Shown piece by piece: positions 1 to 64,000 of a stretch of 64,000 bases of DNA. Position numbers and translations under genes: made by a program. The stretch's first letter is position 1. Each line of letters opens with the position of its first letter. The notes beneath the pieces were generated by a model, which was given only the letters and a program-made list of their open reading frames with translations, made no database searches and had not been told where the DNA came from. Source of the DNA: Streptococcus sp. SN-1 (lineage in GTDB: Bacteria > Bacillota > Bacilli > Lactobacillales > Streptococcaceae). The stretch lies in assembly GCF_041154385.1 (NCBI RefSeq), contig NZ_AP028929.1:310001-374000 (forward strand), read 5' to 3'.

Positions 1-1
1 A

Positions 2-1081
2 GTTAATTTTGAAAAAGCAGGTGGAACGAGGAAAGAAGATAAACAATTATCCACTTTTTCTGAACTTGCAGAAGAATGGTTCAATAATTATCAAGTTTGG
101 GTTACTTCTCATAATACAATCAATAGAGTGAAGGGATACGTATATAATTACATCATCCCTGCATTCGGGGATTACATTCCTGAAAAAATCACATCTGCCG
201 ATATTCAAAGATGGGTTAACAATCTCGCCCAAAAAGCTAGAACATCGATTGAATCAGGGAAAAAACGTGCTGAAAAAGGTAGTGCAAAAGACTTTGGAGC
301 AGTCACTCACAAACTTAGTGATATTTTCGATTTTGGCATCACACATTTTGGATTAACTAAAAACCCAGTGAAAACTATTAAAATCCCTCCAAAGCCTAAA
401 TTAGCTTCTCGTAGAACTATGGTCTTACATGATGAAGAATTAAAAACATGGTTAGCATTCTTAAAAACTTTACCTAATAACAGAGCTAATCGACGATTTA
501 TTACCATCTGCAATTCCTTACTCGCTTCTGCATTGCGAATCAATGAACTTCTAGCATTAGAAATAAATGACTTGGATTTCACAAACAATGAAATTATTGT
601 AAATAAAACATTGATGTGGAAAAGTGCCAATAAGAAACTTGGTACTAAAGGATGTATGATTTGTAAACCAACCGCAAAAACCGATTCTGGTAATCGTCAG
701 GTTCCCGTTCCAAGCTCTACTCTCACTGACCTTAGGGATTTCTACACAGAAATGAATAACTATTTCAAAAAACAAGGTCTACCTCAATCCAAGTTAATCT
801 TTCCAACGATTTATGGAAATTATATGTGCGATAGAAACGAACGTGCTACTTTAAAAAAACGACTAACTTCTCTTGGCTTACCTGATTACGGTTTCCATAT
901 TTTCAGACATACTCATGCTTCAATGATGTTAAATGCTGGGGCAAACTGGAAAGAACTACAAGTTCGTATGGGACATAAATCTATCAACACAACTATGGAT
1001 ACATACGCCGAGTTAGCACCGAAGAAGAAATTAGAGGCAGTAAATATTTATTTAGATAAAATAGCTGAACTATCTACTTAA
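2..1081 (+). CDS. Tyrosine-family site-specific integrase, 5' end outside window
   Basis: The frame is open from the window edge, so the N terminus is missing; about 359 codons are present. The protein looks like a phage or ICE tyrosine recombinase: an N-terminal SAM-like DNA-binding segment (around FSELAEEWFNNYQ), then a catalytic domain with the first Arg in ALRINELLALEI, the HxxR box in FHIFRHTHASMM, and the terminal MGHKSINTTMDTYAEL segment with the histidine and nucleophile tyrosine. It would integrate or excise a mobile element whose body lies upstream of the window. Just after the stop, a TCTCTACATTT motif occurs twice, and a strong terminator follows. It is not adjacent to the rpsI island, so it probably serves another element. 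Confidence 0.9.
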   Translation, partial: VNFEKAGGTRKEDKQLSTFSELAEEWFNNYQVWVTSHNTINRVKGYVYNYIIPAFGDYIPEKITSADIQRWVNNLAQKARTSIESGKKRAEKGSAKDFGAVTHKLSDIFDFGITHFGLTKNPVKTIKIPPKPKLASRRTMVLHDEELKTWLAFLKTLPNNRANRRFITICNSLLASALRINELLALEINDLDFTNNEIIVNKTLMWKSANKKLGTKGCMICKPTAKTDSGNRQVPVPSSTLTDLRDFYTEMNNYFKKQGLPQSKLIFPTIYGNYMCDRNERATLKKRLTSLGLPDYGFHIFRHTHASMMLNAGANWKELQVRMGHKSINTTMDTYAELAPKKKLEAVNIYLDKIAELST

Positions 1082-1226
1082 TCGTCTCTACATTTGTCTC
1101 TACATTTTTTCTTCAATAAATTATAAAGCCTTTAAAATAAAGGTTTTGAGGGGTTATATAGAACTCTGTCTACTCCTTACAGATGATAAGTCCGATTTTC
1201 AAAGCTTAAACAAGTACCTCTCACAA

Positions 1227-1265
1227 GAAAATCTCCTAGCAGGAAAGCCTGCTAGGAGATTTTTG
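1227..1265 (+). terminator. Strong bidirectional intrinsic terminator
   Basis: A perfect 13-bp inverted repeat (ATCTCCTAGCAGG and its complement) surrounds an AAAG loop. It is preceded by A residues and followed by T residues, so it could work on both strands. It ends the integrase region. Confidence 0.85.
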
Positions 1266-1720
1266 ATACAGGTAAATTGAGTAGTGAATCTAAATTCTAA
1301 ATTTCATGGAATTTCATGAGGTAATGAGAGGTTTAGGTCAACTTGATTTCAAAATTTTTAGGTTTAGGGATGACTATTCATATAGAGATAGGTAATTTTT
1401 CAAAGATGGTAGTCATATAGAGGACGATAGTTGTTAAGTAATGTTTTAATTGATAATAGTTGCTATTTGATGATGTTTTATGTCAAAGTAAATAAATAGG
1501 ATTTTTATTTTTGACAAATGATAACATATGATGTAATGATTTTTAGGGAAAAGCTATTTGGAATAAAGGAGTTGCTCAAATAACAATTCAGGATCAAAAA
1601 TAGACAGTTGAGGAGCGGAGGTGATAAATTAAATTTGCTACTGTATAATGGATTTATCACTAAAAACGCTCCAGGCCATATTTTACACAGCAATAGTCTT
1701 ATAAAAATGGACATAAGCTA
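1266..1720. other. Intergenic stretch with no recognised gene
   Basis: About 450 bases of AT-rich sequence between the integrase terminator and the ABC transporter promoter. The only reading frames are short, lack ribosome binding sites and run on the minus strand. I see no RNA gene or repeat here. Confidence 0.5.
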
Positions 1721-1749
1721 TTGTAAAGGCTATCAAAAAGGAGTATAAT
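1721..1749 (+). promoter_or_regulatory. SigA promoter of the ABC transporter operon
   Basis: TTGTAA (-35) and TATAAT (-10) are separated by 17 bases. The -10 lies 27 bases before the ATP-binding gene, and a GGAGG ribosome binding site follows. Confidence 0.75.
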
Positions 1750-1776
1750 GAGTGCAAGACATTTCGGAGGTGAAAG

Positions 1777-2670
1777 ATGCTAGAAGTAAGAAGTCTAGAG
1801 AAAAGTTTTGGATCCAAGCAAGTTTTGTTTGGTATTGACTTTCAAGCGCGACCAGGTCGTATTTTGGGACTAGTCGGAAAAAACGGTGCTGGGAAAACAA
1901 CGATTTTCCACAGTATTTTGAAGTTTTTAGAATACCAAGGAGAAATCAGTCTAGATGGTCAGGATATTCGTCAAGAGACCTACGCTCGGATTGGCTATCT
2001 GCCTGAAGAACGCAGTCTCATGCCTAAATTGACAGTTCTTGAACAAGTTCGCTACTTGGCGACTCTAAAAGGTATGGATGCCAAGGAGGTCAAGGAAAAA
2101 CTCCCTCAATGGATGAAGAGGTTGGAAGTGAAAGGGAAGCTGACTGATAAAATCAAGAGTCTGTCAAAAGGAAATCAGCAGAAGATTCAGCTCATTATTA
2201 CTCTGATTCATGAGCCAGACTTGATTATCTTGGATGAGCCTTTCAGTGGATTGGACCCAGTCAATACAGAATTGCTCAAGCAAGTCATTTTTCAAGAAAA
2301 AGAACGTGGGGCAACCATTATCTTTTCTGACCATGTCATGACCAACGTCGAGGAGCTTTGTGACGATATTCTCATGATTCGAGATGGCCGTGTGGTCTTG
2401 CATGGACCAGTTCAGGATGTCCGCAATCAATACGGGAAAACGCGTCTCTTTGTTTCAAGTGAACGAAGCAAGGAAGAATTGGAAAACCTTCCTCATGTTA
2501 AACAGGTGAGCTTGACCAAACAAGGCAGTTGGAAATTGATCTTGGAGGACGAGAGTGCCGGAAGAGAACTCTTCCCAATCTTGACTCAGGGGCAATATAT
2601 CGCAACCTTTGATCAACAAGCGCCGACAATCGATGAAATCTTTAAACTAGAATCAGGGGTGGAAGTATGA
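1777..2670 (+). CDS. ABC transporter ATP-binding protein (NatA/YhaQ type)
   Basis: Cytoplasmic ATPase subunit of a two-component exporter, 297 residues. Walker A is GKNGAGKTT at about residues 35-43, the signature loop is LSKGNQQK, and Walker B is LIILDEPFSGLDP followed by the switch histidine in FSDHVM. The C-terminal ~80 residues form the extra domain common in DrrA/NatA/YhaQ proteins. GGAGG lies 6 bases before ATG. The stop overlaps the next gene by 4 bases (ATGA), so the two are translationally coupled. The substrate cannot be read from sequence; NatA relatives export sodium, others drugs or peptides. Confidence 0.88.
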   Translation: MLEVRSLEKSFGSKQVLFGIDFQARPGRILGLVGKNGAGKTTIFHSILKFLEYQGEISLDGQDIRQETYARIGYLPEERSLMPKLTVLEQVRYLATLKGMDAKEVKEKLPQWMKRLEVKGKLTDKIKSLSKGNQQKIQLIITLIHEPDLIILDEPFSGLDPVNTELLKQVIFQEKERGATIIFSDHVMTNVEELCDDILMIRDGRVVLHGPVQDVRNQYGKTRLFVSSERSKEELENLPHVKQVSLTKQGSWKLILEDESAGRELFPILTQGQYIATFDQQAPTIDEIFKLESGVEV

Positions 2671-3866
2671 GAAATATGTGGGTTGTAATGAAGGAAACCT
2701 ATCTTCGACATGTCAAATCGTGGAGTTTCTTCTTTATGGTGATTTCACCATTCTTGTTTATCGGTCTCTCTGGAGGAATCGGCTATCTCCAAGGCTCTTC
2801 TATGGCTCAGAGTGGCAAGATAGCAGTAGTCAGCACTGTTCCAGCTGTGACAGACAGTCTTAAATCTACCAATGGTCTCAATTTTGATTATCAGGATGAA
2901 GCAAGTGCTCAAGCTGCTATCAAGGATGAAAAATTAAAAGGCTATCTGACCATTGATCAAGAAGATAGTGTTCTAAAGGCAGTTTATCATGGCGAAACTT
3001 CCCTTGAGATTGCTATTAAGCTAGGAGTAACGAGTAAGTTAAATGATCTTCAAGGTCAACTCAATCGTTCGGCAGCTAATTTGTCACAAGAGCAGGAAAA
3101 ACGCTTGGAGAAAACAGTTAACTTTACGGAGAAAATTGATGAATCCAAGGAAAATAAAAAAATAATTCAAACAATCGCGGCTACAGCGGTTGGTGGCTTT
3201 CTCTATATGATTTTAATTACATATGCTAGTGTCACTGCCCAGGAAGTGGCTAGTGAGAAAGGTACTAAAATCATGGAGGTGGTCTTCTCCAGCATTCGAG
3301 CCAGTCATTATTTCTATGCTCGTATGCTTGCCTTGTTGCTTGTGATTTTGACCCATATTGGCATTTACGTCGTGGGTGGACTTGCTGCCATTCTTCTCTT
3401 TAAAGACCTACCAATCTTGGCACAATCTGGTATTTTAAACCATATAGGAGAGGCTTTCTCGCTCAACACCTTATTGTTTGTCTTGGTTAGCCTCTTTATG
3501 TACGTTGTTTTAGCAGCCTTCCTAGGTTCTATGGTTTCTCGTCCTGAGGATGCAGGGAAAGCCTTGTCGCCTTTAATGATTTTGATTCTAGGTGGTTTTT
3601 TTGGAGTGACAGCTCTAGGTGCAGCGGGTGACAATCTCATCTTGAAGATTGGTTCATATATTCCCTTTATTTCGACCTTCTTTATGCCATTTAGAACCAT
3701 TAATGGCTATGCAGGGGGAGTAGAAGCATGGATTTCGCTTGCTATTACAGTGATTTTTGCAGTGGTAGCAACAGGATTTATCGGACGCATGTATGCCAGC
3801 CTAGTCCTTCAAACAGATGATTTAGGTCCTTGGAAAACCTTTAAACGTGCCTTATCTTATAAATAG
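2667..3866 (+). CDS. ABC-2 type transporter permease (NatB/YhaP type)
   Basis: Membrane subunit partnering the upstream ATPase, 399 residues. There is one N-terminal membrane segment (about residues 20-42), a large extracytoplasmic loop to about residue 165, then a cluster of roughly five membrane segments. This is the layout of ABC2_membrane_3 proteins such as NatB and YhaP. The sequence TAQEVASEKGTKIMEVVFSS between the first and second membrane segments is the conserved cytoplasmic coupling region of this family. The gene overlaps its partner by 4 bases and is followed 5 bases after the stop by a hairpin terminator, so the operon has two genes. Substrate unknown. Confidence 0.87.
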   Translation: MRNMWVVMKETYLRHVKSWSFFFMVISPFLFIGLSGGIGYLQGSSMAQSGKIAVVSTVPAVTDSLKSTNGLNFDYQDEASAQAAIKDEKLKGYLTIDQEDSVLKAVYHGETSLEIAIKLGVTSKLNDLQGQLNRSAANLSQEQEKRLEKTVNFTEKIDESKENKKIIQTIAATAVGGFLYMILITYASVTAQEVASEKGTKIMEVVFSSIRASHYFYARMLALLLVILTHIGIYVVGGLAAILLFKDLPILAQSGILNHIGEAFSLNTLLFVLVSLFMYVVLAAFLGSMVSRPEDAGKALSPLMILILGGFFGVTALGAAGDNLILKIGSYIPFISTFFMPFRTINGYAGGVEAWISLAITVIFAVVATGFIGRMYASLVLQTDDLGPWKTFKRALSYK

Positions 3867-3871
3867 AAGAG

Positions 3872-3893
3872 CCTCGCGAAAGCGAGGTTTTTT
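3872..3893 (+). terminator. Intrinsic terminator of the ABC transporter operon
   Basis: CCTCGC-GAAA-GCGAGG tetraloop hairpin followed by six T residues. Confidence 0.9.
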
Positions 3894-3937
3894 AGAGATA
3901 AAAAGAGTGGAATTTAGAAAAATATTTTTCATATCTA

Positions 3938-3967
3938 TTGACTTTTAGGGGTGAAATTTGGTATCAT
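3938..3967 (+). promoter_or_regulatory. Promoter of rplM-rpsI
   Basis: TTGACT and TATCAT are separated by 18 bases, with an extended -10 TG at 3959-3960. It lies upstream of the structured L13 leader. Confidence 0.7.
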
Positions 3968-3971
3968 AGTA

Positions 3972-4081
3972 GGCGGTATTGTTTACCCCATTTGAAAGGC
4001 CCCGGAACCTTCCAAATACTTTTCGATGGGAAGGAACACCCATCACCGTAAACAAAAATCGAACTATATATAGGAGAAATC
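3972..4081 (+). promoter_or_regulatory. L13-type ribosomal protein leader RNA
   Basis: About 100 bases between the promoter and rplM form a structured 5' leader. Segments GGCGGTATTGTTTACCCC and GGGAAGGAACACCCATCACC allow hairpins, and GTTTAC near 3981 can pair with GTAAAC near 4048. Low-GC Gram-positives have a known L13 leader motif upstream of rplM, thought to mediate autoregulation by L13. Assignment rests on position and general form; a covariance-model search would settle it. Confidence 0.65.
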
Positions 4082-4528
4082 ATGAACAAAACAACATTTA
4101 TGGCTAAACCAGGCCAAGTTGAACGTAAATGGTACGTAGTTGACGCAACTGATGTACCACTTGGACGTCTTTCTGCAGTAGTTGCTAGCGTACTTCGCGG
4201 AAAAAACAAACCAACATTTACACCACACACTGATACAGGTGATTTTGTGATTGTTATCAATGCTGAAAAAGTTAAATTGACTGGTAAAAAAGCAACTGAT
4301 AAAATCTACTACACTCACTCAAACCACCCAGGTGGATTGAAACAAATCTCTGCAGGTGAACTTCGTTCTAAAAATGCAGTACGTTTGATTGAGAAATCAG
4401 TTAAAGGTATGCTTCCACACAATACTCTTGGACGCGCTCAAGGTATGAAATTGAAAGTATTTGTTGGAGCTGAGCACACTCACGCTGCACAACAACCAGA
4501 AGTTCTTGACATTTCAGGACTTATCTAA
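4082..4528 (+). CDS. rplM: 50S ribosomal protein L13
   Basis: Component of the large ribosomal subunit, 148 residues, the normal length. The protein carries recognisable L13 blocks: [20 protein letters not shown] near the N terminus, then [18 protein letters not shown], and [18 protein letters not shown] near the C terminus. A GGAGAAA ribosome binding site precedes the ATG. It forms the standard bacterial rplM-rpsI operon, with 18 bases to rpsI, and is probably autoregulated through the preceding leader. Confidence 0.98.
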
Positions 4529-4546
4529 GGAAAGGAACAATAAAGT

Positions 4547-4939
4547 ATGTCACAAGCACAATATGCAGGTACTGGACGTCGTAAAAACGCTGTTGCACGC
4601 GTTCGCCTTGTTCCAGGAACTGGTAAAATCACTGTTAACAAAAAAGATGTTGAAGAGTACATCCCACACGCTGACCTTCGTCTTGTAATCAACCAACCAT
4701 TCGCAGTTACTTCAACTGCAGGTTCATACGACGTTTTCGTTAACGTTGTAGGTGGTGGATACGCTGGTCAATCAGGAGCTATCCGTCACGGTATCGCTCG
4801 TGCCCTTCTTCAAGTAGACCCAGACTTCCGCGATTCATTGAAACGCGCAGGACTTCTTACACGTGACTCACGTAAAGTTGAACGTAAGAAACCAGGTCTT
4901 AAGAAAGCTCGTAAAGCATCACAATTCTCAAAACGTTAA
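4547..4939 (+). CDS. rpsI: 30S ribosomal protein S9
   Basis: Component of the small subunit, 130 residues, complete. The family blocks [17 protein letters not shown] at the start, [19 protein letters not shown] in the middle, and the basic C-terminal tail ending SQFSKR (which reaches the P site) are all present. The 3' end of this gene is the attachment site of the island that follows: the 38 bases at 4889-4926 recur at 12353-12390. The gene is intact because integration into the last codons regenerates the C terminus. Confidence 0.98.
4889..4926 (+). repeat. Left attachment core (attL) in rpsI 3' end
   Basis: 38 bases identical to 12353-12390, lying in codons for the RpsI C terminus. The repeat bounds an island of about 7.4 kb. 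rpsI is an established integration target for streptococcal ICE/IME tyrosine integrases, which use conserved gene 3' ends. Confidence 0.85.
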
Positions 4940-4965
4940 TCAATACGATTATATCAACGTTTCAA

Positions 4966-5001
4966 AGCACTCAAGAGTTTATCTCATGGGTGCTTTTTTT
5001 A
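4966..5001 (+). terminator. Terminator of rplM-rpsI
   Basis: A 12-bp imperfect stem (AGCACTCAAGAG against CTCATGGGTGCT) with a TTTAT loop, followed by seven T residues. Confidence 0.85.
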
Positions 5002-5044
5002 TGTTTTTTGAAAAGTTTACCTCAAAGTTCACCTTATTTTCACC

Positions 5045-5185
5045 TTATTGATTTAGAGATTCTAAAGCTAATGCACCAACTGCCATAAGAACTACATTAG
5101 AACTGTTGATATAAGTCTTTGTTGTAATCGTGTCACTATGCGTTAGTGCTTTATAGATTCCATAGTTTAATCCAGTTTTAGATAT
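5045..5185 (-). pseudogene. Small conjugative-element reading frame with ATA in place of a start
   Basis: The minus strand encodes about 46 residues (SKTGLNYGIYKALTHSDT onward, ending LALESLNQ). GGAG stands 8 bases before an ATA codon where a start would be expected. It lies directly after the decayed DUF961-type gene on the same strand, in the style of small ICE genes, and is probably its former operon partner. I do not recognise the family; part of it loosely resembles the C-terminal GHS..TTKTY motif of tyrosine integrases, but the length does not fit. Treat as a remnant. Confidence 0.4.
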
Positions 5186-5206
5186 TTTATTTTCTCCTTT
5201 ATTTTA

Positions 5207-5503
<297 letters not shown>

Positions 5504-5538
5504 AAGTTTTTTCCTTTCTGATTGTAAAATAAAAAGAG

Positions 5539-5785
5539 TTAAGCTGGTAGCTTCACTCTTGAGTAGTGGTGAGAAGAGAGTTTACGTTTAAACATTATAG
5601 TATAGAATTCCACTTCAGCATGAGAAAATCCTGTGATGAGTGATTTCTTTGCTAAAGAATCTAAATCATTCAAAGCTTGAGTATGTAGCTTTGCGATTAG
5701 CTTCTCAGATGAACGGAACATTCTATAAGTGAAAAGGTAATTATTATAAAGTCGTTTACATTGTAATGCGAAAAAAGTTTGTCAT
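5539..5785 (-). pseudogene. Frameshifted small conjugative-element gene
   Basis: An AAAGGAG ribosome binding site precedes ATG at 5785, but the frame (MTNFFRITM) stops after nine codons. One frame over, an uninterrupted sequence runs CKRLYNNYLFTYRMFRSSEK to the stop at 5539, giving about 80 residues if one base were restored in the T-run of codons 3-5. The gene stands just ahead of the DUF961-like remnant, as small genes do upstream of Tn916-type conjugation modules. The 60-residue ORF from the internal ATG at 5721 has no ribosome binding site of its own. Function unknown. Confidence 0.45.
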
Positions 5786-5807
5786 AGATTTCTCCTTTAT
5801 TGTAAAG

Positions 5808-5847
5808 TAAAAAAGCTACTAAGGAATTAGGGATGGCTTAGTAGCTT
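5808..5847 (-). terminator. Terminator or attenuator upstream of the conjugation remnant
   Basis: A perfect 11-bp stem (AAGCTACTAAG at 5813-5823 with its complement at 5837-5847). On the minus strand it is followed by a run of six T residues and then, about 15 bases later, the AAAGGAG of the next gene. A terminator between promoter and first gene suggests an attenuator, as described for Tn916-type elements. Confidence 0.65.
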
Positions 5848-5849
5848 GA

Positions 5850-6120
5850 GAGTAAGTCTATCTAATAAGGATAGACAGCAGTAAAGAAAAGTTATTTGGT
5901 TGGAAAAAATACTCTTTCCACGGTGGCAACGTTTAGCAAGGTGCTTTGCGTAAATTACCATCGCTTTCCCGGCCAATCTCAAAAGGTAGTCATTATCATA
6001 CTCCATGGATTCTCTTACGCCCTTTGGCGAAGCCAGTTCACTTTACTATACGGAAAAGTGCGAAAGTCCGAAATGCGTGGAAGCCCACAAGAATGTTTTA
6101 TATCTTCACTTCAACCATAA
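5850..6120. other. Structured non-coding region, candidate leader RNA or oriT
   Basis: This stretch is visibly less AT-rich than the rest of the island and has no credible gene. It contains a 7-bp perfect hairpin (GTCTATC at 5856-5862 with 5870-5876), a GGCGAAGCC hairpin near 6037, and several G+C-rich short repeats. It lies between the decayed conjugation genes (minus) and a strong plus-strand promoter. In related elements this position holds a regulatory leader or a transfer origin; I cannot tell which. Confidence 0.35.
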
Positions 6121-6126
6121 AGAGGC

Positions 6127-6155
6127 TTGACTTTTCTTTCCAAAACATTTATAAT
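6127..6155 (+). promoter_or_regulatory. Near-consensus SigA promoter upstream of the Xre gene
   Basis: TTGACT, 17 bases, TATAAT. The first gene downstream starts about 190 bases later (Xre, 6344), leaving a long untranslated leader that contains a GTTATACAACCATTAGTTGTTAAT segment of partial dyad symmetry, which could be the operator. Confidence 0.75.
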
Positions 6156-6343
6156 AAAGGTACGAAGTTTAGTGTAGTTTTGGCAATCAGTTCTCTGGTT
6201 GTCAGACGCACTTTTTATTTAGTTTTCAAAGATCGTGATTTAGCCTTGAAGATAAGGTTATTATTTTCAATTGTTATACAACCATTAGTTGTTAATGTCA
6301 ACGGTTTTCTGCAAAAATTTAAAATATTTTTTTGAGGTCACAT

Positions 6344-6682
6344 ATGGAATTCGTAGAACGCTTGAAAACATTAAGGAAACAAGTACAACTAACACAGGCT
6401 CAAATAGCTGAAAAACTAGATATTTCCCAACAAGCATATGCTTCATGGGAACGTGGAACAAAAAAACCGATACAAGAAAATCTTGTTAAGATTGCACAAG
6501 TTTTAAATGTGTCCGTTGATTATTTAGTTGGAAACTCAGAAGAAAAATCAGATGAATTAGATAATATTGAATTGCTATTCCGAATGAATTCAAAAGGGCT
6601 TACTGACGAAGAAAAAGAAATTTTCAAGAAGGAATTGATTGAGTTTATGGAAGAAAGGAAGAAAGCTTTTGATAGTGAATAA
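6344..6682 (+). CDS. Xre/Cro-CI family transcriptional regulator
   Basis: A 112-residue protein with an N-terminal helix-turn-helix: LTQAQIAEKLDISQQAYASW at about residues 17-36, then the typical PIQENLVKIAQVLNVSVDYL segment. The C-terminal 45 residues are charged and probably helical, for dimerisation. I chose ATG 6344, which has GAGG six bases upstream; an in-frame TTG at 6332 lies before that site. It precedes the ATPase/DUF4435 pair by about 195 bases on the same strand. Its job may be to repress the island promoters, including its own; this is inference from position. Confidence 0.85.
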   Translation: MEFVERLKTLRKQVQLTQAQIAEKLDISQQAYASWERGTKKPIQENLVKIAQVLNVSVDYLVGNSEEKSDELDNIELLFRMNSKGLTDEEKEIFKKELIEFMEERKKAFDSE

Positions 6683-6812
6683 TTATAAAATACATTTAGG
6701 GATCTAAAAATTAAGCTGAACTGTAGGAAGTTGAGTAGTGAAATAACCTGGTTATCAGGGCGAAGTATCAAAAGATTCTGAATAACCTAGTTTTAAATAC
6801 AGTGTGAGAATA

Positions 6813-6840
6813 TTGACTTTGTTTTATTCAGAGTTAAATT
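6813..6840 (+). promoter_or_regulatory. Possible promoter of the ATPase/DUF4435 pair
   Basis: TTGACT and TAAATT separated by 16 bases, about 40 bases before the ATPase gene. An AT-rich inverted repeat (AATAACCTGGTTAT near 6740) lies just upstream and could bind the Xre protein. Confidence 0.4.
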
Positions 6841-6877
6841 ATGTTGACAATTACATATATAGAGAGAGGATGTTAAA

Positions 6878-8347
6878 ATGAAAATAACAAGATTTACAAT
6901 CAAAGCATTGCACGGTTTTTTTGATTATGATGTAAATTTAAATGAGGATATAACTTTTCTTTTTGGTGAGAACGGAAGTGGAAAAACAACGGTTTTGAGT
7001 ATGTTAGACCATGTTATTTCAGGGGAATTGTATAAACTATTTGATTATGAGTTTAAAAATATAACAGTTTTCTTCAAGGAGAACGATATGACTCACTCAG
7101 AAGCACAGGATAAAAATAGAGTGGAGGTTCGTTTAAAAAAAAGTAGATGGCAGCAAGTTAAACAATTAATTGTTAAGTTTAAAGAAAAAGATGGGACCAT
7201 CAAATATGATAGAGATTATGCCAGAGAAATTGATTTTTTTGAGAGTTCATTTGACATAAGACAGAGATTTTTTGATTCTTTTAAGTTAGCAGAAGAAATA
7301 AAAGATTGTTTTAATTATTTATTTTTACCACTCAACAGACTAAATTATAAAATTAAAGACCTTGATAATATGGATTTTAGAATGATTAGAAATAAAGCAA
7401 TGCATAATCCAAATTATGTTTTTAATAACAGTGAGAGTATGCATTCTGTTGAGCAATTAGTAGGCGAATCGGTTTCTCAGATTAATAGTAGTATAAATAA
7501 ACTGAATACAAAGATGCGACAAGACATTTTAAAATCAGCTCTAGAAATGAGTAGAGACGATGTTGATTTGAATGAATTTTTTAAATATTTTGCAAAAGAT
7601 GATTTGATTTCAGAATTAGAAGATACTAAGAAGAGATATATTAAGCTTCTTGAGGATTTAAAAACAATAACAACATTAGATCAAAAAGAAGAGTATGATA
7701 AATATTTCAATGATTTAATTAATCAAGTACAAAAAAGTGTAAATGCCAGTGAGAAAAATGGGGTTAGGAGGCAGTTGCCAGCTCAATTAATTGGTACTTA
7801 TGTAGAGTTAATTAGAATTAAAAAACTTATAAAGATTTATGAGAATATTGAAGATAATATTTTAGAATTAAAGACTCCGATTAATGATTTTTTGAAATAT
7901 ACAAATATATTTTTAAAAGATGGAAAAGATGAGAAAGAAATTATAGTTAATTCATTAGGTGAGGTTTTCTTTATAACGAACTATACCAAGGAACCTGTTA
8001 GATTAAAGTATCTTTCATCTGGTGAAAAACATATAGTAACCTTGATTTCTAATTTAATATTTAAGGTCGATAGATCTAAGTTTACAATTTTTATCATTGA
8101 TGAGCCTGAGTTATCATTACATCTAAGTTGGCAAAAAAAGATTGTTGAAACAATTCATGAAATAAATAAAAATATGCAATTAGTTTTTGCGACTCACTCG
8201 CCAGAAATTATTGGTAAATACTCATCAAAAGCATTTGAACTAGAAAAACATTATAAGCCTGTTGAGAAATTGGTAGAGAAGATAGATGGTATGGAGGGAC
8301 TAGATGATTTAGATAACTTCCTTAATGAATTAGAGAGTAATTTGTAA
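6878..8347 (+). CDS. AAA_15/OLD-type ATPase, AriA-like (PARIS) defence protein
   Basis: A 489-residue ABC/SMC-like ATPase. Walker A is GENGSGKTT at residues 30-38; an LSSGEKHIV signature lies near residue 378; Walker B is FIIDEPELSLH near residue 407; the switch histidine is in FATHSPEII near residue 440. The central ~300 residues are helical and charged, as in RecF/OLD-like proteins with a coiled-coil insertion. GAGAGGA precedes the ATG. Fifteen bases separate it from a DUF4435/TOPRIM-like gene. An AAA_15 ATPase followed by a DUF4435 protein is the composition of the PARIS anti-phage system (AriA-AriB), which senses phage anti-restriction proteins. Related ATPase-TOPRIM pairs (OLD, Gabija-like) are the alternative. 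Confidence 0.75.
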   Translation: MKITRFTIKALHGFFDYDVNLNEDITFLFGENGSGKTTVLSMLDHVISGELYKLFDYEFKNITVFFKENDMTHSEAQDKNRVEVRLKKSRWQQVKQLIVKFKEKDGTIKYDRDYAREIDFFESSFDIRQRFFDSFKLAEEIKDCFNYLFLPLNRLNYKIKDLDNMDFRMIRNKAMHNPNYVFNNSESMHSVEQLVGESVSQINSSINKLNTKMRQDILKSALEMSRDDVDLNEFFKYFAKDDLISELEDTKKRYIKLLEDLKTITTLDQKEEYDKYFNDLINQVQKSVNASEKNGVRRQLPAQLIGTYVELIRIKKLIKIYENIEDNILELKTPINDFLKYTNIFLKDGKDEKEIIVNSLGEVFFITNYTKEPVRLKYLSSGEKHIVTLISNLIFKVDRSKFTIFIIDEPELSLHLSWQKKIVETIHEINKNMQLVFATHSPEIIGKYSSKAFELEKHYKPVEKLVEKIDGMEGLDDLDNFLNELESNL

Positions 8348-8362
8348 CTTCAGGAGAGTATA

Positions 8363-9346
8363 ATGGGTGGTGGATTATCATATAGTGATGCGGGGCTTCG
8401 TAATAGAAGTATTTTTTACAGACAAGATATAAATATATATGTCGAAGATACTGGCAAAGAATATGTTTATGAAGAGATATTTAAAAGATTACTAAAAAAT
8501 GATTACAGAATTGAAACAATACTTCCTTTGGGAGGAAAAACCAATGTATTAAAAGAATATATAATAAAGGGTGAATTTGATAATCGAGGAACGCCCAATA
8601 TATTTTTAGTAGATGGTGATTTTGATAGGTATATTAGCTATGATGTTGTTGGAAAAGGTGACTTTCCTGAGGAGACAGAAGCTAATTTAGAAGAGTTTGT
8701 AAGTAATAAAATTATCAATTCAGATTCAGTTATCTACTTGGAAACATATAATATTGAGAGTTATTATGTAGATGAGAATGCTTCAAAAAAATTTATTAAA
8801 GGTATGCTTCGTAAAACTGATATGGAGTTGTCTGTAATTCTGAATTTTGAATGTTGGAAAAATAGAATTGTATCTGAGTCTAAGGATTTATTTCTCTTAT
8901 ATTGCTTTTTAATTAAATATAGAAATTTATATGGTTCCAAATACAATGGGGCTACCTCTAGATTATCAATTTCCACTGTAGATCGACCGCCATTTTTATT
9001 TTTAGATTCAAAAACTGGATTTAAAAATGACTCAAACGAGTATGATGAATTAAAAAGAGAAGTTCTTGGTGGACTCAGTGTGGAAAATCCGGGACTTGAT
9101 CTTGATGAAGAACTGGAAAAAATAAAAAATGATTATGAAAATATAAATGGCAATGACTACTACAATCTAATTTGTGGGAAATTCCTTCTGACGAGTCTCC
9201 ACAAGTATCTGAAAAATATTTGTGGAAAAGATATTAAATTTCCACAACTTGAATGGAATCTAATTTGTGATTTTGATATTAATAAATTGAATTTCCTAAA
9301 AGAGAGGATTGACAGAATAATGATTAATCATTCGGCTAGTGAATAA
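8363..9346 (+). CDS. DUF4435 TOPRIM-like protein, AriB-like (PARIS) effector
   Basis: A 327-residue protein with the features of a TOPRIM fold in DUF4435 proteins: the acidic residue in INIYVEDTGKEYVYEEIF (E28), and the DxD motif in FLVDGDFDRY (D84, D86). The middle (VIYLETYNIESYYVDENA, about residues 130-147) matches the conserved NIE.Y segment of DUF4435. It starts 15 bases after the ATPase gene with AGGAGAG upstream of ATG, and ends in a strong terminator, so the two form one operon. In PARIS, AriB is held by AriA and, when released, acts as a nuclease that stops growth. The assignment is by motif and neighbourhood, not by alignment. Confidence 0.72.
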   Translation: MGGGLSYSDAGLRNRSIFYRQDINIYVEDTGKEYVYEEIFKRLLKNDYRIETILPLGGKTNVLKEYIIKGEFDNRGTPNIFLVDGDFDRYISYDVVGKGDFPEETEANLEEFVSNKIINSDSVIYLETYNIESYYVDENASKKFIKGMLRKTDMELSVILNFECWKNRIVSESKDLFLLYCFLIKYRNLYGSKYNGATSRLSISTVDRPPFLFLDSKTGFKNDSNEYDELKREVLGGLSVENPGLDLDEELEKIKNDYENINGNDYYNLICGKFLLTSLHKYLKNICGKDIKFPQLEWNLICDFDINKLNFLKERIDRIMINHSASE

Positions 9347-9375
9347 GTAGACATCCGTCCAATGTCATTAAGTTA

Positions 9376-9414
9376 AGAAATTCAAATACAATTCTGTATT
9401 TGGGTTTCTTTTTT
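9376..9414 (+). terminator. Terminator of the ATPase/DUF4435 operon
   Basis: A 15-bp stem with two G-U pairs (AGAAATTCAAATACA against TGTATTTGGGTTTCT), a four-base loop, then six T residues. Confidence 0.88.
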
Positions 9415-9531
9415 ATGTGATAAACTATAGTTAAGGAGGTATTTCGTAAGCGCGTCATAACAAGGTATCTATTATTCATGGAGCTCCTCCTGTATACTAT
9501 TAGTAAAGTAAAACTATTGGAGGATATTTAA

Positions 9532-9717
9532 ATGCCACAACCTATTGTTCCTGTAGAGCTTAGACAATCTCGTTGTTTTGATTCTAAAAAGAGAAATGAT
9601 ATTCTGCTTAAAATTCGTATTGGCAAGCTTGAACTAAGTTTTTTTCAATCTCTCAATCTCGAAATGATAGAATAGCTTTTGGATAAGGTGTTGCTCTATG
9701 ACAATTCATCTATCTAG
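9532..9717 (+). pseudogene. IS66 tnpA remnant with a premature stop
   Basis: From ATG after TTGGAGGATAT, the frame encodes 47 residues (MPQPIVPVELRQSRCF onward) and stops at TAG 9673. The same frame continues after the stop as LLDKVLLYDNSSI, overlapping the tnpB start as tnpA normally does. CAG to TAG is the likely change. The preserved part is short for TnpA, so the middle is probably also deleted. Confidence 0.6.
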
Positions 9718-10048
9718 CCTAGGGCAAGTCTATCTCGTATGTGGGAAAACGGATATGAGGCAAGGCATTGATTCACTGGCTTATCTCGTTAAAACCCATT
9801 TTGAATTGGATCCTTTCTCAGGTCAAGTCTTTCTCTTTTGTGGTGGACGTAAAGACCGCTTTAAAGCCCTTTACTGGGATGGTCAAGGATTTTGGCTACT
9901 TTATAAACGCTTTGAGAATGGTAAACTGACTTGGCCAAGTACAGAAAAGGATGTCAAAGCTCTCACACCTGAACAAGTAGATTGGCTTATGAAGGGCTTT
10001 TCTATAACTCCCCAAATAAATTCATCAGAAAGTCGTGATTTCTATTGA
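9698..10048 (+). CDS. tnpB: IS66 family accessory protein TnpB (IS66 Orf2)
   Basis: 116 residues, full length for the IS66 Orf2-like family. Diagnostic segments are LVCGKTDMRQGIDSLAYLV near the N terminus, GQVFLFCGGRKDRFKALYWD in the middle, and GFWLLYKRFENGKLTWP after it. Required together with TnpC for IS66 transposition; its exact biochemical role is not established. Since tnpC is truncated here, the gene is probably without function. Confidence 0.88.
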   Translation: MTIHLSSLGQVYLVCGKTDMRQGIDSLAYLVKTHFELDPFSGQVFLFCGGRKDRFKALYWDGQGFWLLYKRFENGKLTWPSTEKDVKALTPEQVDWLMKGFSITPQINSSESRDFY

Positions 10049-10101
10049 AATGAGGACTTTCTTTTTAGTATAATGAAGTTAGAAAACAAGTAGGGAAGCC
10101 C

Positions 10102-10284
10102 ATGGAAGAATTATTGAAAATCATTCAACAACAGAGTGTTACAATTAATGGTCTCACCAATGAACTTGCCCTTCTTCGTGAACAAGTGACTTATCTGACT
10201 CAAAAGCTCTATGTAAAATCCTCTGAGAAAGGTGTATGCCCCTCTGGACAACTCAATCTAGACTCTGGTAATTTGGGCTTGTAG
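10102..10284 (+). pseudogene. Truncated IS66 transposase tnpC
   Basis: Only about the first 55 residues of TnpC remain: a leucine-rich coiled coil (INGLTNELALLREQVTYLTQ) and KLYVKSSEK. A full IS66 transposase has roughly 500 residues including zinc-binding and DDE domains, all absent. After codon ~55 the sequence no longer resembles the family. Confidence 0.75.
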
Positions 10285-10402
10285 CCCTGGTTCAAACCAC
10301 CCGTTAGACGGGTGGTCATGATTATTTTTACAAATTCAAAGTTGTAAAAATTAAGTTAAACTATAACTAAAAAAAATTTTTTGAACAAAAATAGCTAAAA
10401 AT
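10285..10402. other. Junction region with a 9-bp perfect hairpin
   Basis: ACCACCCGT (10296-10304) and ACGGGTGGT (10308-10316) form a perfect 9-bp stem with a 3-base loop at the point where the IS66 remnant ends. Such GC hairpins followed by TCATGATT are found at the right ends of IS200/IS605-type elements, so this could be a second transposon scar. No gene is visible. Confidence 0.4.
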
Positions 10403-10689
10403 GTACGTTATCAAAGTGAAAACTGGAATTTTTTCAAATGTACACCTTAATGAAAGTGTTTATTGATAAAATTCAAAATCCTGTTAAATCAAGGTTTTTA
10501 GGCTTATAAGGGATTTAAAAGGGGGTGATTTTGTACATTCTGTATCTAAGCCGCTAAAATAAAAAAATGTACTTTATCTTGCCTTAAAATAAAGTACATT
10601 TCAATTATAAAGTACATTTTTTAAATATTGTACATTATGCTTTAAACTCAGTCGTATCAAGGGTTTATCCACTATCTAGGGAAAAGTAC
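10403..10689. repeat. Cluster of eight GTAC-centred repeats
   Basis: GTAC occurs at 10403, 10440, 10533, 10569, 10594, 10612, 10630 and 10686, mostly as AAATGTAC or GTACATTT. AAATGTACTTTAT (10565-10577) and ATAAAGTACATTT (10589-10601) are a perfect 13-bp inverted repeat, and the latter recurs exactly at 10607-10619. A longer near-perfect inverted repeat (AAAACTGGAATTTTTT at 10419 and its complement near 10690) flanks the cluster. The array lies upstream of the toxin operon and has no gene. Confidence 0.75.
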
Positions 10690-10962
10690 AAAAATTTCCA
10701 GTTTTTAGGTATTTCGTTTAGTTTATAAAAACTAGATAAGGTAAGGGGTTTGATAATCTAAAGGATCTCTCAGAATTTCATTTTTTATCGGATATGGTTA
10801 ATGAAAATTAAAAAATGTAATAATAAACAGAACCCAGAATGATAGTTTTATTATATATCTAATAATATAAAAATCTAGAAAAAGAGAAATTAGATGAAAA
10901 AATACTATAATTGTGATACAATTACTATTAGTAAATTTAAACGAAACTAAGAGGATATATTT
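10690..10962. other. AT-rich leader of the toxin-antitoxin-chaperone operon
   Basis: Very AT-rich. The right part (10860-10940) includes several TATAAT-like hexamers, for example ACTATAAT near 10905, so a promoter is likely, but no single -35/-10 pair stands out. A GAGGA ribosome binding site sits at 10951. Confidence 0.35.
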
Positions 10963-11529
10963 GTGAAAAATGTAATTTCTTTGTATCATACTAATTTTGA
11001 ATCATCCATTAGTTCATTTAAAGAAACAAAAGAATTAAAAGTAAGTAGCCATGCCGACGATAAGGAATGGGGTGGAACTGGGATGTACTTCTGGGACAAC
11101 ACTGGAAATGCAAAATATTGGTATGATCAGAAGAAAAAAAAAAGCACAGCTTCACCAATAGAAATTACAAAATGTCATGTTGAGTTTGATGTTGATAATG
11201 ATATTTTAGATTTAACAAATTATTACATCGAGGAGCTGTTTCAAAAAACTCTTAATTTATTACCAAAGAAAAAAAAATTAAAATTATCTACTGCCCCTAT
11301 TGGAGATAAGATTGACTTTTATTGTGAGTATTTTGATATAAAAATAGTAAAATTTTTTGGGAAGTATTGTAATACTCCTAAGACTAGCTTATTTGATTCA
11401 GACGATACAAATCAAAAAATTACTAATCAGGTAAAAGTTATTTATTGTCTCAAAGAGTCGGGGATAAATATTATAAAAGGTGATATAGAGGTAGTTAGTA
11501 TAGAAGAGGTGTATAGATGTCGTTATTAG
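10963..11529 (+). CDS. ADP-ribosyltransferase-like toxin, CmdT-like
   Basis: 188 residues, GTG start with GAGGA seven bases upstream. The N terminus reads ISLYHTNFESSISSF and, after a short gap, WGGTGMYFWDNTGNAKYW. This is the YH.t ... G.GmYFw ... A..W arrangement of ADP-ribosyltransferase folds (candidate H9 and Y42), with a candidate acidic residue near the C terminus in VSIEEVYR. It overlaps a small gene by 13 bases, which is followed by a SecB-like chaperone gene. Toxin, antitoxin and SecB-like chaperone in this order match CmdTAC, whose toxin ADP-ribosylates mRNA upon phage infection. The fold assignment is by motif reading; sequence identity to known CmdT is unknown. Confidence 0.62.
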   Translation: MKNVISLYHTNFESSISSFKETKELKVSSHADDKEWGGTGMYFWDNTGNAKYWYDQKKKKSTASPIEITKCHVEFDVDNDILDLTNYYIEELFQKTLNLLPKKKKLKLSTAPIGDKIDFYCEYFDIKIVKFFGKYCNTPKTSLFDSDDTNQKITNQVKVIYCLKESGINIIKGDIEVVSIEEVYRCRY

Positions 11530-11810
11530 AAAGAATGAATGAGTTTATTGCTAAATTAGAATCTGATGATCAAGAATTTCTGAAAGATCTTGATTCACAA
11601 TTTCAAAAGTATTGTGAAGAAAAAGAGAAAAAGAATACGGTAATTCCTGGTATCAGTATACAGATGTCAACGATGGCGAAAAAGAATAATTTACCATCGA
11701 AAAGTAAATGTCTGGATAGAACCCTCATTAGAGAAAAAAGATACGGTAAAAATTATAAAAGTATTTCTATTAAATCTTTAAGTAGCTACGATTATAATGG
11801 TGCAGCGTAA
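11517..11810 (+). CDS. Putative antitoxin of a toxin-antitoxin-chaperone operon, CmdA-like
   Basis: 97 residues overlapping the toxin gene by 13 bases, which implies coupled expression. The N-terminal half is acidic and helical (MNEFIAKLESDDQEFLKDL). The C-terminal half is basic with hydrophobic alternation (YKSISIKSLSSYDYNG), and could be the chaperone-addiction segment that SecB-like proteins bind in TAC systems. I do not recognise a named family; the call comes from size, overlap and the neighbours. An AGAGGTG ribosome binding site lies inside the toxin gene. Confidence 0.5.
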   Translation: MSLLERMNEFIAKLESDDQEFLKDLDSQFQKYCEEKEKKNTVIPGISIQMSTMAKKNNLPSKSKCLDRTLIREKRYGKNYKSISIKSLSSYDYNGAA

Positions 11811-11819
11811 GGAGAGAAA

Positions 11820-12203
11820 ATGGAACCAACAATTTCTTTAGAAAAGTATGAGATTGAAGAAATCACCTATTCACGAATAGTCGACGAGTCAGATTTTCAA
11901 TCAGAAAATTTGCAAGTTTCAGTTAAGTCAGGCTTAACTGAAGATAAAAAATTTGGTAAAGTTACATTGGAAGCTAAATTTTTTGACGATGAAAAAAATA
12001 AAAAAGTTTCAGCTAGAATCAGTGGTTATTATACAATCAATGTAGAAGAAGATAGTGAAAAATATATTGCCATTAATGGAACTGCAATATTGTTTCCTTA
12101 TTTGCGGAGTGCAATATCAATGATTTCAACTCTAGATAGTCAGGATGCTGTTTTAATTCCCACAATAAATGTTTTATCAATACTTGAAAATCAAGAAGAG
12201 TGA
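11820..12203 (+). CDS. SecB-like chaperone, CmdC-like
   Basis: 127 residues, close to the length of SecB-like proteins. The C-terminal half has the SecB hallmark: NGTAILFPYLRSAIS (residues 86-100) and, after the variable loop, AVLIPTINVLSIL. The beta-rich N-terminal part fits the SecB fold. Streptococci do not use SecB for secretion, so a SecB-like gene directly behind a toxin-antitoxin pair indicates a TAC chaperone that stabilises the antitoxin. It starts 9 bases after the antitoxin stop with AAGGAGAG upstream and is the last gene before the right attachment repeat. Confidence 0.72.
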   Translation: MEPTISLEKYEIEEITYSRIVDESDFQSENLQVSVKSGLTEDKKFGKVTLEAKFFDDEKNKKVSARISGYYTINVEEDSEKYIAINGTAILFPYLRSAISMISTLDSQDAVLIPTINVLSILENQEE

Positions 12204-12352
12204 AGAATTTTTGTTATGTATTATTTACAGCGTTAAACTATTCCCTTATTTAAAAAATACTGATTCATATTTTATGAAATTAATAAGAAGATATCGTTCT
12301 GAAAAACCTTGATATTGCGCTGTTTTTAGTCCAACTGAAAATTATTCTTGTT

Positions 12353-12403
12353 AAACCAGGTCTTAAGAAAGCTCGTAAAGCATCACAATTTAGTAAACGT
12401 TAA
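12353..12403 (+). repeat. Right attachment site: duplicated rpsI 3' end
   Basis: The first 38 bases are identical to 4889-4926. The frame encodes [16 protein letters not shown] and a stop, the exact RpsI C terminus, but the last codons differ synonymously (TTTAGTAAACGT against TTCTCAAAACGT). This looks like the 3' end of another rpsI allele left after site-specific integration. Confidence 0.85.
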
Positions 12404-12429
12404 TTCGAAAGAATTACTATACTTACAAA

Positions 12430-12454
12430 GAGCACCTTTAGGGGTGTTCTTTTT
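12430..12454 (+). terminator. Terminator behind the duplicated rpsI end
   Basis: GAGCACC paired with GGTGTTC, six-base loop, then five T residues. It sits where an rpsI terminator would be and differs from the one at 4966. Confidence 0.8.
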
Positions 12455-12545
12455 GTACTTTCTTACTAAATTGGTGCAATTGACACAGTTGTTGCGACTT
12501 TAGTCGCTTGCAAATGTGGCTGCAACCGGACAAGTCAGTTGTCTT

Positions 12546-12594
12546 AAAACGTTAATCAATACTATACTATCAACGTTTCAAATCACTCGAAAGT
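12546..12594 (+). repeat. Third rpsI-end remnant
   Basis: AAAACGTTAATCAATAC, then TATCAACGTTTCAAA and CACTC, closely matching the sequence spanning the rpsI stop and its downstream flank at 4930-4973. It suggests an earlier or stacked integration at the same site, about 140 bases beyond the right att repeat. Confidence 0.65.
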
Positions 12595-12599
12595 TTACC

Positions 12600-12850
12600 T
12601 TATTGTTTCTTTTTATATTCTTAAGAAATCAAAAGCAACATAAGTCGTCAACTCTTTATTATAAAAACATTAATTAGCATTCTAGTATTATCTTCAGTCT
12701 AAAATCAGTATTTTGAGTTGTACGAAATCAGTTTTTGAATTTTGTCTTGTCTTACTTCATTTTCCCCTGAAGTTAAGTTTTTACTCAGAATCATTAGTTA
12801 AAAAGGAAAAAGAACTAGTTTTATATTTGGATTTGAAGTTTATAAAATTT
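12600..12850. other. Intergenic stretch with no recognised gene
   Basis: AT-rich sequence between the third rpsI remnant and the promoter of the Fic-like module. No ORF with a ribosome binding site and no clear repeat was seen. Confidence 0.5.
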
Positions 12851-12879
12851 TTAAAAGCTACAGAGAAACATGGTATAAT
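12851..12879 (+). promoter_or_regulatory. Promoter of the VbhA/Fic-like module
   Basis: Extended -10 TGGTATAAT at 12871-12879 with a weak TTAAAA -35 17 bases upstream. AAAGGAGGT and the first gene follow. Confidence 0.65.
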
Positions 12880-12899
12880 GTAACTAAAGGAGGTAGCAT

Positions 12900-13076
12900 A
12901 TGTCCTTAGATATAGATAAAGAAAAGATGACAATCATGGGAGTAGCTTTTGAAAACCGATCCGTTTTTAAGAGTGTTTGGTATGCTTTAAGTACAAGTAT
13001 GATTGAAGGATGGCGACCTACGGTTAGTGATGTTGAAAAATTACGAGATGAAGCTCTTGATCTGGGAATGGCTTAA
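12900..13076 (+). CDS. VbhA-like antitoxin of a Fic module
   Basis: 58 residues (MSLDIDKEKMTIMGVAFENR ...) with the strong AAAGGAGGT ribosome binding site. Small helical proteins with an internal S-ARSLEG-like segment placed immediately upstream of Fic genes are VbhA-type antitoxins that block AMPylation. Here YALSTSMIEGWRPTVSDVEK resembles that inhibitory helix followed by the usual W.PT..DV segment, though the inhibitory glutamate is in the form MIEGW. Its stop overlaps the start of the Fic-like gene by one base (TAATG). Confidence 0.6.
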   Translation: MSLDIDKEKMTIMGVAFENRSVFKSVWYALSTSMIEGWRPTVSDVEKLRDEALDLGMA

Positions 13077-13417
13077 TGAAGCGTAAATGTTATTATTCTT
13101 ATGACTATATTGATCCAGATGATTTATATACCTATCCGGTTTCTTCAGTTCTAAGAAATAAGCAGGAAGAACGAGATGAGCAAAAAGCATGTGAGCTGGA
13201 ATATCATATGGTAGCAAGTCAGAGTTTGAAATTATTTATCAATCCTATCTTAGAAAAGTTGAAAAGTGATAACTCTTTAATAAACTTTTGGTTTTTTAAA
13301 AGATATTTTGTCCACTACATTTTTTCAATTGAGTATCATTTGTCACAGATAGAACATTGCATTCAGAATAATGAAAAACGCATCAAAATGGTGCGTTCTG
13401 TTTTTATGCTACCATAA
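13076..13417 (+). pseudogene. Truncated Fic-family AMPylase toxin
   Basis: The first ~58 residues match the start of Fic toxins: a YxYPxSSVLRNKxxxRDEQ motif (residues 19-36) and LEYHMVASQSLKLFINPI. After that the Fic domain, including the HxFxxGNG motif, is absent and replaced by about 55 unrelated residues. The reading frame runs into a hairpin (AACGCATC/GGTGCGTT followed by TTTTT near 13376-13403) that probably terminates transcription. The toxin is therefore almost certainly inactive while its antitoxin remains intact. Confidence 0.6.
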
Positions 13418-13432
13418 AAGGAGGACAACAAA

Positions 13433-15646
13433 TTGAAAATTTTTAAGGGAGAGTTTTATCGAATCTCTGTATTAACAGACAAGTTAGTAAGGTTAGAATA
13501 CTCTCAAACTGGAAGTTTTGAGGATAGAACTACACAACTTATCTATAATAGAGATTTTGGTCAAGTTTCGTTAGATTATATCGAGACATCAAACGTACTA
13601 GATATTATGACGGACTATTTTCATCTGCACTTTAATAAAGGAGAATTTAACGCCGAAAATTTATTTATAGAATTAAAAGGAAATTTTGCCGTATATGGTA
13701 GTCGCTGGTATTTTGGTGAATCTATTGAAACGTTAAAAGGAACAGCTCGGACTCTGGATAAGGCAGATGGAGCAATCTCGTTAGAAGATGGAATTATTAG
13801 CCGAAATGGTATAGCCTTATTGGATGATTCTCAAGGATTTATTTGGGATGAACAGTCTGGTTATATTGAGAGAGAAAATCAAATTGATCTCTATTTCTTT
13901 GCCTATGGGCATGATTATAGAGGAGCAATCAGAGACTTTTACCATTTGACTGGTTCAACACCCTTGTTGCCAAGATATGCTTTAGGCAATTGGTGGAGTA
14001 GGTATTGGCCTTATACGTCGGATGAATACTTGAATTTAATAGATAGATTTAAAACAGAGAAAATTCCGTTATCTATTGGTGTTTTAGATATGGATTGGCA
14101 TATAACTGAAATTCCAGCCCGTTTTGGAAGTGGCTGGACAGGATATAGTTGGAATAGAAACTTAATACCTAATCCAGAACAGTTATTGCAACAACTTCAT
14201 GATAGAAAGTTAAAACTCTCTTTAAATGTCCATCCTGCTGATGGTATACGGGCTTATGAAGAAGCTTATCCTCGGGTCGCAAAACGATTGGGGTTAAATG
14301 TAGAATTAGAGGAACCTGCCATTTTTGATTTTTTTAATCCCTCTTTTAGAGAAGCCTACTTTAAAGATGTTCATTATGCGCTAGAAAAGCAGGGAGTAGA
14401 TTTTTGGTGGATTGACTGGCAACAGGGGACTCAAGGCATGTTGGATCCACTATGGCTTTTAAACCATTATCACTATCAGGACAGTTGTAAAAATGAAGAA
14501 GGTGGCTTGATTTTATCAAGGTATGCGGGTCCTGGTAGTCACCGTTATCCTGTTGGTTTTTCAGGAGATACCATTATTAGTTGGAATTCCTTAAGATTTC
14601 AACCTTATTTTACAGCGACAGCATCAAATATCGGTTATAGTTGGTGGAGCCATGATATCGGTGGACACATGCTGGGGGATTATGACGAAGAGCTACAAAC
14701 CAGATGGCTACAGTTTGGCATTTTTAGTCCGATTACTCGATTACATAGTTCTAGAAGTCCCTTTAATAGTAAAGAATCTTGGTTTTTTTCAGAAACAACA
14801 TCTAAGATTATGAAGAAATACCTTCGTTTGAGACATCAGATGATTCCATATCTATATACCATGAATGTAAAGACACACGAGGAAGGTGCTCCATTAATCA
14901 GCCCAATGTATTATTTCTACCCAGAAAATGATGAGAGCTATAATGTTCCAAATCAATACTTTTTTGGAACAGAACTGATGGTGGCTCCCATCGTAGAAAA
15001 GATGGATTTGGCATTCCAATCTGCAAAAGTGGATGTATGGTTCCCTGAAGGTGAATGGTGTGACTTCTTTTCAGAGAAAAAGTACACAGGTGGTGTGAAG
15101 TTGAGTGTTTATAGAGACATTTCGACGATACCTGTGTTTGCAAAAAGTGGTGCAATCATTCCCTTGGTTGGTTCTGAGATAGATATGGGTGTTGATTTAC
15201 CTGAAGTTGTAGATTGGTATGTATTCCCAGGCAAACAACATTCTTTTGAAATGATTGAAGATCAAAATGGTCAAAGATATAAAACAAGATTATCAATCGA
15301 TTGGGAAATGGGAATGCTAGAGTTAGCATTACAAGGAGATTCTAGTATCGTTCCAAGTAATAGAAAGCATAGAATTCATTTTAAAGGAACGAATGTGTCT
15401 ATAATTGAATTGCCAAATAAGAATGATACAGCTAGATTTGAATGGAAAGATAATAAAAGGACATCTCTGAATGACGAAGTTTTCAGACTACTAAAGACAG
15501 CTTCTCTTCCATATGAATTAAAAGATAGATTGTTAAATCAATTCATCAATGCCAAAAATTCTCATGAGTTAATGAATATCTTGCATCATCAGGATAAGGA
15601 ATTGAGAGGGCGTTTGTTGGAAATGATATTTACTAATGAAAACTAA
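13433..15646 (+). CDS. Glycoside hydrolase family 31 (alpha-glucosidase/alpha-xylosidase type)
   Basis: 737 residues. TTG start with AAAGGAGG eight bases upstream; no nearer ATG fits the family start. The GH31 barrel is clear: ALGNWWSRYWPYTSDEYL, then SIGVLDMDWH, the catalytic nucleophile in VDFWWIDWQQG, the conserved WWSHDIGGHMLGDYDEEL, and FGIFSPITRLHSSRSPF. No signal peptide is seen, so it acts in the cytoplasm on imported oligosaccharides. The C-terminal ~150 residues are beta-rich and then helical. Pneumococci carry such a gene in this chromosomal neighbourhood. Substrate cannot be decided from sequence. Confidence 0.9.
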   Translation: MKIFKGEFYRISVLTDKLVRLEYSQTGSFEDRTTQLIYNRDFGQVSLDYIETSNVLDIMTDYFHLHFNKGEFNAENLFIELKGNFAVYGSRWYFGESIETLKGTARTLDKADGAISLEDGIISRNGIALLDDSQGFIWDEQSGYIERENQIDLYFFAYGHDYRGAIRDFYHLTGSTPLLPRYALGNWWSRYWPYTSDEYLNLIDRFKTEKIPLSIGVLDMDWHITEIPARFGSGWTGYSWNRNLIPNPEQLLQQLHDRKLKLSLNVHPADGIRAYEEAYPRVAKRLGLNVELEEPAIFDFFNPSFREAYFKDVHYALEKQGVDFWWIDWQQGTQGMLDPLWLLNHYHYQDSCKNEEGGLILSRYAGPGSHRYPVGFSGDTIISWNSLRFQPYFTATASNIGYSWWSHDIGGHMLGDYDEELQTRWLQFGIFSPITRLHSSRSPFNSKESWFFSETTSKIMKKYLRLRHQMIPYLYTMNVKTHEEGAPLISPMYYFYPENDESYNVPNQYFFGTELMVAPIVEKMDLAFQSAKVDVWFPEGEWCDFFSEKKYTGGVKLSVYRDISTIPVFAKSGAIIPLVGSEIDMGVDLPEVVDWYVFPGKQHSFEMIEDQNGQRYKTRLSIDWEMGMLELALQGDSSIVPSNRKHRIHFKGTNVSIIELPNKNDTARFEWKDNKRTSLNDEVFRLLKTASLPYELKDRLLNQFINAKNSHELMNILHHQDKELRGRLLEMIFTNEN

Positions 15647-15733
15647 TTGAGACATTTCGTACACAATTTCTATTCTTTAATTACTAATTATTATTTTTTA
15701 ATGTGTAATAGTTTTACATCTCTATGCTTATTG

Positions 15734-15838
15734 ATACTCTTCGAAAATCAAATTCAAACCACGTCAACGTCGCCTTGCCGTACTCAAGTACAGCCTGCGG
15801 CTAGTTTCCTAGTTTGCTCTTTGATTTTCATTGAGTAT
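15734..15838 (+). repeat. BOX element (boxA-boxC, no boxB)
   Basis: About 105 bases with inverted ends ATACTC...GAGTAT. The boxA core GTCAACGTCGCCTTGCCGTA is recognisable as the target of the BOX-A1R primer; boxC contains CTGCGGCTAGTTTCCTAG. Found in S. pneumoniae and close relatives. Confidence 0.92.
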
Positions 15839-16095
15839 GACTTGTATTTTAGTAATTACAAGTTTGGCATAGGGATGTTTTTTTGTTTACTGAAGAGGAA
15901 AGGATAAGATAAGTATGTTTCAAGGTTTGAAACATTTTTAAACTAAACAAGAGCAAATTTTTAAAGGTGATTTTTTAAAGTAACTTTCGCTTGCCTGACC
16001 GAAGTGGAAGTTAGTCTGAAACGGATTTTTATGGTGGAATTAAGTATGAGACGTGTGATTTTTTCAGAAAATTTTCTAAAACAAACAGGATTTGT

Positions 16096-16124
16096 TTGAC
16101 ATTTGTTTGAAAATTCTGTAAAAT
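16096..16124 (+). promoter_or_regulatory. SigA promoter of the peptide transporter gene
   Basis: TTGACA, 17 bases, TAAAAT, about 30 bases before the ATG. The 250 bases between the BOX element and this promoter hold nothing else I recognise. Confidence 0.8.
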
Positions 16125-16154
16125 GAATTATTATATCGTTAAAGGAGAATATAT

Positions 16155-17627
16155 ATGGAAAAACAGAAAACATTTTTTGGACATCCTATGGGCTTGTCCA
16201 CCCTCTTCTTTACAGAGATGTGGGAACGCTTTTCTTACTATGGGATGCGAGCTATCCTACTTTACTATATGTACTACAGTGTGCAAGATGGTGGATTGGG
16301 AATGGATAAGACCACGGCTGCATCGGTTATGGCGATTTATGGCTCGCTGGTATTTTTGTCCTCGGTTATCGGTGGTTTTGTCAGTGACCGTATTTTAGGA
16401 AGCCGTAAGACTGTCTTTTACGGTGGGATTCTGATTATGCTAGGGCATATTGCTTTGGCAACACCTTTTGGACAAGTGGCTCTCTATCTTTCTATTGCCT
16501 TGATTATCTTTGGAACTGGATTTTTAAAACCCAATATCTCAGATATGGTTGGGGGAATTTATGAGAAAGAGGATGATAGACGGGATGCAGGTTTTAGTAT
16601 CTTTGTCTTTGGTATTAACTTAGGTGCCTTCGTTGCCCCTTATTTAGTAGGTTATCTAGGTCAGGAAGTCAATTTCCATCTAGGTTTCTCATTAGCTGCC
16701 GTTGGGATGTTCTTTGGTCTGGTGAAGTATGTTTTAGATGGGAAGAAATACCTGCCTGAATCAAGTCTTTACCCTACTGATCCACTTTCACAGAAGGACC
16801 GGCAGACCTTGATTAAACGCTTGCTACTTACACTTGTCATGGTTATTCTGGTGATTATAGGCTTAGTCTTTACTCACCAGTTTAACGTGGATATGATTGT
16901 TAATATCTTTACAGTGATTGCGGTAATCATTCCAATCTACTATTTCTTCAAAATTTTATCTAGTCAGAAAATAACTGCTACTGAGAGATCCCGAGTATTT
17001 GCTTACATTCCTCTATTTATCGCTGGAGTACTCTTCTGGTCTATTGAGGAGCAGGGATCTGTTGTTCTCGCTCTATTTGCGGATGATCAAACTCGACTTT
17101 ACTTTAATGTATTTGGGAATCAGATTCATTTCCCATCTAGCTTTTTCCAAAGTATCAACCCACTTTTCATTATGATTTATGTACCAATTTTTGCTTGGTT
17201 GTGGGGGAAAATGGGTAAAAAGCAACCGTCCTCTTCTAAGAAATTTGCTTACGGTTTATTAGCAGCAGGTTTATCCTTCTTGTGGATGATGTTACCAGGG
17301 ATGCTCTTTGGGACAGATGTTAAGGTCAGTCCTTTCTGGTTGATTATGAGTTGGGCTATTGTGATTGTGGGGGAAATGTTGATTTCGCCTATTGGTCTAT
17401 CAGTCACTACTAAGCTAGCACCAAAATCCTTCCAAGCACAAATGATGTCTATCTGGTTCTTGAGTAATGCAGCTGCCCAAGCTATCAATGCTCAAATTGT
17501 AAAATTTTATACAAGCGAAACTGAAGTAGCTTACTATGGAATTGTTGGAGGAATTACGATTGTATTCGGTATTATCTTACTCTTCTACGTTCCACGTATT
17601 GAAAAACTAATGTCTGGTATCAAATAG
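16155..17627 (+). CDS. dtpT: POT-family proton-dependent di-/tripeptide transporter
   Basis: 490 residues with about 14 hydrophobic segments. The N terminus FFGHPMGLSTLFFTEMWERF carries the conserved ExxERF proton-coupling motif. FGTGFLKPNISDMVGGIY and AGFSIFVFGINLGAF are the PTR2 family signatures, and FWSIEEQGSVV the third conserved motif. Single gene with its own promoter and an AAAGGAG ribosome binding site. It would import small peptides using the proton gradient. Confidence 0.93.
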   Translation: MEKQKTFFGHPMGLSTLFFTEMWERFSYYGMRAILLYYMYYSVQDGGLGMDKTTAASVMAIYGSLVFLSSVIGGFVSDRILGSRKTVFYGGILIMLGHIALATPFGQVALYLSIALIIFGTGFLKPNISDMVGGIYEKEDDRRDAGFSIFVFGINLGAFVAPYLVGYLGQEVNFHLGFSLAAVGMFFGLVKYVLDGKKYLPESSLYPTDPLSQKDRQTLIKRLLLTLVMVILVIIGLVFTHQFNVDMIVNIFTVIAVIIPIYYFFKILSSQKITATERSRVFAYIPLFIAGVLFWSIEEQGSVVLALFADDQTRLYFNVFGNQIHFPSSFFQSINPLFIMIYVPIFAWLWGKMGKKQPSSSKKFAYGLLAAGLSFLWMMLPGMLFGTDVKVSPFWLIMSWAIVIVGEMLISPIGLSVTTKLAPKSFQAQMMSIWFLSNAAAQAINAQIVKFYTSETEVAYYGIVGGITIVFGIILLFYVPRIEKLMSGIK

Positions 17628-17730
17628 AGAAAAACTGGAATTTCTGTAGGAATTTTAAAAGTTAGATCAATTATTTATTCAAAGGATTTAGTTCTGTATG
17701 GTGCAGGGCTAGGTCCTTTTAGTTTGATTA

Positions 17731-17881
17731 ATACTCTTCGAAAATCAAATTCAAACCGCGTCAACGTCGCCTTGCCGTATATATGTGACTGACTTCGTCA
17801 GTCTTATCTACAACCTCAAAACAGTGTTTTGAGCAACCTGCGGCTAGTTTCCTAGTTTGATCTTTGATTTTCATTGAGTAT
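17731..17881 (+). repeat. BOX element (boxA-boxB-boxC)
   Basis: Complete three-module BOX of 151 bases: boxA with GTCAACGTCGCCTTGCCGTA, one boxB (CTGACTTCGTCAG, then CCTCAAAACAGTGTTTTGAG), boxC and the GAGTAT terminal repeat. Lies between the convergently read end of dtpT and the repressor gene. Confidence 0.92.
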
Positions 17882-17910
17882 AAAACTCATGATGTTTCTG
17901 ATATTCCTAG

Positions 17911-17939
17911 TAGACAACCGTCCACTTTTTTTATATAAT
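17911..17939 (+). promoter_or_regulatory. Promoter of the repressor-UmuC operon
   Basis: TAGACA, 17 bases, TATAAT; about 105 bases of leader precede the repressor gene and may hold its operator. Confidence 0.6.
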
Positions 17940-18044
17940 AAAACTAAACCATATTGGTTGAGTTTAAAAAATATGGATTCAAGCATCGATTAGTCTTTCT
18001 AAGGGAGATAATGTCCATTAAAGTATCATAATAGGAGGTGAAGT

Positions 18045-18731
18045 ATGTATCAGCCAGAAAAATTAAAGGCTCGGAGGAAAGAGTTAAAACTGACACAGAA
18101 GGAAATTGCAGAGCAACTTGGGATTAGTTTCCAGGCTTACTCAGCTTGGGAACGTGGAATCAAAGAACCGTCAAAAGAGAAAGTTGGTCAGTTAGAAAAC
18201 ATTTTAAAAGTACCCAAAGGATATTTTACTCAAACTGAGATTGTTCGTCTTTACAATAGCCTTTCCACTAAAGGGAAGGAAAAAGTTGTGCTGTATGCTC
18301 GCAATCTGGCTCGAGAGGAACAAACTCAGAAGAAGACGACCATATCAGTCCAACTCTACGAATACCGTGTCTACGAACGCATGTCAGCAGGGATTGGAGC
18401 CTCAGTCTACGATGATCAGAATTTTGATACGGTTTACTTTAATGAGGAGTTGGCTCATGATTTTGCGTCATGGGTGTCTGGGGACTCCATGGAACCTAAA
18501 TACCAAAATGGTTCAGTGGCTCTGATTCGAGAGACAGGATTTGACTATGACGGGGCGGTCTATGCAGTGGTTTGCAATAACCAGACCTATATCAAACGAG
18601 TCTATCGAGAGAAGGATGGCTTGCGTCTGGTCTCTATCAATCCTAAATACAAGGATATTTTCATCTCCTATGAGGAAGATCCTCGGATTGTTGGCATTAT
18701 CGTTGGGAACTTTGTGCCGATGGAGGGCTAG
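18045..18731 (+). CDS. LexA/HdiR-type repressor with S24 self-cleavage domain
   Basis: 228 residues. N-terminal Xre helix-turn-helix LTQKEIAEQLGISFQAYSAW (residues 16-35). The C-terminal S24 domain has the serine in SGDSMEPKYQNG and the lysine in QTYIKRVYRE; an Ala-Gly pair in RMSAGIGASVYDD is the likely RecA-stimulated cleavage site. Streptococci lack classical LexA; repressors of this HdiR-like design control damage-induced umuC operons. AGGAGGTGAAG precedes the ATG. The umuC gene begins at the base after the stop, so it should be co-transcribed and derepressed when the repressor cuts itself. Confidence 0.9.
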   Translation: MYQPEKLKARRKELKLTQKEIAEQLGISFQAYSAWERGIKEPSKEKVGQLENILKVPKGYFTQTEIVRLYNSLSTKGKEKVVLYARNLAREEQTQKKTTISVQLYEYRVYERMSAGIGASVYDDQNFDTVYFNEELAHDFASWVSGDSMEPKYQNGSVALIRETGFDYDGAVYAVVCNNQTYIKRVYREKDGLRLVSINPKYKDIFISYEEDPRIVGIIVGNFVPMEG

Positions 18732-20150
18732 ATGATGGGCTACTTTGATTATTCCAGAGAGCCCAAAAGTGACATTGCCTTTGTTGATATGAAATCTTTT
18801 TATGCTAGTGTTGAGTGCGTGAAAAGAGGATTGCATCCGCTGAAGACTTCGCTTTGTGTCATGAGTCGCGCGGATAATTCAACTGGTCTTATCCTAGCCT
18901 CCTCTCCCCTGTTTAAGAAGATTTTTGGAAAGTCAAATGTTGGTCGGGCCTATGATTTGCCTTTTGATATCAAAACGCGAAAATTTTCCTACTATAATGC
19001 TAGAAAGCAGGGGTTGCCTACTGATTCAGACTATGTTCGCTACATCGAAGATTGGGCTCAAGTGACCTTGATTGTGCCACCCAGGATGGATGAGTACATC
19101 GCAGTCAATATGGAAATCCAGCGAATCTTTCAAAACTATGGCAGTCCAGATGATATTTATCCTTACTCTATCGATGAGGGTTTTGTTGACCTGACTAGTT
19201 CGCTCAACTATTTCATCCCAGATAAGAGTCTTTCTCGCAAAGACAAGCTGGATATGCTTTCTGCTCGTATTCAGAGGGATATTTGGAGGCAGACAGGGAT
19301 ATACTCTACAGTGGGCATGTCAAATGCCAATCCTTTAATGGCCAAGTTGGCTCTGGATAATGAAGCCAAGCACACTCCGACCATGAGGGCCAACTGGTCT
19401 TACCAGGATGTGGAAGAGAAGGTCTGGACAATCCCTAAGATGACGGATTTTTGGGGGATTGGCAGGCGGATGGAGAAACGCTTGCATGCTCTGGGGATTT
19501 TTTCCATCAAGGAATTGGCAACCAGTAATCCCGACCAGCTAAAGAAAGTTCTGGGTCAGTCTGGCTTGCGTTTGTGGTTTCATGCTAACGGGATTGATGA
19601 GAGTAATGTTCACAAGCCCTATAAAGCCAAATCCAAGGGCTTGGGGAATTCTCAAATCTTGCCGAGAGACTACGTGAAGCTACGGGATATTGAAATTATT
19701 CTCCGAGAAATGGCGGAGCAGGTAGCTATTAGACTGAGAAGGTCTGGCAAGAAAACAACCCTTGTCTCTATCTATGTCGGTTTCTCTAAACAGGAGGTTA
19801 GGTCGTCTATTCACACACAAATGAAGGTCGAACCGACCAATAAAACAGCTGTCTTAACGGATTATGTTTTGAAGCTATTTCATAACAAATACACTTCTGG
19901 AGCGGTTAGAAGTGTCGGAGTTAACTATTCAGACTTTGTAGACGAGTCCTTTGGATTGATTTCCCTCTTTGATGATGTTGATAAGTTAGAAAAAGAAGAA
20001 AGGCTCCAGACGGCCATTGACTCCATTCGGGAACAATTTGGTTTCACTTCCCTTTTAAGAGCCAATGCACTGGAAGAAGCCTCTAGGAGTCTTGCCAGAA
20101 GCAAGCTGATTGGAGGACATTCTGCTGGAGGATTAGATGGATTAAAATGA
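18732..20150 (+). CDS. umuC: Y-family translesion DNA polymerase (UmuC/ImpB type)
   Basis: 472 residues. Catalytic palm motifs are FVDMKSFYASVECVKRG near the N terminus and PYSIDEGFVDLTSS near residue 150; the helix-hairpin-helix and little-finger parts follow (FWGIGRRMEKRLHALGI near residue 240). The length and late C terminus fit Gram-positive UmuC/UvrX proteins. It carries out error-prone bypass synthesis after DNA damage. It directly follows the self-cleaving repressor and overlaps the next gene by 4 bases (ATGA). Confidence 0.93.
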   Translation: MMGYFDYSREPKSDIAFVDMKSFYASVECVKRGLHPLKTSLCVMSRADNSTGLILASSPLFKKIFGKSNVGRAYDLPFDIKTRKFSYYNARKQGLPTDSDYVRYIEDWAQVTLIVPPRMDEYIAVNMEIQRIFQNYGSPDDIYPYSIDEGFVDLTSSLNYFIPDKSLSRKDKLDMLSARIQRDIWRQTGIYSTVGMSNANPLMAKLALDNEAKHTPTMRANWSYQDVEEKVWTIPKMTDFWGIGRRMEKRLHALGIFSIKELATSNPDQLKKVLGQSGLRLWFHANGIDESNVHKPYKAKSKGLGNSQILPRDYVKLRDIEIILREMAEQVAIRLRRSGKKTTLVSIYVGFSKQEVRSSIHTQMKVEPTNKTAVLTDYVLKLFHNKYTSGAVRSVGVNYSDFVDESFGLISLFDDVDKLEKEERLQTAIDSIREQFGFTSLLRANALEEASRSLARSKLIGGHSAGGLDGLK

Positions 20151-20509
20151 TTGATCGTTCTTATTTACCTTTTCAATCTGCGCGAGATTATCAAGATCCA
20201 GGTATGCAGAAGTGGATGGGGTTTTACCTCTCAGAACACACCAGTTCGCTCAGTGAAGAAAAAAAACGTGTTGATTTTTCGATAGATTTGGACCCAGTTG
20301 AGAAACTACATTTGCTTTCTCAACTTTATGTTGGCCAACTTAAGGGAAGTTTTGTGGTCAAGGAAAAGAAGCAGAAAACCACTATCATCGGTGAGGTAAG
20401 AGAGTTATCACATCAGAACTTATCCATTAGGACAAATGAGGGATATAGATCGATAGAGCTAGAAGATATCCTAGAAATTCGGCTGTGGGAGGAGGGAGTT
20501 TATGACTAG
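20147..20509 (+). CDS. YolD-like protein of the umuC operon
   Basis: 120 residues, overlapping umuC by 4 bases. The C-terminal half (KTTIIGEVRELSHQNLSIRT, ending IELEDILEIRLWEE) has the pattern of YolD-like proteins, which in Bacillus lie next to the Y-family polymerases UvrX/YqjW. Probably an accessory factor of the polymerase; the role is unproven. Confidence 0.7.
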   Translation: MIDRSYLPFQSARDYQDPGMQKWMGFYLSEHTSSLSEEKKRVDFSIDLDPVEKLHLLSQLYVGQLKGSFVVKEKKQKTTIIGEVRELSHQNLSIRTNEGYRSIELEDILEIRLWEEGVYD

Positions 20510-20795
20510 AAAAGAGTTGTATGAAAACAAACTACAGATGGATTATTTTTCAGATAACTATATTCATTTTGAAGAGGATTTTCAAAAATATTCTGCCATG
20601 AACGTGCCCTTGACTTTCTTGATTGATGACATCCTACGAACCATGGCGATGAATCAGAAAAACTACTTTGTCTTAAACAAGGAAAATGCCAAGGATGGGC
20701 GGGAGCATAGCTTTTATTTTAGGGTGGTGACAGAAAAAGAGTGTCCTAGAAATAGGACCTATACATACTCAGGAGTCAAGAATAGCAGTCAGTAG
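20502..20795 (+). CDS. Small conserved protein of the umuC operon (DUF5960-like)
   Basis: 97 residues, overlapping the YolD-like gene by 8 bases and ending shortly before a terminator. Acidic, without membrane segments. I recognise it only as the small last gene commonly seen in streptococcal HdiR-UmuC operons; function unknown. Confidence 0.65.
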   Translation: MTRKELYENKLQMDYFSDNYIHFEEDFQKYSAMNVPLTFLIDDILRTMAMNQKNYFVLNKENAKDGREHSFYFRVVTEKECPRNRTYTYSGVKNSSQ

Positions 20796-20827
20796 TGCCT
20801 TGTCTGCTATGAATGTATCATTTTTAC

Positions 20828-20860
20828 AACACTTCATGGTTCATATCATGGGGTGTTTTT
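20828..20860 (+). terminator. Terminator of the umuC operon
   Basis: AACACTTCATG pairs with CATGGGGTGTT (two G-U pairs), then five T residues. Confidence 0.85.
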
Positions 20861-20885
20861 CTATTTAAGTCAAAGCCCATCAAAA

Positions 20886-20932
20886 AATCTCACTATTCAT
20901 CAGGCTAAAAGAAACCTAATCATAGTGAGATT
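20886..20932 (-). terminator. Terminator of the glutathione peroxidase operon
   Basis: Perfect 11-bp stem AATCTCACTAT/ATAGTGAGATT around a 25-base loop, followed on the minus strand by T residues. It lies 6 bases past the gpx stop and converges with the umuC terminator. Confidence 0.75.
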
Positions 20933-20937
20933 GTAAA

Positions 20938-21414
20938 TTATAGTAGTTTTTGTATCGCCTCTTCAATTTGTTTTGGGGCTGTTTTTGAAGAGAAGCGTTC
21001 AAAGACTTGCCCATCACGACCGATGAGAAATTTAGCGAAATTCCATTCGATTCGTTTTCCTAGTGGGCCAGATTTCTGGTCTTTCAACCAAACATAGAGG
21101 GGATCTGACTCCTTACCGTTGACCTTGATTTTGGCAAAACGTGGGAAGCTGGTTTGATAATGTAGGCTACAGAAGACGTTGATTTCCTCTGCGCTACCTG
21201 GTGCTTGTCCCATAAACTGATTGCAAGGGAAGTCTAAAATCTCGAAACCTTGTTCTTGATAGCGGTCATAGAGTTCTTGGAGACCGTGGTACTGGGGTGT
21301 TAAACCACATCCAGTAGCAGTGTTGACAACCAAGAGAACTTTTCCACGATAGGCATCTAGTGGGGTTTCTTGATGGTCTTGGTTTAAGACTGAAAAATCG
21401 TATAGTGAAGTCAT
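20938..21414 (-). CDS. gpo: Glutathione peroxidase family protein
   Basis: 158 residues. Thioredoxin-fold peroxidase with the catalytic cysteine in NTATGCGLTPQYHGLQ (Cys instead of selenocysteine), LDFPCNQFMGQAPGS, and WNFAKFLIGRDG as the conserved Trp/Asn segment. It reduces peroxides, probably using thioredoxin. It overlaps the stop of the upstream membrane-protein gene by 4 bases, so it is part of that minus-strand operon. AGAAGGAG lies upstream of the start. Confidence 0.93.
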   Translation of the reverse strand: MTSLYDFSVLNQDHQETPLDAYRGKVLLVVNTATGCGLTPQYHGLQELYDRYQEQGFEILDFPCNQFMGQAPGSAEEINVFCSLHYQTSFPRFAKIKVNGKESDPLYVWLKDQKSGPLGKRIEWNFAKFLIGRDGQVFERFSSKTAPKQIEEAIQKLL

Positions 21415-21989
21415 TGCTTGCTTTTCTCCTTCTGTTTGGTATTTTTAGGAGTTTTCTCCTCCTGTAGTGATAGAAATCCGTAGGTCAGGGTTCCGAAAAT
21501 ACTACCGATAATCAGGCCATACATCAGGAAAGGACCACTTTTATCGAATTGCATGAGCAACTTCCCAAAATCTGAAAGGGACATCTGCTGAACGAAGACT
21601 TTATGAAAGATGAGTAAGGTAAAGAGGCCAATCTGAATACCGATAAACACAACCCAGCTTCGAAATTTGATTTGGGCTTTGCTGTAGGTTTTGAGGATGA
21701 TTTCTGACTTGTCATCTTTTTCCAGATGGAGTTCTTTGACGGCTTTCTGAGTTTTTAAAGTAATGAAAAAAATGAGTCCAGAGTATACGTAAGGCATAGC
21801 ATAACGAACAATCTCTATGAAGCGTCCAAATAACAGATAAAACAAGAAGAGAAAGAAGGAAGAATAAACGATTTGGACCATGGAACGGGCACAAGCCTTG
21901 TAGATAATTTCTTGTCGGCATTCATCAAAAGGGCCTTGGATATGAAAGAGATTTCGAAGTAGGCGAGTGGTGAAGTCTTCTTTTTTCAT
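21411..21989 (-). CDS. DUF3278-family membrane protein
   Basis: 192 residues. The N terminus (MKKEDFTTRLLRNLFHIQGP) resembles that of the paralogue at 22711-23253 (MKKETFTEKLIKRTYGISDP). Four hydrophobic segments are visible at about residues 38-58, 65-77, 112-130 and 155-172. The tail is basic. DUF3278 proteins of streptococci sit behind a small HTH regulator, as here. Function unknown. Confidence 0.7.
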   Translation of the reverse strand: MKKEDFTTRLLRNLFHIQGPFDECRQEIIYKACARSMVQIVYSSFFLFLFYLLFGRFIEIVRYAMPYVYSGLIFFITLKTQKAVKELHLEKDDKSEIILKTYSKAQIKFRSWVVFIGIQIGLFTLLIFHKVFVQQMSLSDFGKLLMQFDKSGPFLMYGLIIGSIFGTLTYGFLSLQEEKTPKNTKQKEKSKQ

Positions 21990-22015
21990 GTTAGTAACCT
22001 CCTAAATGAGTGGTT

Positions 22016-22342
22016 TTACTGACTTTCTTTTACGAATTGATAGAGATAATAAAGATAAGTGATAGAAGAAAGGATAGCGATAGTGAGCAGTAAATAATAT
22101 TTCCAATCGCTTGAGATGAGCATCAGTTGTGGTAAAGATAGAATCATAAAGCACAGTGCTAAGTTGAGTATGCGTGTTTTTGGGGAGTCAATCTTTAGAT
22201 AAGTTAGTCCTTTGTTGAGGGCTGGAATAAAGACTAGAAGGAGGAATATCTCGCTGATTGGCAAGTTCCCTGAAACTATGATGAAGATGAGCAGAGAACT
22301 GAACAAAAGATGATAGGTAAGTAAAGTTAGTAATGATTTCAT
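22016..22342 (-). CDS. Small membrane protein of the DUF3278 operon
   Basis: 108 residues with three or four hydrophobic helices and almost no soluble part. TAGGAGGT precedes the start. It lies between two DUF3278-type genes on the same strand, spaced 26 bases from the next. No family recognised. Confidence 0.65.
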   Translation of the reverse strand: MKSLLTLLTYHLLFSSLLIFIIVSGNLPISEIFLLLVFIPALNKGLTYLKIDSPKTRILNLALCFMILSLPQLMLISSDWKYYLLLTIAILSSITYLYYLYQFVKESQ

Positions 22343-22351
22343 AGGTACCTC

Positions 22352-22700
22352 CTAATCCTGGTCTTTTTTATACTCAATGAAAATCAAAGAGCAAACTAGG
22401 AAACTCGCCGCAGGCTGTACTTGAGTACGGCAAGGCGACGTTGACGCGGTTTGAATTTGATTTTCGAAGAGTATTAGCTCTTGCAATACGAAGTGAGACG
22501 ATAATATGCATCATCACTCCGAAAAAGAAAGCTCCCAGTATAGTTTTAAAAATATGTTTTGCATTTAAAAGAGAAGTGATAAAATTTGGATTTTCACTTG
22601 TTAGGGTATCAATGAGTGGAATTATAAAAAATATTACTGTTCCATAAATCGAACCTGCTTTCAGACCAGGATGACGTAACTGTTTCTTTTCTTTTTTCAT
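22352..22700 (-). pseudogene. Half-length DUF3278 paralogue interrupted by a BOX element
   Basis: From ATG at 22700 (AGGAGG upstream) the protein reads MKKEKKQLRHPGLKAGSIYG and matches residues ~100-175 of the next upstream gene (EKESKQLRYPGLKAGLFFG), so it is a tandem copy of the C-terminal half. After RIARA the frame enters a BOX element (22370-22474). Beyond the BOX, the bases at 22352-22369 encode KKDQD and a stop, which matches the paralogue's RIAKAKKDQD. Removing the BOX plus one base rejoins these in frame. The read-through product ends inside the BOX at about residue 108. Confidence 0.75.
22370..22474 (-). repeat. BOX element (boxA-boxC) inside a gene
   Basis: Same 105-base form as the copy at 15734 but in reverse orientation, with GAGTAT/ATACTC ends. 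It splits the C-terminal codons of the half-length DUF3278 gene. Confidence 0.93.
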
Positions 22701-22710
22701 GAGTTTCCTC

Positions 22711-23253
22711 CTAATCATTATCCTGATCTTTCTTGGCTTTTGCAATGCGACGGGAGATGAGGAACTGTATGCTTGCCCCGAAGAAGATAGAACCGAGAAT
22801 GCTTGATACACCATTTCTTATAGTGAGAAGAGACTGAAAATAGTCCTGACTTTCACCTATGAGTATATCGAGAAGAGGAGTTATAAAAAATATCCATAGA
22901 CCAAAGAACAAACCTGCTTTCAGACCTGGGTAGCGAAGTTGCTTACTTTCTTTCTCACTCAGCATATCTGGTTCAATAGTTGTAATCCCTGTTTTTTTCA
23001 TTTGGTAGGTGACATAGCCAGCAGCGATGAGGGCAATCACTAAAATCAGAGGAGGATAGATTAGAGCCACTTCTTGAGGATATTTATAGGCCAGAAGGAG
23101 TGGAATAAGATTTCCGAAAATCATCAGATAAAAGAGGAAGATAAAGACTTGATTGCCGATACGATCAGCCTCGCGTCGTTTGTATTCGTCAAGTGGATCA
23201 GAAATACCGTATGTACGCTTGATCAGTTTTTCAGTGAAGGTTTCTTTTTTCAT
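22711..23253 (-). CDS. DUF3278-family membrane protein
   Basis: 180 residues with four membrane segments at about residues 32-50, 63-80, 110-130 and 142-160, and the charged tail AKAKKDQDND. It is the intact form of the half-length copy that follows. It begins 15 bases after the HTH gene, with AGGAGCC upstream, which makes the pair a typical regulator plus DUF3278 unit. Function unknown; related operons are thought to respond to envelope stress or peptides, but nothing here proves it. Confidence 0.75.
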   Translation of the reverse strand: MKKETFTEKLIKRTYGISDPLDEYKRREADRIGNQVFIFLFYLMIFGNLIPLLLAYKYPQEVALIYPPLILVIALIAAGYVTYQMKKTGITTIEPDMLSEKESKQLRYPGLKAGLFFGLWIFFITPLLDILIGESQDYFQSLLTIRNGVSSILGSIFFGASIQFLISRRIAKAKKDQDND

Positions 23254-23268
23254 GAGTTGGCTCCTTTT

Positions 23269-23463
23269 TTAAAAATCATCCTCCCAAAAGAGACTGTTGA
23301 GGTCAGTTTGGAGGCTGCGGGCGAGATTGAGACAGAGTTCCAGAGTCGGATTGTACTTGTCGTTTTCAATCATGTTGATGGTTTGTCTCGAGACACCGAT
23401 ATCCTTGGCGAGCTCGAGCTGGGAAATGCCCAGTTCCTTGCGAAATTCTTTCACACGATTCAT
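23269..23463 (-). CDS. Small HTH (Cro/CI, YozG-type) transcriptional regulator
   Basis: 64 residues, almost entirely a helix-turn-helix: LGISQLELAKDIGVSRQTIN and the IENDKYNPTLELCLNLARSL segment. Such minimal regulators autoregulate operons of small membrane proteins. AGAAAGGAGA precedes the ATG. It is the first gene of the minus-strand operon running through the DUF3278 genes to the glutathione peroxidase. Confidence 0.88.
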   Translation of the reverse strand: MNRVKEFRKELGISQLELAKDIGVSRQTINMIENDKYNPTLELCLNLARSLQTDLNSLFWEDDF

Positions 23464-23503
23464 CTGTTCTCCTTTCTGAAGTGTGTCGTATATATTTGAC
23501 TAC

Positions 23504-23532
23504 ATTATATTCTTCTATAGAGAGAATGTCAA
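23504..23532 (-). promoter_or_regulatory. Consensus promoter and operator of the DUF3278 operon
   Basis: On the minus strand TTGACA, 17 bases, TATAAT. ATATTTGAC occurs on the plus strand at 23492-23500 and 23535-23543, and GTCAA-N6-TTGAC (23528-23543) forms a dyad over the -35; these are candidate operators for the small HTH protein. Confidence 0.8.
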
Positions 23533-23584
23533 GCATATTTGACATATTTCTTAAAGAAATCTTACTTGTTTTTGACCTATTTGT

Positions 23585-23620
23585 CTGACTAGTGCAAGCT
23601 AGTCAGATTTGTGGTAAAAT
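23585..23620 (+). promoter_or_regulatory. Promoter of rsmH-ftsL-pbp2X-mraY with an overlapping palindrome
   Basis: Extended -10 TGGTAAAAT ends at 23620, ten bases before the rsmH start. A perfect hairpin CTGACTAG-TGCAAG-CTAGTCAG (23585-23606) covers the -35 region. Confidence 0.65.
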
Positions 23621-23629
23621 AGATAGGAT

Positions 23630-24580
23630 ATGACAAAAGAATTTCATCATGTAACGGTCTTACTCCACGAAACGATTGATATGCTCGACGTAAAGCCTGA
23701 CGGTATCTACGTTGATGCGACTTTGGGTGGAGCGGGCCATAGCGAATATTTATTAAGTAAATTAAGTGAAAAAGGCCATCTCTATGCCTTTGACCAGGAC
23801 CAGAATGCCATTGATAATGCGCAAAAACGCTTGGCACCCTATATCGAAAAAGGGATGGTAACCTTTATCAAGGATAATTTCCGTCATTTACAGGCACGTT
23901 TGCGCGAAGCTGGTGTTCAAGAAATTGATGGAATTTGTTATGACTTGGGAGTGTCTAGTCCTCAGCTGGACCAGCGTGAGCGTGGTTTTTCTTATAAAAA
24001 GGATGCGCCACTGGACATGCGCATGAATCAGGATGCTAGTCTGACAGCCTATGAAGTGGTGAACCACTATGGCTATCATGACTTGGTTCGTATTTTCTTT
24101 AAGTATGGCGAGGATAAATTCTCTAAACAGATTGCGCGTAAGATTGAACAAGCACGTGAAGTCAAGCCAATTGAGACAACGACTGAGCTGGCAGAGATTA
24201 TCAAGTCAGCCAAACCTGCTAAGGAACTCAAGAAAAAGGGTCATCCTGCCAAGCAGATTTTCCAGGCTATTCGAATTGAAGTCAATGATGAACTGGGAGC
24301 AGCAGATGAGTCCATCCAGCAGGCCATGGATATGTTGGCTCTGGATGGTAGAATTTCAGTGATTACCTTTCATTCCTTAGAAGACCGCTTGACTAAGCAG
24401 TTATTCAAGGAAGCTTCAACAGTGGAAGTTCCCAAAGGTTTGCCTTTCATCCCAGATGATCTCAAGCCCAAGATGGAATTGGTATCCCGTAAGCCAATCT
24501 TGCCAAGTGCAGAAGAATTAGAAGCCAATAACCGCTCGCACTCAGCCAAGTTGCGCGTGGCCAGAAAAATTCACAAGTAA
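23630..24580 (+). CDS. rsmH: 16S rRNA m4C1402 methyltransferase
   Basis: 316 residues, formerly MraW. SAM-binding start [15 protein letters not shown], then [15 protein letters not shown], and the conserved [19 protein letters not shown] and [15 protein letters not shown] blocks. It methylates N4 of C1402 in the ribosomal P site. First gene of the division/cell wall cluster; ftsL starts nine bases after its stop. Confidence 0.97.
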
Positions 24581-24589
24581 GAGGAAAAA

Positions 24590-24907
24590 ATGGTAGATAA
24601 GAAAGAAACAACCAGTCAATTCTTGCAGAATCGTATAAAAAAATTCTCCCGTGTGGAGAAGGCTTTTTATCTTTCCATTGCGTTTACAGCTCTCGTTTTG
24701 GCGCTGAGTATTATCTTTATGCAGACTCGACTCCTACAAGTACAAAATGATCTGACAAAAATCAATGCACAGATAGAGGAGAAGAAGACAGAGTTGGATG
24801 ATGCCAAACAAGAGGTAAATGAATTGTTGAGGGCAGAACGCTTGAAAGAAATCGCAAATTCTAAGGACTTAAAATTGAATAATGAGAATATTCGATCAGC
24901 GGAGTAA
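24590..24907 (+). CDS. ftsL: Cell division protein FtsL
   Basis: 105 residues. A short cytoplasmic part, one membrane segment (AFYLSIAFTALVLALSIIFM, about residues 25-44), then an extracellular leucine-zipper coiled coil (QVQNDLTKINAQIEEKKTEL). Partners DivIB and DivIC at the septum. AAGAGGAAAAA lies upstream; pbp2X follows after three bases. The short length and single membrane segment are normal for streptococcal FtsL. Confidence 0.93.
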   Translation: MVDKKETTSQFLQNRIKKFSRVEKAFYLSIAFTALVLALSIIFMQTRLLQVQNDLTKINAQIEEKKTELDDAKQEVNELLRAERLKEIANSKDLKLNNENIRSAE

Positions 24908-24910
24908 GAT

Positions 24911-27163
24911 ATGAAGTGGACAAAAAGAATAACCCGATTTGCGATTAGAAACCGTAAATCTCCAGCAGAAAACCGTAAAATAGTGGGGAAGTACATCAGC
25001 TTGTTAGCTGTCGTACTTTTCGCTGTCTTTTTGGTCAATTTTGCTGTTATTATCGGGAGTGGTAGTAAATTTGGAACGGATCTAGTCAAAGAGGCTAAGA
25101 AAGTTCACCAAATAACCCGTATAGTCCCTGCCAAACGTGGGACTATTTATGACCGAAATGGAGTCCCGATTGCTGAGGACGCAACCTCCTATAATGTCTA
25201 TGCTGTCATTGATAAAAAATACAAATCAGCAACGGGTAAAATTCTTTATGTAGAAGATGCCCAGTTTAATAAGGTAGCAGAGGTTTTCCATAAGTATTTG
25301 GATATGGATGAGGCTTATGTGAAAGAGCAATTAGCTCAACCAAATCTGACCCAGGTTTCCTTTGGAGCAAAAGGAAATGGGATTACCTATGCCAATATGA
25401 TGGCTATTAAAAAAGATTTGAAAGATGCTAGTGTGGAAGGAATTGACTTCACAACTAGCCCTAATAGAAGCTATTCAAATGGACAATTCGCTTCTAGTTT
25501 TATTGGTTTAGCTCAACTCCATGAAAATGAGGATGGTAGCAAGAGTTTGCTGGGAACTTCTGGGATGGAGAGTTCCTTGAATAGTATTCTTGCAGGGAAA
25601 GACGGTATTATTACCTATGAAAAAGATCGTCTGGGTAATATTGTCCCTGGAACTGAACAAGTGTCTCAGCAAACGGTAGATGGCAAGGATGTTTATACGA
25701 CTATTTCTAGCACCCTTCAGTCCTTCATGGAAACACAGATGAATGTCTTTCAAGAAAAAGTAAAAGGCAAGTATATGACGGCTACCTTGGTTAGTGCTAA
25801 AACGGGGGAAATTCTTGCAACGACGCAGAGACCAACCTTTGATGCCGATACTAAGGAAGGACTTACCAAGGACTTTGTTTGGCGTGATATCCTTTATCAA
25901 AGTAACTATGAGCCAGGGTCAACCATGAAGGTCATGACGCTCGCTGCTGCTATTGATAATAATACTTTCCCAGGAGGAGAAGTCTTCAATAGTAGTGAGT
26001 TAAAAGTAGCAGATGCTACTATCCGAGATTGGGATGTCAATGAAGGATTAACTGGCGGAGGAATGATGACCTTTTCTCAAGGGTTTGCGCACTCAAGTAA
26101 CGTTGGGATGACGCTTCTTGAGCAAAAGATGGGAGATGCTACCTGGCTGGATTATCTAAGTCGCTTTAAATTTGGTGTTCCGACTCGTTTTGGCTTGACG
26201 GATGAATATGCAGGCCAACTTCCGGCTGACAATATCGTAAATATTGCTCAGAGTTCATTTGGACAAGGGATTTCAGTGACCCAGACGCAAATGATTCGTG
26301 CCTTTACAGCTATTGCTAATGATGGAGTTATGCTGGAGCCAAAATTTATAAGTGCTATTTATGATACTAACAATCAGTCTGTACGAAAGTCTCAAAAAGA
26401 GATTGTAGGAAAACCTGTATCTGAAGATGCAGCAAGCTTGACTCGTACTAACATGATATTAGTTGGGACGGACCCTCTATATGGAACTATGTATAATCAC
26501 CAAACAGGAAAGCCAATTATAACAGTTCCTGGACAAAATGTAGCAGTTAAATCCGGTACGGCTCAAATCGCTGATGAGAAAAATGGAGGCTACTTGGTTG
26601 GTTCTACCAATTATATTTTCTCAGTTGTGACTATGAATCCTGCTGAAAATCCTGATTTTATCTTGTATGTAACGGTTCAACAGCCTGAGCATTATTCAGC
26701 TGTCCAGTTGGGAGAGTTTTCCAATCCAATCTTGGAGCGGGCTTCAGCGATGAAAGAATCTCTGAACCTTCAATCTCCAGCTAAGAATTTAGATCAAGTG
26801 ACGACAGAATCTTCGTATGCAATGCCTAGCATCAAGGATATTTCACCTGGTGATTTGGCGGAAGCCTTACGTCGAAATATTGTGCAACCAATCGTTGTTG
26901 GTACTGGAACAAAGATTAAAGAGACTTCTGTAGAAGAAGGAAAAAATCTTGCACCAAACCAACAAGTTCTCCTTTTATCGGATAAGGTAGAAGAAATTCC
27001 AGATATGTATGGCTGGAAAAAAGAGACTGCTGAGGCCTTTGCTAAATGGTTGGATATTGAGCTGGAATTTGAAGGTTCAGGTTCTGTTGTTCAGAAGCAA
27101 GACGTTCGGACCAATACAGCTATCAAAAACATTAAAAAAATTAAATTAACTTTAGGAGACTAA
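24911..27163 (+). CDS. pbp2X: Penicillin-binding protein 2x
   Basis: 750 residues, the same length as R6 PBP2x. N-terminal membrane anchor (about residues 29-50), dimerisation domain, transpeptidase domain with STMK at 337-340, SSN at 395-397 and KSG at 547-549, then two C-terminal PASTA domains (from [14 protein letters not shown]). It cross-links septal peptidoglycan. Compared with the R6 sequence as I remember it, the transpeptidase domain carries T343, G384, V546, S565 and N567 (R6: M, R, L, L, D). These positions are known from mosaic beta-lactam-resistant alleles; commensal alleles also differ there. Third gene of the cluster, four bases after ftsL. Confidence 0.96.
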
Positions 27164-27164
27164 T

Positions 27165-28145
27165 ATGTTTATTTCTATCAGTGCTGGAATTGTGACATTT
27201 TTACTAACTTTAGTAGGAATTCCGGCCTTTATCCAATTTTATAGAAAGGCGCAAATTACAGGCCAGCAGATGCATGAGGATGTCAAACAGCACCAGGCAA
27301 AAGCTGGGACTCCTACAATGGGAGGTTTGGTTTTCTTAATTGCTTCTGTTTTGGTTACCTTCTTTTTTACCTTATTTAGTAATCAACTCAGCAATAATGT
27401 CGGTATGATTTTATTTATCTTGGTTCTTTATGGTTTAATCGGATTTTTAGATGATTTCCTCAAGGTCTTCCGTAAAATCAATGAGGGTCTTAATCCCAAA
27501 CAGAAATTGGCTCTTCAGCTTCTAGGTGGTGTCATTTTCTACCTTTTTTATGAGCGCGGTGGAGATATGCTTTCTGTCTTTGGTTACCAAGTGCATCTAG
27601 GGATTTTCTATATTGTCTTCGCTCTTTTCTGGCTAGTCGGTTTTTCAAACGCAGTAAACTTGACAGACGGTATTGATGGTTTAGCTAGTATTTCCGTTGT
27701 GATTAGTTTGTCTGCCTATGGAGTTATTGCCTATGTGCAAGGTCAGATGGATATCCTTCTAGTGATTCTTGCTATGATTGGTGGTTTGCTTGGGTTCTTT
27801 GTCTTTAACCATAAGCCTGCTAAAGTCTTTATGGGAGATGTGGGAAGTTTGGCTCTCGGTGGAATGCTGGCAGCTATCTCTATGGCCCTCCACCAAGAAT
27901 GGACTCTCTTGATTATCGGAATTATTTATGTCTTTGAAACAACCTCAGTCATGATGCAAGTCAGTTATTTCAAACTGACAGGTGGCAAACGTATTTTCCG
28001 TATGACGCCTGTACATCACCATTTTGAGCTTGGAGGATTGTCTGGTAAAGGAAATCCTTGGAGCGAGTGGAAGGTTGATTTCTTCTTTTGGGGAATAGGG
28101 ATTCTAGCAAGTCTCCTGACCCTAGCAATTTTATATTTGATGTAA
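27165..28145 (+). CDS. mraY: Phospho-MurNAc-pentapeptide transferase
   Basis: 326 residues with about ten membrane segments. Signature blocks: [43 protein letters not shown] and [14 protein letters not shown]. It transfers phospho-MurNAc-pentapeptide to undecaprenyl phosphate to make lipid I. It starts one base after the pbp2X stop and ends before a strong terminator. Confidence 0.97.
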
Positions 28146-28151
28146 GAATGG

Positions 28152-28176
28152 CACCCTGATGTTTCAGGGTGTTTTT
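28152..28176 (+). terminator. Terminator of the rsmH-mraY cluster
   Basis: CACCCTGA-TGTT-TCAGGGTG followed by five T residues. Confidence 0.93.
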
Positions 28177-28193
28177 GCATTCTAAAAAATATT

Positions 28194-28210
28194 GGTCAAT
28201 TAAAGTCAAA
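28194..28210 (+). promoter_or_regulatory. CtsR operator upstream of the clpL promoter
   Basis: GGTCAATTAAAGTCAAA matches the CtsR consensus (RGTCAAANANRGTCAAA) with one mismatch and ends five bases before the -35. Confidence 0.75.
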
Positions 28211-28214
28211 ATCC

Positions 28215-28243
28215 TTGACCTTTTCTGACTAATGTAGTATATT
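28215..28243 (+). promoter_or_regulatory. SigA promoter of clpL
   Basis: TTGACC, 17 bases, TATATT, about 240 bases upstream of clpL. A CtsR site lies just upstream and another lies within the leader. Confidence 0.75.
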
Positions 28244-28312
28244 ATGAACGTAAGGTAAATGAAAGCCTTACTAGAACACTTATTTAAAGTAAAATAGAAA
28301 GAGGTGGGGTCT

Positions 28313-28402
28313 ATGTTTAATCTAGAAATCTTCAGAAGTAAAGATAGTCTACTCCTGCTTGAAAAAGAAAAACCAGAAATAGTACGTAGAGTAGCGATTT
28401 AG
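28313..28402 (+). CDS. Candidate leader peptide upstream of clpL
   Basis: 29 codons (MFNLEIFRSKDSLLLLEKEK ...) preceded by an unusually good ribosome binding site, GAGGTGGGG, between the clpL promoter and the clpL start. Its presence in a heat-shock leader might reflect coupling or simply a small protein. I know no family for it. Confidence 0.45.
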   Translation: MFNLEIFRSKDSLLLLEKEKPEIVRRVAI

Positions 28403-28426
28403 CTAGTCTAAATTTTTTAAAACAAA

Positions 28427-28443
28427 GGTCAAAGATAGTCAAT
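28427..28443 (+). promoter_or_regulatory. Second CtsR operator, in the clpL leader
   Basis: GGTCAAAGATAGTCAAT matches the CtsR consensus with one mismatch and lies about 42 bases before the clpL start. Confidence 0.75.
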
Positions 28444-28484
28444 ATCAGTAATCATAACTAAGTAAACAAAAAGAGGTAAAGAAT

Positions 28485-30590
28485 ATGAACAACAACTTTA
28501 ATAATTTTAACAACATGGATGATTTATTTAACCAATTGATGGGTGGTATGCGAGGCTACAGTTCTGAAAATCGTCGTTACTTGATTAATGGACGTGAAGT
28601 GACACCTGAGGAATTTGCTCACTATCGTGCGACTGGTCAATTACCAGGAAATGCAGAAGCTGATGGACAAATGCAACAACAGGTTTCAGGTATGAAACAA
28701 GATGGTGTCCTTGCTAAACTGGGTCGAAACTTAACAGCAGAAGCGCGTGAGGGCAAGCTGGATCCAGTCATCGGACGAAACAAGGAAATTCAAGAGACAT
28801 CTGAAATCCTCTCACGCCGTACCAAGAACAATCCTGTTTTAGTCGGAGATGCAGGTGTTGGTAAGACAGCAGTTGTCGAAGGCTTGGCACAAGCCATTGT
28901 GAACGGTGATGTTCCAGCTGCTATTAAGAATAAGGAAATTATTTCCATTGATATCTCAGGTCTTGAGGCTGGTACTCAATATCGTGGTAGCTTTGAAGAA
29001 AACGTTCAAAATTTAGTCAATGAAGTAAAAGAAGCGGGAAATATCATTCTCTTCTTTGATGAAATTCATCAAATTCTCGGTGCTGGTAGCACTGGTGGAG
29101 ATAGTGGTTCTAAAGGGCTTGCGGACATTCTCAAACCAGCTCTCTCTCGTGGTGAATTGACCGTTATTGGAGCGACAACTCAAGACGAATACCGTAACAC
29201 CATCTTGAAGAATGCGGCTCTTGCTCGTCGTTTTAACGAAGTCAAGGTCAATGCTCCTTCAGCAGAGGACACTTTTAAAATCCTTCAAGGAATTCGTGAC
29301 CTCTACCAACAACACCACAATGTTATCTTGCCAGACGAAGTTTTGAAAGCAGCAGTGGATTATTCTGTTCAGTATATTCCACAACGTAGTTTGCCAGATA
29401 AGGCTATTGACCTTGTCGATGTAACGGCAGCTCACTTAGCAGCTCAGCATCCAGTAACAGATGTACATGCTGTTGAACGTGAAATTGAGGCAGAAAAAGA
29501 CAAGCAAGAAAAAGCTGTTGAGGCAGAAGATTTTGAAGCAGCTCTAAACTATAAAACACGCATTGCAGAATTGGAAAAGAAAATCGAAAATCACACAGAA
29601 GATATGAAAGTGACTGCAAGTGTCAATGATGTGGCTGAATCTGTAGAACGAATGACGGGAATTCCAGTATCACAAATGGGAACATCAGACATCGAACGTT
29701 TGAAAGATATGGCTCATCGCTTGCAAGATAAGGTAATCGGTCAAGACAAGGCGGTAGAAGCGGTATCTCGTGCTATCCGTCGTAACCGTGCTGGTTTTGA
29801 TGAAGGCAATCGTCCAATCGGTAGCTTCCTCTTTGTAGGTCCAACTGGGGTTGGTAAGACAGAACTTGCTAAGCAATTAGCGCTTGATATGTTTGGAACT
29901 AAGGACGCAATCATTCGTTTGGATATGTCTGAATTCAGTGACCGCACAGCCGTTTCTAAGCTAATTGGTACAACTGCAGGTTATGTTGGTTACGATGACA
30001 ACAACAATACCTTGACAGAACGCGTCCGTCGTAATCCTTACTCTATCATTCTCTTGGATGAAATTGAAAAGGCTGATCCTCAAGTCATTACCCTTCTCCT
30101 CCAAGTCTTGGATGATGGTCGTTTGACAGATGGTCAAGGTAACACTGTCAACTTCAAGAATACGGTGATTATCGCAACTTCAAACGCAGGCTTTGGTTAC
30201 GAAGCTAACTTGACAGAAGATGCGGACAAACCAGAATTGATGGATCGTTTGAAACCTTACTTCCGTCCAGAATTCCTTAACCGTTTCAATGCTGTCATCG
30301 AATTCTCACACTTGAGCAAAGAAGACCTTTCTAAGATTGTGGACTTGATGTTGGCTGAAGTCAACCAAACCTTGGCTAAGAAAGACATTGATTTGTCAGT
30401 CAGTCAAGCGGCTAAGGACTATATCACAGAAGAAGGCTATGACGAAGTCATGGGTGTTCGTCCTCTCCGTCGTGTGGTTGAACAAGAAATTCGTGATAAG
30501 GTGACAGACTTCCACTTGGATCATTTAGATGCCAAACACCTAGAAGCAGATATGGAAGAGGGTGGTTTAGTTATTCGTGAAAAAGCCTAA
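28485..30590 (+). CDS. clpL: ATP-dependent Clp protease ATP-binding subunit ClpL
   Basis: 701 residues, a class of Clp/Hsp100 ATPase with a short Asn-rich N terminus ([20 protein letters not shown]) instead of a full N domain. First AAA domain: Walker [14 protein letters not shown]; middle UVR-like segment [20 protein letters not shown]; second AAA domain: [14 protein letters not shown]. It lacks the ClpP-binding tripeptide loop typical of ClpC/ClpX, so it is regarded as a disaggregating chaperone. Regulated by CtsR: two operators flank its promoter and leader. AAAGAGGTAAAG precedes the ATG. A BOX element begins at the last base of its stop codon. Confidence 0.96.
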
Positions 30591-30694
30591 TACTCTTCGA
30601 AAATCAAATTCAAACCACGTCAACTTCGCCTTGCCGTACTCAAGTACAGCCTGCGGCTAGTTTCCTAGTTTGCTCTTTGATTTTCATTGAGTAT
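30590..30694 (+). repeat. BOX element (boxA-boxC) abutting the clpL stop
   Basis: 105 bases with ATACTC/GAGTAT ends. The first A of the element is the third base of the clpL TAA stop. Confidence 0.93.
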
Positions 30695-30720
30695 AAGACA
30701 AAATTTTGAGAATAAAAAAG

Positions 30721-30752
30721 AAGGAGCCAGCTGAAAAGCCGGTTCCTTTTTT
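30721..30752. terminator. Bidirectional terminator between clpL and luxS
   Basis: AAGGAGCCAGCT pairs with AGCCGGTTCCTT (one mismatch, one G-U) around GAAA, with A residues before and T residues after; it can serve both convergent genes. Confidence 0.85.
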
Positions 30753-30756
30753 GTGT

Positions 30757-31239
30757 TTAGATGACATGACGCTCAAAGGCATCATCTGAAATTCCTTGTT
30801 CTAGAATAAGTTTTGCCCATTCTTTAGCAGAAAAGAGGCTATGGTCCTTGTAGTTTCCGCAAGATTCGATGGTTGTTCCAGGAACATCTTCCCAAGTAGT
30901 AGTCTCAGCGATTTCCTTGAGCGAATCCTTGATAACGGTAGCGATTTCAGCACTAGTGTGACGTCCCCACATAATCATGTGGAAGCCTGTGCGGCAACCA
31001 AATGGTGAACAGTCAATCATACCGTCAATGCGGGTGCGGATGAGTTTGGCCAAGAGGTGCTCGATAGTGTGAAGGCCAGCAGTAGGGATAGAGTCTTCGT
31101 TTGGTTGCACCAAGCGAATATCATAATTGGAGATGATGTCTCCTTTTGGTCCTGTTTCTTCCCCAATCAAGCGAACATAGGGTGCTTTAACAATAGTGTG
31201 GTCAAGTTCAAAACTTTCAACAATAACTTCTTTTGACAT
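30757..31239 (-). CDS. luxS: S-ribosylhomocysteine lyase LuxS
   Basis: 160 residues from the ATG at 31239 ([20 protein letters not shown]); a longer open frame upstream has no support. Metal-binding HTIEH motif near residue 58 and the catalytic cysteine in [13 protein letters not shown]. It cleaves S-ribosylhomocysteine to homocysteine and the AI-2 precursor DPD, serving the activated methyl cycle and quorum signalling. GAAAGGAT precedes the start; an extended -10 promoter lies about 28 bases upstream. Confidence 0.97.
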
Positions 31240-31266
31240 GGTAAATCCTTTCAGTTTTCTTCTTTC

Positions 31267-31275
31267 ATTATAACA
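31267..31275 (-). promoter_or_regulatory. Extended -10 promoter of luxS
   Basis: On the minus strand TGTTATAAT; no good -35 is visible. Confidence 0.6.
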
Positions 31276-31302
31276 TAAAGCTGGCTCTTGAGACAGAGAG
31301 AA

Positions 31303-31326
31303 AACCTCTCCGAGGGTGGAGAGGTT
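31303..31326 (-). terminator. Hairpin after the DUF1846 gene
   Basis: AACCTCTCC pairs with GGAGAGGTT (9 bp, six-base loop), 8 bases past the DUF1846 stop; the T run is short (TTCTC), so it may be a weak terminator. Confidence 0.6.
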
Positions 31327-31333
31327 CGAAGCT

Positions 31334-32818
31334 TTACTTACGATACAAGCGGTCGTATTGGTAGTATGGGTCAAAGGTTACATTGATACCTAGTTTACGA
31401 AGGACATTCTTGTCTTCATCGGTCAAGATGATGGTTGAGTGGGCTTCGCTTCCTTTGAGGTTGCCAAGTTCTTCCATAGCGCGAGCAGCGTCAGGATTTT
31501 CTGTAGCTGTGATAGCCAGTGCAATCAAAATTTCATTTGAATGAAGGCGTGGATTGCGGCTACCCAGATGATCGATTTTAAGACCTTGGATTGGCTTGAC
31601 AACTTCTGGTTCGATTAGTTTTACTTCTTTAGCAATGTCAGCTGATTTCTTGATGGCGTTGATAAGAGCAGCGGCTGTAGGACCAAAGAGTTCTGAGTTT
31701 TTACCAGTCACTATTTCCCCATTTGGTAATTCAAGGGCTAGGGCTGGTCCGCCAGTTTCTTCTGCTTTCTGACGGGCAACGATAGCAACCTTACGGTCTG
31801 CAGGTGTGATACCGAGGTCGTTCATAAGCAACTCGATTTTCTTGACAGCTGCTTCACCAACTTTCTCTGCTTTGAAATCAAGAACAGTCTGATAGTAACG
31901 GCGGATGATTTCTTGTTTAGAGGCTTCAATAGCAGCCTCATTATCTGTAATAGCGAAACCAACCATGTTGACACCCATATCAGTCGGAGAAGCGTATGGA
32001 GACTCTCCTAGAATGCGTTCCAACATGCGCTTGAGCACTGGGAAAATCTCGATATCACGGTTGTAGTTGACAGTGGTTTCTCCATAGGTTTGAAGATGGA
32101 AGGGGTCAATCATGTTGACATCATCAAGGTCAGCTGTGGCAGCTTCATAAGCCAAGTTAACTGGATGATGAAGGGGAAGATTCCAAACTGGGAAGGTTTC
32201 AAATTTAGCGTAGCCAGACTTGATGCCATTGATTTGGTCGTGGTACATATTGGACATACAAGTTGCCAATTTTCCAGAACCAGGTCCAGGAGCAGTTACG
32301 ACGATCAAGTTGCGACTGGTTTTGATGTAATCATTTTTCCCCATACCTTCAGGGGAAATAATGTGATCCATATCCGTCGGATATCCTTTGATTGGATAAT
32401 GGAGATAAGAATCAATTCCGTTTTTCTCGAGTTGATTGCGGAAGGCATCTGCAGCTGGTTGGCCAGCGTACTGTGTGATGACAACGGAGCCAACAAAAAT
32501 TCCCAATTCATTGAATTTGTCAATCAAACGAAGAACTTCTTGGTCATAAGAAATACCCAAGTCACCACGTGCTTTGGAATGCTCGATATTGCTAGCATTA
32601 ATAGCAATCACAACCTCAACCTGCTCTTTCAATTCTTGCAAGAGCTTGATTTTGTTGTCAGGCTCATAACCAGGAAGGACACGAGTAGCGTGGAAATCTT
32701 CTAACATTTTACCACCAAACTCCAAGTAGAGTTTGCCGTCAAATTGGTTAATGCGCTCCAAAATGTGGTCGCGTTGTAGATTCAAATATTGTTCAGAACT
32801 AAAAGCTTGTTTTTTCAT
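31334..32818 (-). CDS. DUF1846 domain protein
   Basis: 494 residues, full length for the family. The N-terminal block [23 protein letters not shown] and the internal [20 protein letters not shown], a nucleotide-binding-like loop, are conserved across Firmicutes. Structures of relatives exist but the reaction is not established. In pneumococci this gene lies between luxS and dexB, as here. AGAGGT lies 7 bases before the ATG. Confidence 0.9.
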
Positions 32819-32907
32819 TTTTTTACCTCTGACCTCTATTATAATAAAAAATTGGAAGTTAGGAAACTATGGAGTTAAAAAAGGAATCAAAAAGATTAGG
32901 CAAACGC

Positions 32908-32936
32908 TTGCACAAAATTTTAAAAAGCGCTATCAT
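32908..32936 (+). promoter_or_regulatory. Promoter of dexB
   Basis: TTGCAC, 17 bases, TATCAT, about 35 bases before the ATG. Confidence 0.7.
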
Positions 32937-32961
32937 AGACTATAGATTATTAAAATAATGA

Positions 32962-34578
<1,617 letters not shown>

Positions 34579-34618
34579 ATATTTTTTACAGAAAAATTTA
34601 AAATTGAAATCGTATAAA

Positions 34619-34663
34619 AACAAGGGAGGACTGTATGAAAGACAGAAATCCTTTGTTTTTTTA
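34619..34663 (+). terminator. Terminator of dexB
   Basis: AACAAGGGA pairs with TCCTTTGTT (one G-U), with an inner CTGT/ACAG pairing, followed by seven T residues. Confidence 0.7.
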
Positions 34664-34705
34664 TGACTAAAGTTTATAAACTTTCATTCTCAAAATTCAA
34701 TTAAC

Positions 34706-34734
34706 TTTACAAATTCCCACTATTTTGGTAAAAT
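34706..34734 (+). promoter_or_regulatory. Promoter of the AliB-like gene
   Basis: TTTACA, 17 bases, extended -10 TGGTAAAAT. Confidence 0.7.
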
Positions 34735-34773
34735 AAACATATGTTATAAAAACTAACATAAAGGAGAAAGAAG

Positions 34774-36732
34774 ATGACTACAAAAAAGCGTGTCCTTAGT
34801 GCAGGCCTGACTTTTGCGGCTGCCTTGCTTTTAGCTGCTTGCGGACAATCAGGTTCAGATACAAAAACTTACTCATCAACCTTTAGTGGAAACCCAACTA
34901 CATTTAACTACTTGTTAGACTACTACGCTGATAATACAGCTATTATTACTAACCTAGTTGATGGTTTGCTTGAAAATGATAACCACGGAAACCTAGTTCC
35001 ATCTTTGGCAGAAGACTGGTCTGTTTCAAGCGACGGTCTGACTTACACCTATAAACTGAGAAAAGATGCCAAATGGTTCACAGCTGACGGTGAAGAGTAC
35101 GCCCCAGTCAAGGCACAGGATTTTGTGACAGGGATTAAGTACGCAGTGGACAATAAATCACAGGCCATTGACTTGATACAAAACTCGATCAAGGGCTTGA
35201 ATGATTATATTACAGGAGCGGATTCTGACTTTTCTAAGGTTGGGGTGAAGGCCATTGACGACCAGACTGTTGAGTATACTTTGGCACGTCCAGAACCCTA
35301 CTGGAATTCAAAAACAATGAATAGTATTCTTTTCCCAGTCAACGAAGAGTTTCTAAATTCAAAAGGGAAAGATTTTGGTACCCTATCTCCAGATAGCATT
35401 CTCTACAGCGGACCTTATTTGTTAAAAGATTTCACATCAAAATCATCGATCGAGTATGTGAAAAATCCGCATTACTATGATCATAATAAAGTATCGATTG
35501 AACACGTGAAATTGGCCTATTTTGATGGTTCAGACCAAGAATTGACCATCCGTAACTTTGAAAGTGGAGCTTATTCTATCGCTGGGGTTTATCCAAATAG
35601 TTCAAACTTTGCTAAGACCAAGGAAAAATATAAGGATAATATCGTCTATAGCTTGCAGGACAAGACTTCTTGGTATTTTAATTTCAACGTCAACCGTAAG
35701 GCTTACAACCATACGTCTAAAACGACAGACGAGCAGAAGAAGTCAACTGAGACAGCTGTCTTGAACAAAAACTTCCGCCAAGCGGTGAACTTTGCCTTGG
35801 ACCGCACAGCCTATTCTGCTCAGTCAAATGGGGAAGAAGCGGCTAGCAAGACCCTTCGTAACACCCTAGTACCTCCTACATTTGTTCAAGTGGGAGACAA
35901 GACCTTTGGAGAAGTAGTTGCTTCTAAATTGGTCAACTATGGTACAGAATGGTCAGGTATTAACTTGGCAGATGCTCAAGATGCCTATTTCAACAAAGAA
36001 AAAGCCCAAGCAAAATTTGCGGAAGCTAAAAAAGAATTGGCAAGTCAAGGTGTGACTTTCCCTATTCACTTGGATGTTGCAGTTGATCAGACAAGTAAAA
36101 ATGCTGTGACAGGCATGAACTCAGTTAAGCAGACCCTTGAGTCAGTTTTAGGTGCCGATAACATTGTCATTGATGTTCAACAACTTTCAACAGATGATTT
36201 TAATAACGTAGCCTTCTTGGCACCGACACCAGCTGATCGTGACTATGATTTGAACTTTGATGGTTGGGTAGGTGACTACCAGGATCCATCAACTTATCTC
36301 AATCCTTTCAATGCAGAGGATGGATTCTATCTCAAGATCTTTGGTCTAGATGCTCAGGAAGATAAAGCTAAGATTGCTAGCCTGGGGCTTGATACCTACA
36401 CCAAGATGCTCAAAGATGCAGATAGTGAAAATAAAGATGTAGCCAAACGCTATGAAAAATATGCTGAAGCACAGGCTTGGATGATTGACAATTCTCTGAT
36501 TATGTCAGCAATGTCAAGTGGTGGTACAGCATCTGTAACCAAAGTAACGCCATTTACAAGAGGGTATTCACTGGTCGGTATCAAGGGTGACGGCAATAAC
36601 TACAAGTACATGAAACTGCAAAAAGATACTGTTACAACCAAACAGTATGAAGAAGCTAAGACTAAATGGGAGCAAGAAAGCAAAAAAGCCATCGAAAAAG
36701 CTCAAAAAGAAGCAGAAAATCATGTTAAATAA
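34774..36732 (+). CDS. AliB-like oligopeptide-binding lipoprotein
   Basis: 652 residues. Signal peptide with lipobox LLLAACGQSG (Cys at about residue 23), so it is anchored to the outer face of the membrane. SBP_bac_5/OppA fold: FNYLLDYYADNTAIITNLVD, then LAEDWSVSSDGLTYTYKLR, and YDLNFDGWVGDYQDPSTYLN. It is clearly paralogous to aliA at 58058. It would deliver peptides to the Ami permease or act as a peptide sensor. AliB-like genes between dexB and the capsule genes are known mainly from non-encapsulated pneumococci, a few serotypes and S. mitis; normal pneumococcal loci lack one here. AAAGGAGAAAG precedes the start. Confidence 0.9.
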   Translation: MTTKKRVLSAGLTFAAALLLAACGQSGSDTKTYSSTFSGNPTTFNYLLDYYADNTAIITNLVDGLLENDNHGNLVPSLAEDWSVSSDGLTYTYKLRKDAKWFTADGEEYAPVKAQDFVTGIKYAVDNKSQAIDLIQNSIKGLNDYITGADSDFSKVGVKAIDDQTVEYTLARPEPYWNSKTMNSILFPVNEEFLNSKGKDFGTLSPDSILYSGPYLLKDFTSKSSIEYVKNPHYYDHNKVSIEHVKLAYFDGSDQELTIRNFESGAYSIAGVYPNSSNFAKTKEKYKDNIVYSLQDKTSWYFNFNVNRKAYNHTSKTTDEQKKSTETAVLNKNFRQAVNFALDRTAYSAQSNGEEAASKTLRNTLVPPTFVQVGDKTFGEVVASKLVNYGTEWSGINLADAQDAYFNKEKAQAKFAEAKKELASQGVTFPIHLDVAVDQTSKNAVTGMNSVKQTLESVLGADNIVIDVQQLSTDDFNNVAFLAPTPADRDYDLNFDGWVGDYQDPSTYLNPFNAEDGFYLKIFGLDAQEDKAKIASLGLDTYTKMLKDADSENKDVAKRYEKYAEAQAWMIDNSLIMSAMSSGGTASVTKVTPFTRGYSLVGIKGDGNNYKYMKLQKDTVTTKQYEEAKTKWEQESKKAIEKAQKEAENHVK

Positions 36733-36769
36733 TGATGAACAGTTCTATTGGATAATTTTTTATAAAGTT

Positions 36770-36789
36770 GTCCTAATAGGACTTTTTTT
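36770..36789 (+). terminator. Terminator of the AliB-like gene
   Basis: GTCCT-AAT-AGGAC followed by seven T residues. Confidence 0.75.
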
Positions 36790-36860
36790 GCTATATGGGC
36801 TAGTAGTTGTCTAGTTACGTTGAATTGTAAATGAAATGCTGTATTGATTTTGATGGTTTA

Positions 36861-36995
36861 ATGCTCAATGAAAATCAAAGAGCAACTAGGAAGATATACA
36901 TAGAATCTCAAAGACTTGTTTTGAGATTGTCTACAGTAACAGATAACTATAATACGATGCTACTGGTATGGTTTGAAGAGGTTTTCGAATAGTAT
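36861..36995 (-). repeat. Degenerate BOX element
   Basis: Read on the minus strand it starts ATACTATTCGAAAACC, retains boxB-like TCTCAAAAC...GAGAT and ends with CTTTGATTTTCATTGAGCAT. The middle has diverged strongly, so it is an old copy upstream of the capsule promoter. Confidence 0.75.
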
Positions 36996-37045
36996 CAGTG
37001 CTTATGAGGTCCAAATAATCTATATCTTTATAAACTCGGTAAATG

Positions 37046-37074
37046 TAGAACTTACCGTAAAAAAGTGATATAAT
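37046..37074 (+). promoter_or_regulatory. Capsule operon promoter
   Basis: TATAAT with TG one base upstream (TGATATAAT) and a weak TAGAAC -35 at 17 bases. It has the form of the known pneumococcal cps promoter, where the motif ACTTACCGTAAAAAAGTGA lies between the hexamers. The first gene starts about 30 bases later. Confidence 0.8.
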
Positions 37075-37102
37075 AGTAGCATTAAATGTATAGGTGTTAA
37101 TC

Positions 37103-38548
37103 ATGAGTAGACGTTTTAAAAAATCACGTTCACAGAAAGTGAAGCGAAGTGTTAATATAGTTTTGTTGACTATTTATTTATTGTTAGTTGGTTTTTTATT
37201 GTTCTTAATCTTTAAGTACAATATACTTGCTTTCAGGCACGTTAATATAGTGGTAGCAGCTTTTGCCTTGATTGTTGCTGTGACTGCCGCACTATTAATA
37301 ATCTATAAAAAAGCAGAAAAGTTCACGATTTTCTTTTTGACACTAGCTGTTTTAGTGAGTTCAGTTTCTTTATTTACTCTGCAGCAATTTGTAGGATTTA
37401 CAAGTCATATTAATGCAACTTCAAATTATTCAGAGTATTCCCTCAGTGTTGTTGTTTTAAAGGATAGCGATATCAATAATGTTGCCCAATTATCTAGTGT
37501 TATGGGGCCAACAGATACGGATAATGAGAATATTCAAAAGTTAATAGCTGATATTAAGACGAGTCAAAATAAGGATTTGACAGTTGATAAAAGTACTTCT
37601 TACTTGTCAACTTATAAAAGTTTGATTTCTGGAGAAGCCAAAGCTATTGTCTTAAATAGTGTATTTGAGAATATTATTGAGGCAGAGTATCCAGACTATG
37701 CTTCTAAAATTAAGAAAATTTACACTAAAAAAATGACCAAGGATGTTGAGACCCCTAAGGTATCTAAAGATCGCTTCTTTAATATCTATGTCAGTGGTAT
37801 TGATACTTACGGTGCCATTAGTTCAGTTTCACGCTCAGATGTCAATATCCTGATGACGGTCAATAGGGATACGAAGAGAATCCTTCTTACAACAACTCCA
37901 CGAGATTCATATGTTCCTATTGCTGATGGTGGAAACAATCAAAAGGATAAATTGACTCATGCTGGTATATACGGGGTTGATTCATCTATTCATACCCTAG
38001 AGAACCTTTATGGTATAGATATTAATTATTATGTTCGTTTGAATTTCACCTCATTTTTGAAATTGATTGACCTATTGGGAGGAGTAGATGTTTATAACGA
38101 TCAAGAATTTACAGCTCTACATGGGAAGTTCCATTTTCCAGTGGGAAATGTCCATCTAGACTCTGAGCAAGCTCTAGGTTTTGTGCGTGAACGCTACTCA
38201 CTAGCCGATGGAGACCGTGATCGTGGTCGCAACCAACAAAAGGTTATTGTAGCAATCATTCAGAAGTTAACTTCTACAGAGGCATTGAAAAACTATAATA
38301 GTATTCTTCAAGGATTGCAGGATTCCCTTCAGACAAATATGCCGATTGAGACTATGATGGATCTAGTGAATACTCAATTGGAAAGCGGAGGAAACTATAA
38401 AGTAAATTCTCAAGATTTAAAAGGGACAGGTCGGATGGATCTTCCTTCTTATGCAATGCCAGACAGTAGTCTCTATATGATGGAAATAGATGAGAGTAGT
38501 TTAGCTACAGTTAAAGTAGCTATACAGGATGTGATGGAGGGTAGATAA
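37103..38548 (+). CDS. wzg: Capsule regulator/attachment protein Wzg (CpsA, LytR-CpsA-Psr family)
   Basis: 481 residues from ATG 37103, the usual Wzg length; AGGTG lies 6 bases upstream and the GTG at 37094 is inside that site. Three N-terminal membrane segments (about residues 18-37, 46-65, 72-92), then the DNA_PPF-type accessory domain, then the LytR_cpsA_psr catalytic domain with [10 protein letters not shown] and [20 protein letters not shown], whose Arg residues bind polyprenyl pyrophosphate. It attaches capsule polymer to peptidoglycan and influences capsule amount. First gene of the cps operon. Confidence 0.96.
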
Positions 38549-38549
38549 A

Positions 38550-39281
38550 ATGATAGACATCCATTCGCATATCGTTTTTGATGTAGATGATGGGCCAAAG
38601 TCGATAGAGGATAGCAAGGCGCTTTTAAGAGAAGCTTATAATCAAGGAGTTCGAATGATTGTGTCTACTTCGCATCGTCGAAAAGGGATGTTTGAGACTC
38701 CAGAAGAAAAAATTGCAACAAATTTTCTTAAGGTTCGTGAAATTGCAAAAGAAGTAGCAGATGATTTAGTCATTGCTTATGGCGCAGAGATATACTATAC
38801 TCTGGATGTTCTAGAAAAGCTAGAAAGAAAAGAAATTCCTACTCTTAATGATAGCCGTTATGCTTTGATTGAGTTTAGCATGCATACTCCCTATCGTGAG
38901 ATTCATACGGGCTTGAGCAATATTTTGATGTTGGGAATAACACCAGTAATTGCTCATATTGAACGTTATGATGCTTTAGAGAATAATGAAAAACGAGTTC
39001 GTGAACTGATTGATATGGGGTGCTATACTCAGATAAATAGTTATCATGTTTTAAAACCTAAGTTCTTTGGTGAAAAATATAAATTCATGAAAAAGAGAGC
39101 TCGGTATTTTTTAGAACGTGATTTAGTTCATGTAATTGCAAGTGACATGCACAATTTAGACAGCAGACCTCCATATATGGAACAGGCATACGATATCATT
39201 GCTAAGAAATATGGAGCGAAAAAAGCGAAAGAACTTTTTGTAGAAAATCCCAGAAAAATTATAATGGATCAATTAATTTAG
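38550..39281 (+). CDS. wzh: Protein-tyrosine phosphatase Wzh (CpsB)
   Basis: 243 residues, PHP-type manganese-dependent phosphatase: [18 protein letters not shown] carries the HxH metal motif, and [15 protein letters not shown] the C-terminal metal ligands. It removes phosphate from the tyrosine tail of Wze. It starts one base after the wzg stop. Confidence 0.97.
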
Positions 39282-39289
39282 GAGAAAAT

Positions 39290-39982
39290 ATGAAAGATCA
39301 AAACACTTTGGAAATCGATGTATTTCAACTATTCAGAACTTTATGGAAAAGAAAGTTAGTCATTTTATTAGTGGCAATTATAACTTCTTCAGTTGCTTTT
39401 GCCTACAGTACTTTTGTTATCAAACCTGAGTTTACTAGTACGACTCGGATTTATGTAGTTAACCGTAATCAAGGAGAGAAGTCTGGTTTAACAAATCAAG
39501 ACTTGCAGGCAGGATCGTACTTGGTTAAAGACTATCGTGAAATTATCCTATCGCAGGATGTTTTGGAGAAAGTTGTTTCTGATTTGAAACTAGATTTGAC
39601 GCCAAAAGGTTTGGCTAATAAAATTAAAGTGACAGTACCAGTTGATACTCGTATTGTCTCTATTTCAGTTAATGATCGAGTTCCTGAAGAGGCAAGCCGT
39701 ATCGCTAACTCTTTGAGAGAAGTAGCTGCTCAAAAAATTATCAGTATTACTCGTGTTTCTGATGTGACAACACTGGAGGAGGCAAGACCGGCTATATCAC
39801 CATCTTCGCCAAATATTAAACGCAATACACTAATTGGTTTTTTGGCAGGGGGGATTGGAACCAGTGTTATAGTTCTTCTTCTTGAACTTTTGGACACTCA
39901 TGTGAAACGTCCAGAAGATATCGAAGATGCATTGCAGATGACGCTTTTGGGAGTTGTACCAAACTTGGATAAGTTGAAATAG
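39290..39982 (+). CDS. wzd: Capsule chain-length/kinase activator Wzd (CpsC)
   Basis: 230 residues, Wzz-type polysaccharide co-polymerase with membrane segments at about residues 23-43 and 178-198 around an extracellular loop (Lys/Arg-rich, with [20 protein letters not shown]). The cytoplasmic end activates the Wze kinase. Nine bases follow before wze. Confidence 0.97.
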
Positions 39983-39991
39983 GAGAGAGAG

Positions 39992-40675
39992 ATGCCGACA
40001 TTAGAAATAGCACAAAAAAAACTGGAGTTCATTAAGAAGACAGAAGAATATTACAATGCCTTGTGTACAAATATACAGTTGAGCGGAGATAAACTAAAAG
40101 TAATTTCCGTTACTTCTGTTAACCCTGGGGAAGGAAAATCAACTACTTCCATAAATATAGCATGGTCTTTTGCGCGTGCAGGCTATAAAACTCTTTTGAT
40201 CGATGGCGATATTCGAAATTCAGTTATGTCAGGAGTTTTTAAATCTCGTGAAAAAATTACAGGGCTAACAGAATTTTTATCTGGGACAACGGATTTATCT
40301 CACGGGTTATGCGATACAAATATTGAAAATTTATTTGTAGTTCAATCGGGATCTGTATCACCAAACCCTACAGCCTTGTTACAAAGTAAAATTTTTAATG
40401 ACATGATTGAAACATTGCGTAAATATTTTGATTATATCATTGTTGATACAGCACCTATTGGAATTGTTATTGATGCGGCAATTATCACTCAAAAGTGTGA
40501 TGCGTCCATCTTGGTAACTGCAATGGGTGAGGCGAATAAGCGTGATGTCCAAAAAGCGAAACAACAATTAGAGCAAACAGGAAAACCATTTTTAGGTGTC
40601 GTTCTCAATAAATTTGATGTTCAACGTGAAAAATATGGTTCTTACGGTGGTTATGGTAATTATGGTAAAAAATAA
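39992..40675 (+). CDS. wze: Bacterial tyrosine kinase Wze (CpsD)
   Basis: 227 residues. BY-kinase with Walker A SVNPGEGKSTTSIN, Walker A' TLLIDGDIRNS and Walker B YIIVDTAPIG. The tail YGSYGGYGNYGKK is the autophosphorylated tyrosine cluster. Works with Wzd and Wzh to set polymer length and septal capsule synthesis. Confidence 0.97.
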   Translation: MPTLEIAQKKLEFIKKTEEYYNALCTNIQLSGDKLKVISVTSVNPGEGKSTTSINIAWSFARAGYKTLLIDGDIRNSVMSGVFKSREKITGLTEFLSGTTDLSHGLCDTNIENLFVVQSGSVSPNPTALLQSKIFNDMIETLRKYFDYIIVDTAPIGIVIDAAIITQKCDASILVTAMGEANKRDVQKAKQQLEQTGKPFLGVVLNKFDVQREKYGSYGGYGNYGKK

Positions 40676-40690
40676 CCTAGGGAAGATTTT

Positions 40691-42058
40691 ATGGATGAAA
40701 AAGGATTGAAGATTTTTCTGGCAGTATTACAGAGTATTATTGTCATTTTATTGGTTTATTTTCTTAGCTTTGTTAGAGAGACAGAAATTGAACGTTCTTC
40801 GATGGTTATACTATACCTTCTCCACTTTTTTGTATTCCATTTTAGTTTCTATGGTAACAATTTTTTTAAAAGAGGGTACCTAGTTGAGTTTAATAGTACT
40901 ATAAGATATATTTTTTTCTTTGCAATAGCTATAAGTGTATTAAACTTTTTTATAGAGGAACGGTTTAGTATCTCTAGAAGAGGAATGGTATACTTCTTAA
41001 CTTTAGAAGGAATATCCTTATACTTGTTAAATTTCTTAGTAAAGAAATATTGGAAGCATGTATTTTTCAATCTAAAAAATAGCAAGAAAATGTTACTGTT
41101 AACAGTAACAAAAAATATAGAAAAAGTTCTTGATAAATTGCTAGATTCTGATGAACTTTCATGGAACTTGGTAGCAGTAAGTGTTTTGGATAAATCTGAT
41201 TTTCAACATGATCAAATACCTGTGATTGAAAAGGAAAAAATTATTGAATTTGCAACGCATGAAGTTGTGGATGAGGTGTTTATCAATCTTCCGGGAGAGA
41301 GCTACGATATTGGAGAAATTATCTCTAAGTTTGAGACAATGGGGATAGATATAACTGTCAATCTTAATGCATTTGATAAGAATTTGGGTCGAAATAAACA
41401 AATTCATGAGATGGCAGGATTGAATGTAGTCACTTTCTCTACAAATTTTTATAAAACTAGTCATGTGATTTCAAAGAGAATTCTCGATATTTGTGGTGCC
41501 ACTATCGGCCTTATTCTTTTTGGTATAGCTAGTCTAGTTTTAGTTCCATTGATTCGTAAAGATGGCGGACCAGCTATTTTTGCTCAAACTCGTATAGGGA
41601 AAAATGGTCGACATTTTACCTTTTATAAATTCCGTTCGATGCGGATCGATGCTGAAGCTATCAAAGAACAGTTGATGGATCAAAACACGATGCAAGGTGG
41701 TATGTTTAAGATGGACAATGATCCTCGTGTTACAAAAATTGGTCACTTTATTCGTAAAACCAGTTTGGATGAATTGCCACAATTTTGGAATGTCTTTATA
41801 GGAGATATGAGTTTGGTGGGGACGCGTCCACCGACAGTAGACGAGTATGATCAGTATACTCCAGAACAGAAACGTCGACTCAGCTTTAAACCTGGTATTA
41901 CAGGCTTATGGCAGGTTAGTGGTCGTAGTAAAATAACCGATTTTGACGATGTTGTAAAATTAGATGTGGCTTATATTGATAATTGGACAATCTGGAAAGA
42001 TATTGAAATTTTGTTGAAAACTGTTAAAGTTGTATTTATGAGAGATGGAGCGAAGTGA
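40691..42058 (+). CDS. wchA: Initiating sugar-phosphate transferase WchA
   Basis: 455 residues. Polyisoprenyl-phosphate hexose-1-phosphate transferase: four or five N-terminal membrane segments, a central Rossmann-like part, another membrane helix (ILDICGATIGLILFGIASLV) and the catalytic C-terminal domain with TFYKFRSMRIDAE, RKTSLDELPQFWNV and VGTRPPTVDEYDQY. In pneumococci WchA puts glucose-1-phosphate on undecaprenyl phosphate. The two strings around the FRSMR motif leave little doubt. Confidence 0.95.
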   Translation: MDEKGLKIFLAVLQSIIVILLVYFLSFVRETEIERSSMVILYLLHFFVFHFSFYGNNFFKRGYLVEFNSTIRYIFFFAIAISVLNFFIEERFSISRRGMVYFLTLEGISLYLLNFLVKKYWKHVFFNLKNSKKMLLLTVTKNIEKVLDKLLDSDELSWNLVAVSVLDKSDFQHDQIPVIEKEKIIEFATHEVVDEVFINLPGESYDIGEIISKFETMGIDITVNLNAFDKNLGRNKQIHEMAGLNVVTFSTNFYKTSHVISKRILDICGATIGLILFGIASLVLVPLIRKDGGPAIFAQTRIGKNGRHFTFYKFRSMRIDAEAIKEQLMDQNTMQGGMFKMDNDPRVTKIGHFIRKTSLDELPQFWNVFIGDMSLVGTRPPTVDEYDQYTPEQKRRLSFKPGITGLWQVSGRSKITDFDDVVKLDVAYIDNWTIWKDIEILLKTVKVVFMRDGAK

Positions 42059-42088
42059 TTTCTGCACGTCCATCATATTAGGAGAGAA

Positions 42089-43261
42089 ATGAAAAAGTCA
42101 GTTTATATCATTGGTTCAAAAGGAATTCCTGCTAAGTATGGAGGATTTGAAACTTTTGTTGAAAAATTAACAGCCTTTCAACAAGATAAGGCTATCCAAT
42201 ATTATGTGGCTTGTATGCGTGAAAACTCTGCAAAATCAGGGATTACTGAAGATGTTTTTGAACATAATGGTGCTATCTGTTATAACGTCGATGTTCCCAA
42301 TATTGGTCCAGCGCGAGCCATAGCATATGATATAGCAGCAATTAATAAAGCGATTGAAATTGCTAAAGAAAATAAGGATGAAGCTCCAATCTTCTATATA
42401 TTAGCTTGTCGAATCGGTCCGTTCATCCATGGAATTAAGAAAAAAATCCAAGCGATAGGTGGGACTCTTCTAGTTAATCCAGATGGTCACGAGTGGTTAC
42501 GAGCTAAGTGGAGCGCTCCAGTTCGTCGTTATTGGAAAATTTCCGAAGGTCTTATGGTCAAACATGCAGATCTTTTAGTGTGTGATAGTAAGAATATTGA
42601 AAAATATATCCAAGAAGATTATAAACAGTATCAACCTAAGACAACCTATATCGCTTATGGGACTGATACAACACGCTCCATATTAAAGAGTAGTGACGAA
42701 AAAGTACGTTCTTGGTTCAAAGAGAAGAATGTTTCTGAGAACGAGTATTATCTAGTTGTAGGACGATTTGTTCCAGAGAATAACTATGAATCTATGATTC
42801 GTGGCTTTTTGGCTTCTAACTCTAAGAAGGACTTTGTTTTAATTACAAATGTAGAGCAGAATAAATTTTATAATCAGTTGTTGGCAAAAACTGGTTTTGA
42901 TAAAGATCCACGAGTAAAATTTGTAGGGACAGTCTACGACCAAGAACTTCTGAAGTATATTCGTGAGAATGCCTTTGCTTACTTCCATGGGCATGAAGTG
43001 GGGGGGACAAACCCTTCGCTACTGGAAGCATTAGCATCAACAAAGTTAAATTTACTACTCGATGTTGGTTTTAATCGCGAAGTTGGGGAGCAAAGTGCGA
43101 TCTATTGGAAAAAAGACGAACTATCACAAGTGATTGAGGAAGTTGAACAATTTGATGAAAAAATGATTGATGAGTTAGATAGACAATCAAATCAGAGAAT
43201 TGCGGATGCTTTCACTTGGGAAAGGATTGTTACAGACTACGAGAATTTATTTAAAAAATGA
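42089..43261 (+). CDS. wchF: WchF-like rhamnosyltransferase (DUF1972/GT4)
   Basis: 390 residues. The start KKSVYIIGSKGIPAKYGGFE is the DUF1972 motif and the second half has a GT4 domain (GRFVPENNYESMIRGF; EVGGTNPSLLEALAS). Directly after WchA, this protein normally adds rhamnose to the lipid-linked glucose, which agrees with the rmlACBD genes downstream. GAGAGAA precedes ATG; the stop overlaps the next gene by 4 bases. Confidence 0.85.
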   Translation: MKKSVYIIGSKGIPAKYGGFETFVEKLTAFQQDKAIQYYVACMRENSAKSGITEDVFEHNGAICYNVDVPNIGPARAIAYDIAAINKAIEIAKENKDEAPIFYILACRIGPFIHGIKKKIQAIGGTLLVNPDGHEWLRAKWSAPVRRYWKISEGLMVKHADLLVCDSKNIEKYIQEDYKQYQPKTTYIAYGTDTTRSILKSSDEKVRSWFKEKNVSENEYYLVVGRFVPENNYESMIRGFLASNSKKDFVLITNVEQNKFYNQLLAKTGFDKDPRVKFVGTVYDQELLKYIRENAFAYFHGHEVGGTNPSLLEALASTKLNLLLDVGFNREVGEQSAIYWKKDELSQVIEEVEQFDEKMIDELDRQSNQRIADAFTWERIVTDYENLFKK

Positions 43262-44529
43262 AAATATTACATTATACTTTAGGATTTCAACCCCAGCGAA
43301 CAGGTGGCTTGGTTAAATATGCTGAGGATTTAATACTAGAGCAAATTGCTCAAGGTCATCAAGTGACTGCCCTATATCCGGGTAATATTCGGTTACTTTC
43401 GAAAAAAGTAGGAATAAAGAAGGTATCATCAAGACAGTTTGAGTGTTACGAACTGCTTAATAGCTTACCTTTGGCTCTATTTGGGGGAATATCCAGTCCA
43501 ATTGCTTTCATGACCCCTTGTGACAAAAATGTTTATAGTACTTTTTTAGAAGAAGTACAACCCGACATTATCCATATTCATTCGTTTATGGGATTGCATA
43601 AAGAATTCATCGAAATTGCTAAAAACATGAATATTAGAGTTGTTTTTACGAGCCATGATTATTATGGATTAGCGCCCGTACCTCATTTCTATTTTAATGG
43701 GGTGGATTATAGTGATAATAATACAAACTTGGCTTGGAATATCATGTCTTCTAATGCCTTAAGTGTAGAAAAGTTGCGATTCTTTCAAGTTCCATTTTAT
43801 CCAACTATTCGTAAGTTTTTGAAACTATTGGGAAAAAATCCAAAATCAAAAAATAATCTAGTTATTCGAGAAATATTTGAGGAAAAGAATTATAGTGAAC
43901 TTCGACACTATTATAATGAGATGTTTCACTTAATAGATGGTTATTTGTTTAATAGTAGTCTAACAAAGAATGTATATGAGCAAAATGAAATTAAACCAAC
44001 TCAGAGTACAGTATTATCTATAACGAATAGTTCAATTAAACCTCATCAGAGATTAACAACTACAAATAATAAAATTAGAGTTGCTTATATTGGTCCAGAT
44101 GAAGAATATAAAGGATATTTTGATTTTATTGAGTTTGCTAAAACTTTAGACCTAGAGTTATACGAAGTTGCAACTTATGGTCACTTTCCAAATGAAGAAT
44201 GTCCTTCATTCATTGAACAAAAAGGATATTTTACCAAGGAAACGATTGATAGTGTCTATGAAAATATTGATATTCTTATTGTTCCAAGTAAGTGGAAGGA
44301 GACATTTGGATTGATAACAATAGAAGCATTATCCTATGGGGTAAATGTTTTTGTGAGTGAAAATGTTGGATCAAAAGACTTACTTCCAGAAATACATGTT
44401 TTTAAAAATCAGAATGACTTAGTAGTTAAAGTTTTTAAAAATGAAATAGAAAATACAAAATTAAAAACTATAGATGAACACTCAATAGAAGTGATTCAGT
44501 ATTATGAAAGAGTGATAAATGAAAGTTGA
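43258..44529 (+). CDS. Glycosyltransferase family 4 of the capsule locus
   Basis: 423 residues. GT-B fold: N-terminal LHYTLGFQPQRTGGLVKYAE, the middle VFTSHDYYGLAPVPHFYFNG, and the C-terminal nucleotide-sugar site VPSKWKETFGLITIEALSYG with the catalytic E-x7-E. Reads as a cytoplasmic retaining glycosyltransferase building the repeat unit. It overlaps its neighbours on both sides (4 and 11 bases). Sugar donor and acceptor cannot be read from the sequence. Confidence 0.85.
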   Translation: MKILHYTLGFQPQRTGGLVKYAEDLILEQIAQGHQVTALYPGNIRLLSKKVGIKKVSSRQFECYELLNSLPLALFGGISSPIAFMTPCDKNVYSTFLEEVQPDIIHIHSFMGLHKEFIEIAKNMNIRVVFTSHDYYGLAPVPHFYFNGVDYSDNNTNLAWNIMSSNALSVEKLRFFQVPFYPTIRKFLKLLGKNPKSKNNLVIREIFEEKNYSELRHYYNEMFHLIDGYLFNSSLTKNVYEQNEIKPTQSTVLSITNSSIKPHQRLTTTNNKIRVAYIGPDEEYKGYFDFIEFAKTLDLELYEVATYGHFPNEECPSFIEQKGYFTKETIDSVYENIDILIVPSKWKETFGLITIEALSYGVNVFVSENVGSKDLLPEIHVFKNQNDLVVKVFKNEIENTKLKTIDEHSIEVIQYYERVINES

Positions 44530-45211
44530 GAGTTTAATAAACAAGATTACTGGAAAAACAGTAGACATTCATCCTGATGTACCCTTATCGTATATACTAC
44601 AAAGAGGCATGAACTATGGTTTTGGACTCTTTCGTGGATTTGTACGTGGAATCGGATTTGGTCAAAAAGGGAAGCGTTTGTTCATTGGACAAGGAGTTTC
44701 TATCTTAGCAAAGCGTAAATTATTTGTTGGGAAAAATGTTCGAATTGGTAAAAACGTGTCTATAGATGCACTGTCGAAAGAAGGAATCCGTTTTGCAGAT
44801 AATGTGAAGATTGGAGATTATTCTCAAATTATTGGCACAGGTTCTATAAAAAATATGGGGATTGGCTTGAAAGTTGGTAAGAACTCATCTTTTTCAGAAT
44901 ATAGTTTATTTGGTTCTGCTGGAGGTATCACAATTGGTGATAATGTTATCGCAGGTCAGAATGTTCGTTTTCATGCTGAAAATCATAATTATAGTGATTT
45001 AAATAAACTCATTGTTGAACAAGGTGTATCTCGAAAGGGAATATCAGTAGGACATAATTGTTGGATTGGTGCTGGAGCTGTTTTTTTGGATGGATCCAGC
45101 ATCGGTTCAGGTTGTGTTGTAGCTGCAAATTCTGTAATTACGAAAAACTTTCCAGATAACGTTATTGTTGCTGGAGTACCCGCTAAAATTATAAAAATGA
45201 TAGGATGTTAA
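44519..45211 (+). CDS. Hexapeptide-repeat acetyltransferase of the capsule locus
   Basis: 230 residues, left-handed beta-helix repeats through residues ~55-215 (LFVGKNVRIGKNVSIDA, KIGDYSQIIGTGSI) and the conserved NHNYSDL...GHNCWIGAGAVFLDG...IGSGCVVAANSVIT...AGVPAKIIK tail of the LacA/WbbJ type. Probably O-acetylates a sugar in the repeat unit using acetyl-CoA. The substrate is unknown. Confidence 0.85.
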   Translation: MKVESLINKITGKTVDIHPDVPLSYILQRGMNYGFGLFRGFVRGIGFGQKGKRLFIGQGVSILAKRKLFVGKNVRIGKNVSIDALSKEGIRFADNVKIGDYSQIIGTGSIKNMGIGLKVGKNSSFSEYSLFGSAGGITIGDNVIAGQNVRFHAENHNYSDLNKLIVEQGVSRKGISVGHNCWIGAGAVFLDGSSIGSGCVVAANSVITKNFPDNVIVAGVPAKIIKMIGC

Positions 45212-46090
45212 ATGGGGAAAGAAATTAAAGCTGCTTATGCGATATTAAATTATAATACTTGGGAAGATACTGCGAGTTTAGCACAGAAAGTTGCAACATT
45301 TCAGCATATTCAATCTGTGATAATAGTGGATAATTTATCAACAGATGATTCATACCAGTATTTAAAAAGACTTGAGGGAGAGAAAATTTCAGTTTATCAA
45401 ACACAAAGAAATGGTGGATATTCTGTTGGGAATAATGTTGCAGCACGAATAGCTTATAATATGGGAGTTGATATTCTTTTCATTTCAAATCCAGACGTTG
45501 ATATTGATGAAAAAGATTCCTTGATGATTGCACAAAATTTGTATAAAAATAGTTCATATGCACTTCTATCAGGTATAGAATATAATGCCATGAAGGAGAT
45601 AGATTTGCCAATTGTTTGGCATGAAAATTCTTATTACGATGACTTACTTGATTGTCTGTTTTTAACCAGAAAATTGCGAAGAAAAAAAGAAGATATCAAT
45701 TTGTCAATGATTAAATCATCCATAATAGATGTAGATCTTGTTAAAGGATCGTTTTTTGCTGTAAGACTGTCTGATTTTCATGATGTTGGTTATTTTGATG
45801 AATCTGTATTTCTTTTTTGTGAAGAGAGAATATTAGCTAAAAAGTTACAAAGAGCAAATAAAAAAATAGGTATTTTGCCTGAAGCGAAATATTACCACAA
45901 TCATTCAACTTCTATAAATGAGAGATATAAAAAGAAAAAAGAACAGATAGTTTTACTATATAATGCTCGTTATTACTATAATGTGACGTATCAAAATATT
46001 AGCTTTTTGAAAAAAATTTTCCTAAAACTATTCATGTTTTTATCTACCATTGAATATTCGATACTAGATTATATTAGACGAAAGGGATAG
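45212..46090 (+). CDS. Glycosyltransferase family 2, rhamnosyltransferase type
   Basis: 292 residues. GT-A fold with the opening AYAILNYNTWEDTASLAQ, VIIVDNLSTDDSYQYL, NGGYSVGNNVAARIAYNMG and ILFISNPDVDI (the DxD-like site). WbbL-like rhamnosyltransferases share this GGYSVGNN...NPDV pattern. Starts one base after the acetyltransferase stop. Confidence 0.82.
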   Translation: MGKEIKAAYAILNYNTWEDTASLAQKVATFQHIQSVIIVDNLSTDDSYQYLKRLEGEKISVYQTQRNGGYSVGNNVAARIAYNMGVDILFISNPDVDIDEKDSLMIAQNLYKNSSYALLSGIEYNAMKEIDLPIVWHENSYYDDLLDCLFLTRKLRRKKEDINLSMIKSSIIDVDLVKGSFFAVRLSDFHDVGYFDESVFLFCEERILAKKLQRANKKIGILPEAKYYHNHSTSINERYKKKKEQIVLLYNARYYYNVTYQNISFLKKIFLKLFMFLSTIEYSILDYIRRKG

Positions 46091-46096
46091 TTTTTT

Positions 46097-47338
46097 ATGG
46101 TTATTAACTTTAGTAAATATAATTGGATTTTAATTTTAATCTTATCGAGCTCAGAACTTTTTTCTAAAGAAACAAATCTTTTTTTATTACTATTTATTCT
46201 ACTATACTATGTTTTAGTTCGTGGAGGGAGACTACCTATTTCAATTCCAGGAGCGAAATATTATTTTACTTTATTAATAGTGGGGCTGTTTATAGGTATT
46301 GTGAATGTAATAATTAACGAAAATACAGTATTTAATTTTGTAAAGCACTTTATTTATTACTTATTACCTCTATTTTTTTGGCAGTTTGGATATATTCTGT
46401 CAAATAAAGAGAATTTATCTTGCAAGCCAAAAAATATTAAGGAATCAATTGTTATAACAGCATTTCTATTATCTTCTTATGATTTAATAGGATCAATCAT
46501 TAGTTTCTTATCTAGGACTAAGGAAATTGTTGATTTATATAGTTTACGGTCAGAATTTGGTCGAGGTTTCTATGTACCAATTATTGCACTGTATTTAGTT
46601 CTTTTTTATTCTAGAGAAATAAAGTTGAGCAAAAATTTTAAGAGATTTTTGGTACTATTGTTTACAATCTCGATTTTGATACATTTTTCTAGGACACATT
46701 TTATTATTTTATTAATTCTAGTATTTTTTTCAGGATTTGAAAAAAATATGAAAAATATTAAAAAAATAATATTTGCAGGAACATTGATATTAGCAGGTGT
46801 AGGTGTTTTATATTTATATTTTCCAAATTTAGTCATAGATTTTTATAATAAAACATCTCAATCAATGACGGAAATCACGTTTTCTAAATCGTCATGGTCC
46901 CATAAAGATATCATATGGAATTGGCGTGGATATGAAATGTACTCTGCCTTAAATCATTTCAAATCTTCAAGTTTTTTTGAGCAAATTTTAGGAGGAGGAT
47001 TTGGAACAGTTTTATACATGGGAGAATATGCGTATTTGGTAAGTGATTTACCGTATCTTCTTTTTTTACATAATGGATATTTCACTACTTTACTTGTTTT
47101 TGGTGTTAGTGGGGTCATACTATTCGTTTTATGGGTGCTTAGTTTATTTGGTTATAGCAAGTATATTAATAATACCCAAGATTCTAATTTTATAAAAGGT
47201 CTTGCTGTGGTTATATTATTTACCACATATTTTGTAAATGGTCCTCTTTTTTCTGTTTCACAGGCTACCTTCTTGCTTTATTTTGCACTTTTTAGTAATA
47301 ATCATGGAGAATTAGATGAAGATTTTAAAAAGAATTAA
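46097..47338 (+). CDS. wzy: Capsule repeat-unit polymerase Wzy
   Basis: 413 residues with about ten hydrophobic segments and no motif other than the long periplasmic loop expected of Wzy (around residues 255-305, with WRGYEMYSALNHFKSSSFFE). It follows the glycosyltransferases and precedes Wzx. Such proteins vary greatly in sequence and determine the linkage between repeats. The gene overlaps the next by 23 bases. Confidence 0.75.
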   Translation: MVINFSKYNWILILILSSSELFSKETNLFLLLFILLYYVLVRGGRLPISIPGAKYYFTLLIVGLFIGIVNVIINENTVFNFVKHFIYYLLPLFFWQFGYILSNKENLSCKPKNIKESIVITAFLLSSYDLIGSIISFLSRTKEIVDLYSLRSEFGRGFYVPIIALYLVLFYSREIKLSKNFKRFLVLLFTISILIHFSRTHFIILLILVFFSGFEKNMKNIKKIIFAGTLILAGVGVLYLYFPNLVIDFYNKTSQSMTEITFSKSSWSHKDIIWNWRGYEMYSALNHFKSSSFFEQILGGGFGTVLYMGEYAYLVSDLPYLLFLHNGYFTTLLVFGVSGVILFVLWVLSLFGYSKYINNTQDSNFIKGLAVVILFTTYFVNGPLFSVSQATFLLYFALFSNNHGELDEDFKKN

Positions 47339-48476
47339 ATTTATGTTAATGCTGCTTTATACCTCAACTTTTCCAAGATGTGAGAAAATACTGATTTTTG
47401 GATCATGGTTGGGTGAAAAATATGCAGATAATCCAAGATATTTGTTTGAGTATGTGATTAAGAATCGTCCCGATTTAAAAGCTATATGGATTACGAGTAA
47501 TCAAGATGTTTTTAAAGAATTACAGAAGAAACAATATCCTGTGATGATGGCAGATGAGAGTGAAACTCATAAAATTATAAAGAAAGCTAAATATATTTTT
47601 ACAGCTACAGGTATTTTTGATATCGGAGTAGAAAATAGTAGGTTGATTGGTGGTGCTTTTTTAATTAACCTTTGGCATGGCATTCCTTTGAAAAAAATCA
47701 TGTATGATGATAAACATTCAGCACTTCACAACCGTAGTAAACTAGTGACTTTGGTAGAAAAAATTCCTCTTCGAAACTATTTTGTTATTTCCACTAGTAC
47801 TGCAATAACTCAAATTTATCAGTCGGCTTTTCGCGTAAAGAAATCTCATATATTAGAACTTGGTCAGCCTAGAAATGACTATTTTTATGATAAGTCTTAT
47901 CCAGCAAGTTCACTAATACAAGAATTAAAAAGTAAAAATATTATCTTATATATGCCGACGCATCGCAATGAAGGAAAGAAACAAATTAATCTAGATAATT
48001 TAATGGATTTAAATCGATTAAATAAATGGTGTGAAGAAACAAATTCAATTTTTGTAATAAAAAAACACTTCTATCATTCAAAAGAAAAAACACTTGAGAA
48101 AGAATATTCATCAATAATTGATGTGACAAATGAGAAGGTCGATGCTCAAGAATTACTCAAATATTCAAAGATCTTAATAACTGACTACTCGAGCTGCTAT
48201 ATTGACTACTTATTGTTGAATCGTCCAATTATATTTTTTAATTATGATTATGATGATTATTTGAGGATGGATCGTTCGCTATATTTTCCATATGAGAAGG
48301 TTACTCCAGGGGAGAAATGTCAAAACTTTGATGAATTATTAGTGACTTTGCAAAATCTATATGTAGGAAAAGATGATTATAGGGAACAGCGTGAAAATAT
48401 TAAAACTTTCTTTTATTCTAGTGAAACTCAGAAGTCAGTTTCTGAAAAAATCATTAATCACGTACTAAATCTATAA
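47316..48476 (+). CDS. CDP-glycerol glycerophosphotransferase family protein
   Basis: 386 residues. Glyphos_transf features: LIFGSWLGEKYADNPRYLFE near the N terminus, LINLWHGIPLKKIMYDDKHS, ILYMPTHRNEG and the late ITDYSSCYIDYLLLNRPIIF. TagF/TagB relatives transfer glycerol-phosphate from CDP-glycerol to an acceptor. With the cytidylyltransferase gene at 50783, this points to phosphoglycerol side groups or linkages in the capsule. Confidence 0.85.
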   Translation: MKILKRIKFMLMLLYTSTFPRCEKILIFGSWLGEKYADNPRYLFEYVIKNRPDLKAIWITSNQDVFKELQKKQYPVMMADESETHKIIKKAKYIFTATGIFDIGVENSRLIGGAFLINLWHGIPLKKIMYDDKHSALHNRSKLVTLVEKIPLRNYFVISTSTAITQIYQSAFRVKKSHILELGQPRNDYFYDKSYPASSLIQELKSKNIILYMPTHRNEGKKQINLDNLMDLNRLNKWCEETNSIFVIKKHFYHSKEKTLEKEYSSIIDVTNEKVDAQELLKYSKILITDYSSCYIDYLLLNRPIIFFNYDYDDYLRMDRSLYFPYEKVTPGEKCQNFDELLVTLQNLYVGKDDYREQRENIKTFFYSSETQKSVSEKIINHVLNL

Positions 48477-48493
48477 CTTTATTGGAATCTGTA

Positions 48494-49933
48494 ATGAAAA
48501 AAATATTAAATAAGTATTATTCTTTATCTAATCCTGTAAAAGCTTCAATTTGGTTTACTATTTGCAATGTTCTTCAAAAAGGAATTTCAATGATTACTGT
48601 TCCAGTTTTTACTAGATTATTGACAACGGAACAATATGGTGTATACTCTGTATATCAATCATGGTATTCAATAATTGGAGTTTTTGCAACACTAAACCTA
48701 TATTATGGAGTCTTTAATAATGGAATGGTTAAATACGAGAAAGATAAAAACGCCTTTACTTCCTCTATGCAGGGACTAACAACAACAGTTACAGCTATAT
48801 TTTTAGTGATATATTTAATAGGGATTGATTTTTGGAACTCGTTGTTAGGTTTACCTACGCTACTAATCTTAGTGATGTTCTTTGATTTGTTTTTTACTCC
48901 TGCTTATTCTTTTTGGGCTGCGCGTCAGAGATTTGAATATCAATATCGAAACTTAGTATTTATCACATTTATTATAGTGATTGGAAGCCCTATTATTGGT
49001 ATTTCTTCAGTTGTTTTATCGACTTATAAAGCGGAGGCTAGAGTTATCTCATTTGTGTTAGTTCAATCTTGTATAGGATTATATTTCTATGTTTTGAACC
49101 TTTACCGAGGTAAATATTTTTTTTGTAAAAAATATTGGCTCTATGCTTTGAATTTTAATTTACCTCTTATTCCTCATTATTTATCGCAATCAGTTTTAAA
49201 CCAATCGGATAGAATAATGATTAATTCAATGGTAGGAATGGGAGAAGCAGCTATTTATAGTGTTGCTTACAGCATATCAACTTTGATGGTTTTAGTGACA
49301 AGTGCTATAAACAGCTCTTTTATTCCTTACACATATAAGTGTATTCGAGATAAGAAATATACTGAACTAGGGAAAAGTGCAAATCTTTTAATTACTCTGG
49401 TAGGCATTGGTTCGATTTTAACTATTTCTCTTGGACCAGAAATCATTCAATTATTTGCACCAAAACAATATTACGAAGCAATATGGATTATTCCTCCAGT
49501 TGCTCTTTCAGTTTATTTCATGTTCTTATATCCCATTTTTGGTAACATTGAGTTTTACTTTGAAGCAAATCATTTTGTAATGTGGGCTTCAATAGGTGGA
49601 GCAATTATGAATATTTTTTTGAATTTTATTTTTATAAAACACTTTGGCTATATTGCGGCAGGCTATACAACTTTATTCTGTTATATTTTATTTGCGTTGG
49701 GACATTACATTTTTATGAGAAGAGTATTGTATCAGAATCTTTCGGGTATCCAAATTTATGATTCTCGATATATTTTCTTTTTTTCGTTTCTTCTTCTGAT
49801 TCTAATGCTACTAATCGTGATTATTTATCCATTTGTGTTGATTCGTTATATTGCTATCTCACTCATCCTAGGAGGATGTTTTTTAAAGAGGAGAAAGATA
49901 ATGAGTTCGATAGTCATGATAAAAAAACAGTGA
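48494..49933 (+). CDS. wzx: Capsule repeat-unit flippase Wzx
   Basis: 479 residues from ATG 48494 (an in-frame TTG lies 12 bases upstream). Twelve to fourteen membrane segments in the MATE/polysaccharide transporter pattern: IWFTICNVLQKGISMITVPV and FTRLLTTEQYGVYSVYQSW at the N terminus are hallmark of Wzx. It flips lipid-linked repeat units to the outer face. The ribosome binding site is weak. Confidence 0.88.
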   Translation: MKKILNKYYSLSNPVKASIWFTICNVLQKGISMITVPVFTRLLTTEQYGVYSVYQSWYSIIGVFATLNLYYGVFNNGMVKYEKDKNAFTSSMQGLTTTVTAIFLVIYLIGIDFWNSLLGLPTLLILVMFFDLFFTPAYSFWAARQRFEYQYRNLVFITFIIVIGSPIIGISSVVLSTYKAEARVISFVLVQSCIGLYFYVLNLYRGKYFFCKKYWLYALNFNLPLIPHYLSQSVLNQSDRIMINSMVGMGEAAIYSVAYSISTLMVLVTSAINSSFIPYTYKCIRDKKYTELGKSANLLITLVGIGSILTISLGPEIIQLFAPKQYYEAIWIIPPVALSVYFMFLYPIFGNIEFYFEANHFVMWASIGGAIMNIFLNFIFIKHFGYIAAGYTTLFCYILFALGHYIFMRRVLYQNLSGIQIYDSRYIFFFSFLLLILMLLIVIIYPFVLIRYIAISLILGGCFLKRRKIMSSIVMIKKQ

Positions 49934-49942
49934 GGTACACGC

Positions 49943-50755
49943 ATGACAGAAATAAATAAACAGTTACATGAAACATTAATCGAAATTTTAGACTTTGTAA
50001 AAGAAATTTGTGAAAAACATGAATTAACTTATTTTTTGGTCTATGGTACGGCACTCGGTGCAAAACGCCATTGTGGATTTATTCCGTGGGATGACGATGT
50101 TGATATTGCGTTGCCACGAGATCACTATAATATATTGATCGACATAATTTCTAAAACGGAACAATCTATATTTAGTCTTCAAAATGAAGAGAACGAGCCG
50201 AACTATTTTTTACCATTTGCTAAATTAAGAAAAAATAATACGATTTTTATTGAAAAGATTCTTGATGTTGAATATGAGAATAACGGTATTTACATTGATA
50301 TTTTTCCACTAGATTTCGTAGAGAATCCGGACTCTTTCAATTTTAAGATCAGGAAAGCTACCTTTAATTATATAAAGCATATTTTAAAATTTTCAAGTTG
50401 CAGAAGTTTTTATAAAAATAAATACAGTAGCGTGCGTTATTTGATGGAAAATATTATGAGTATTCCTACCCTGTTTTTTTCAAATAGGAGATTACTATTC
50501 TTAGCGAATAATTTAATTTCATCAACGAATAAAGCTGATTTTATTGGTCAATATGATGAAAGTAGCGAAAGAGCTATCATGCCTTCAAGCTATTATTTCC
50601 CGCCTAGATCCGCTGTGTTTGAAGGAAAGACTTATAGTGTTCCTGCGAAATTAGAAGATTATTTAAAATATTTTTATGGTTCGGATTATATGGAATTACC
50701 ACCAATAGAAAAAAGAGTCACTCATCAACCAATAAAACTTAGATTCAAAAAATAA
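49943..50755 (+). CDS. LicD-family phosphotransferase
   Basis: 270 residues. LicD signature YFLVYGTALGAKRHCGFIPW and DDDVDIALPRDHY near residues 34-60, then FAKLRKNNTIF and IDIFPLDFVENP. LicD proteins transfer phosphocholine or other phospho-diol groups from CDP-activated donors to sugars. Next to the CDP-glycerol enzyme it may handle phosphoglycerol or phosphocholine. GAGG precedes the ATG. Confidence 0.87.
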   Translation: MTEINKQLHETLIEILDFVKEICEKHELTYFLVYGTALGAKRHCGFIPWDDDVDIALPRDHYNILIDIISKTEQSIFSLQNEENEPNYFLPFAKLRKNNTIFIEKILDVEYENNGIYIDIFPLDFVENPDSFNFKIRKATFNYIKHILKFSSCRSFYKNKYSSVRYLMENIMSIPTLFFSNRRLLFLANNLISSTNKADFIGQYDESSERAIMPSSYYFPPRSAVFEGKTYSVPAKLEDYLKYFYGSDYMELPPIEKRVTHQPIKLRFKK

Positions 50756-50782
50756 TTGGGTATTCTGTAGAAGGAGAATATA

Positions 50783-51175
50783 ATGAAAAGAGTAATTACA
50801 TACGGAACGTTTGATTTGCTTCATTATGGACATATCAATTTATTGCGACGTGCAAAAGAATTAGGTGACTATCTAGTGGTAGTTGTTTCAAGTGATGAAT
50901 TCAACCTAATTGAAAAAAATAAAGTTTGTTACTTTAATTATGAGCATAGAAAAAGTTTAGTCGAAGCTATTAGATATGTGGATCTTGTTATTCCTGAAAC
51001 TAGTTGGGAACAAAAACGGAGTGATGTCAAAGAGTATCATATTGATACTTTTGTGATGGGGGATGATTGGATTGGAGAATTTGATTATCTAAAAGAAGAA
51101 GGAGTCGAAGTTGTTTACTTACCGCGGACCAAAGAAATTTCGACAACTAAAATAAAAAAAGATTTATCAGAGTAA
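50783..51175 (+). CDS. gct: Glycerol-3-phosphate cytidylyltransferase
   Basis: 130 residues, full length for TagD-type enzymes. Nucleotidyltransferase motifs: TYGTFDLLHYGHINLLRRA with HxGH, and RTKEISTTKIKKD with the ISTTKIK motif near the C terminus. It makes CDP-glycerol from glycerol-3-phosphate and CTP. AGAAGGAGA precedes the start. In group 18, 23 and related capsules such genes provide phosphoglycerol. Confidence 0.93.
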   Translation: MKRVITYGTFDLLHYGHINLLRRAKELGDYLVVVVSSDEFNLIEKNKVCYFNYEHRKSLVEAIRYVDLVIPETSWEQKRSDVKEYHIDTFVMGDDWIGEFDYLKEEGVEVVYLPRTKEISTTKIKKDLSE

Positions 51176-51331
51176 TATTCTGAAATAAGCATTGTTCTGT
51201 TATTGTTCTTGAATTGACTGCCTTATCTTAAAGTAGAGATGCTAAAATCGAGATAAAAGAGAAAAAATCATAGAACAATACCAATATAGTAAAAAATATT
51301 GTAATTTAATAACAAAGAAAGGTACCCTATT

Positions 51332-52201
51332 ATGAAAGGTATTATTCTCGCAGGTGGTTCGGGGACACGTTTATATCCTTTGACTCGAGCTGCATCAAAA
51401 CAACTGATGCCGGTTTATGATAAACCGATGATTTACTACCCACTTTCAACATTGATGTTGGCTGGGATTAGGGATATTTTGATTATCTCAACTCCTCAAG
51501 ATTTGCCTCGTTTTAAAGAGCTCCTTCAAGACGGGTCTGAGTTTGGGATTAAACTGTCTTATGCAGAGCAACCGAGTCCAGACGGTTTGGCACAAGCCTT
51601 TATCATTGGGGAAGAGTTTATTGGCGATGATAGTGTTGCTCTGATCTTAGGTGACAATATCTATCATGGTCCTGGCCTTTCGAAGATGCTACAAAAGGCA
51701 GCTAGTAAGGAGTCAGGAGCAACTGTTTTTGGCTACCATGTGAAGGATCCAGAGCGCTTTGGTGTAGTTGAGTTTGACAAGGATATGAACGCTATTTCTA
51801 TAGAAGAAAAGCCAGAAAACCCTCGTTCAAACTATGCAGTTACAGGACTCTATTTTTATGATAATGATGTAGTTGAAATTGCTAAGAGTATTAAACCAAG
51901 TCCTCGTGGTGAACTGGAAATTACAGATGTAAATAAGGCTTACCTAGATCGTGGAGATTTATCCGTTGAGGTTATGGGACGTGGCTTTGCTTGGCTAGAT
52001 ACTGGAACTCATGAAAGTTTACTAGAGGCTTCACAGTATATCGAAACAGTTCAACGTATGCAAAATGTTCAGGTAGCAAACTTGGAAGAAATTGCTTACC
52101 GCATGGGCTATATCAGTCGCGAAGATGTGTTGGCCTTAGCCCAACCACTTAAGAAAAATGAATACGGGCAGTATCTGCTCCGTTTGATAGGAGAAGCATA
52201 G
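51332..52201 (+). CDS. rmlA: Glucose-1-phosphate thymidylyltransferase
   Basis: 289 residues. [20 protein letters not shown] is the nucleotide-binding loop, followed by [20 protein letters not shown] and [16 protein letters not shown]. It makes dTDP-glucose, step one of dTDP-L-rhamnose synthesis. The 156-base gap before it holds no convincing promoter. The gene stop is one base before the rmlC ATG. Confidence 0.97.
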
Positions 52202-52795
52202 ATGACAGATAAATTTTTCGGCAAGACACTTGCAGCACACAAGGTTGATGCAATCCCAGGTATGCTGGAGTTTGATATCCCTGTGCATGGAGACAACCGT
52301 GGCTGGTTTAAAGAAAATTTCCAAAAGGAAAAAATGCTGCCACTTGGATTTCCAGAGTCTTTCTTTGCAGAAGGAAAATTGCAAAACAATGTATCCTTCT
52401 CACGCAAAAATGTTCTCCGTGGCTTGCATGCAGAACCATGGGATAAGTACATCTCTGTAGCAGATGGAGGGAAAGTTCTGGGTTCTTGGGTTGATCTACG
52501 TGAAGGAGAAACCTTCGGAAATACCTATCAGACAGTTATTGATGCTAGCAAGGGAATTTTTGTTCCTAGAGGCGTGGCCAATGGTTTTCAAGTCCTATCA
52601 GATACAGTTTCTTATAGTTATCTGGTCAATGACTACTGGGCTCTTGAACTCAAACCCAAGTATGCCTTTGTGAACTATGCTGATCCAAGCCTTGGCATTG
52701 AATGGGAAAATCTTGCAGAAGCAGAGGTTTCAGAAGCAGATAAAAATCATCCACTACTTAAGGATGTAAAACCTTTGAAAAAAGAAGATTTGTAA
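52202..52795 (+). CDS. rmlC: dTDP-4-dehydrorhamnose 3,5-epimerase
   Basis: 197 residues, cupin fold: IPVHGDNRGWFKENFQKEKM, FSRKNVLRGLHAEPWDKYIS with the catalytic histidine, and IFVPRGVANGFQVLSDTVSY. Third reaction of dTDP-rhamnose synthesis. Longer than the classical RmlC (~185) but normal for streptococci. Confidence 0.97.
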   Translation: MTDKFFGKTLAAHKVDAIPGMLEFDIPVHGDNRGWFKENFQKEKMLPLGFPESFFAEGKLQNNVSFSRKNVLRGLHAEPWDKYISVADGGKVLGSWVDLREGETFGNTYQTVIDASKGIFVPRGVANGFQVLSDTVSYSYLVNDYWALELKPKYAFVNYADPSLGIEWENLAEAEVSEADKNHPLLKDVKPLKKEDL

Positions 52796-53855
<1,060 letters not shown>

Positions 53856-53857
<2 letters not shown>

Positions 53858-53880
53858 AAAGCAGGAAATAACTGCTTTTT
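53856..53880 (+). terminator. Hairpin at the end of rmlB
   Basis: AAAAAGCAG pairs with CTGCTTTTT around a 7-base loop; it overlaps the rmlB stop. A diverged copy lies near 55771-55796. Confidence 0.6.
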
Positions 53881-53928
53881 ATTGCTATATTGGGAAGAGT
53901 TGTTAATCGATTGAAAGGGAAAAAGTAT

Positions 53929-55503
53929 ATGAAGTTGAAGAAAAAACGTATTCGAAATTCGGCAAAAGCAAAGATGAAATCAATAGAAAAAGCGATAAAG
54001 ATTGGTATGGATAATTTGTACAGTAATGTGAGTTATCTTCTACAGGAGTTAGAGCTAAAAAACGATGCCTCATCTGAGTATGTCATTTTAAAAAGCAAAG
54101 ATGATATTTTAGAAGAGATGGACAAACTCAAAAAAGATATTATTTTTCTTTCTAAAGGAGTCAATATAAATTTCATTATACCTATACTTCTCAAAGCTCT
54201 AGATAAAATTTATTTTGATGATAATTGGAAACATTTGAAAGATAAGGGTATCGCATTAAAAAATCTGATTGCTATTATATGGTCGGAGGGAGACAAAACT
54301 CTTTTAAGCAATACTTGTGTACTAGAGAGATCTTTTTTTGTTTTATTAAAAAAGATGATTAAGTATTCAAAACTTGTTCACTATCAGTGGTTATTTTCAG
54401 GTGAGAAAAATGATTTGCAAATAGTTCTTTATTTATCTGAAATGGAGGTAGAATTGGACGAAACTTCTAGAAAATTTTTACAGAATAACTATATCTTTCC
54501 AGAAGTTACATATGGTGATGGACAAAGGTCTACAGGAATAAATAATAATTTATTTTTTGATGATCCTGGAAAATACATCGATTCTATAAATAAAATATTC
54601 GATGGAGCAGAACCAAATAATATTGATTATTTTAAAGGAACTTTTTTTGAACATTTCAAAGGAGTTGATGATACTAGATATACAAATTTTTGGAAGGGGT
54701 TCAAAATAAGATTGAATTTGTTTACTAATTCCTTTGTCCAGCAACAAAATAATGGTGGGATATTTTACTTAAGTATGAGTGAATTTGAGAGAATTACTTC
54801 TCAGTACACTTATGATTCAAACTTTAAAAATAATTTAATGTTAACTAGAGATTTTATAGATATTGACTATTTAGGAAATCCAAATAAAATTGTCTCAAGA
54901 CCTTTAATCCCATTATTTAATGAGAAATATTGTTTTATATCATGTTATAATATGTTTGATTCTCTTAATAATTATATTGAATCATTTATTTTTAAAATGA
55001 ATACAACAGGAACAATACCTGAAAAAGATGAGGAGTTATTTCAGATTATATATTCAAAACCATTTGAAATAGAAGTTATTAAATTATTGTGTAATTCTGG
55101 GTATCAATCTGGTAGTGTTACTAACAGCGGAGCTTGGCAAATATATACAGAAACAGGATTAGTGACTAAAGAAATTGCGAATGATGATTTTCGAAATCAA
55201 AATACAGGAGAAATTGATTGTTTAGCAATAAGTGAAGCTAAACGAATTATCTATGTTATTGAGTGTAAAGTATTACAGCTTCCATCAGATTTTTTGTCAT
55301 ATAGAAATAGAATAACTCACCTCCATGGAAAGTATAGAGAACAACTTCAGAAAAAAGTAGATTTTGTGAAAAGTAAATATAAAGATTATTCTATTAGGCC
55401 TATTCTTTTATTAGATAAAGGCTTTACAACAATTAGACAGTATCCTAATAATTCAGATAATTTGAGAATTTTGACGTTAAATTTATTAAAAGAAGAATTA
55501 TAA
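53929..55503 (+). CDS. Predicted PD-(D/E)XK nuclease-like protein inserted in the capsule locus
   Basis: 524 residues from ATG 53929, which has GAAAGGGA upstream; a TTG at 53890 would be alternative but lies before the binding site. The first ~370 residues are charged and helical and match no family I know. The C-terminal ~150 residues have the order of a restriction-endonuclease fold: a leading Glu in KPFEIEVIKLL (E380/E382), then GEIDCLAI (E428, D430), then IIYVIECKVL (E445-x-K447). It is far more AT-rich than rmlB. It has no relation to sugar synthesis and is flanked by a duplicated rmlB end, so it was inserted. A stand-alone nuclease of this type might be a defence gene; the function is not proven. 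Confidence 0.65.
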   Translation: MKLKKKRIRNSAKAKMKSIEKAIKIGMDNLYSNVSYLLQELELKNDASSEYVILKSKDDILEEMDKLKKDIIFLSKGVNINFIIPILLKALDKIYFDDNWKHLKDKGIALKNLIAIIWSEGDKTLLSNTCVLERSFFVLLKKMIKYSKLVHYQWLFSGEKNDLQIVLYLSEMEVELDETSRKFLQNNYIFPEVTYGDGQRSTGINNNLFFDDPGKYIDSINKIFDGAEPNNIDYFKGTFFEHFKGVDDTRYTNFWKGFKIRLNLFTNSFVQQQNNGGIFYLSMSEFERITSQYTYDSNFKNNLMLTRDFIDIDYLGNPNKIVSRPLIPLFNEKYCFISCYNMFDSLNNYIESFIFKMNTTGTIPEKDEELFQIIYSKPFEIEVIKLLCNSGYQSGSVTNSGAWQIYTETGLVTKEIANDDFRNQNTGEIDCLAISEAKRIIYVIECKVLQLPSDFLSYRNRITHLHGKYREQLQKKVDFVKSKYKDYSIRPILLLDKGFTTIRQYPNNSDNLRILTLNLLKEEL

Positions 55504-55524
55504 TAAATTTAGTAAATTTTATAA

Positions 55525-55816
<292 letters not shown>

Positions 55817-55838
55817 TACAAATTAGAAAGGTATAGAG

Positions 55839-56690
55839 ATGATTTTAATTACAGGATCAAAAGGTCAGTTAGGAACTGAACTTCGTTATTTATTGGATGA
55901 GCGTAATGAAGAATACGTAGCAGTAGATGTGGATGAGATGGACATTACCAATGCAGAGATGGTTGAGAAAGTTTTTGAAGAGGTGAAACCGACTTTAGTC
56001 TACCATTGTGCAGCCTACACCGCTGTTGATGCAGCAGAGGATGAAGGGAAAGAATTGGACTTCGCCATCAATGTGACGGGGACAGAGAATGTCGCAAAAG
56101 CATCTGAAAAGCATGGTGCAACTCTAGTTTATATTTCTACCGACTATGTCTTTGATGGTAGAAAACCAGTTGGACAAGAGTGGGAAGTTGATGACCGACC
56201 AGATCCACAGACAGAATATGGACGCACTAAGCGTATGGGAGAAGAGTTAGTTGAGAAGCATGTGTCTAATTTCTATATTATCCGTACTGCCTGGGTATTT
56301 GGAAATTATGGCAAAAATTTCGTTTTTACCATGCAAAATCTTGCGAAAAATCATAAGACTTTAACAGTTGTAAATGACCAGCACGGTCGTCCGACTTGGA
56401 CTCGTACCTTGGCTGAGTTCATGACCTACCTGGCTGAAAACCGCAAGGAATTTGGTTATTATCATTTGTCAAACGATGCTACAGAAGACACAACTTGGTA
56501 TGATTTTGCAGTTGAAATTTTGAAAGATACAGATGTGGAAATCAAGCCAGTAGATTCAAGCCAATTTCCAGCAAAAGCTAAACGTCCGCTAAACTCAACA
56601 ATGAGCCTTTCTAAAGCTAAAGCTACTGGATTTGTCATTCCAACCTGGCAAGATGCCTTGAAAGAATTTTACAAACAAGAAGTAAGATAA
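55839..56690 (+). CDS. rmlD: dTDP-4-dehydrorhamnose reductase
   Basis: 283 residues. ILITGSKGQLGTELRYLLDE, VYHCAAYTAVDAAEDEGKEL, VYISTDYVFDGRKPVGQEW and YGRTKRMGEE (the YxxxK motif). Final step to dTDP-L-rhamnose. GAAAGGTATAGAG precedes the start. Normally it follows rmlB directly; here it is displaced by the nuclease-like insertion. Confidence 0.97.
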   Translation: MILITGSKGQLGTELRYLLDERNEEYVAVDVDEMDITNAEMVEKVFEEVKPTLVYHCAAYTAVDAAEDEGKELDFAINVTGTENVAKASEKHGATLVYISTDYVFDGRKPVGQEWEVDDRPDPQTEYGRTKRMGEELVEKHVSNFYIIRTAWVFGNYGKNFVFTMQNLAKNHKTLTVVNDQHGRPTWTRTLAEFMTYLAENRKEFGYYHLSNDATEDTTWYDFAVEILKDTDVEIKPVDSSQFPAKAKRPLNSTMSLSKAKATGFVIPTWQDALKEFYKQEVR

Positions 56691-56753
56691 GCAATAGAAT
56701 GATTTTTCTAGTCTAATAAAAGAGGCAGATAATAAACTCCAAAGGAACTTAAG

Positions 56754-57857
56754 ATGTACGATTATCTTGTTGTTGGTGCTGGTCTTTTTGGTGCAGTTTT
56801 TGCCCATGAAGCAGCCTTAAAAGGAAAAAAAGTAAAAGTCATTGAGAAACGAAATCATATCGCGGGTAATATCTATACTCGTGAAGAGGAAGGAATTCAA
56901 GTTCATCAGTATGGTGCTCATATATTCCATACTTCGGATAAGGAAATCTGGGATTATGTAAATCAGTTTGCAGAGTTTAACCGTTACACAAACTCCCCAG
57001 TTGCAAATTATAAGGGAGAGATTTATAACCTTCCTTTCAATATGAATACCTTTAATAAACTTTGGGGAGTTGTAACGCCAGCAGAAGCGCAAGCTAAGAT
57101 TGAGGAGCAACGTGCTGTTTTAAATGGCAAAACTCCTGAAAATCTGGAAGAACAGGCTATATCTCTAGTAGGTACAGACATCTATGAAAAATTGATTAAG
57201 GACTATACAGAGAAACAGTGGGGCAAGCCAACTACGGAACTTCCAGCTTTTATCATTCGCCGTTTGCCCGTACGTTTGACCTATGATAACAACTATTTTA
57301 ACGATACCTATCAAGGGATTCCAATAGGTGGCTACACTCAAATAGTTGAAAAAATGTTGGATCATGAAAATATTGATGTTGAAATAAATGTTGATTTCTT
57401 TGCGAATAAAGAGCAATATATGAAGGACTTCCCTAAGATTGTCTTTACCGGTATGATTGATGAATTCTTCGATTATAAGTTGGGTGAACTAGAGTATCGT
57501 AGTCTTCGTTTTGAAAATGAGACCCTGGATATGGAAAATTACCAAGGAAATGCAGTTGTCAACTATACTGATGCTGATACCCCATATACTCGCATTATTG
57601 AACACAAACATTTTGAGTTTGGGAGTCAAGCAAAGACTATCATTACTAAAGAACATTCCAAAACATGGGAAAAAGGTGATGAGCCTTATTATCCAGTTAA
57701 TAATGATCGTAATAATCATTTGTATAAATCGTATAAAAAATTGGCTGATGAGCAAGGGAATGTTATCTTTGGTGGTCGTTTAGGACACTATCGTTATTAC
57801 GATATGCACCAAGTAATTGGAGCAGCTTTACAGTGTGTAAGAAATGAGTTAGATTAA
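56754..57857 (+). CDS. glf: UDP-galactopyranose mutase
   Basis: 367 residues. FAD-binding start YLVVGAGLFGAVFAHEAALK, then VIEKRNHIAGNIYT; YGAHIFHTSDKEIWDYVNQF, and the C-terminal FGGRLGHYRYYDMHQVIGAA. It converts UDP-Galp to UDP-Galf, so the capsule likely contains galactofuranose. It is the last capsule gene, in front of a terminator. Confidence 0.96.
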   Translation: MYDYLVVGAGLFGAVFAHEAALKGKKVKVIEKRNHIAGNIYTREEEGIQVHQYGAHIFHTSDKEIWDYVNQFAEFNRYTNSPVANYKGEIYNLPFNMNTFNKLWGVVTPAEAQAKIEEQRAVLNGKTPENLEEQAISLVGTDIYEKLIKDYTEKQWGKPTTELPAFIIRRLPVRLTYDNNYFNDTYQGIPIGGYTQIVEKMLDHENIDVEINVDFFANKEQYMKDFPKIVFTGMIDEFFDYKLGELEYRSLRFENETLDMENYQGNAVVNYTDADTPYTRIIEHKHFEFGSQAKTIITKEHSKTWEKGDEPYYPVNNDRNNHLYKSYKKLADEQGNVIFGGRLGHYRYYDMHQVIGAALQCVRNELD

Positions 57858-57900
57858 ATAAGTAAAATTGATCACCAGTTCTCATTTATAAAAGTATTAA

Positions 57901-57937
57901 AAATTCCTTGACTATGTGATGTAGTTGAGGGATTTTT
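57901..57937 (+). terminator. Terminator at the end of the capsule locus
   Basis: A 14-bp stem with three G-U pairs (AAATTCCTTGACTA against TAGTTGAGGGATTT), followed by T residues. Confidence 0.75.
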
Positions 57938-58003
57938 GATAATATTCATATTTTTGCAAAGTTTTTGTTTAAAAAATAATTTTCTAAAATTCAGAAAATT
58001 ATA

Positions 58004-58032
58004 TTGACAGGACTTTAAAAAGGGTCTATAAT
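58004..58032 (+). promoter_or_regulatory. Consensus promoter of aliA
   Basis: TTGACA, 17 bases, TATAAT. The -10 overlaps the ATG at 58031, so translation begins later, at 58058. Confidence 0.85.
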
Positions 58033-58057
58033 GGATAGAAAAACAAAGGAGAAGACT

Positions 58058-60037
58058 ATGAAAACAAGAAAAGTATTGGCTCTTGCGGGAGTCACTTTAT
58101 TAGCAGCTGGTGTCTTAGCGGCTTGTTCTGGTGGTTCAGCTACTAAAGGTGAGCAGACTTTTGCATTTACCTACGAGACAGACCCAGATAATCTCAACTA
58201 CTTAACAACAAGTAAGGCGGCTACTTCAAACATTACTAGTAATGTGATTGATGGATTGCTTGAAAATGACCGTTATGGGAATCTTGTTCCCTCTATGGCA
58301 GAGGACTGGTCAGTTTCTAAAGATGGTTTGACCTACACTTATAAGATTCGTCAGGATGCCAAGTGGTACACATCTGAAGGTGAAGAATATGCTCCTGTTA
58401 AGGCTCAGGACTTTGTGACAGGTCTTAAATATGCAACAGATAAGAAATCGCAAGCCCTTTACTTGGTACAAGATTCAATCAAAGGTCTAGATGCCTATGC
58501 AAAAGGTGAGACCACAGACTTTGCTCAAGTCGGGATTAAAGCCCTTGACGATCAAACAGTCCAATACACCTTGAACAAACCTGAAACTTTTTGGAATTCT
58601 AAAACAACTATGGGTGTACTTGCGCCAGTCAATGAAGAGTTTTTGAATTCAAAAGGGGATGATTTTGCCAAAGCTACGGATCCAAGCAGTATCTTGTATA
58701 ATGGTCCTTATTTGTTAAAATCTCTTGTGGCTAAATCTTCCGTTGAATTTGCGAAAAATCCTAACTACTGGGATAAGGACAATGTTCATGTTGATAAGAT
58801 TAAATTGTCATTCTGGGATGGGCAAGATACCAGCAAACCAGCAGAAAACTTTAAGGATGGAAGCTTTACAGCGGCTCGTCTCTATCCAACAAGTGCAAGT
58901 TTCGCAGAGCTTGAGAAGAGTATGAAAGACAATATTGTCTATACTCAACAAGACTCGACTACGTATCTAGTGGGAACAAATATTGATCGTCAGTCCTATA
59001 AATATACTTCTAAGACTAGCGACGAACAAAAGACATCTACTAAAAAGGCTCTCTTAAACAAGGATTTCCGTCAGGCTATTGCCTTTGGTTTTGATCGTAC
59101 AGCATATGCTTCACAAGTGAACGGTGCCAGTGGTGCAAGCAAAATCTTGCGTAATCTCTTTGTGCCACCAACATTTGTTCAAGCAGATGGGAAAAACTTT
59201 GGCGATATGGTCAAAGAAAAATTAGTAACCTATGGGGAAGAATGGAAGGATGTTAATCTGGCTGATGCACAAGATGGTCTCTACAATCCAGAAAAAGCCA
59301 AGGCCGAATTTGCCAAGGCTAAGTCAGCTTTACAGGCAGAAGGCGTGACCTTCCCAATTCATTTGGATATGCCAGTTGACCAGACAGCAACTACAAAAGT
59401 TCAACGTGTTCAATCTTTCAAACAATCGGTTGAAGAAACCTTGGGTACAGATAATGTCGTAATTGATATTCAACAACTACAAAAAGATGAAGTCTTGAAT
59501 ATTACCTACTTTGCTGAAACAGCAGCTGGGGAAGATTGGGATATTTCAGATAATGTTGGTTGGTCTCCAGACTTTGCGGATCCATCAACTTATCTCGATA
59601 TTATCAAACCATCAGTTGGTGAAAACACTAAAACCTACCTTGGCTTCGATTCTGGTACAGATAATGCTGCAGCTAAAACTGTAGGTCTAAACGACTATGA
59701 GAAATTAGTAACTGAAGCTGGAAATGAGACAACAGATGTAGTAAAACGATATGATAAATATGCTACAGCCCAAGCTTGGTTGACAGATAGTGCCTTGATT
59801 ATCCCAACAACAACACTTACTGGTCGCCCAATCTTGTCTAAGATGGTACCATTTACGATGCCGTTTGCCTTCTCTGGTAACAAGGGGACAAGTGATCCAC
59901 TCCTATACAAATACTTGGAACTTCAAGATAAGGCAGTCACTGTAGATGAATACCAAAAAGCTCAAGATAAATGGATGAAAGAAAAAGAAGAATCCAATAA
60001 AAAAGCGCAAGAAGACCTTGCAAAACATGTAAAATAA
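58058..60037 (+). CDS. aliA: Oligopeptide-binding lipoprotein AliA
   Basis: 659 residues from ATG 58058 (AAAGGAGAAG upstream). Signal peptide with lipobox LAACSGGS (Cys near residue 23), SBP_bac_5 fold with DNLNYLTTSKAATSNITSN, MAEDWSVSKDGLTYTYKIRQ and DNVGWSPDFADPSTYLDI. It delivers peptides to the AmiCDEF permease and is the standard right flank of the pneumococcal capsule locus. Closely related in length and sequence to the protein at 34774. Confidence 0.95.
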   Translation: MKTRKVLALAGVTLLAAGVLAACSGGSATKGEQTFAFTYETDPDNLNYLTTSKAATSNITSNVIDGLLENDRYGNLVPSMAEDWSVSKDGLTYTYKIRQDAKWYTSEGEEYAPVKAQDFVTGLKYATDKKSQALYLVQDSIKGLDAYAKGETTDFAQVGIKALDDQTVQYTLNKPETFWNSKTTMGVLAPVNEEFLNSKGDDFAKATDPSSILYNGPYLLKSLVAKSSVEFAKNPNYWDKDNVHVDKIKLSFWDGQDTSKPAENFKDGSFTAARLYPTSASFAELEKSMKDNIVYTQQDSTTYLVGTNIDRQSYKYTSKTSDEQKTSTKKALLNKDFRQAIAFGFDRTAYASQVNGASGASKILRNLFVPPTFVQADGKNFGDMVKEKLVTYGEEWKDVNLADAQDGLYNPEKAKAEFAKAKSALQAEGVTFPIHLDMPVDQTATTKVQRVQSFKQSVEETLGTDNVVIDIQQLQKDEVLNITYFAETAAGEDWDISDNVGWSPDFADPSTYLDIIKPSVGENTKTYLGFDSGTDNAAAKTVGLNDYEKLVTEAGNETTDVVKRYDKYATAQAWLTDSALIIPTTTLTGRPILSKMVPFTMPFAFSGNKGTSDPLLYKYLELQDKAVTVDEYQKAQDKWMKEKEESNKKAQEDLAKHVK

Positions 60038-60045
60038 AGGTAAGG

Positions 60046-60070
60046 GAGTTGGTTTGTAGCCGACTCTTTT
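60046..60070 (+). terminator. Terminator of aliA
   Basis: GAGTTGG pairs with CCGACTC (one G-U), followed by four T residues. Confidence 0.65.
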
Positions 60071-60184
60071 ATACTCTTCGAAAATCTCTTCAAACCACAT
60101 CAGCTTCCATCTGCAACCTCAAAACACTGTTTTGAGCAACCTGCGGCTAGTTTCCTAGTTTGCTCTTTGATTTTCGTTGAGTAT
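60071..60184 (+). repeat. BOX element with shortened boxA
   Basis: ATACTCTTCGAAAATCTC start, the boxA core reduced to CATCAGCTTCC, partial boxB (CCTCAAAACACTGTTTTGAG), complete boxC and GAGTAT end. Lies between convergent aliA and pbp1A. Confidence 0.88.
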
Positions 60185-60204
60185 TAGCTATCTTGTAGTA
60201 AAAA

Positions 60205-60236
60205 AATCCTGAGAATTTCTAACTCTCAGGATTTTT
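60205..60236 (-). terminator. Terminator of recU-pbp1A
   Basis: AATCCTGAGA pairs with TCTCAGGATT; a T run follows on the minus strand (and A/T runs on both sides). Confidence 0.85.
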
Positions 60237-60241
60237 CGTAT

Positions 60242-62407
60242 TTACTGTTGTGGTTGTTGAAATTGAGGGGCCTGTGGTTGTTGTTGGATTTGTTGGCCAG
60301 GCTGTCCCTGATTTGGATTCGTTGGAACAGGATTATTTGATTGTTGACCAGGAGTAGGTGTTACTTGTGTACTTGTATTTTCATTTGTGGTAGAGGGATT
60401 CTCTACTTCTGATTGTGTTTGTTGTGTGTCAGGAGTATTTAATGTATTTCTGGCTCCATTTTGGAATACGAACTGGCCGCTTCGGTATAGTCCTTCAGGC
60501 ATTGTCCAGTCTCCAGGATGGTTATTTTGAGCAAGGTAGCTCATCATAGCACGATAGACTCTAGCAGCAACTGTGAGACCGTCGCCTAGAATAGGAGTGA
60601 GACGGTTGCTATAACCTGTCCAAACGGCCATTGAATATTTACGAGTATAACCGACAAACAGTTCATCCGGAGCTACAAGTTGATTTGACTTGATATGATT
60701 TTCAATTTCTTCATCTGTATAGTTAGAAGTACCTGTTTTACCTGCTTGAGGAATTCCAGGCAGATAGGCGTTGTAACCTGTTCCAGATGTCAAGACTGTT
60801 TTCATCATTTCTGTCATCATGTAGGCAGTAGACTCTTTCATAGCTCTTGTACCAGCGTCAGAAAATTCTTTTTCACTACCATCACTAAAGACAATCTTAT
60901 TGATGTACATTGGTTTATGGTAGATACCGCCATTAGCGAATGCAGCGTAAGCCGCAGCCATTTTTTCACTGCTTGCCCCGTATTGTTTACTAGATTCAGT
61001 TGTATTACTTGAAATAGCATTTGAATAGTGTATTACAGGGTAGTCGATTCCTAAACCATTTAGGAAGTTTTTGGCTCTGTCTAAACCAACCTTGTTTAGT
61101 GTCTCAACGGCAGGCACGTTACGAGATTGTTGAAGGGCATATTGCAGGCTAATGTTACCAAAATATGCTCGATCCCAGTTGTAGACAGGGGTACTTGTTC
61201 CAGGATAGTTATAAGGAATATCGTGGACAGTAGTTGCAGTTGAATCGTATACACCGTATTCTAAGGCTGGGGCATAATCAGTGATTGGTTTCATGGTTGA
61301 TCCCCAGTCACGGTTGGTTTCCACAGCTTGGTTGGTACCAAATGAAACGTTACTTGCTTGGTGACGTGCTCCAAGTTGAGCGATGACTTTACCATTGGAA
61401 GTATCAACGATAGTTGAGGCTACTTGAAGGTCATTATCTGGATAAGAGACATACTCATCTGTATTGTAAATATCCCAAAGTCGTTGTTGAATTCCCTTGT
61501 CTACATTTGTGTAGACTTCCATCCCAGTAGTAAGAAGATTATATCCAGTTTCGTGCTCTACTTGTTCAATAACCTCTTTTAGATAGTTATCCATATATGC
61601 TGGATAAGTAGCAGCCGACTTAAGACTTTGTAAACCATCAGTGATAGGTGTGTTGACGGCTTTTTCATATTGCTCAGCACTAATGTAATCTTGCCCTCTC
61701 ATTTCTGAAAGAACTAAATTACGACGGTCTAGTGCTGCTTCCGGATGAGAGTAAGGATCGTATTGGTTGGGGGCCTGAGGCATACCTGCTAGCAAAGCTA
61801 ATTGAGGTAAAGATAAATCCTTTAGATCTTTTCCATAGTAATTTTGGGCTGCTGTCTGCATTCCATAATTACCATTTGACATATAGACCTTATTGATGTA
61901 GTAGGTAAGAATTTCCTGTTTGGTAGCTTTTTGTTCCAATTGGATAGCTAGCCAAGCCTCTTGTGCTTTTCGGGAGATGTTTTGATCCGAAGTTGATGTT
62001 GAGAAATAGGTCAACTTAATCAACTGTTGGGTTAGGGTTGATCCCCCCTGTAAAGAATTACTTTGTAAGTTACGTAAGAAGGCTCCCATAATCCGAATCG
62101 TATCGATTCCCCTGTGGTCAAAGAAGCGATGGTCTTCGATAGACACGATAGCTTTGACTAAATCAGTAGGAATTTCGTTAGCTTGAGCGTTTACTCGGCG
62201 TTCAGAGCCCAGATCGGCAATGAGTTCGTTATTATTGTCATAAATCTTGCTAGAAGTTGTTGCAACTAATTTACTATCTGATAGGGCTGGAGCTTTGCTC
62301 ACAAAATAGAGGAAAACACCCCCGCCCAATAGAAATAATGCGATAAAGAGAGTTAGGAAAAAGATTCCAGTATACTTTACTATTCGCATAAGAATGTATT
62401 TATTCAT
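60242..62407 (-). CDS. pbp1A: Penicillin-binding protein 1a
   Basis: 721 residues from the ATG at 62407 (AGGTGG upstream; the in-frame GTG at 62419 lies inside the binding site). One membrane anchor (about residues 11-36), GT51 glycosyltransferase domain with the catalytic [10 protein letters not shown] (Glu 91), transpeptidase domain with STMK at 370-373, SRN near 428 and KTGTSN at 557. The Gln/Pro/Asn-rich tail is low-complexity. Residues 574-577 read SNQL where R6, as I recall it, has TSQF. The tail is longer and different from R6, and much of the domain differs from the type allele. It synthesises peptidoglycan. The start overlaps the recU stop by 8 bases. Confidence 0.95.
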
Positions 62408-62999
62408 CTTGTTTACCACCTAGTAAATGTTCTTTGATAACATCGAGATAGGGAATTTGTGGAAATGCCCCTAGTTTTATCTGGTAACCGTATTCTCGTA
62501 TGTATCCAAGTGGCATTGATTTTTGTCCCTTATCTTGATGATAGAAGCGAATCAAATCGAATGCCGGCAATAAGTAGGTTTCTTGCTGAGAAGAAAAGTG
62601 AAGAAGGACAAAGCAGATTCCTTGTTGGGCAAGGACTTGTTCCATATGCTGAATCTGATGTGGATGGAAATTTTTCATCGGAATCGCACGTTTTTGTTTT
62701 GTTTCCTTAGCTTCAAAGTCGATGTAATATCCATTATAAACGCCAGAATAGTCTGTCGTTGAAGCTTGTCGAAAATAGGCTTCAACAATCTTGGCACGAC
62801 TTCGTTGTGGATAGTCCACTCGTACGATTTGAATAGGAGTTGGTTTCTTGTGTATAACTGCCAATCCCTGAGACAAATAGTAGTCGTTGGTAGCATTGAT
62901 CATCTTTTCAAAAGACATTCCTCGATTTGCGAAATTTTTGGGTTGAGAAAGAGATGTTTGTCTTTTTTGTGATGAAATTTTATGAGGATAGTTGACCAT
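62400..62999 (-). CDS. recU: Holliday junction resolvase RecU
   Basis: 199 residues. RecU blocks: [38 protein letters not shown] with the catalytic acidic residues and Lys, and [16 protein letters not shown]. It cuts four-way junctions in recombination. First gene of the recU-pbp1A pair, a standard Firmicute arrangement. AAGGAGAAT precedes ATG. Confidence 0.96.
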
Positions 63000-63031
63000 A
63001 ATTCTCCTTATTGGTACAATAACATCACTCT

Positions 63032-63040
63032 ATTATATCA
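63032..63040 (-). promoter_or_regulatory. Extended -10 promoter of recU-pbp1A
   Basis: On the minus strand TGATATAAT about 30 bases upstream of recU; no good -35. Confidence 0.55.
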
Positions 63041-63065
63041 TAAATTTGCACAGGAAGGGTTAAAA

Positions 63066-63593
63066 ATGACTACAGCTTTGGTTTTAGGCTATTCTGCTTT
63101 TGATTTGGGTTTGTTTTCTGACAAGGATCCTCGTCTTAAATTGATTAAAAAAGCGATACGTAAAGATTTAGAAGCTATGGCAGCAGATGGGGTGACTTGG
63201 CTTGTATTTACAGGGACTTTGGGCTTTGAATATTGGGTTTTAGAGGTTGCTCAGGAAATGAAGACAGAGTACGGTTTCCAGTTGGCCACCATTTTTGCTT
63301 TTGAAACCCATGGGGAAAATTGGAATGAAGGCAATCAGATGAAACTGAGTCGTTTTAAGCAAGTAGACTTTGTCAAATATGCCTATCCTCGCTATGAACA
63401 CAAAGGTCAGTTAAGAGATTACCAGCAGTTTTTACTGGAAAATACGAATAGTTCTTATCTTTTTTATGATGAGGAAAATGAAACGAAACTAGCTTATTTT
63501 TACCAAAAGATGAAAAATCAAGAGGACTATTTTATAAAGAGATTAACATTTGATCAGCTAAATGAACTTGCTGAAAATTTTTCCGAAAATTGA
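63066..63593 (+). CDS. YpsA/DUF1273 family protein
   Basis: 175 residues from ATG 63066 (GGAAGGG upstream; the longer frame back to 62982 overlaps recU and is unlikely). The N terminus [20 protein letters not shown] and the middle [20 protein letters not shown] are typical of YpsA, a SLOG/Rossmann-like family linked to division in Bacillus and Staphylococcus. It lies between recU (divergent) and gpsB, its conserved place in Firmicutes. Confidence 0.9.
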
Positions 63594-63603
63594 AGCTTTG
63601 ACC

Positions 63604-63633
63604 TTGATTTTTGTTTGGCTTTTTTTATATAAT
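63604..63633 (+). promoter_or_regulatory. Promoter of gpsB
   Basis: TTGATT, 18 bases, TATAAT, about 30 bases before the start. Confidence 0.65.
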
Positions 63634-63662
63634 AATACTAGCAAGCGAGAATGGAGAGAGAC

Positions 63663-63992
63663 ATGGCAAGTATTATTTTTTCAGCGAAAGATATTTTTGA
63701 ACAAGAGTTTGGGCGTGAAGTCCGTGGATATAGCAAGGTAGAAGTTGATGAGTTTTTAGACGATGTCATTAAGGACTATGAAACCTATGCTGCCTTGGTC
63801 AAGTCACTTCGTCAGGAAATTGCGGATTTGAAGGAAGAATTAGCTCGTAAACCGAAACCTTCACCAGTTCAAGCAGAACCCCTTGAAGCGGCAACTACAA
63901 GTTCTATGACGAATTTTGATATTTTGAAACGCCTGAATCGTCTTGAAAAAGAAGTTTTTGGTAAACAAATTTTAGATAACTCAGATTTCTAA
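63663..63992 (+). CDS. gpsB: Cell division regulator GpsB
   Basis: 109 residues from ATG 63663 (GGAGAGAGAC upstream). The DivIVA-like N-terminal domain reads [20 protein letters not shown] then [15 protein letters not shown], followed by a coiled coil ([17 protein letters not shown]), a linker and a C-terminal [16 protein letters not shown] trimerisation segment. It coordinates septal and peripheral peptidoglycan synthesis with StkP. Complete; the window ends 8 bases after its stop. Confidence 0.95.
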
Positions 63993-64000
63993 GTAGTTAT

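What the first reader, a model, noticed from the sequence alone, without database searches (positions are those of the whole stretch)
10963..12203. CmdTAC-like toxin-antitoxin-chaperone operon in a streptococcal island
Three tightly linked genes encode an ADP-ribosyltransferase-like protein (ISLYHTNFE and GGTGMYFWDN motifs), a 97-residue protein overlapping it by 13 bases, and a SecB-like protein with NGTAILFPYLRSAIS and VLIPTINV. Streptococci have no SecB pathway, so the chaperone has another task. CmdTAC, an anti-phage system whose toxin modifies mRNA, has exactly this composition and gene order. A Gram-positive form inside a mobile rpsI island would widen the known range. The toxin fold and the antitoxin role are inferred.
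Basis: partly seen in the sequence, partly recalled or inferred. Interest (0 to 1): 0.9.

Follow-up and report, generated by a model that had tools for sequence, protein, structure and literature searches.

The report
Streptococcal CmdTAC-like phage-defence operon
Three linked genes on a streptococcal genomic island look like a distant form of CmdTAC, a known anti-phage system in which a chaperone holds back a toxin thought to block translation; the kind is known, but this copy has an unusual active site, and some relatives have lost the chaperone and the antitoxin tail it protects.

The parts
10963..11529 (+). CmdT-like ADP-ribosyltransferase toxin, 188 aa (H9, Y42, probable third triad position I160)
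11517..11810 (+). CmdA-like antitoxin, 97 aa; acidic N-terminal 42 residues, basic Ser-rich C-terminus ending NGAA (degron-like)
   Evidence: position between T and C; no match at E <= 0.001 in four family libraries; weak blastp to L. gasseri CmdA, E 0.067 in a small local set; Ala C-terminus in 37 of 48 antitoxins, window included
11820..12203 (+). CmdC / SecB-like chaperone, 127 aa
10894..10922 (+). promoter-like site with extended -10, about 40 bases upstream of the GTG
   Evidence: consensus scan, 9 of 12 matches; the region has fewer such sites (6) than its shuffles (mean 11.8), so weak
12427..12452 (+). terminator-like hairpin downstream of the operon
   Evidence: 1 found, mean 0.4 in shuffles
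4889..4940 (+). left end repeat of the island (rpsI 3' end)
   Evidence: 52-nt direct repeat with 12353-12404, 92% identity
12353..12404 (+). right end repeat of the island (copy of rpsI 3' end)
12542..12618 (+). further imperfect repeat of rpsI end and downstream DNA (83% to 4926-5002)
   Evidence: may mean more than one insertion event
6878..9346 (+). neighbouring PARIS-like pair: AriA-like AAA ATPase (6878-8347) and AriB-like DUF4435 protein (8363-9346), same island
   Evidence: PADLOC AriA 7.6e-29, AriB 2.4e-19; Pfam AAA_15 8.6e-19, DUF4435 2.3e-18

Best explanation
It is a diverged CmdTAC-type toxin-antitoxin-chaperone operon. The 188-aa ADP-ribosyltransferase (CmdT) is held inactive in a complex with the 97-aa antitoxin (CmdA). 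[quoted passage not shown] During phage infection a newly made phage protein draws CmdC away, ClpXP destroys CmdA, and free CmdT transfers ADP-ribose from NAD+, most likely to single-stranded mRNA, so translation stops and the infection aborts. Shown here: the three genes, their homology, conserved order, ART and SecB signatures, the Ala tail, and ClpX, ClpP and an ...ALAA tmRNA tag in the host. Inferred from the E. coli system: complex formation, capsid trigger, ClpXP degradation, mRNA target, phage defence. The island also carries a PARIS-like pair, whose E. coli counterpart cleaves tRNA and so also stops translation.
Against: The third triad residue is probably Ile, not E/D/Q; the toxin could be altered or dead. 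The T model is poor (pLDDT 56.8; below 50 at 132-175, where that residue lies), Foldseek gives nothing at E <= 0.001, and the PDB sequence search is weak: 12 sequences at E <= 1, of which 9 are PARP10 or PARP15 (best 0.42) but the top row (0.33) is an unrelated protein. CmdA matches no family model at E <= 0.001. CmdC is SecB-like in general; from the chaperone side only 14 of 20 Lactobacillales matches have the toxin, and other TACs (L027, L034) use similar chaperones. 11 of 48 antitoxins do not end in Ala, and one of the three chaperone-free antitoxins does. No trigger, target or phage phenotype was tested. The E. coli CmdTAC sequence itself was not obtained for direct alignment.
Confidence: 0.74

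Rival explanations
1. Same TAC architecture, different toxin target: the ART modifies a protein, tRNA or the NAD+ pool, as ParT, Tpt1-like, NatT or MbcT enzymes do (their activities recalled), so it works like CmdTAC in control but not in poisoning.
For: Fold rows include ParT, NatT, MbcT and Tpt1 at about the same Z as diphtheria-type enzymes. Identity to the other seven toxins of the first alignment is only 17-29%. The third triad residue probably departs from E/D/Q.
Against: Closest family model is CmdT; H-Y signature, operon order and chaperone all match CmdTAC; ties in Z carry no target information.
Confidence: 0.15
2. An addiction module that stabilises the rpsI island, with no or only incidental anti-phage function.
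For: It sits on a repeat-flanked island in which I saw no integrase among the ORFs scanned (small ORFs were not scanned); relatives lie on plasmids.
Against: Relatives also sit between lysis genes and integrase of a prophage (L011) and a phage-like plasmid (L013), and near the end of satellites Javan245, Javan248 and Javan16; the island carries a PARIS-like defence pair.
Confidence: 0.07
3. A decayed CmdTAC whose toxin is no longer catalytic (third triad residue lost), kept as a relic or as a decoy.
For: Probable Ile in place of E/D/Q; low-confidence C-terminal third of the model.
Against: All three frames are open with start and ribosome-binding signals; invariant H, G, G, Y kept; the L. gasseri plasmid group shares the Ile; H-Y-I and H-Y-Y enzymes such as PARP10 and PARP16 are listed as active mono-transferases (PMC9189837, passages).
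Confidence: 0.04

Closest known systems
CmdTAC (PD-T4-9) of E. coli ECOR22 (PMC9519451, PMC11618068)
   Same: Three genes in the order ART toxin, small variable antitoxin, SecB-like chaperone; H and Y catalytic residues; antitoxin ends in Ala-Ala (LAA there, GAA here).
   Different: Related at the level of family models only (direct identity not measured); third triad residue probably Ile instead of E/D/Q; streptococcal host; the trigger must be another phage's protein, since T-even phages do not infect streptococci (established knowledge).
CmdTAC relatives in Lactobacillales mobile elements (satellites Javan245, Javan248, Javan16; L. sakei prophage TMW 1.1386 P1; E. faecalis and E. faecium plasmids; L. 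gasseri plasmids)
   Same: T-A-C order and chaperone; L. gasseri toxins are nearest in sequence and share the Ile.
   Different: The satellite toxins have Q at the third position; the nearest chaperone (L. sakei prophage, L011) and the nearest toxin (L. gasseri, L010) belong to different loci.
TAC modules with other toxins (HigBA-SecB of M. tuberculosis, MqsRAC, HicAB-SecB; PMC5105189, PMC9519451, passages)
   Same: SecB-like chaperone protects an antitoxin with a C-terminal chaperone-addiction extension.
   Different: Their toxins are unrelated to CmdT; the CmdTAC paper describes TAC toxins as several families of endoribonucleases.
Human PARP10/PARP15-type mono-ADP-ribosyltransferases
   Same: H-Y-I/L triad; PARP10, 11, 14 and 15 modify single-stranded RNA in vitro (PMC11618068 discussion).
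   Different: Analogy at the active site only; PDB sequence matches are weak (E 0.42-0.93).

Membership tests
CmdTAC | CmdT-family ART toxin | tested here: met
   PADLOC PD-T4-9_A 3.8e-6 (PADLOC's own thresholds not shown); left-out profile 3.9e-12
CmdTAC | Catalytic H and Y of the diphtheria-type triad | tested here: met
   H9 and Y42 aligned with residues invariant in 42 of 42 toxins, window included
CmdTAC | Third triad residue E, D or Q | tested here: inconclusive
   One alignment places I160 there, supported by the L. gasseri relative; another places the window differently, and the model is low-confidence there. Neither puts E, D or Q there. Among the 42 toxins, read by eye: 25 Q, 9 E, 3 Y, 3 I (window included), 1 V, 1 unreadable
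CmdTAC | SecB-like chaperone within two genes of the toxin | tested here: met
CmdTAC | Small antitoxin between them with a degron-like C-terminus (LAA in E. coli) | tested here: met
   97 aa, ends NGAA; Ala C-terminus in 37 of 48 loci, window included
CmdTAC | Antitoxin neutralises toxin and is degraded by ClpP without chaperone | not testable with these tools
   Host has ClpX-type and ClpP genes; degradation itself not testable
CmdTAC | ADP-ribosylation of GA dinucleotides in single-stranded RNA | not testable with these tools
   needs purified protein
CmdTAC | Activation by a phage capsid protein and defence against phage | not testable with these tools
   needs plaque assays
TAC (SecB-dependent toxin-antitoxin) | Antitoxin C-terminal extension that is absent from chaperone-free antitoxins | tested here: inconclusive
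   For relatives, not the window gene itself: two chaperone-free toxin loci of genome G111 carry three 69-aa antitoxins that match the first 45-63 aa of satellite CmdA (best E 2.5e-12, 7.0e-9, 3.5e-9) and lack the rest. That the window's own tail binds CmdC was not testable
PARIS (neighbouring pair) | AriA ATPase plus AriB DUF4435/Toprim protein | tested here: met
   PADLOC AriA 7.6e-29, AriB 2.4e-19

The most novel reading that the evidence does not exclude
The family has split into catalytic classes (H-Y-Q, H-Y-E and H-Y-hydrophobic). The streptococcal and L. gasseri toxins are H-Y-I enzymes that use substrate-assisted, PARP10-like chemistry on RNA, with a sequence preference other than GA, and the sensor half (antitoxin tail plus SecB) is a detachable module that some streptococcal toxins have dropped, giving chaperone-free CmdTA pairs that must sense phage another way.
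Probability: 0.22. Interest if true: 0.65.

Novelty: new variant of a known kind. Interest (0 to 1): 0.45.

Why it matters
[quoted passage not shown] A diverged Gram-positive copy with an apparently PARP10-like active site, plus natural relatives that lack both chaperone and antitoxin tail, would let two open questions be tested directly: what the third catalytic residue does in RNA ADP-ribosylation, and whether the SecB-antitoxin tail pair is the replaceable phage-sensing part. It also shows streptococcal satellite phages as carriers of this system.

Tried and rejected
Chance ORFs: rejected. Ordinary SecB export chaperone: rejected for this gene, as it is operonic with T and A and matches PADLOC's PD-T4-9_C far better than the SecB models. 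Hits Glyoxalase_2 (T, 0.02), KMP11 (A, 0.008) and PADLOC 'beta' (A, 0.027) are weak and were ignored. 'Homologues usually apart': rejected from the toxin side. From the chaperone side the link is looser: 14 of 20 Lactobacillales matches have the toxin (two of the 20, L036 and L037, are weak), and 17 of 30 fetched loci, of 42 places, in Bacillota; in genome contigs the profile finds a toxin in 8 of 16 loci, several of the rest being cut by contig ends or split genes. The rest are other TACs, fragments or unclear. Toxin-side exceptions: L151 (another ART, E 2.3e-5), L156 and L164 (chaperone-free), Priestia plasmid L134 and Rhizobium plasmids L132/L133 (no SecB beside the toxin). Several of the 16 Bacillota toxins with a chaperone are broken or truncated (G706, G582, G507, G776, G762). 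The T profile was built from TAC-type toxins, so solo relatives may be under-counted.

Viral toxin loci: 6 of 9 have the chaperone; in the other three (L061-L063) the contig ends within about 420 bases of the toxin. A first genus search gave 9 of 247 genomes at E <= 0.01, but six of those (L004-L009) show no toxin by profile.

Nowhere: scans of viral contigs with single toxins found no relative; the island DNA has no near match in phages; the window toxin has no tblastn match in phages. A1 was too diverse for contig scans. VIA tie rows do not exclude any ART subfamily. hhalign of the window/L. gasseri toxins against satellite toxins aligned 91 columns of the N-terminal part (96.8%, E 2.3e-10) and did not reach the third triad position. 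The third-residue claim was lowered when a second alignment disagreed.

Full report
Observation. T is 188 aa (10963-11529, GTG start), A is 97 aa (11517-11810, overlapping T by 13 bases) and C is 127 aa (11820-12203). A promoter-like site with an extended -10 precedes T and a terminator-like hairpin follows C; the promoter scan finds fewer sites than shuffled sequence.

Relatives and linkage. Relatives with the same T-A-C order were found in six other genomes of the genus (G102, G169, G111, G135, G242, G349), satellite phages Javan245, Javan248 and Javan16, a L. sakei prophage, E. faecalis and E. faecium plasmids, L. gasseri plasmids, a gut phage contig and other Bacillota genomes. Starting from the toxin, 17 of 398 Bacillota genomes match and 16 of them have C in the same locus; in Lactobacillales there are 14 matches in 12 of 290 genomes, 12 with C. 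The two draws share at least the window's genome, and several of the 16 toxins are broken or truncated. Starting from C, 20 of 295 Lactobacillales genomes match and 14 have T. Pairwise distances of T, A and C correlate across 37 loci (r 0.47-0.54, p 0.0002 each), as expected of parts that travel and diverge together.

The antitoxin tail. The A gene was chosen by position (longest ORF of 60 aa or more ending near the chaperone's start). Of 48 loci with non-identical toxins (window included, 6 with a broken or truncated T, some near-duplicates), 37 A proteins end in Ala (25 AA, 12 VA), against 1 of 48 T and 0 of 48 C; at under 90% toxin identity, 29 of 37. The 8 exceptions there end VV, AS, AV, SL, AG, ML, SV and VG. 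E. coli CmdA ends LAA and accumulates in cells without ClpP, and CmdC promotes its accumulation (PMC11618068, sections 6, 7 and 12 and part of the legends read). The host has a ClpX-type protein, ClpP and a tmRNA whose tag is AKNNTSYALAA. In genome G111 of the genus, which also has a complete T-A-C locus (L165), two more CmdT genes have no chaperone within the 5-7 kb examined downstream; their antitoxins (69 aa; one locus has two copies in tandem) match the first 45-63 residues of satellite CmdA (best E 2.5e-12, 7.0e-9 and 3.5e-9 in a local set) and lack the rest; they end EEEA, EMEE and EEGD, so one of the three still ends in Ala. This is what the chaperone-addiction model of TAC systems predicts (PMC5105189, passages read). 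A Priestia plasmid toxin has a 93-aa partner ending SANN and no SecB.

The active site. In the 42 toxins not flagged as broken, window included, the window's H9, G38, G40 and Y42 are invariant; at the third triad column I read 25 Q, 9 E, 3 Y, 3 I (window and two L. gasseri), 1 V and 1 unreadable (L078, frame disturbed). The CmdT paper gives HY-[E,D,Q]. The window's residue there is I160 if its C-terminus is anchored on the L. gasseri relative (KVIYCL / KTIYVV); a different alignment places the window otherwise, so this is probable and not settled. Human mono-transferases typically have H-Y followed by I, L or Y, with PARP10 using substrate-assisted catalysis (PMC9189837, passages read), and the CmdT paper's discussion lists PARP10, 11, 14 and 15 as able to modify single-stranded RNA in vitro. 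In the weak PDB sequence search 9 of the 12 rows at E <= 1 are PARP10 or PARP15.

Surroundings. The operon lies between copies of a 52-nt stretch of the rpsI 3' end (4889-4940 and 12353-12404, 92%). More than one match to the rpsI query occurs in 21 of 41 genomes searched, the window's included, so the site looks like an insertion hotspot; an integrative element at rpsI of S. agalactiae is published (IMESag-rpsI, PMC5090054, abstract read). I saw no integrase among the ORFs scanned inside the repeats; the small ORFs were not scanned. The same interval holds an HTH regulator, a PARIS-like AriA/AriB pair and an IS66 TnpB-like ORF. PARIS AriB cleaves tRNAs (PMC12409363, abstract read), so the island may carry two systems that both stop translation; this is inference. 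The host is Streptococcus-like: its DUF1149 protein matches S. pneumoniae SP1558 (2hng) at 1.8e-78. By the fold of its solved homologues that protein is a second SecB-fold protein in the host, so 'no SecB-like protein' is not quite true of streptococci.

What is new. CmdTAC in Gram-positives is in print (PD-T4-9 named for the B. cereus group and S. aureus, one passage each). Searches for CmdTAC (8 papers), PD-T4-9 (5 papers), CmdT with Gram-positive and SecB (1 paper) and a satellite-related query (5 papers) listed none that by title or start of abstract treats streptococcal CmdTAC, but most of these papers were not read, supplements were not searched, and Extended Data Fig. 1 of the CmdTAC paper, which may list Streptococcus, could not be seen. 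I therefore file this as a diverged variant of a known kind. The H-Y-I triad and the chaperone-free pairs are the parts that would surprise a specialist, and both rest on sequence only.

Noticed in passing
window 6878-9346: PARIS-like AriA/AriB pair with an HTH regulator (6332-6682) upstream, in the same rpsI-anchored interval as the CmdTAC-like operon.
   Followed up: partly
L166 (4413-4622) and L167 (5149-5618), genome G111: Chaperone-free CmdT toxin loci with 69-aa antitoxins (two tandem copies in L167) that lack the C-terminal extension of TAC-type CmdA; the same genome also has a complete T-A-C locus (L165).
   Followed up: partly
L134, L132, L133: CmdT-like toxins on a Priestia megaterium plasmid (93-aa partner) and Rhizobium plasmids (HTH and about 60-aa partner) without SecB beside them.
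   Followed up: partly
L168 (G000:C1:588313-588684): Host DUF1149 protein, homologous to SP1558 (2hng) and gbs1413 (2o2a), which are SecB-like in fold and recorded as of unknown function.
   Followed up: partly
window 4889-4940, 12353-12404, 12542-12618: Two families of imperfect rpsI-end repeats, perhaps from successive insertions; more than one match to the rpsI query in 21 of 41 genomes searched.
   Followed up: partly
window 9698-10284: IS66 TnpB-like ORF (9698-10048) and a short following ORF that was not scanned, between the two defence loci.
   Followed up: no
L014 2099-2629 (satellite Javan245): CmdT gene not annotated in the record although the two following genes, its antitoxin and chaperone, are annotated as hypothetical proteins.
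   Followed up: yes
L027, L034: Other SecB-type TAC-like operons in Lactobacillales, with upstream two-gene pairs whose second protein ends GVIA or SLAV.
   Followed up: no
L011 1948-2556, L012 2038-2694, L022: CmdT relatives with a long insertion between the H and Y motifs and a probable Tyr at the third triad position.
   Followed up: partly
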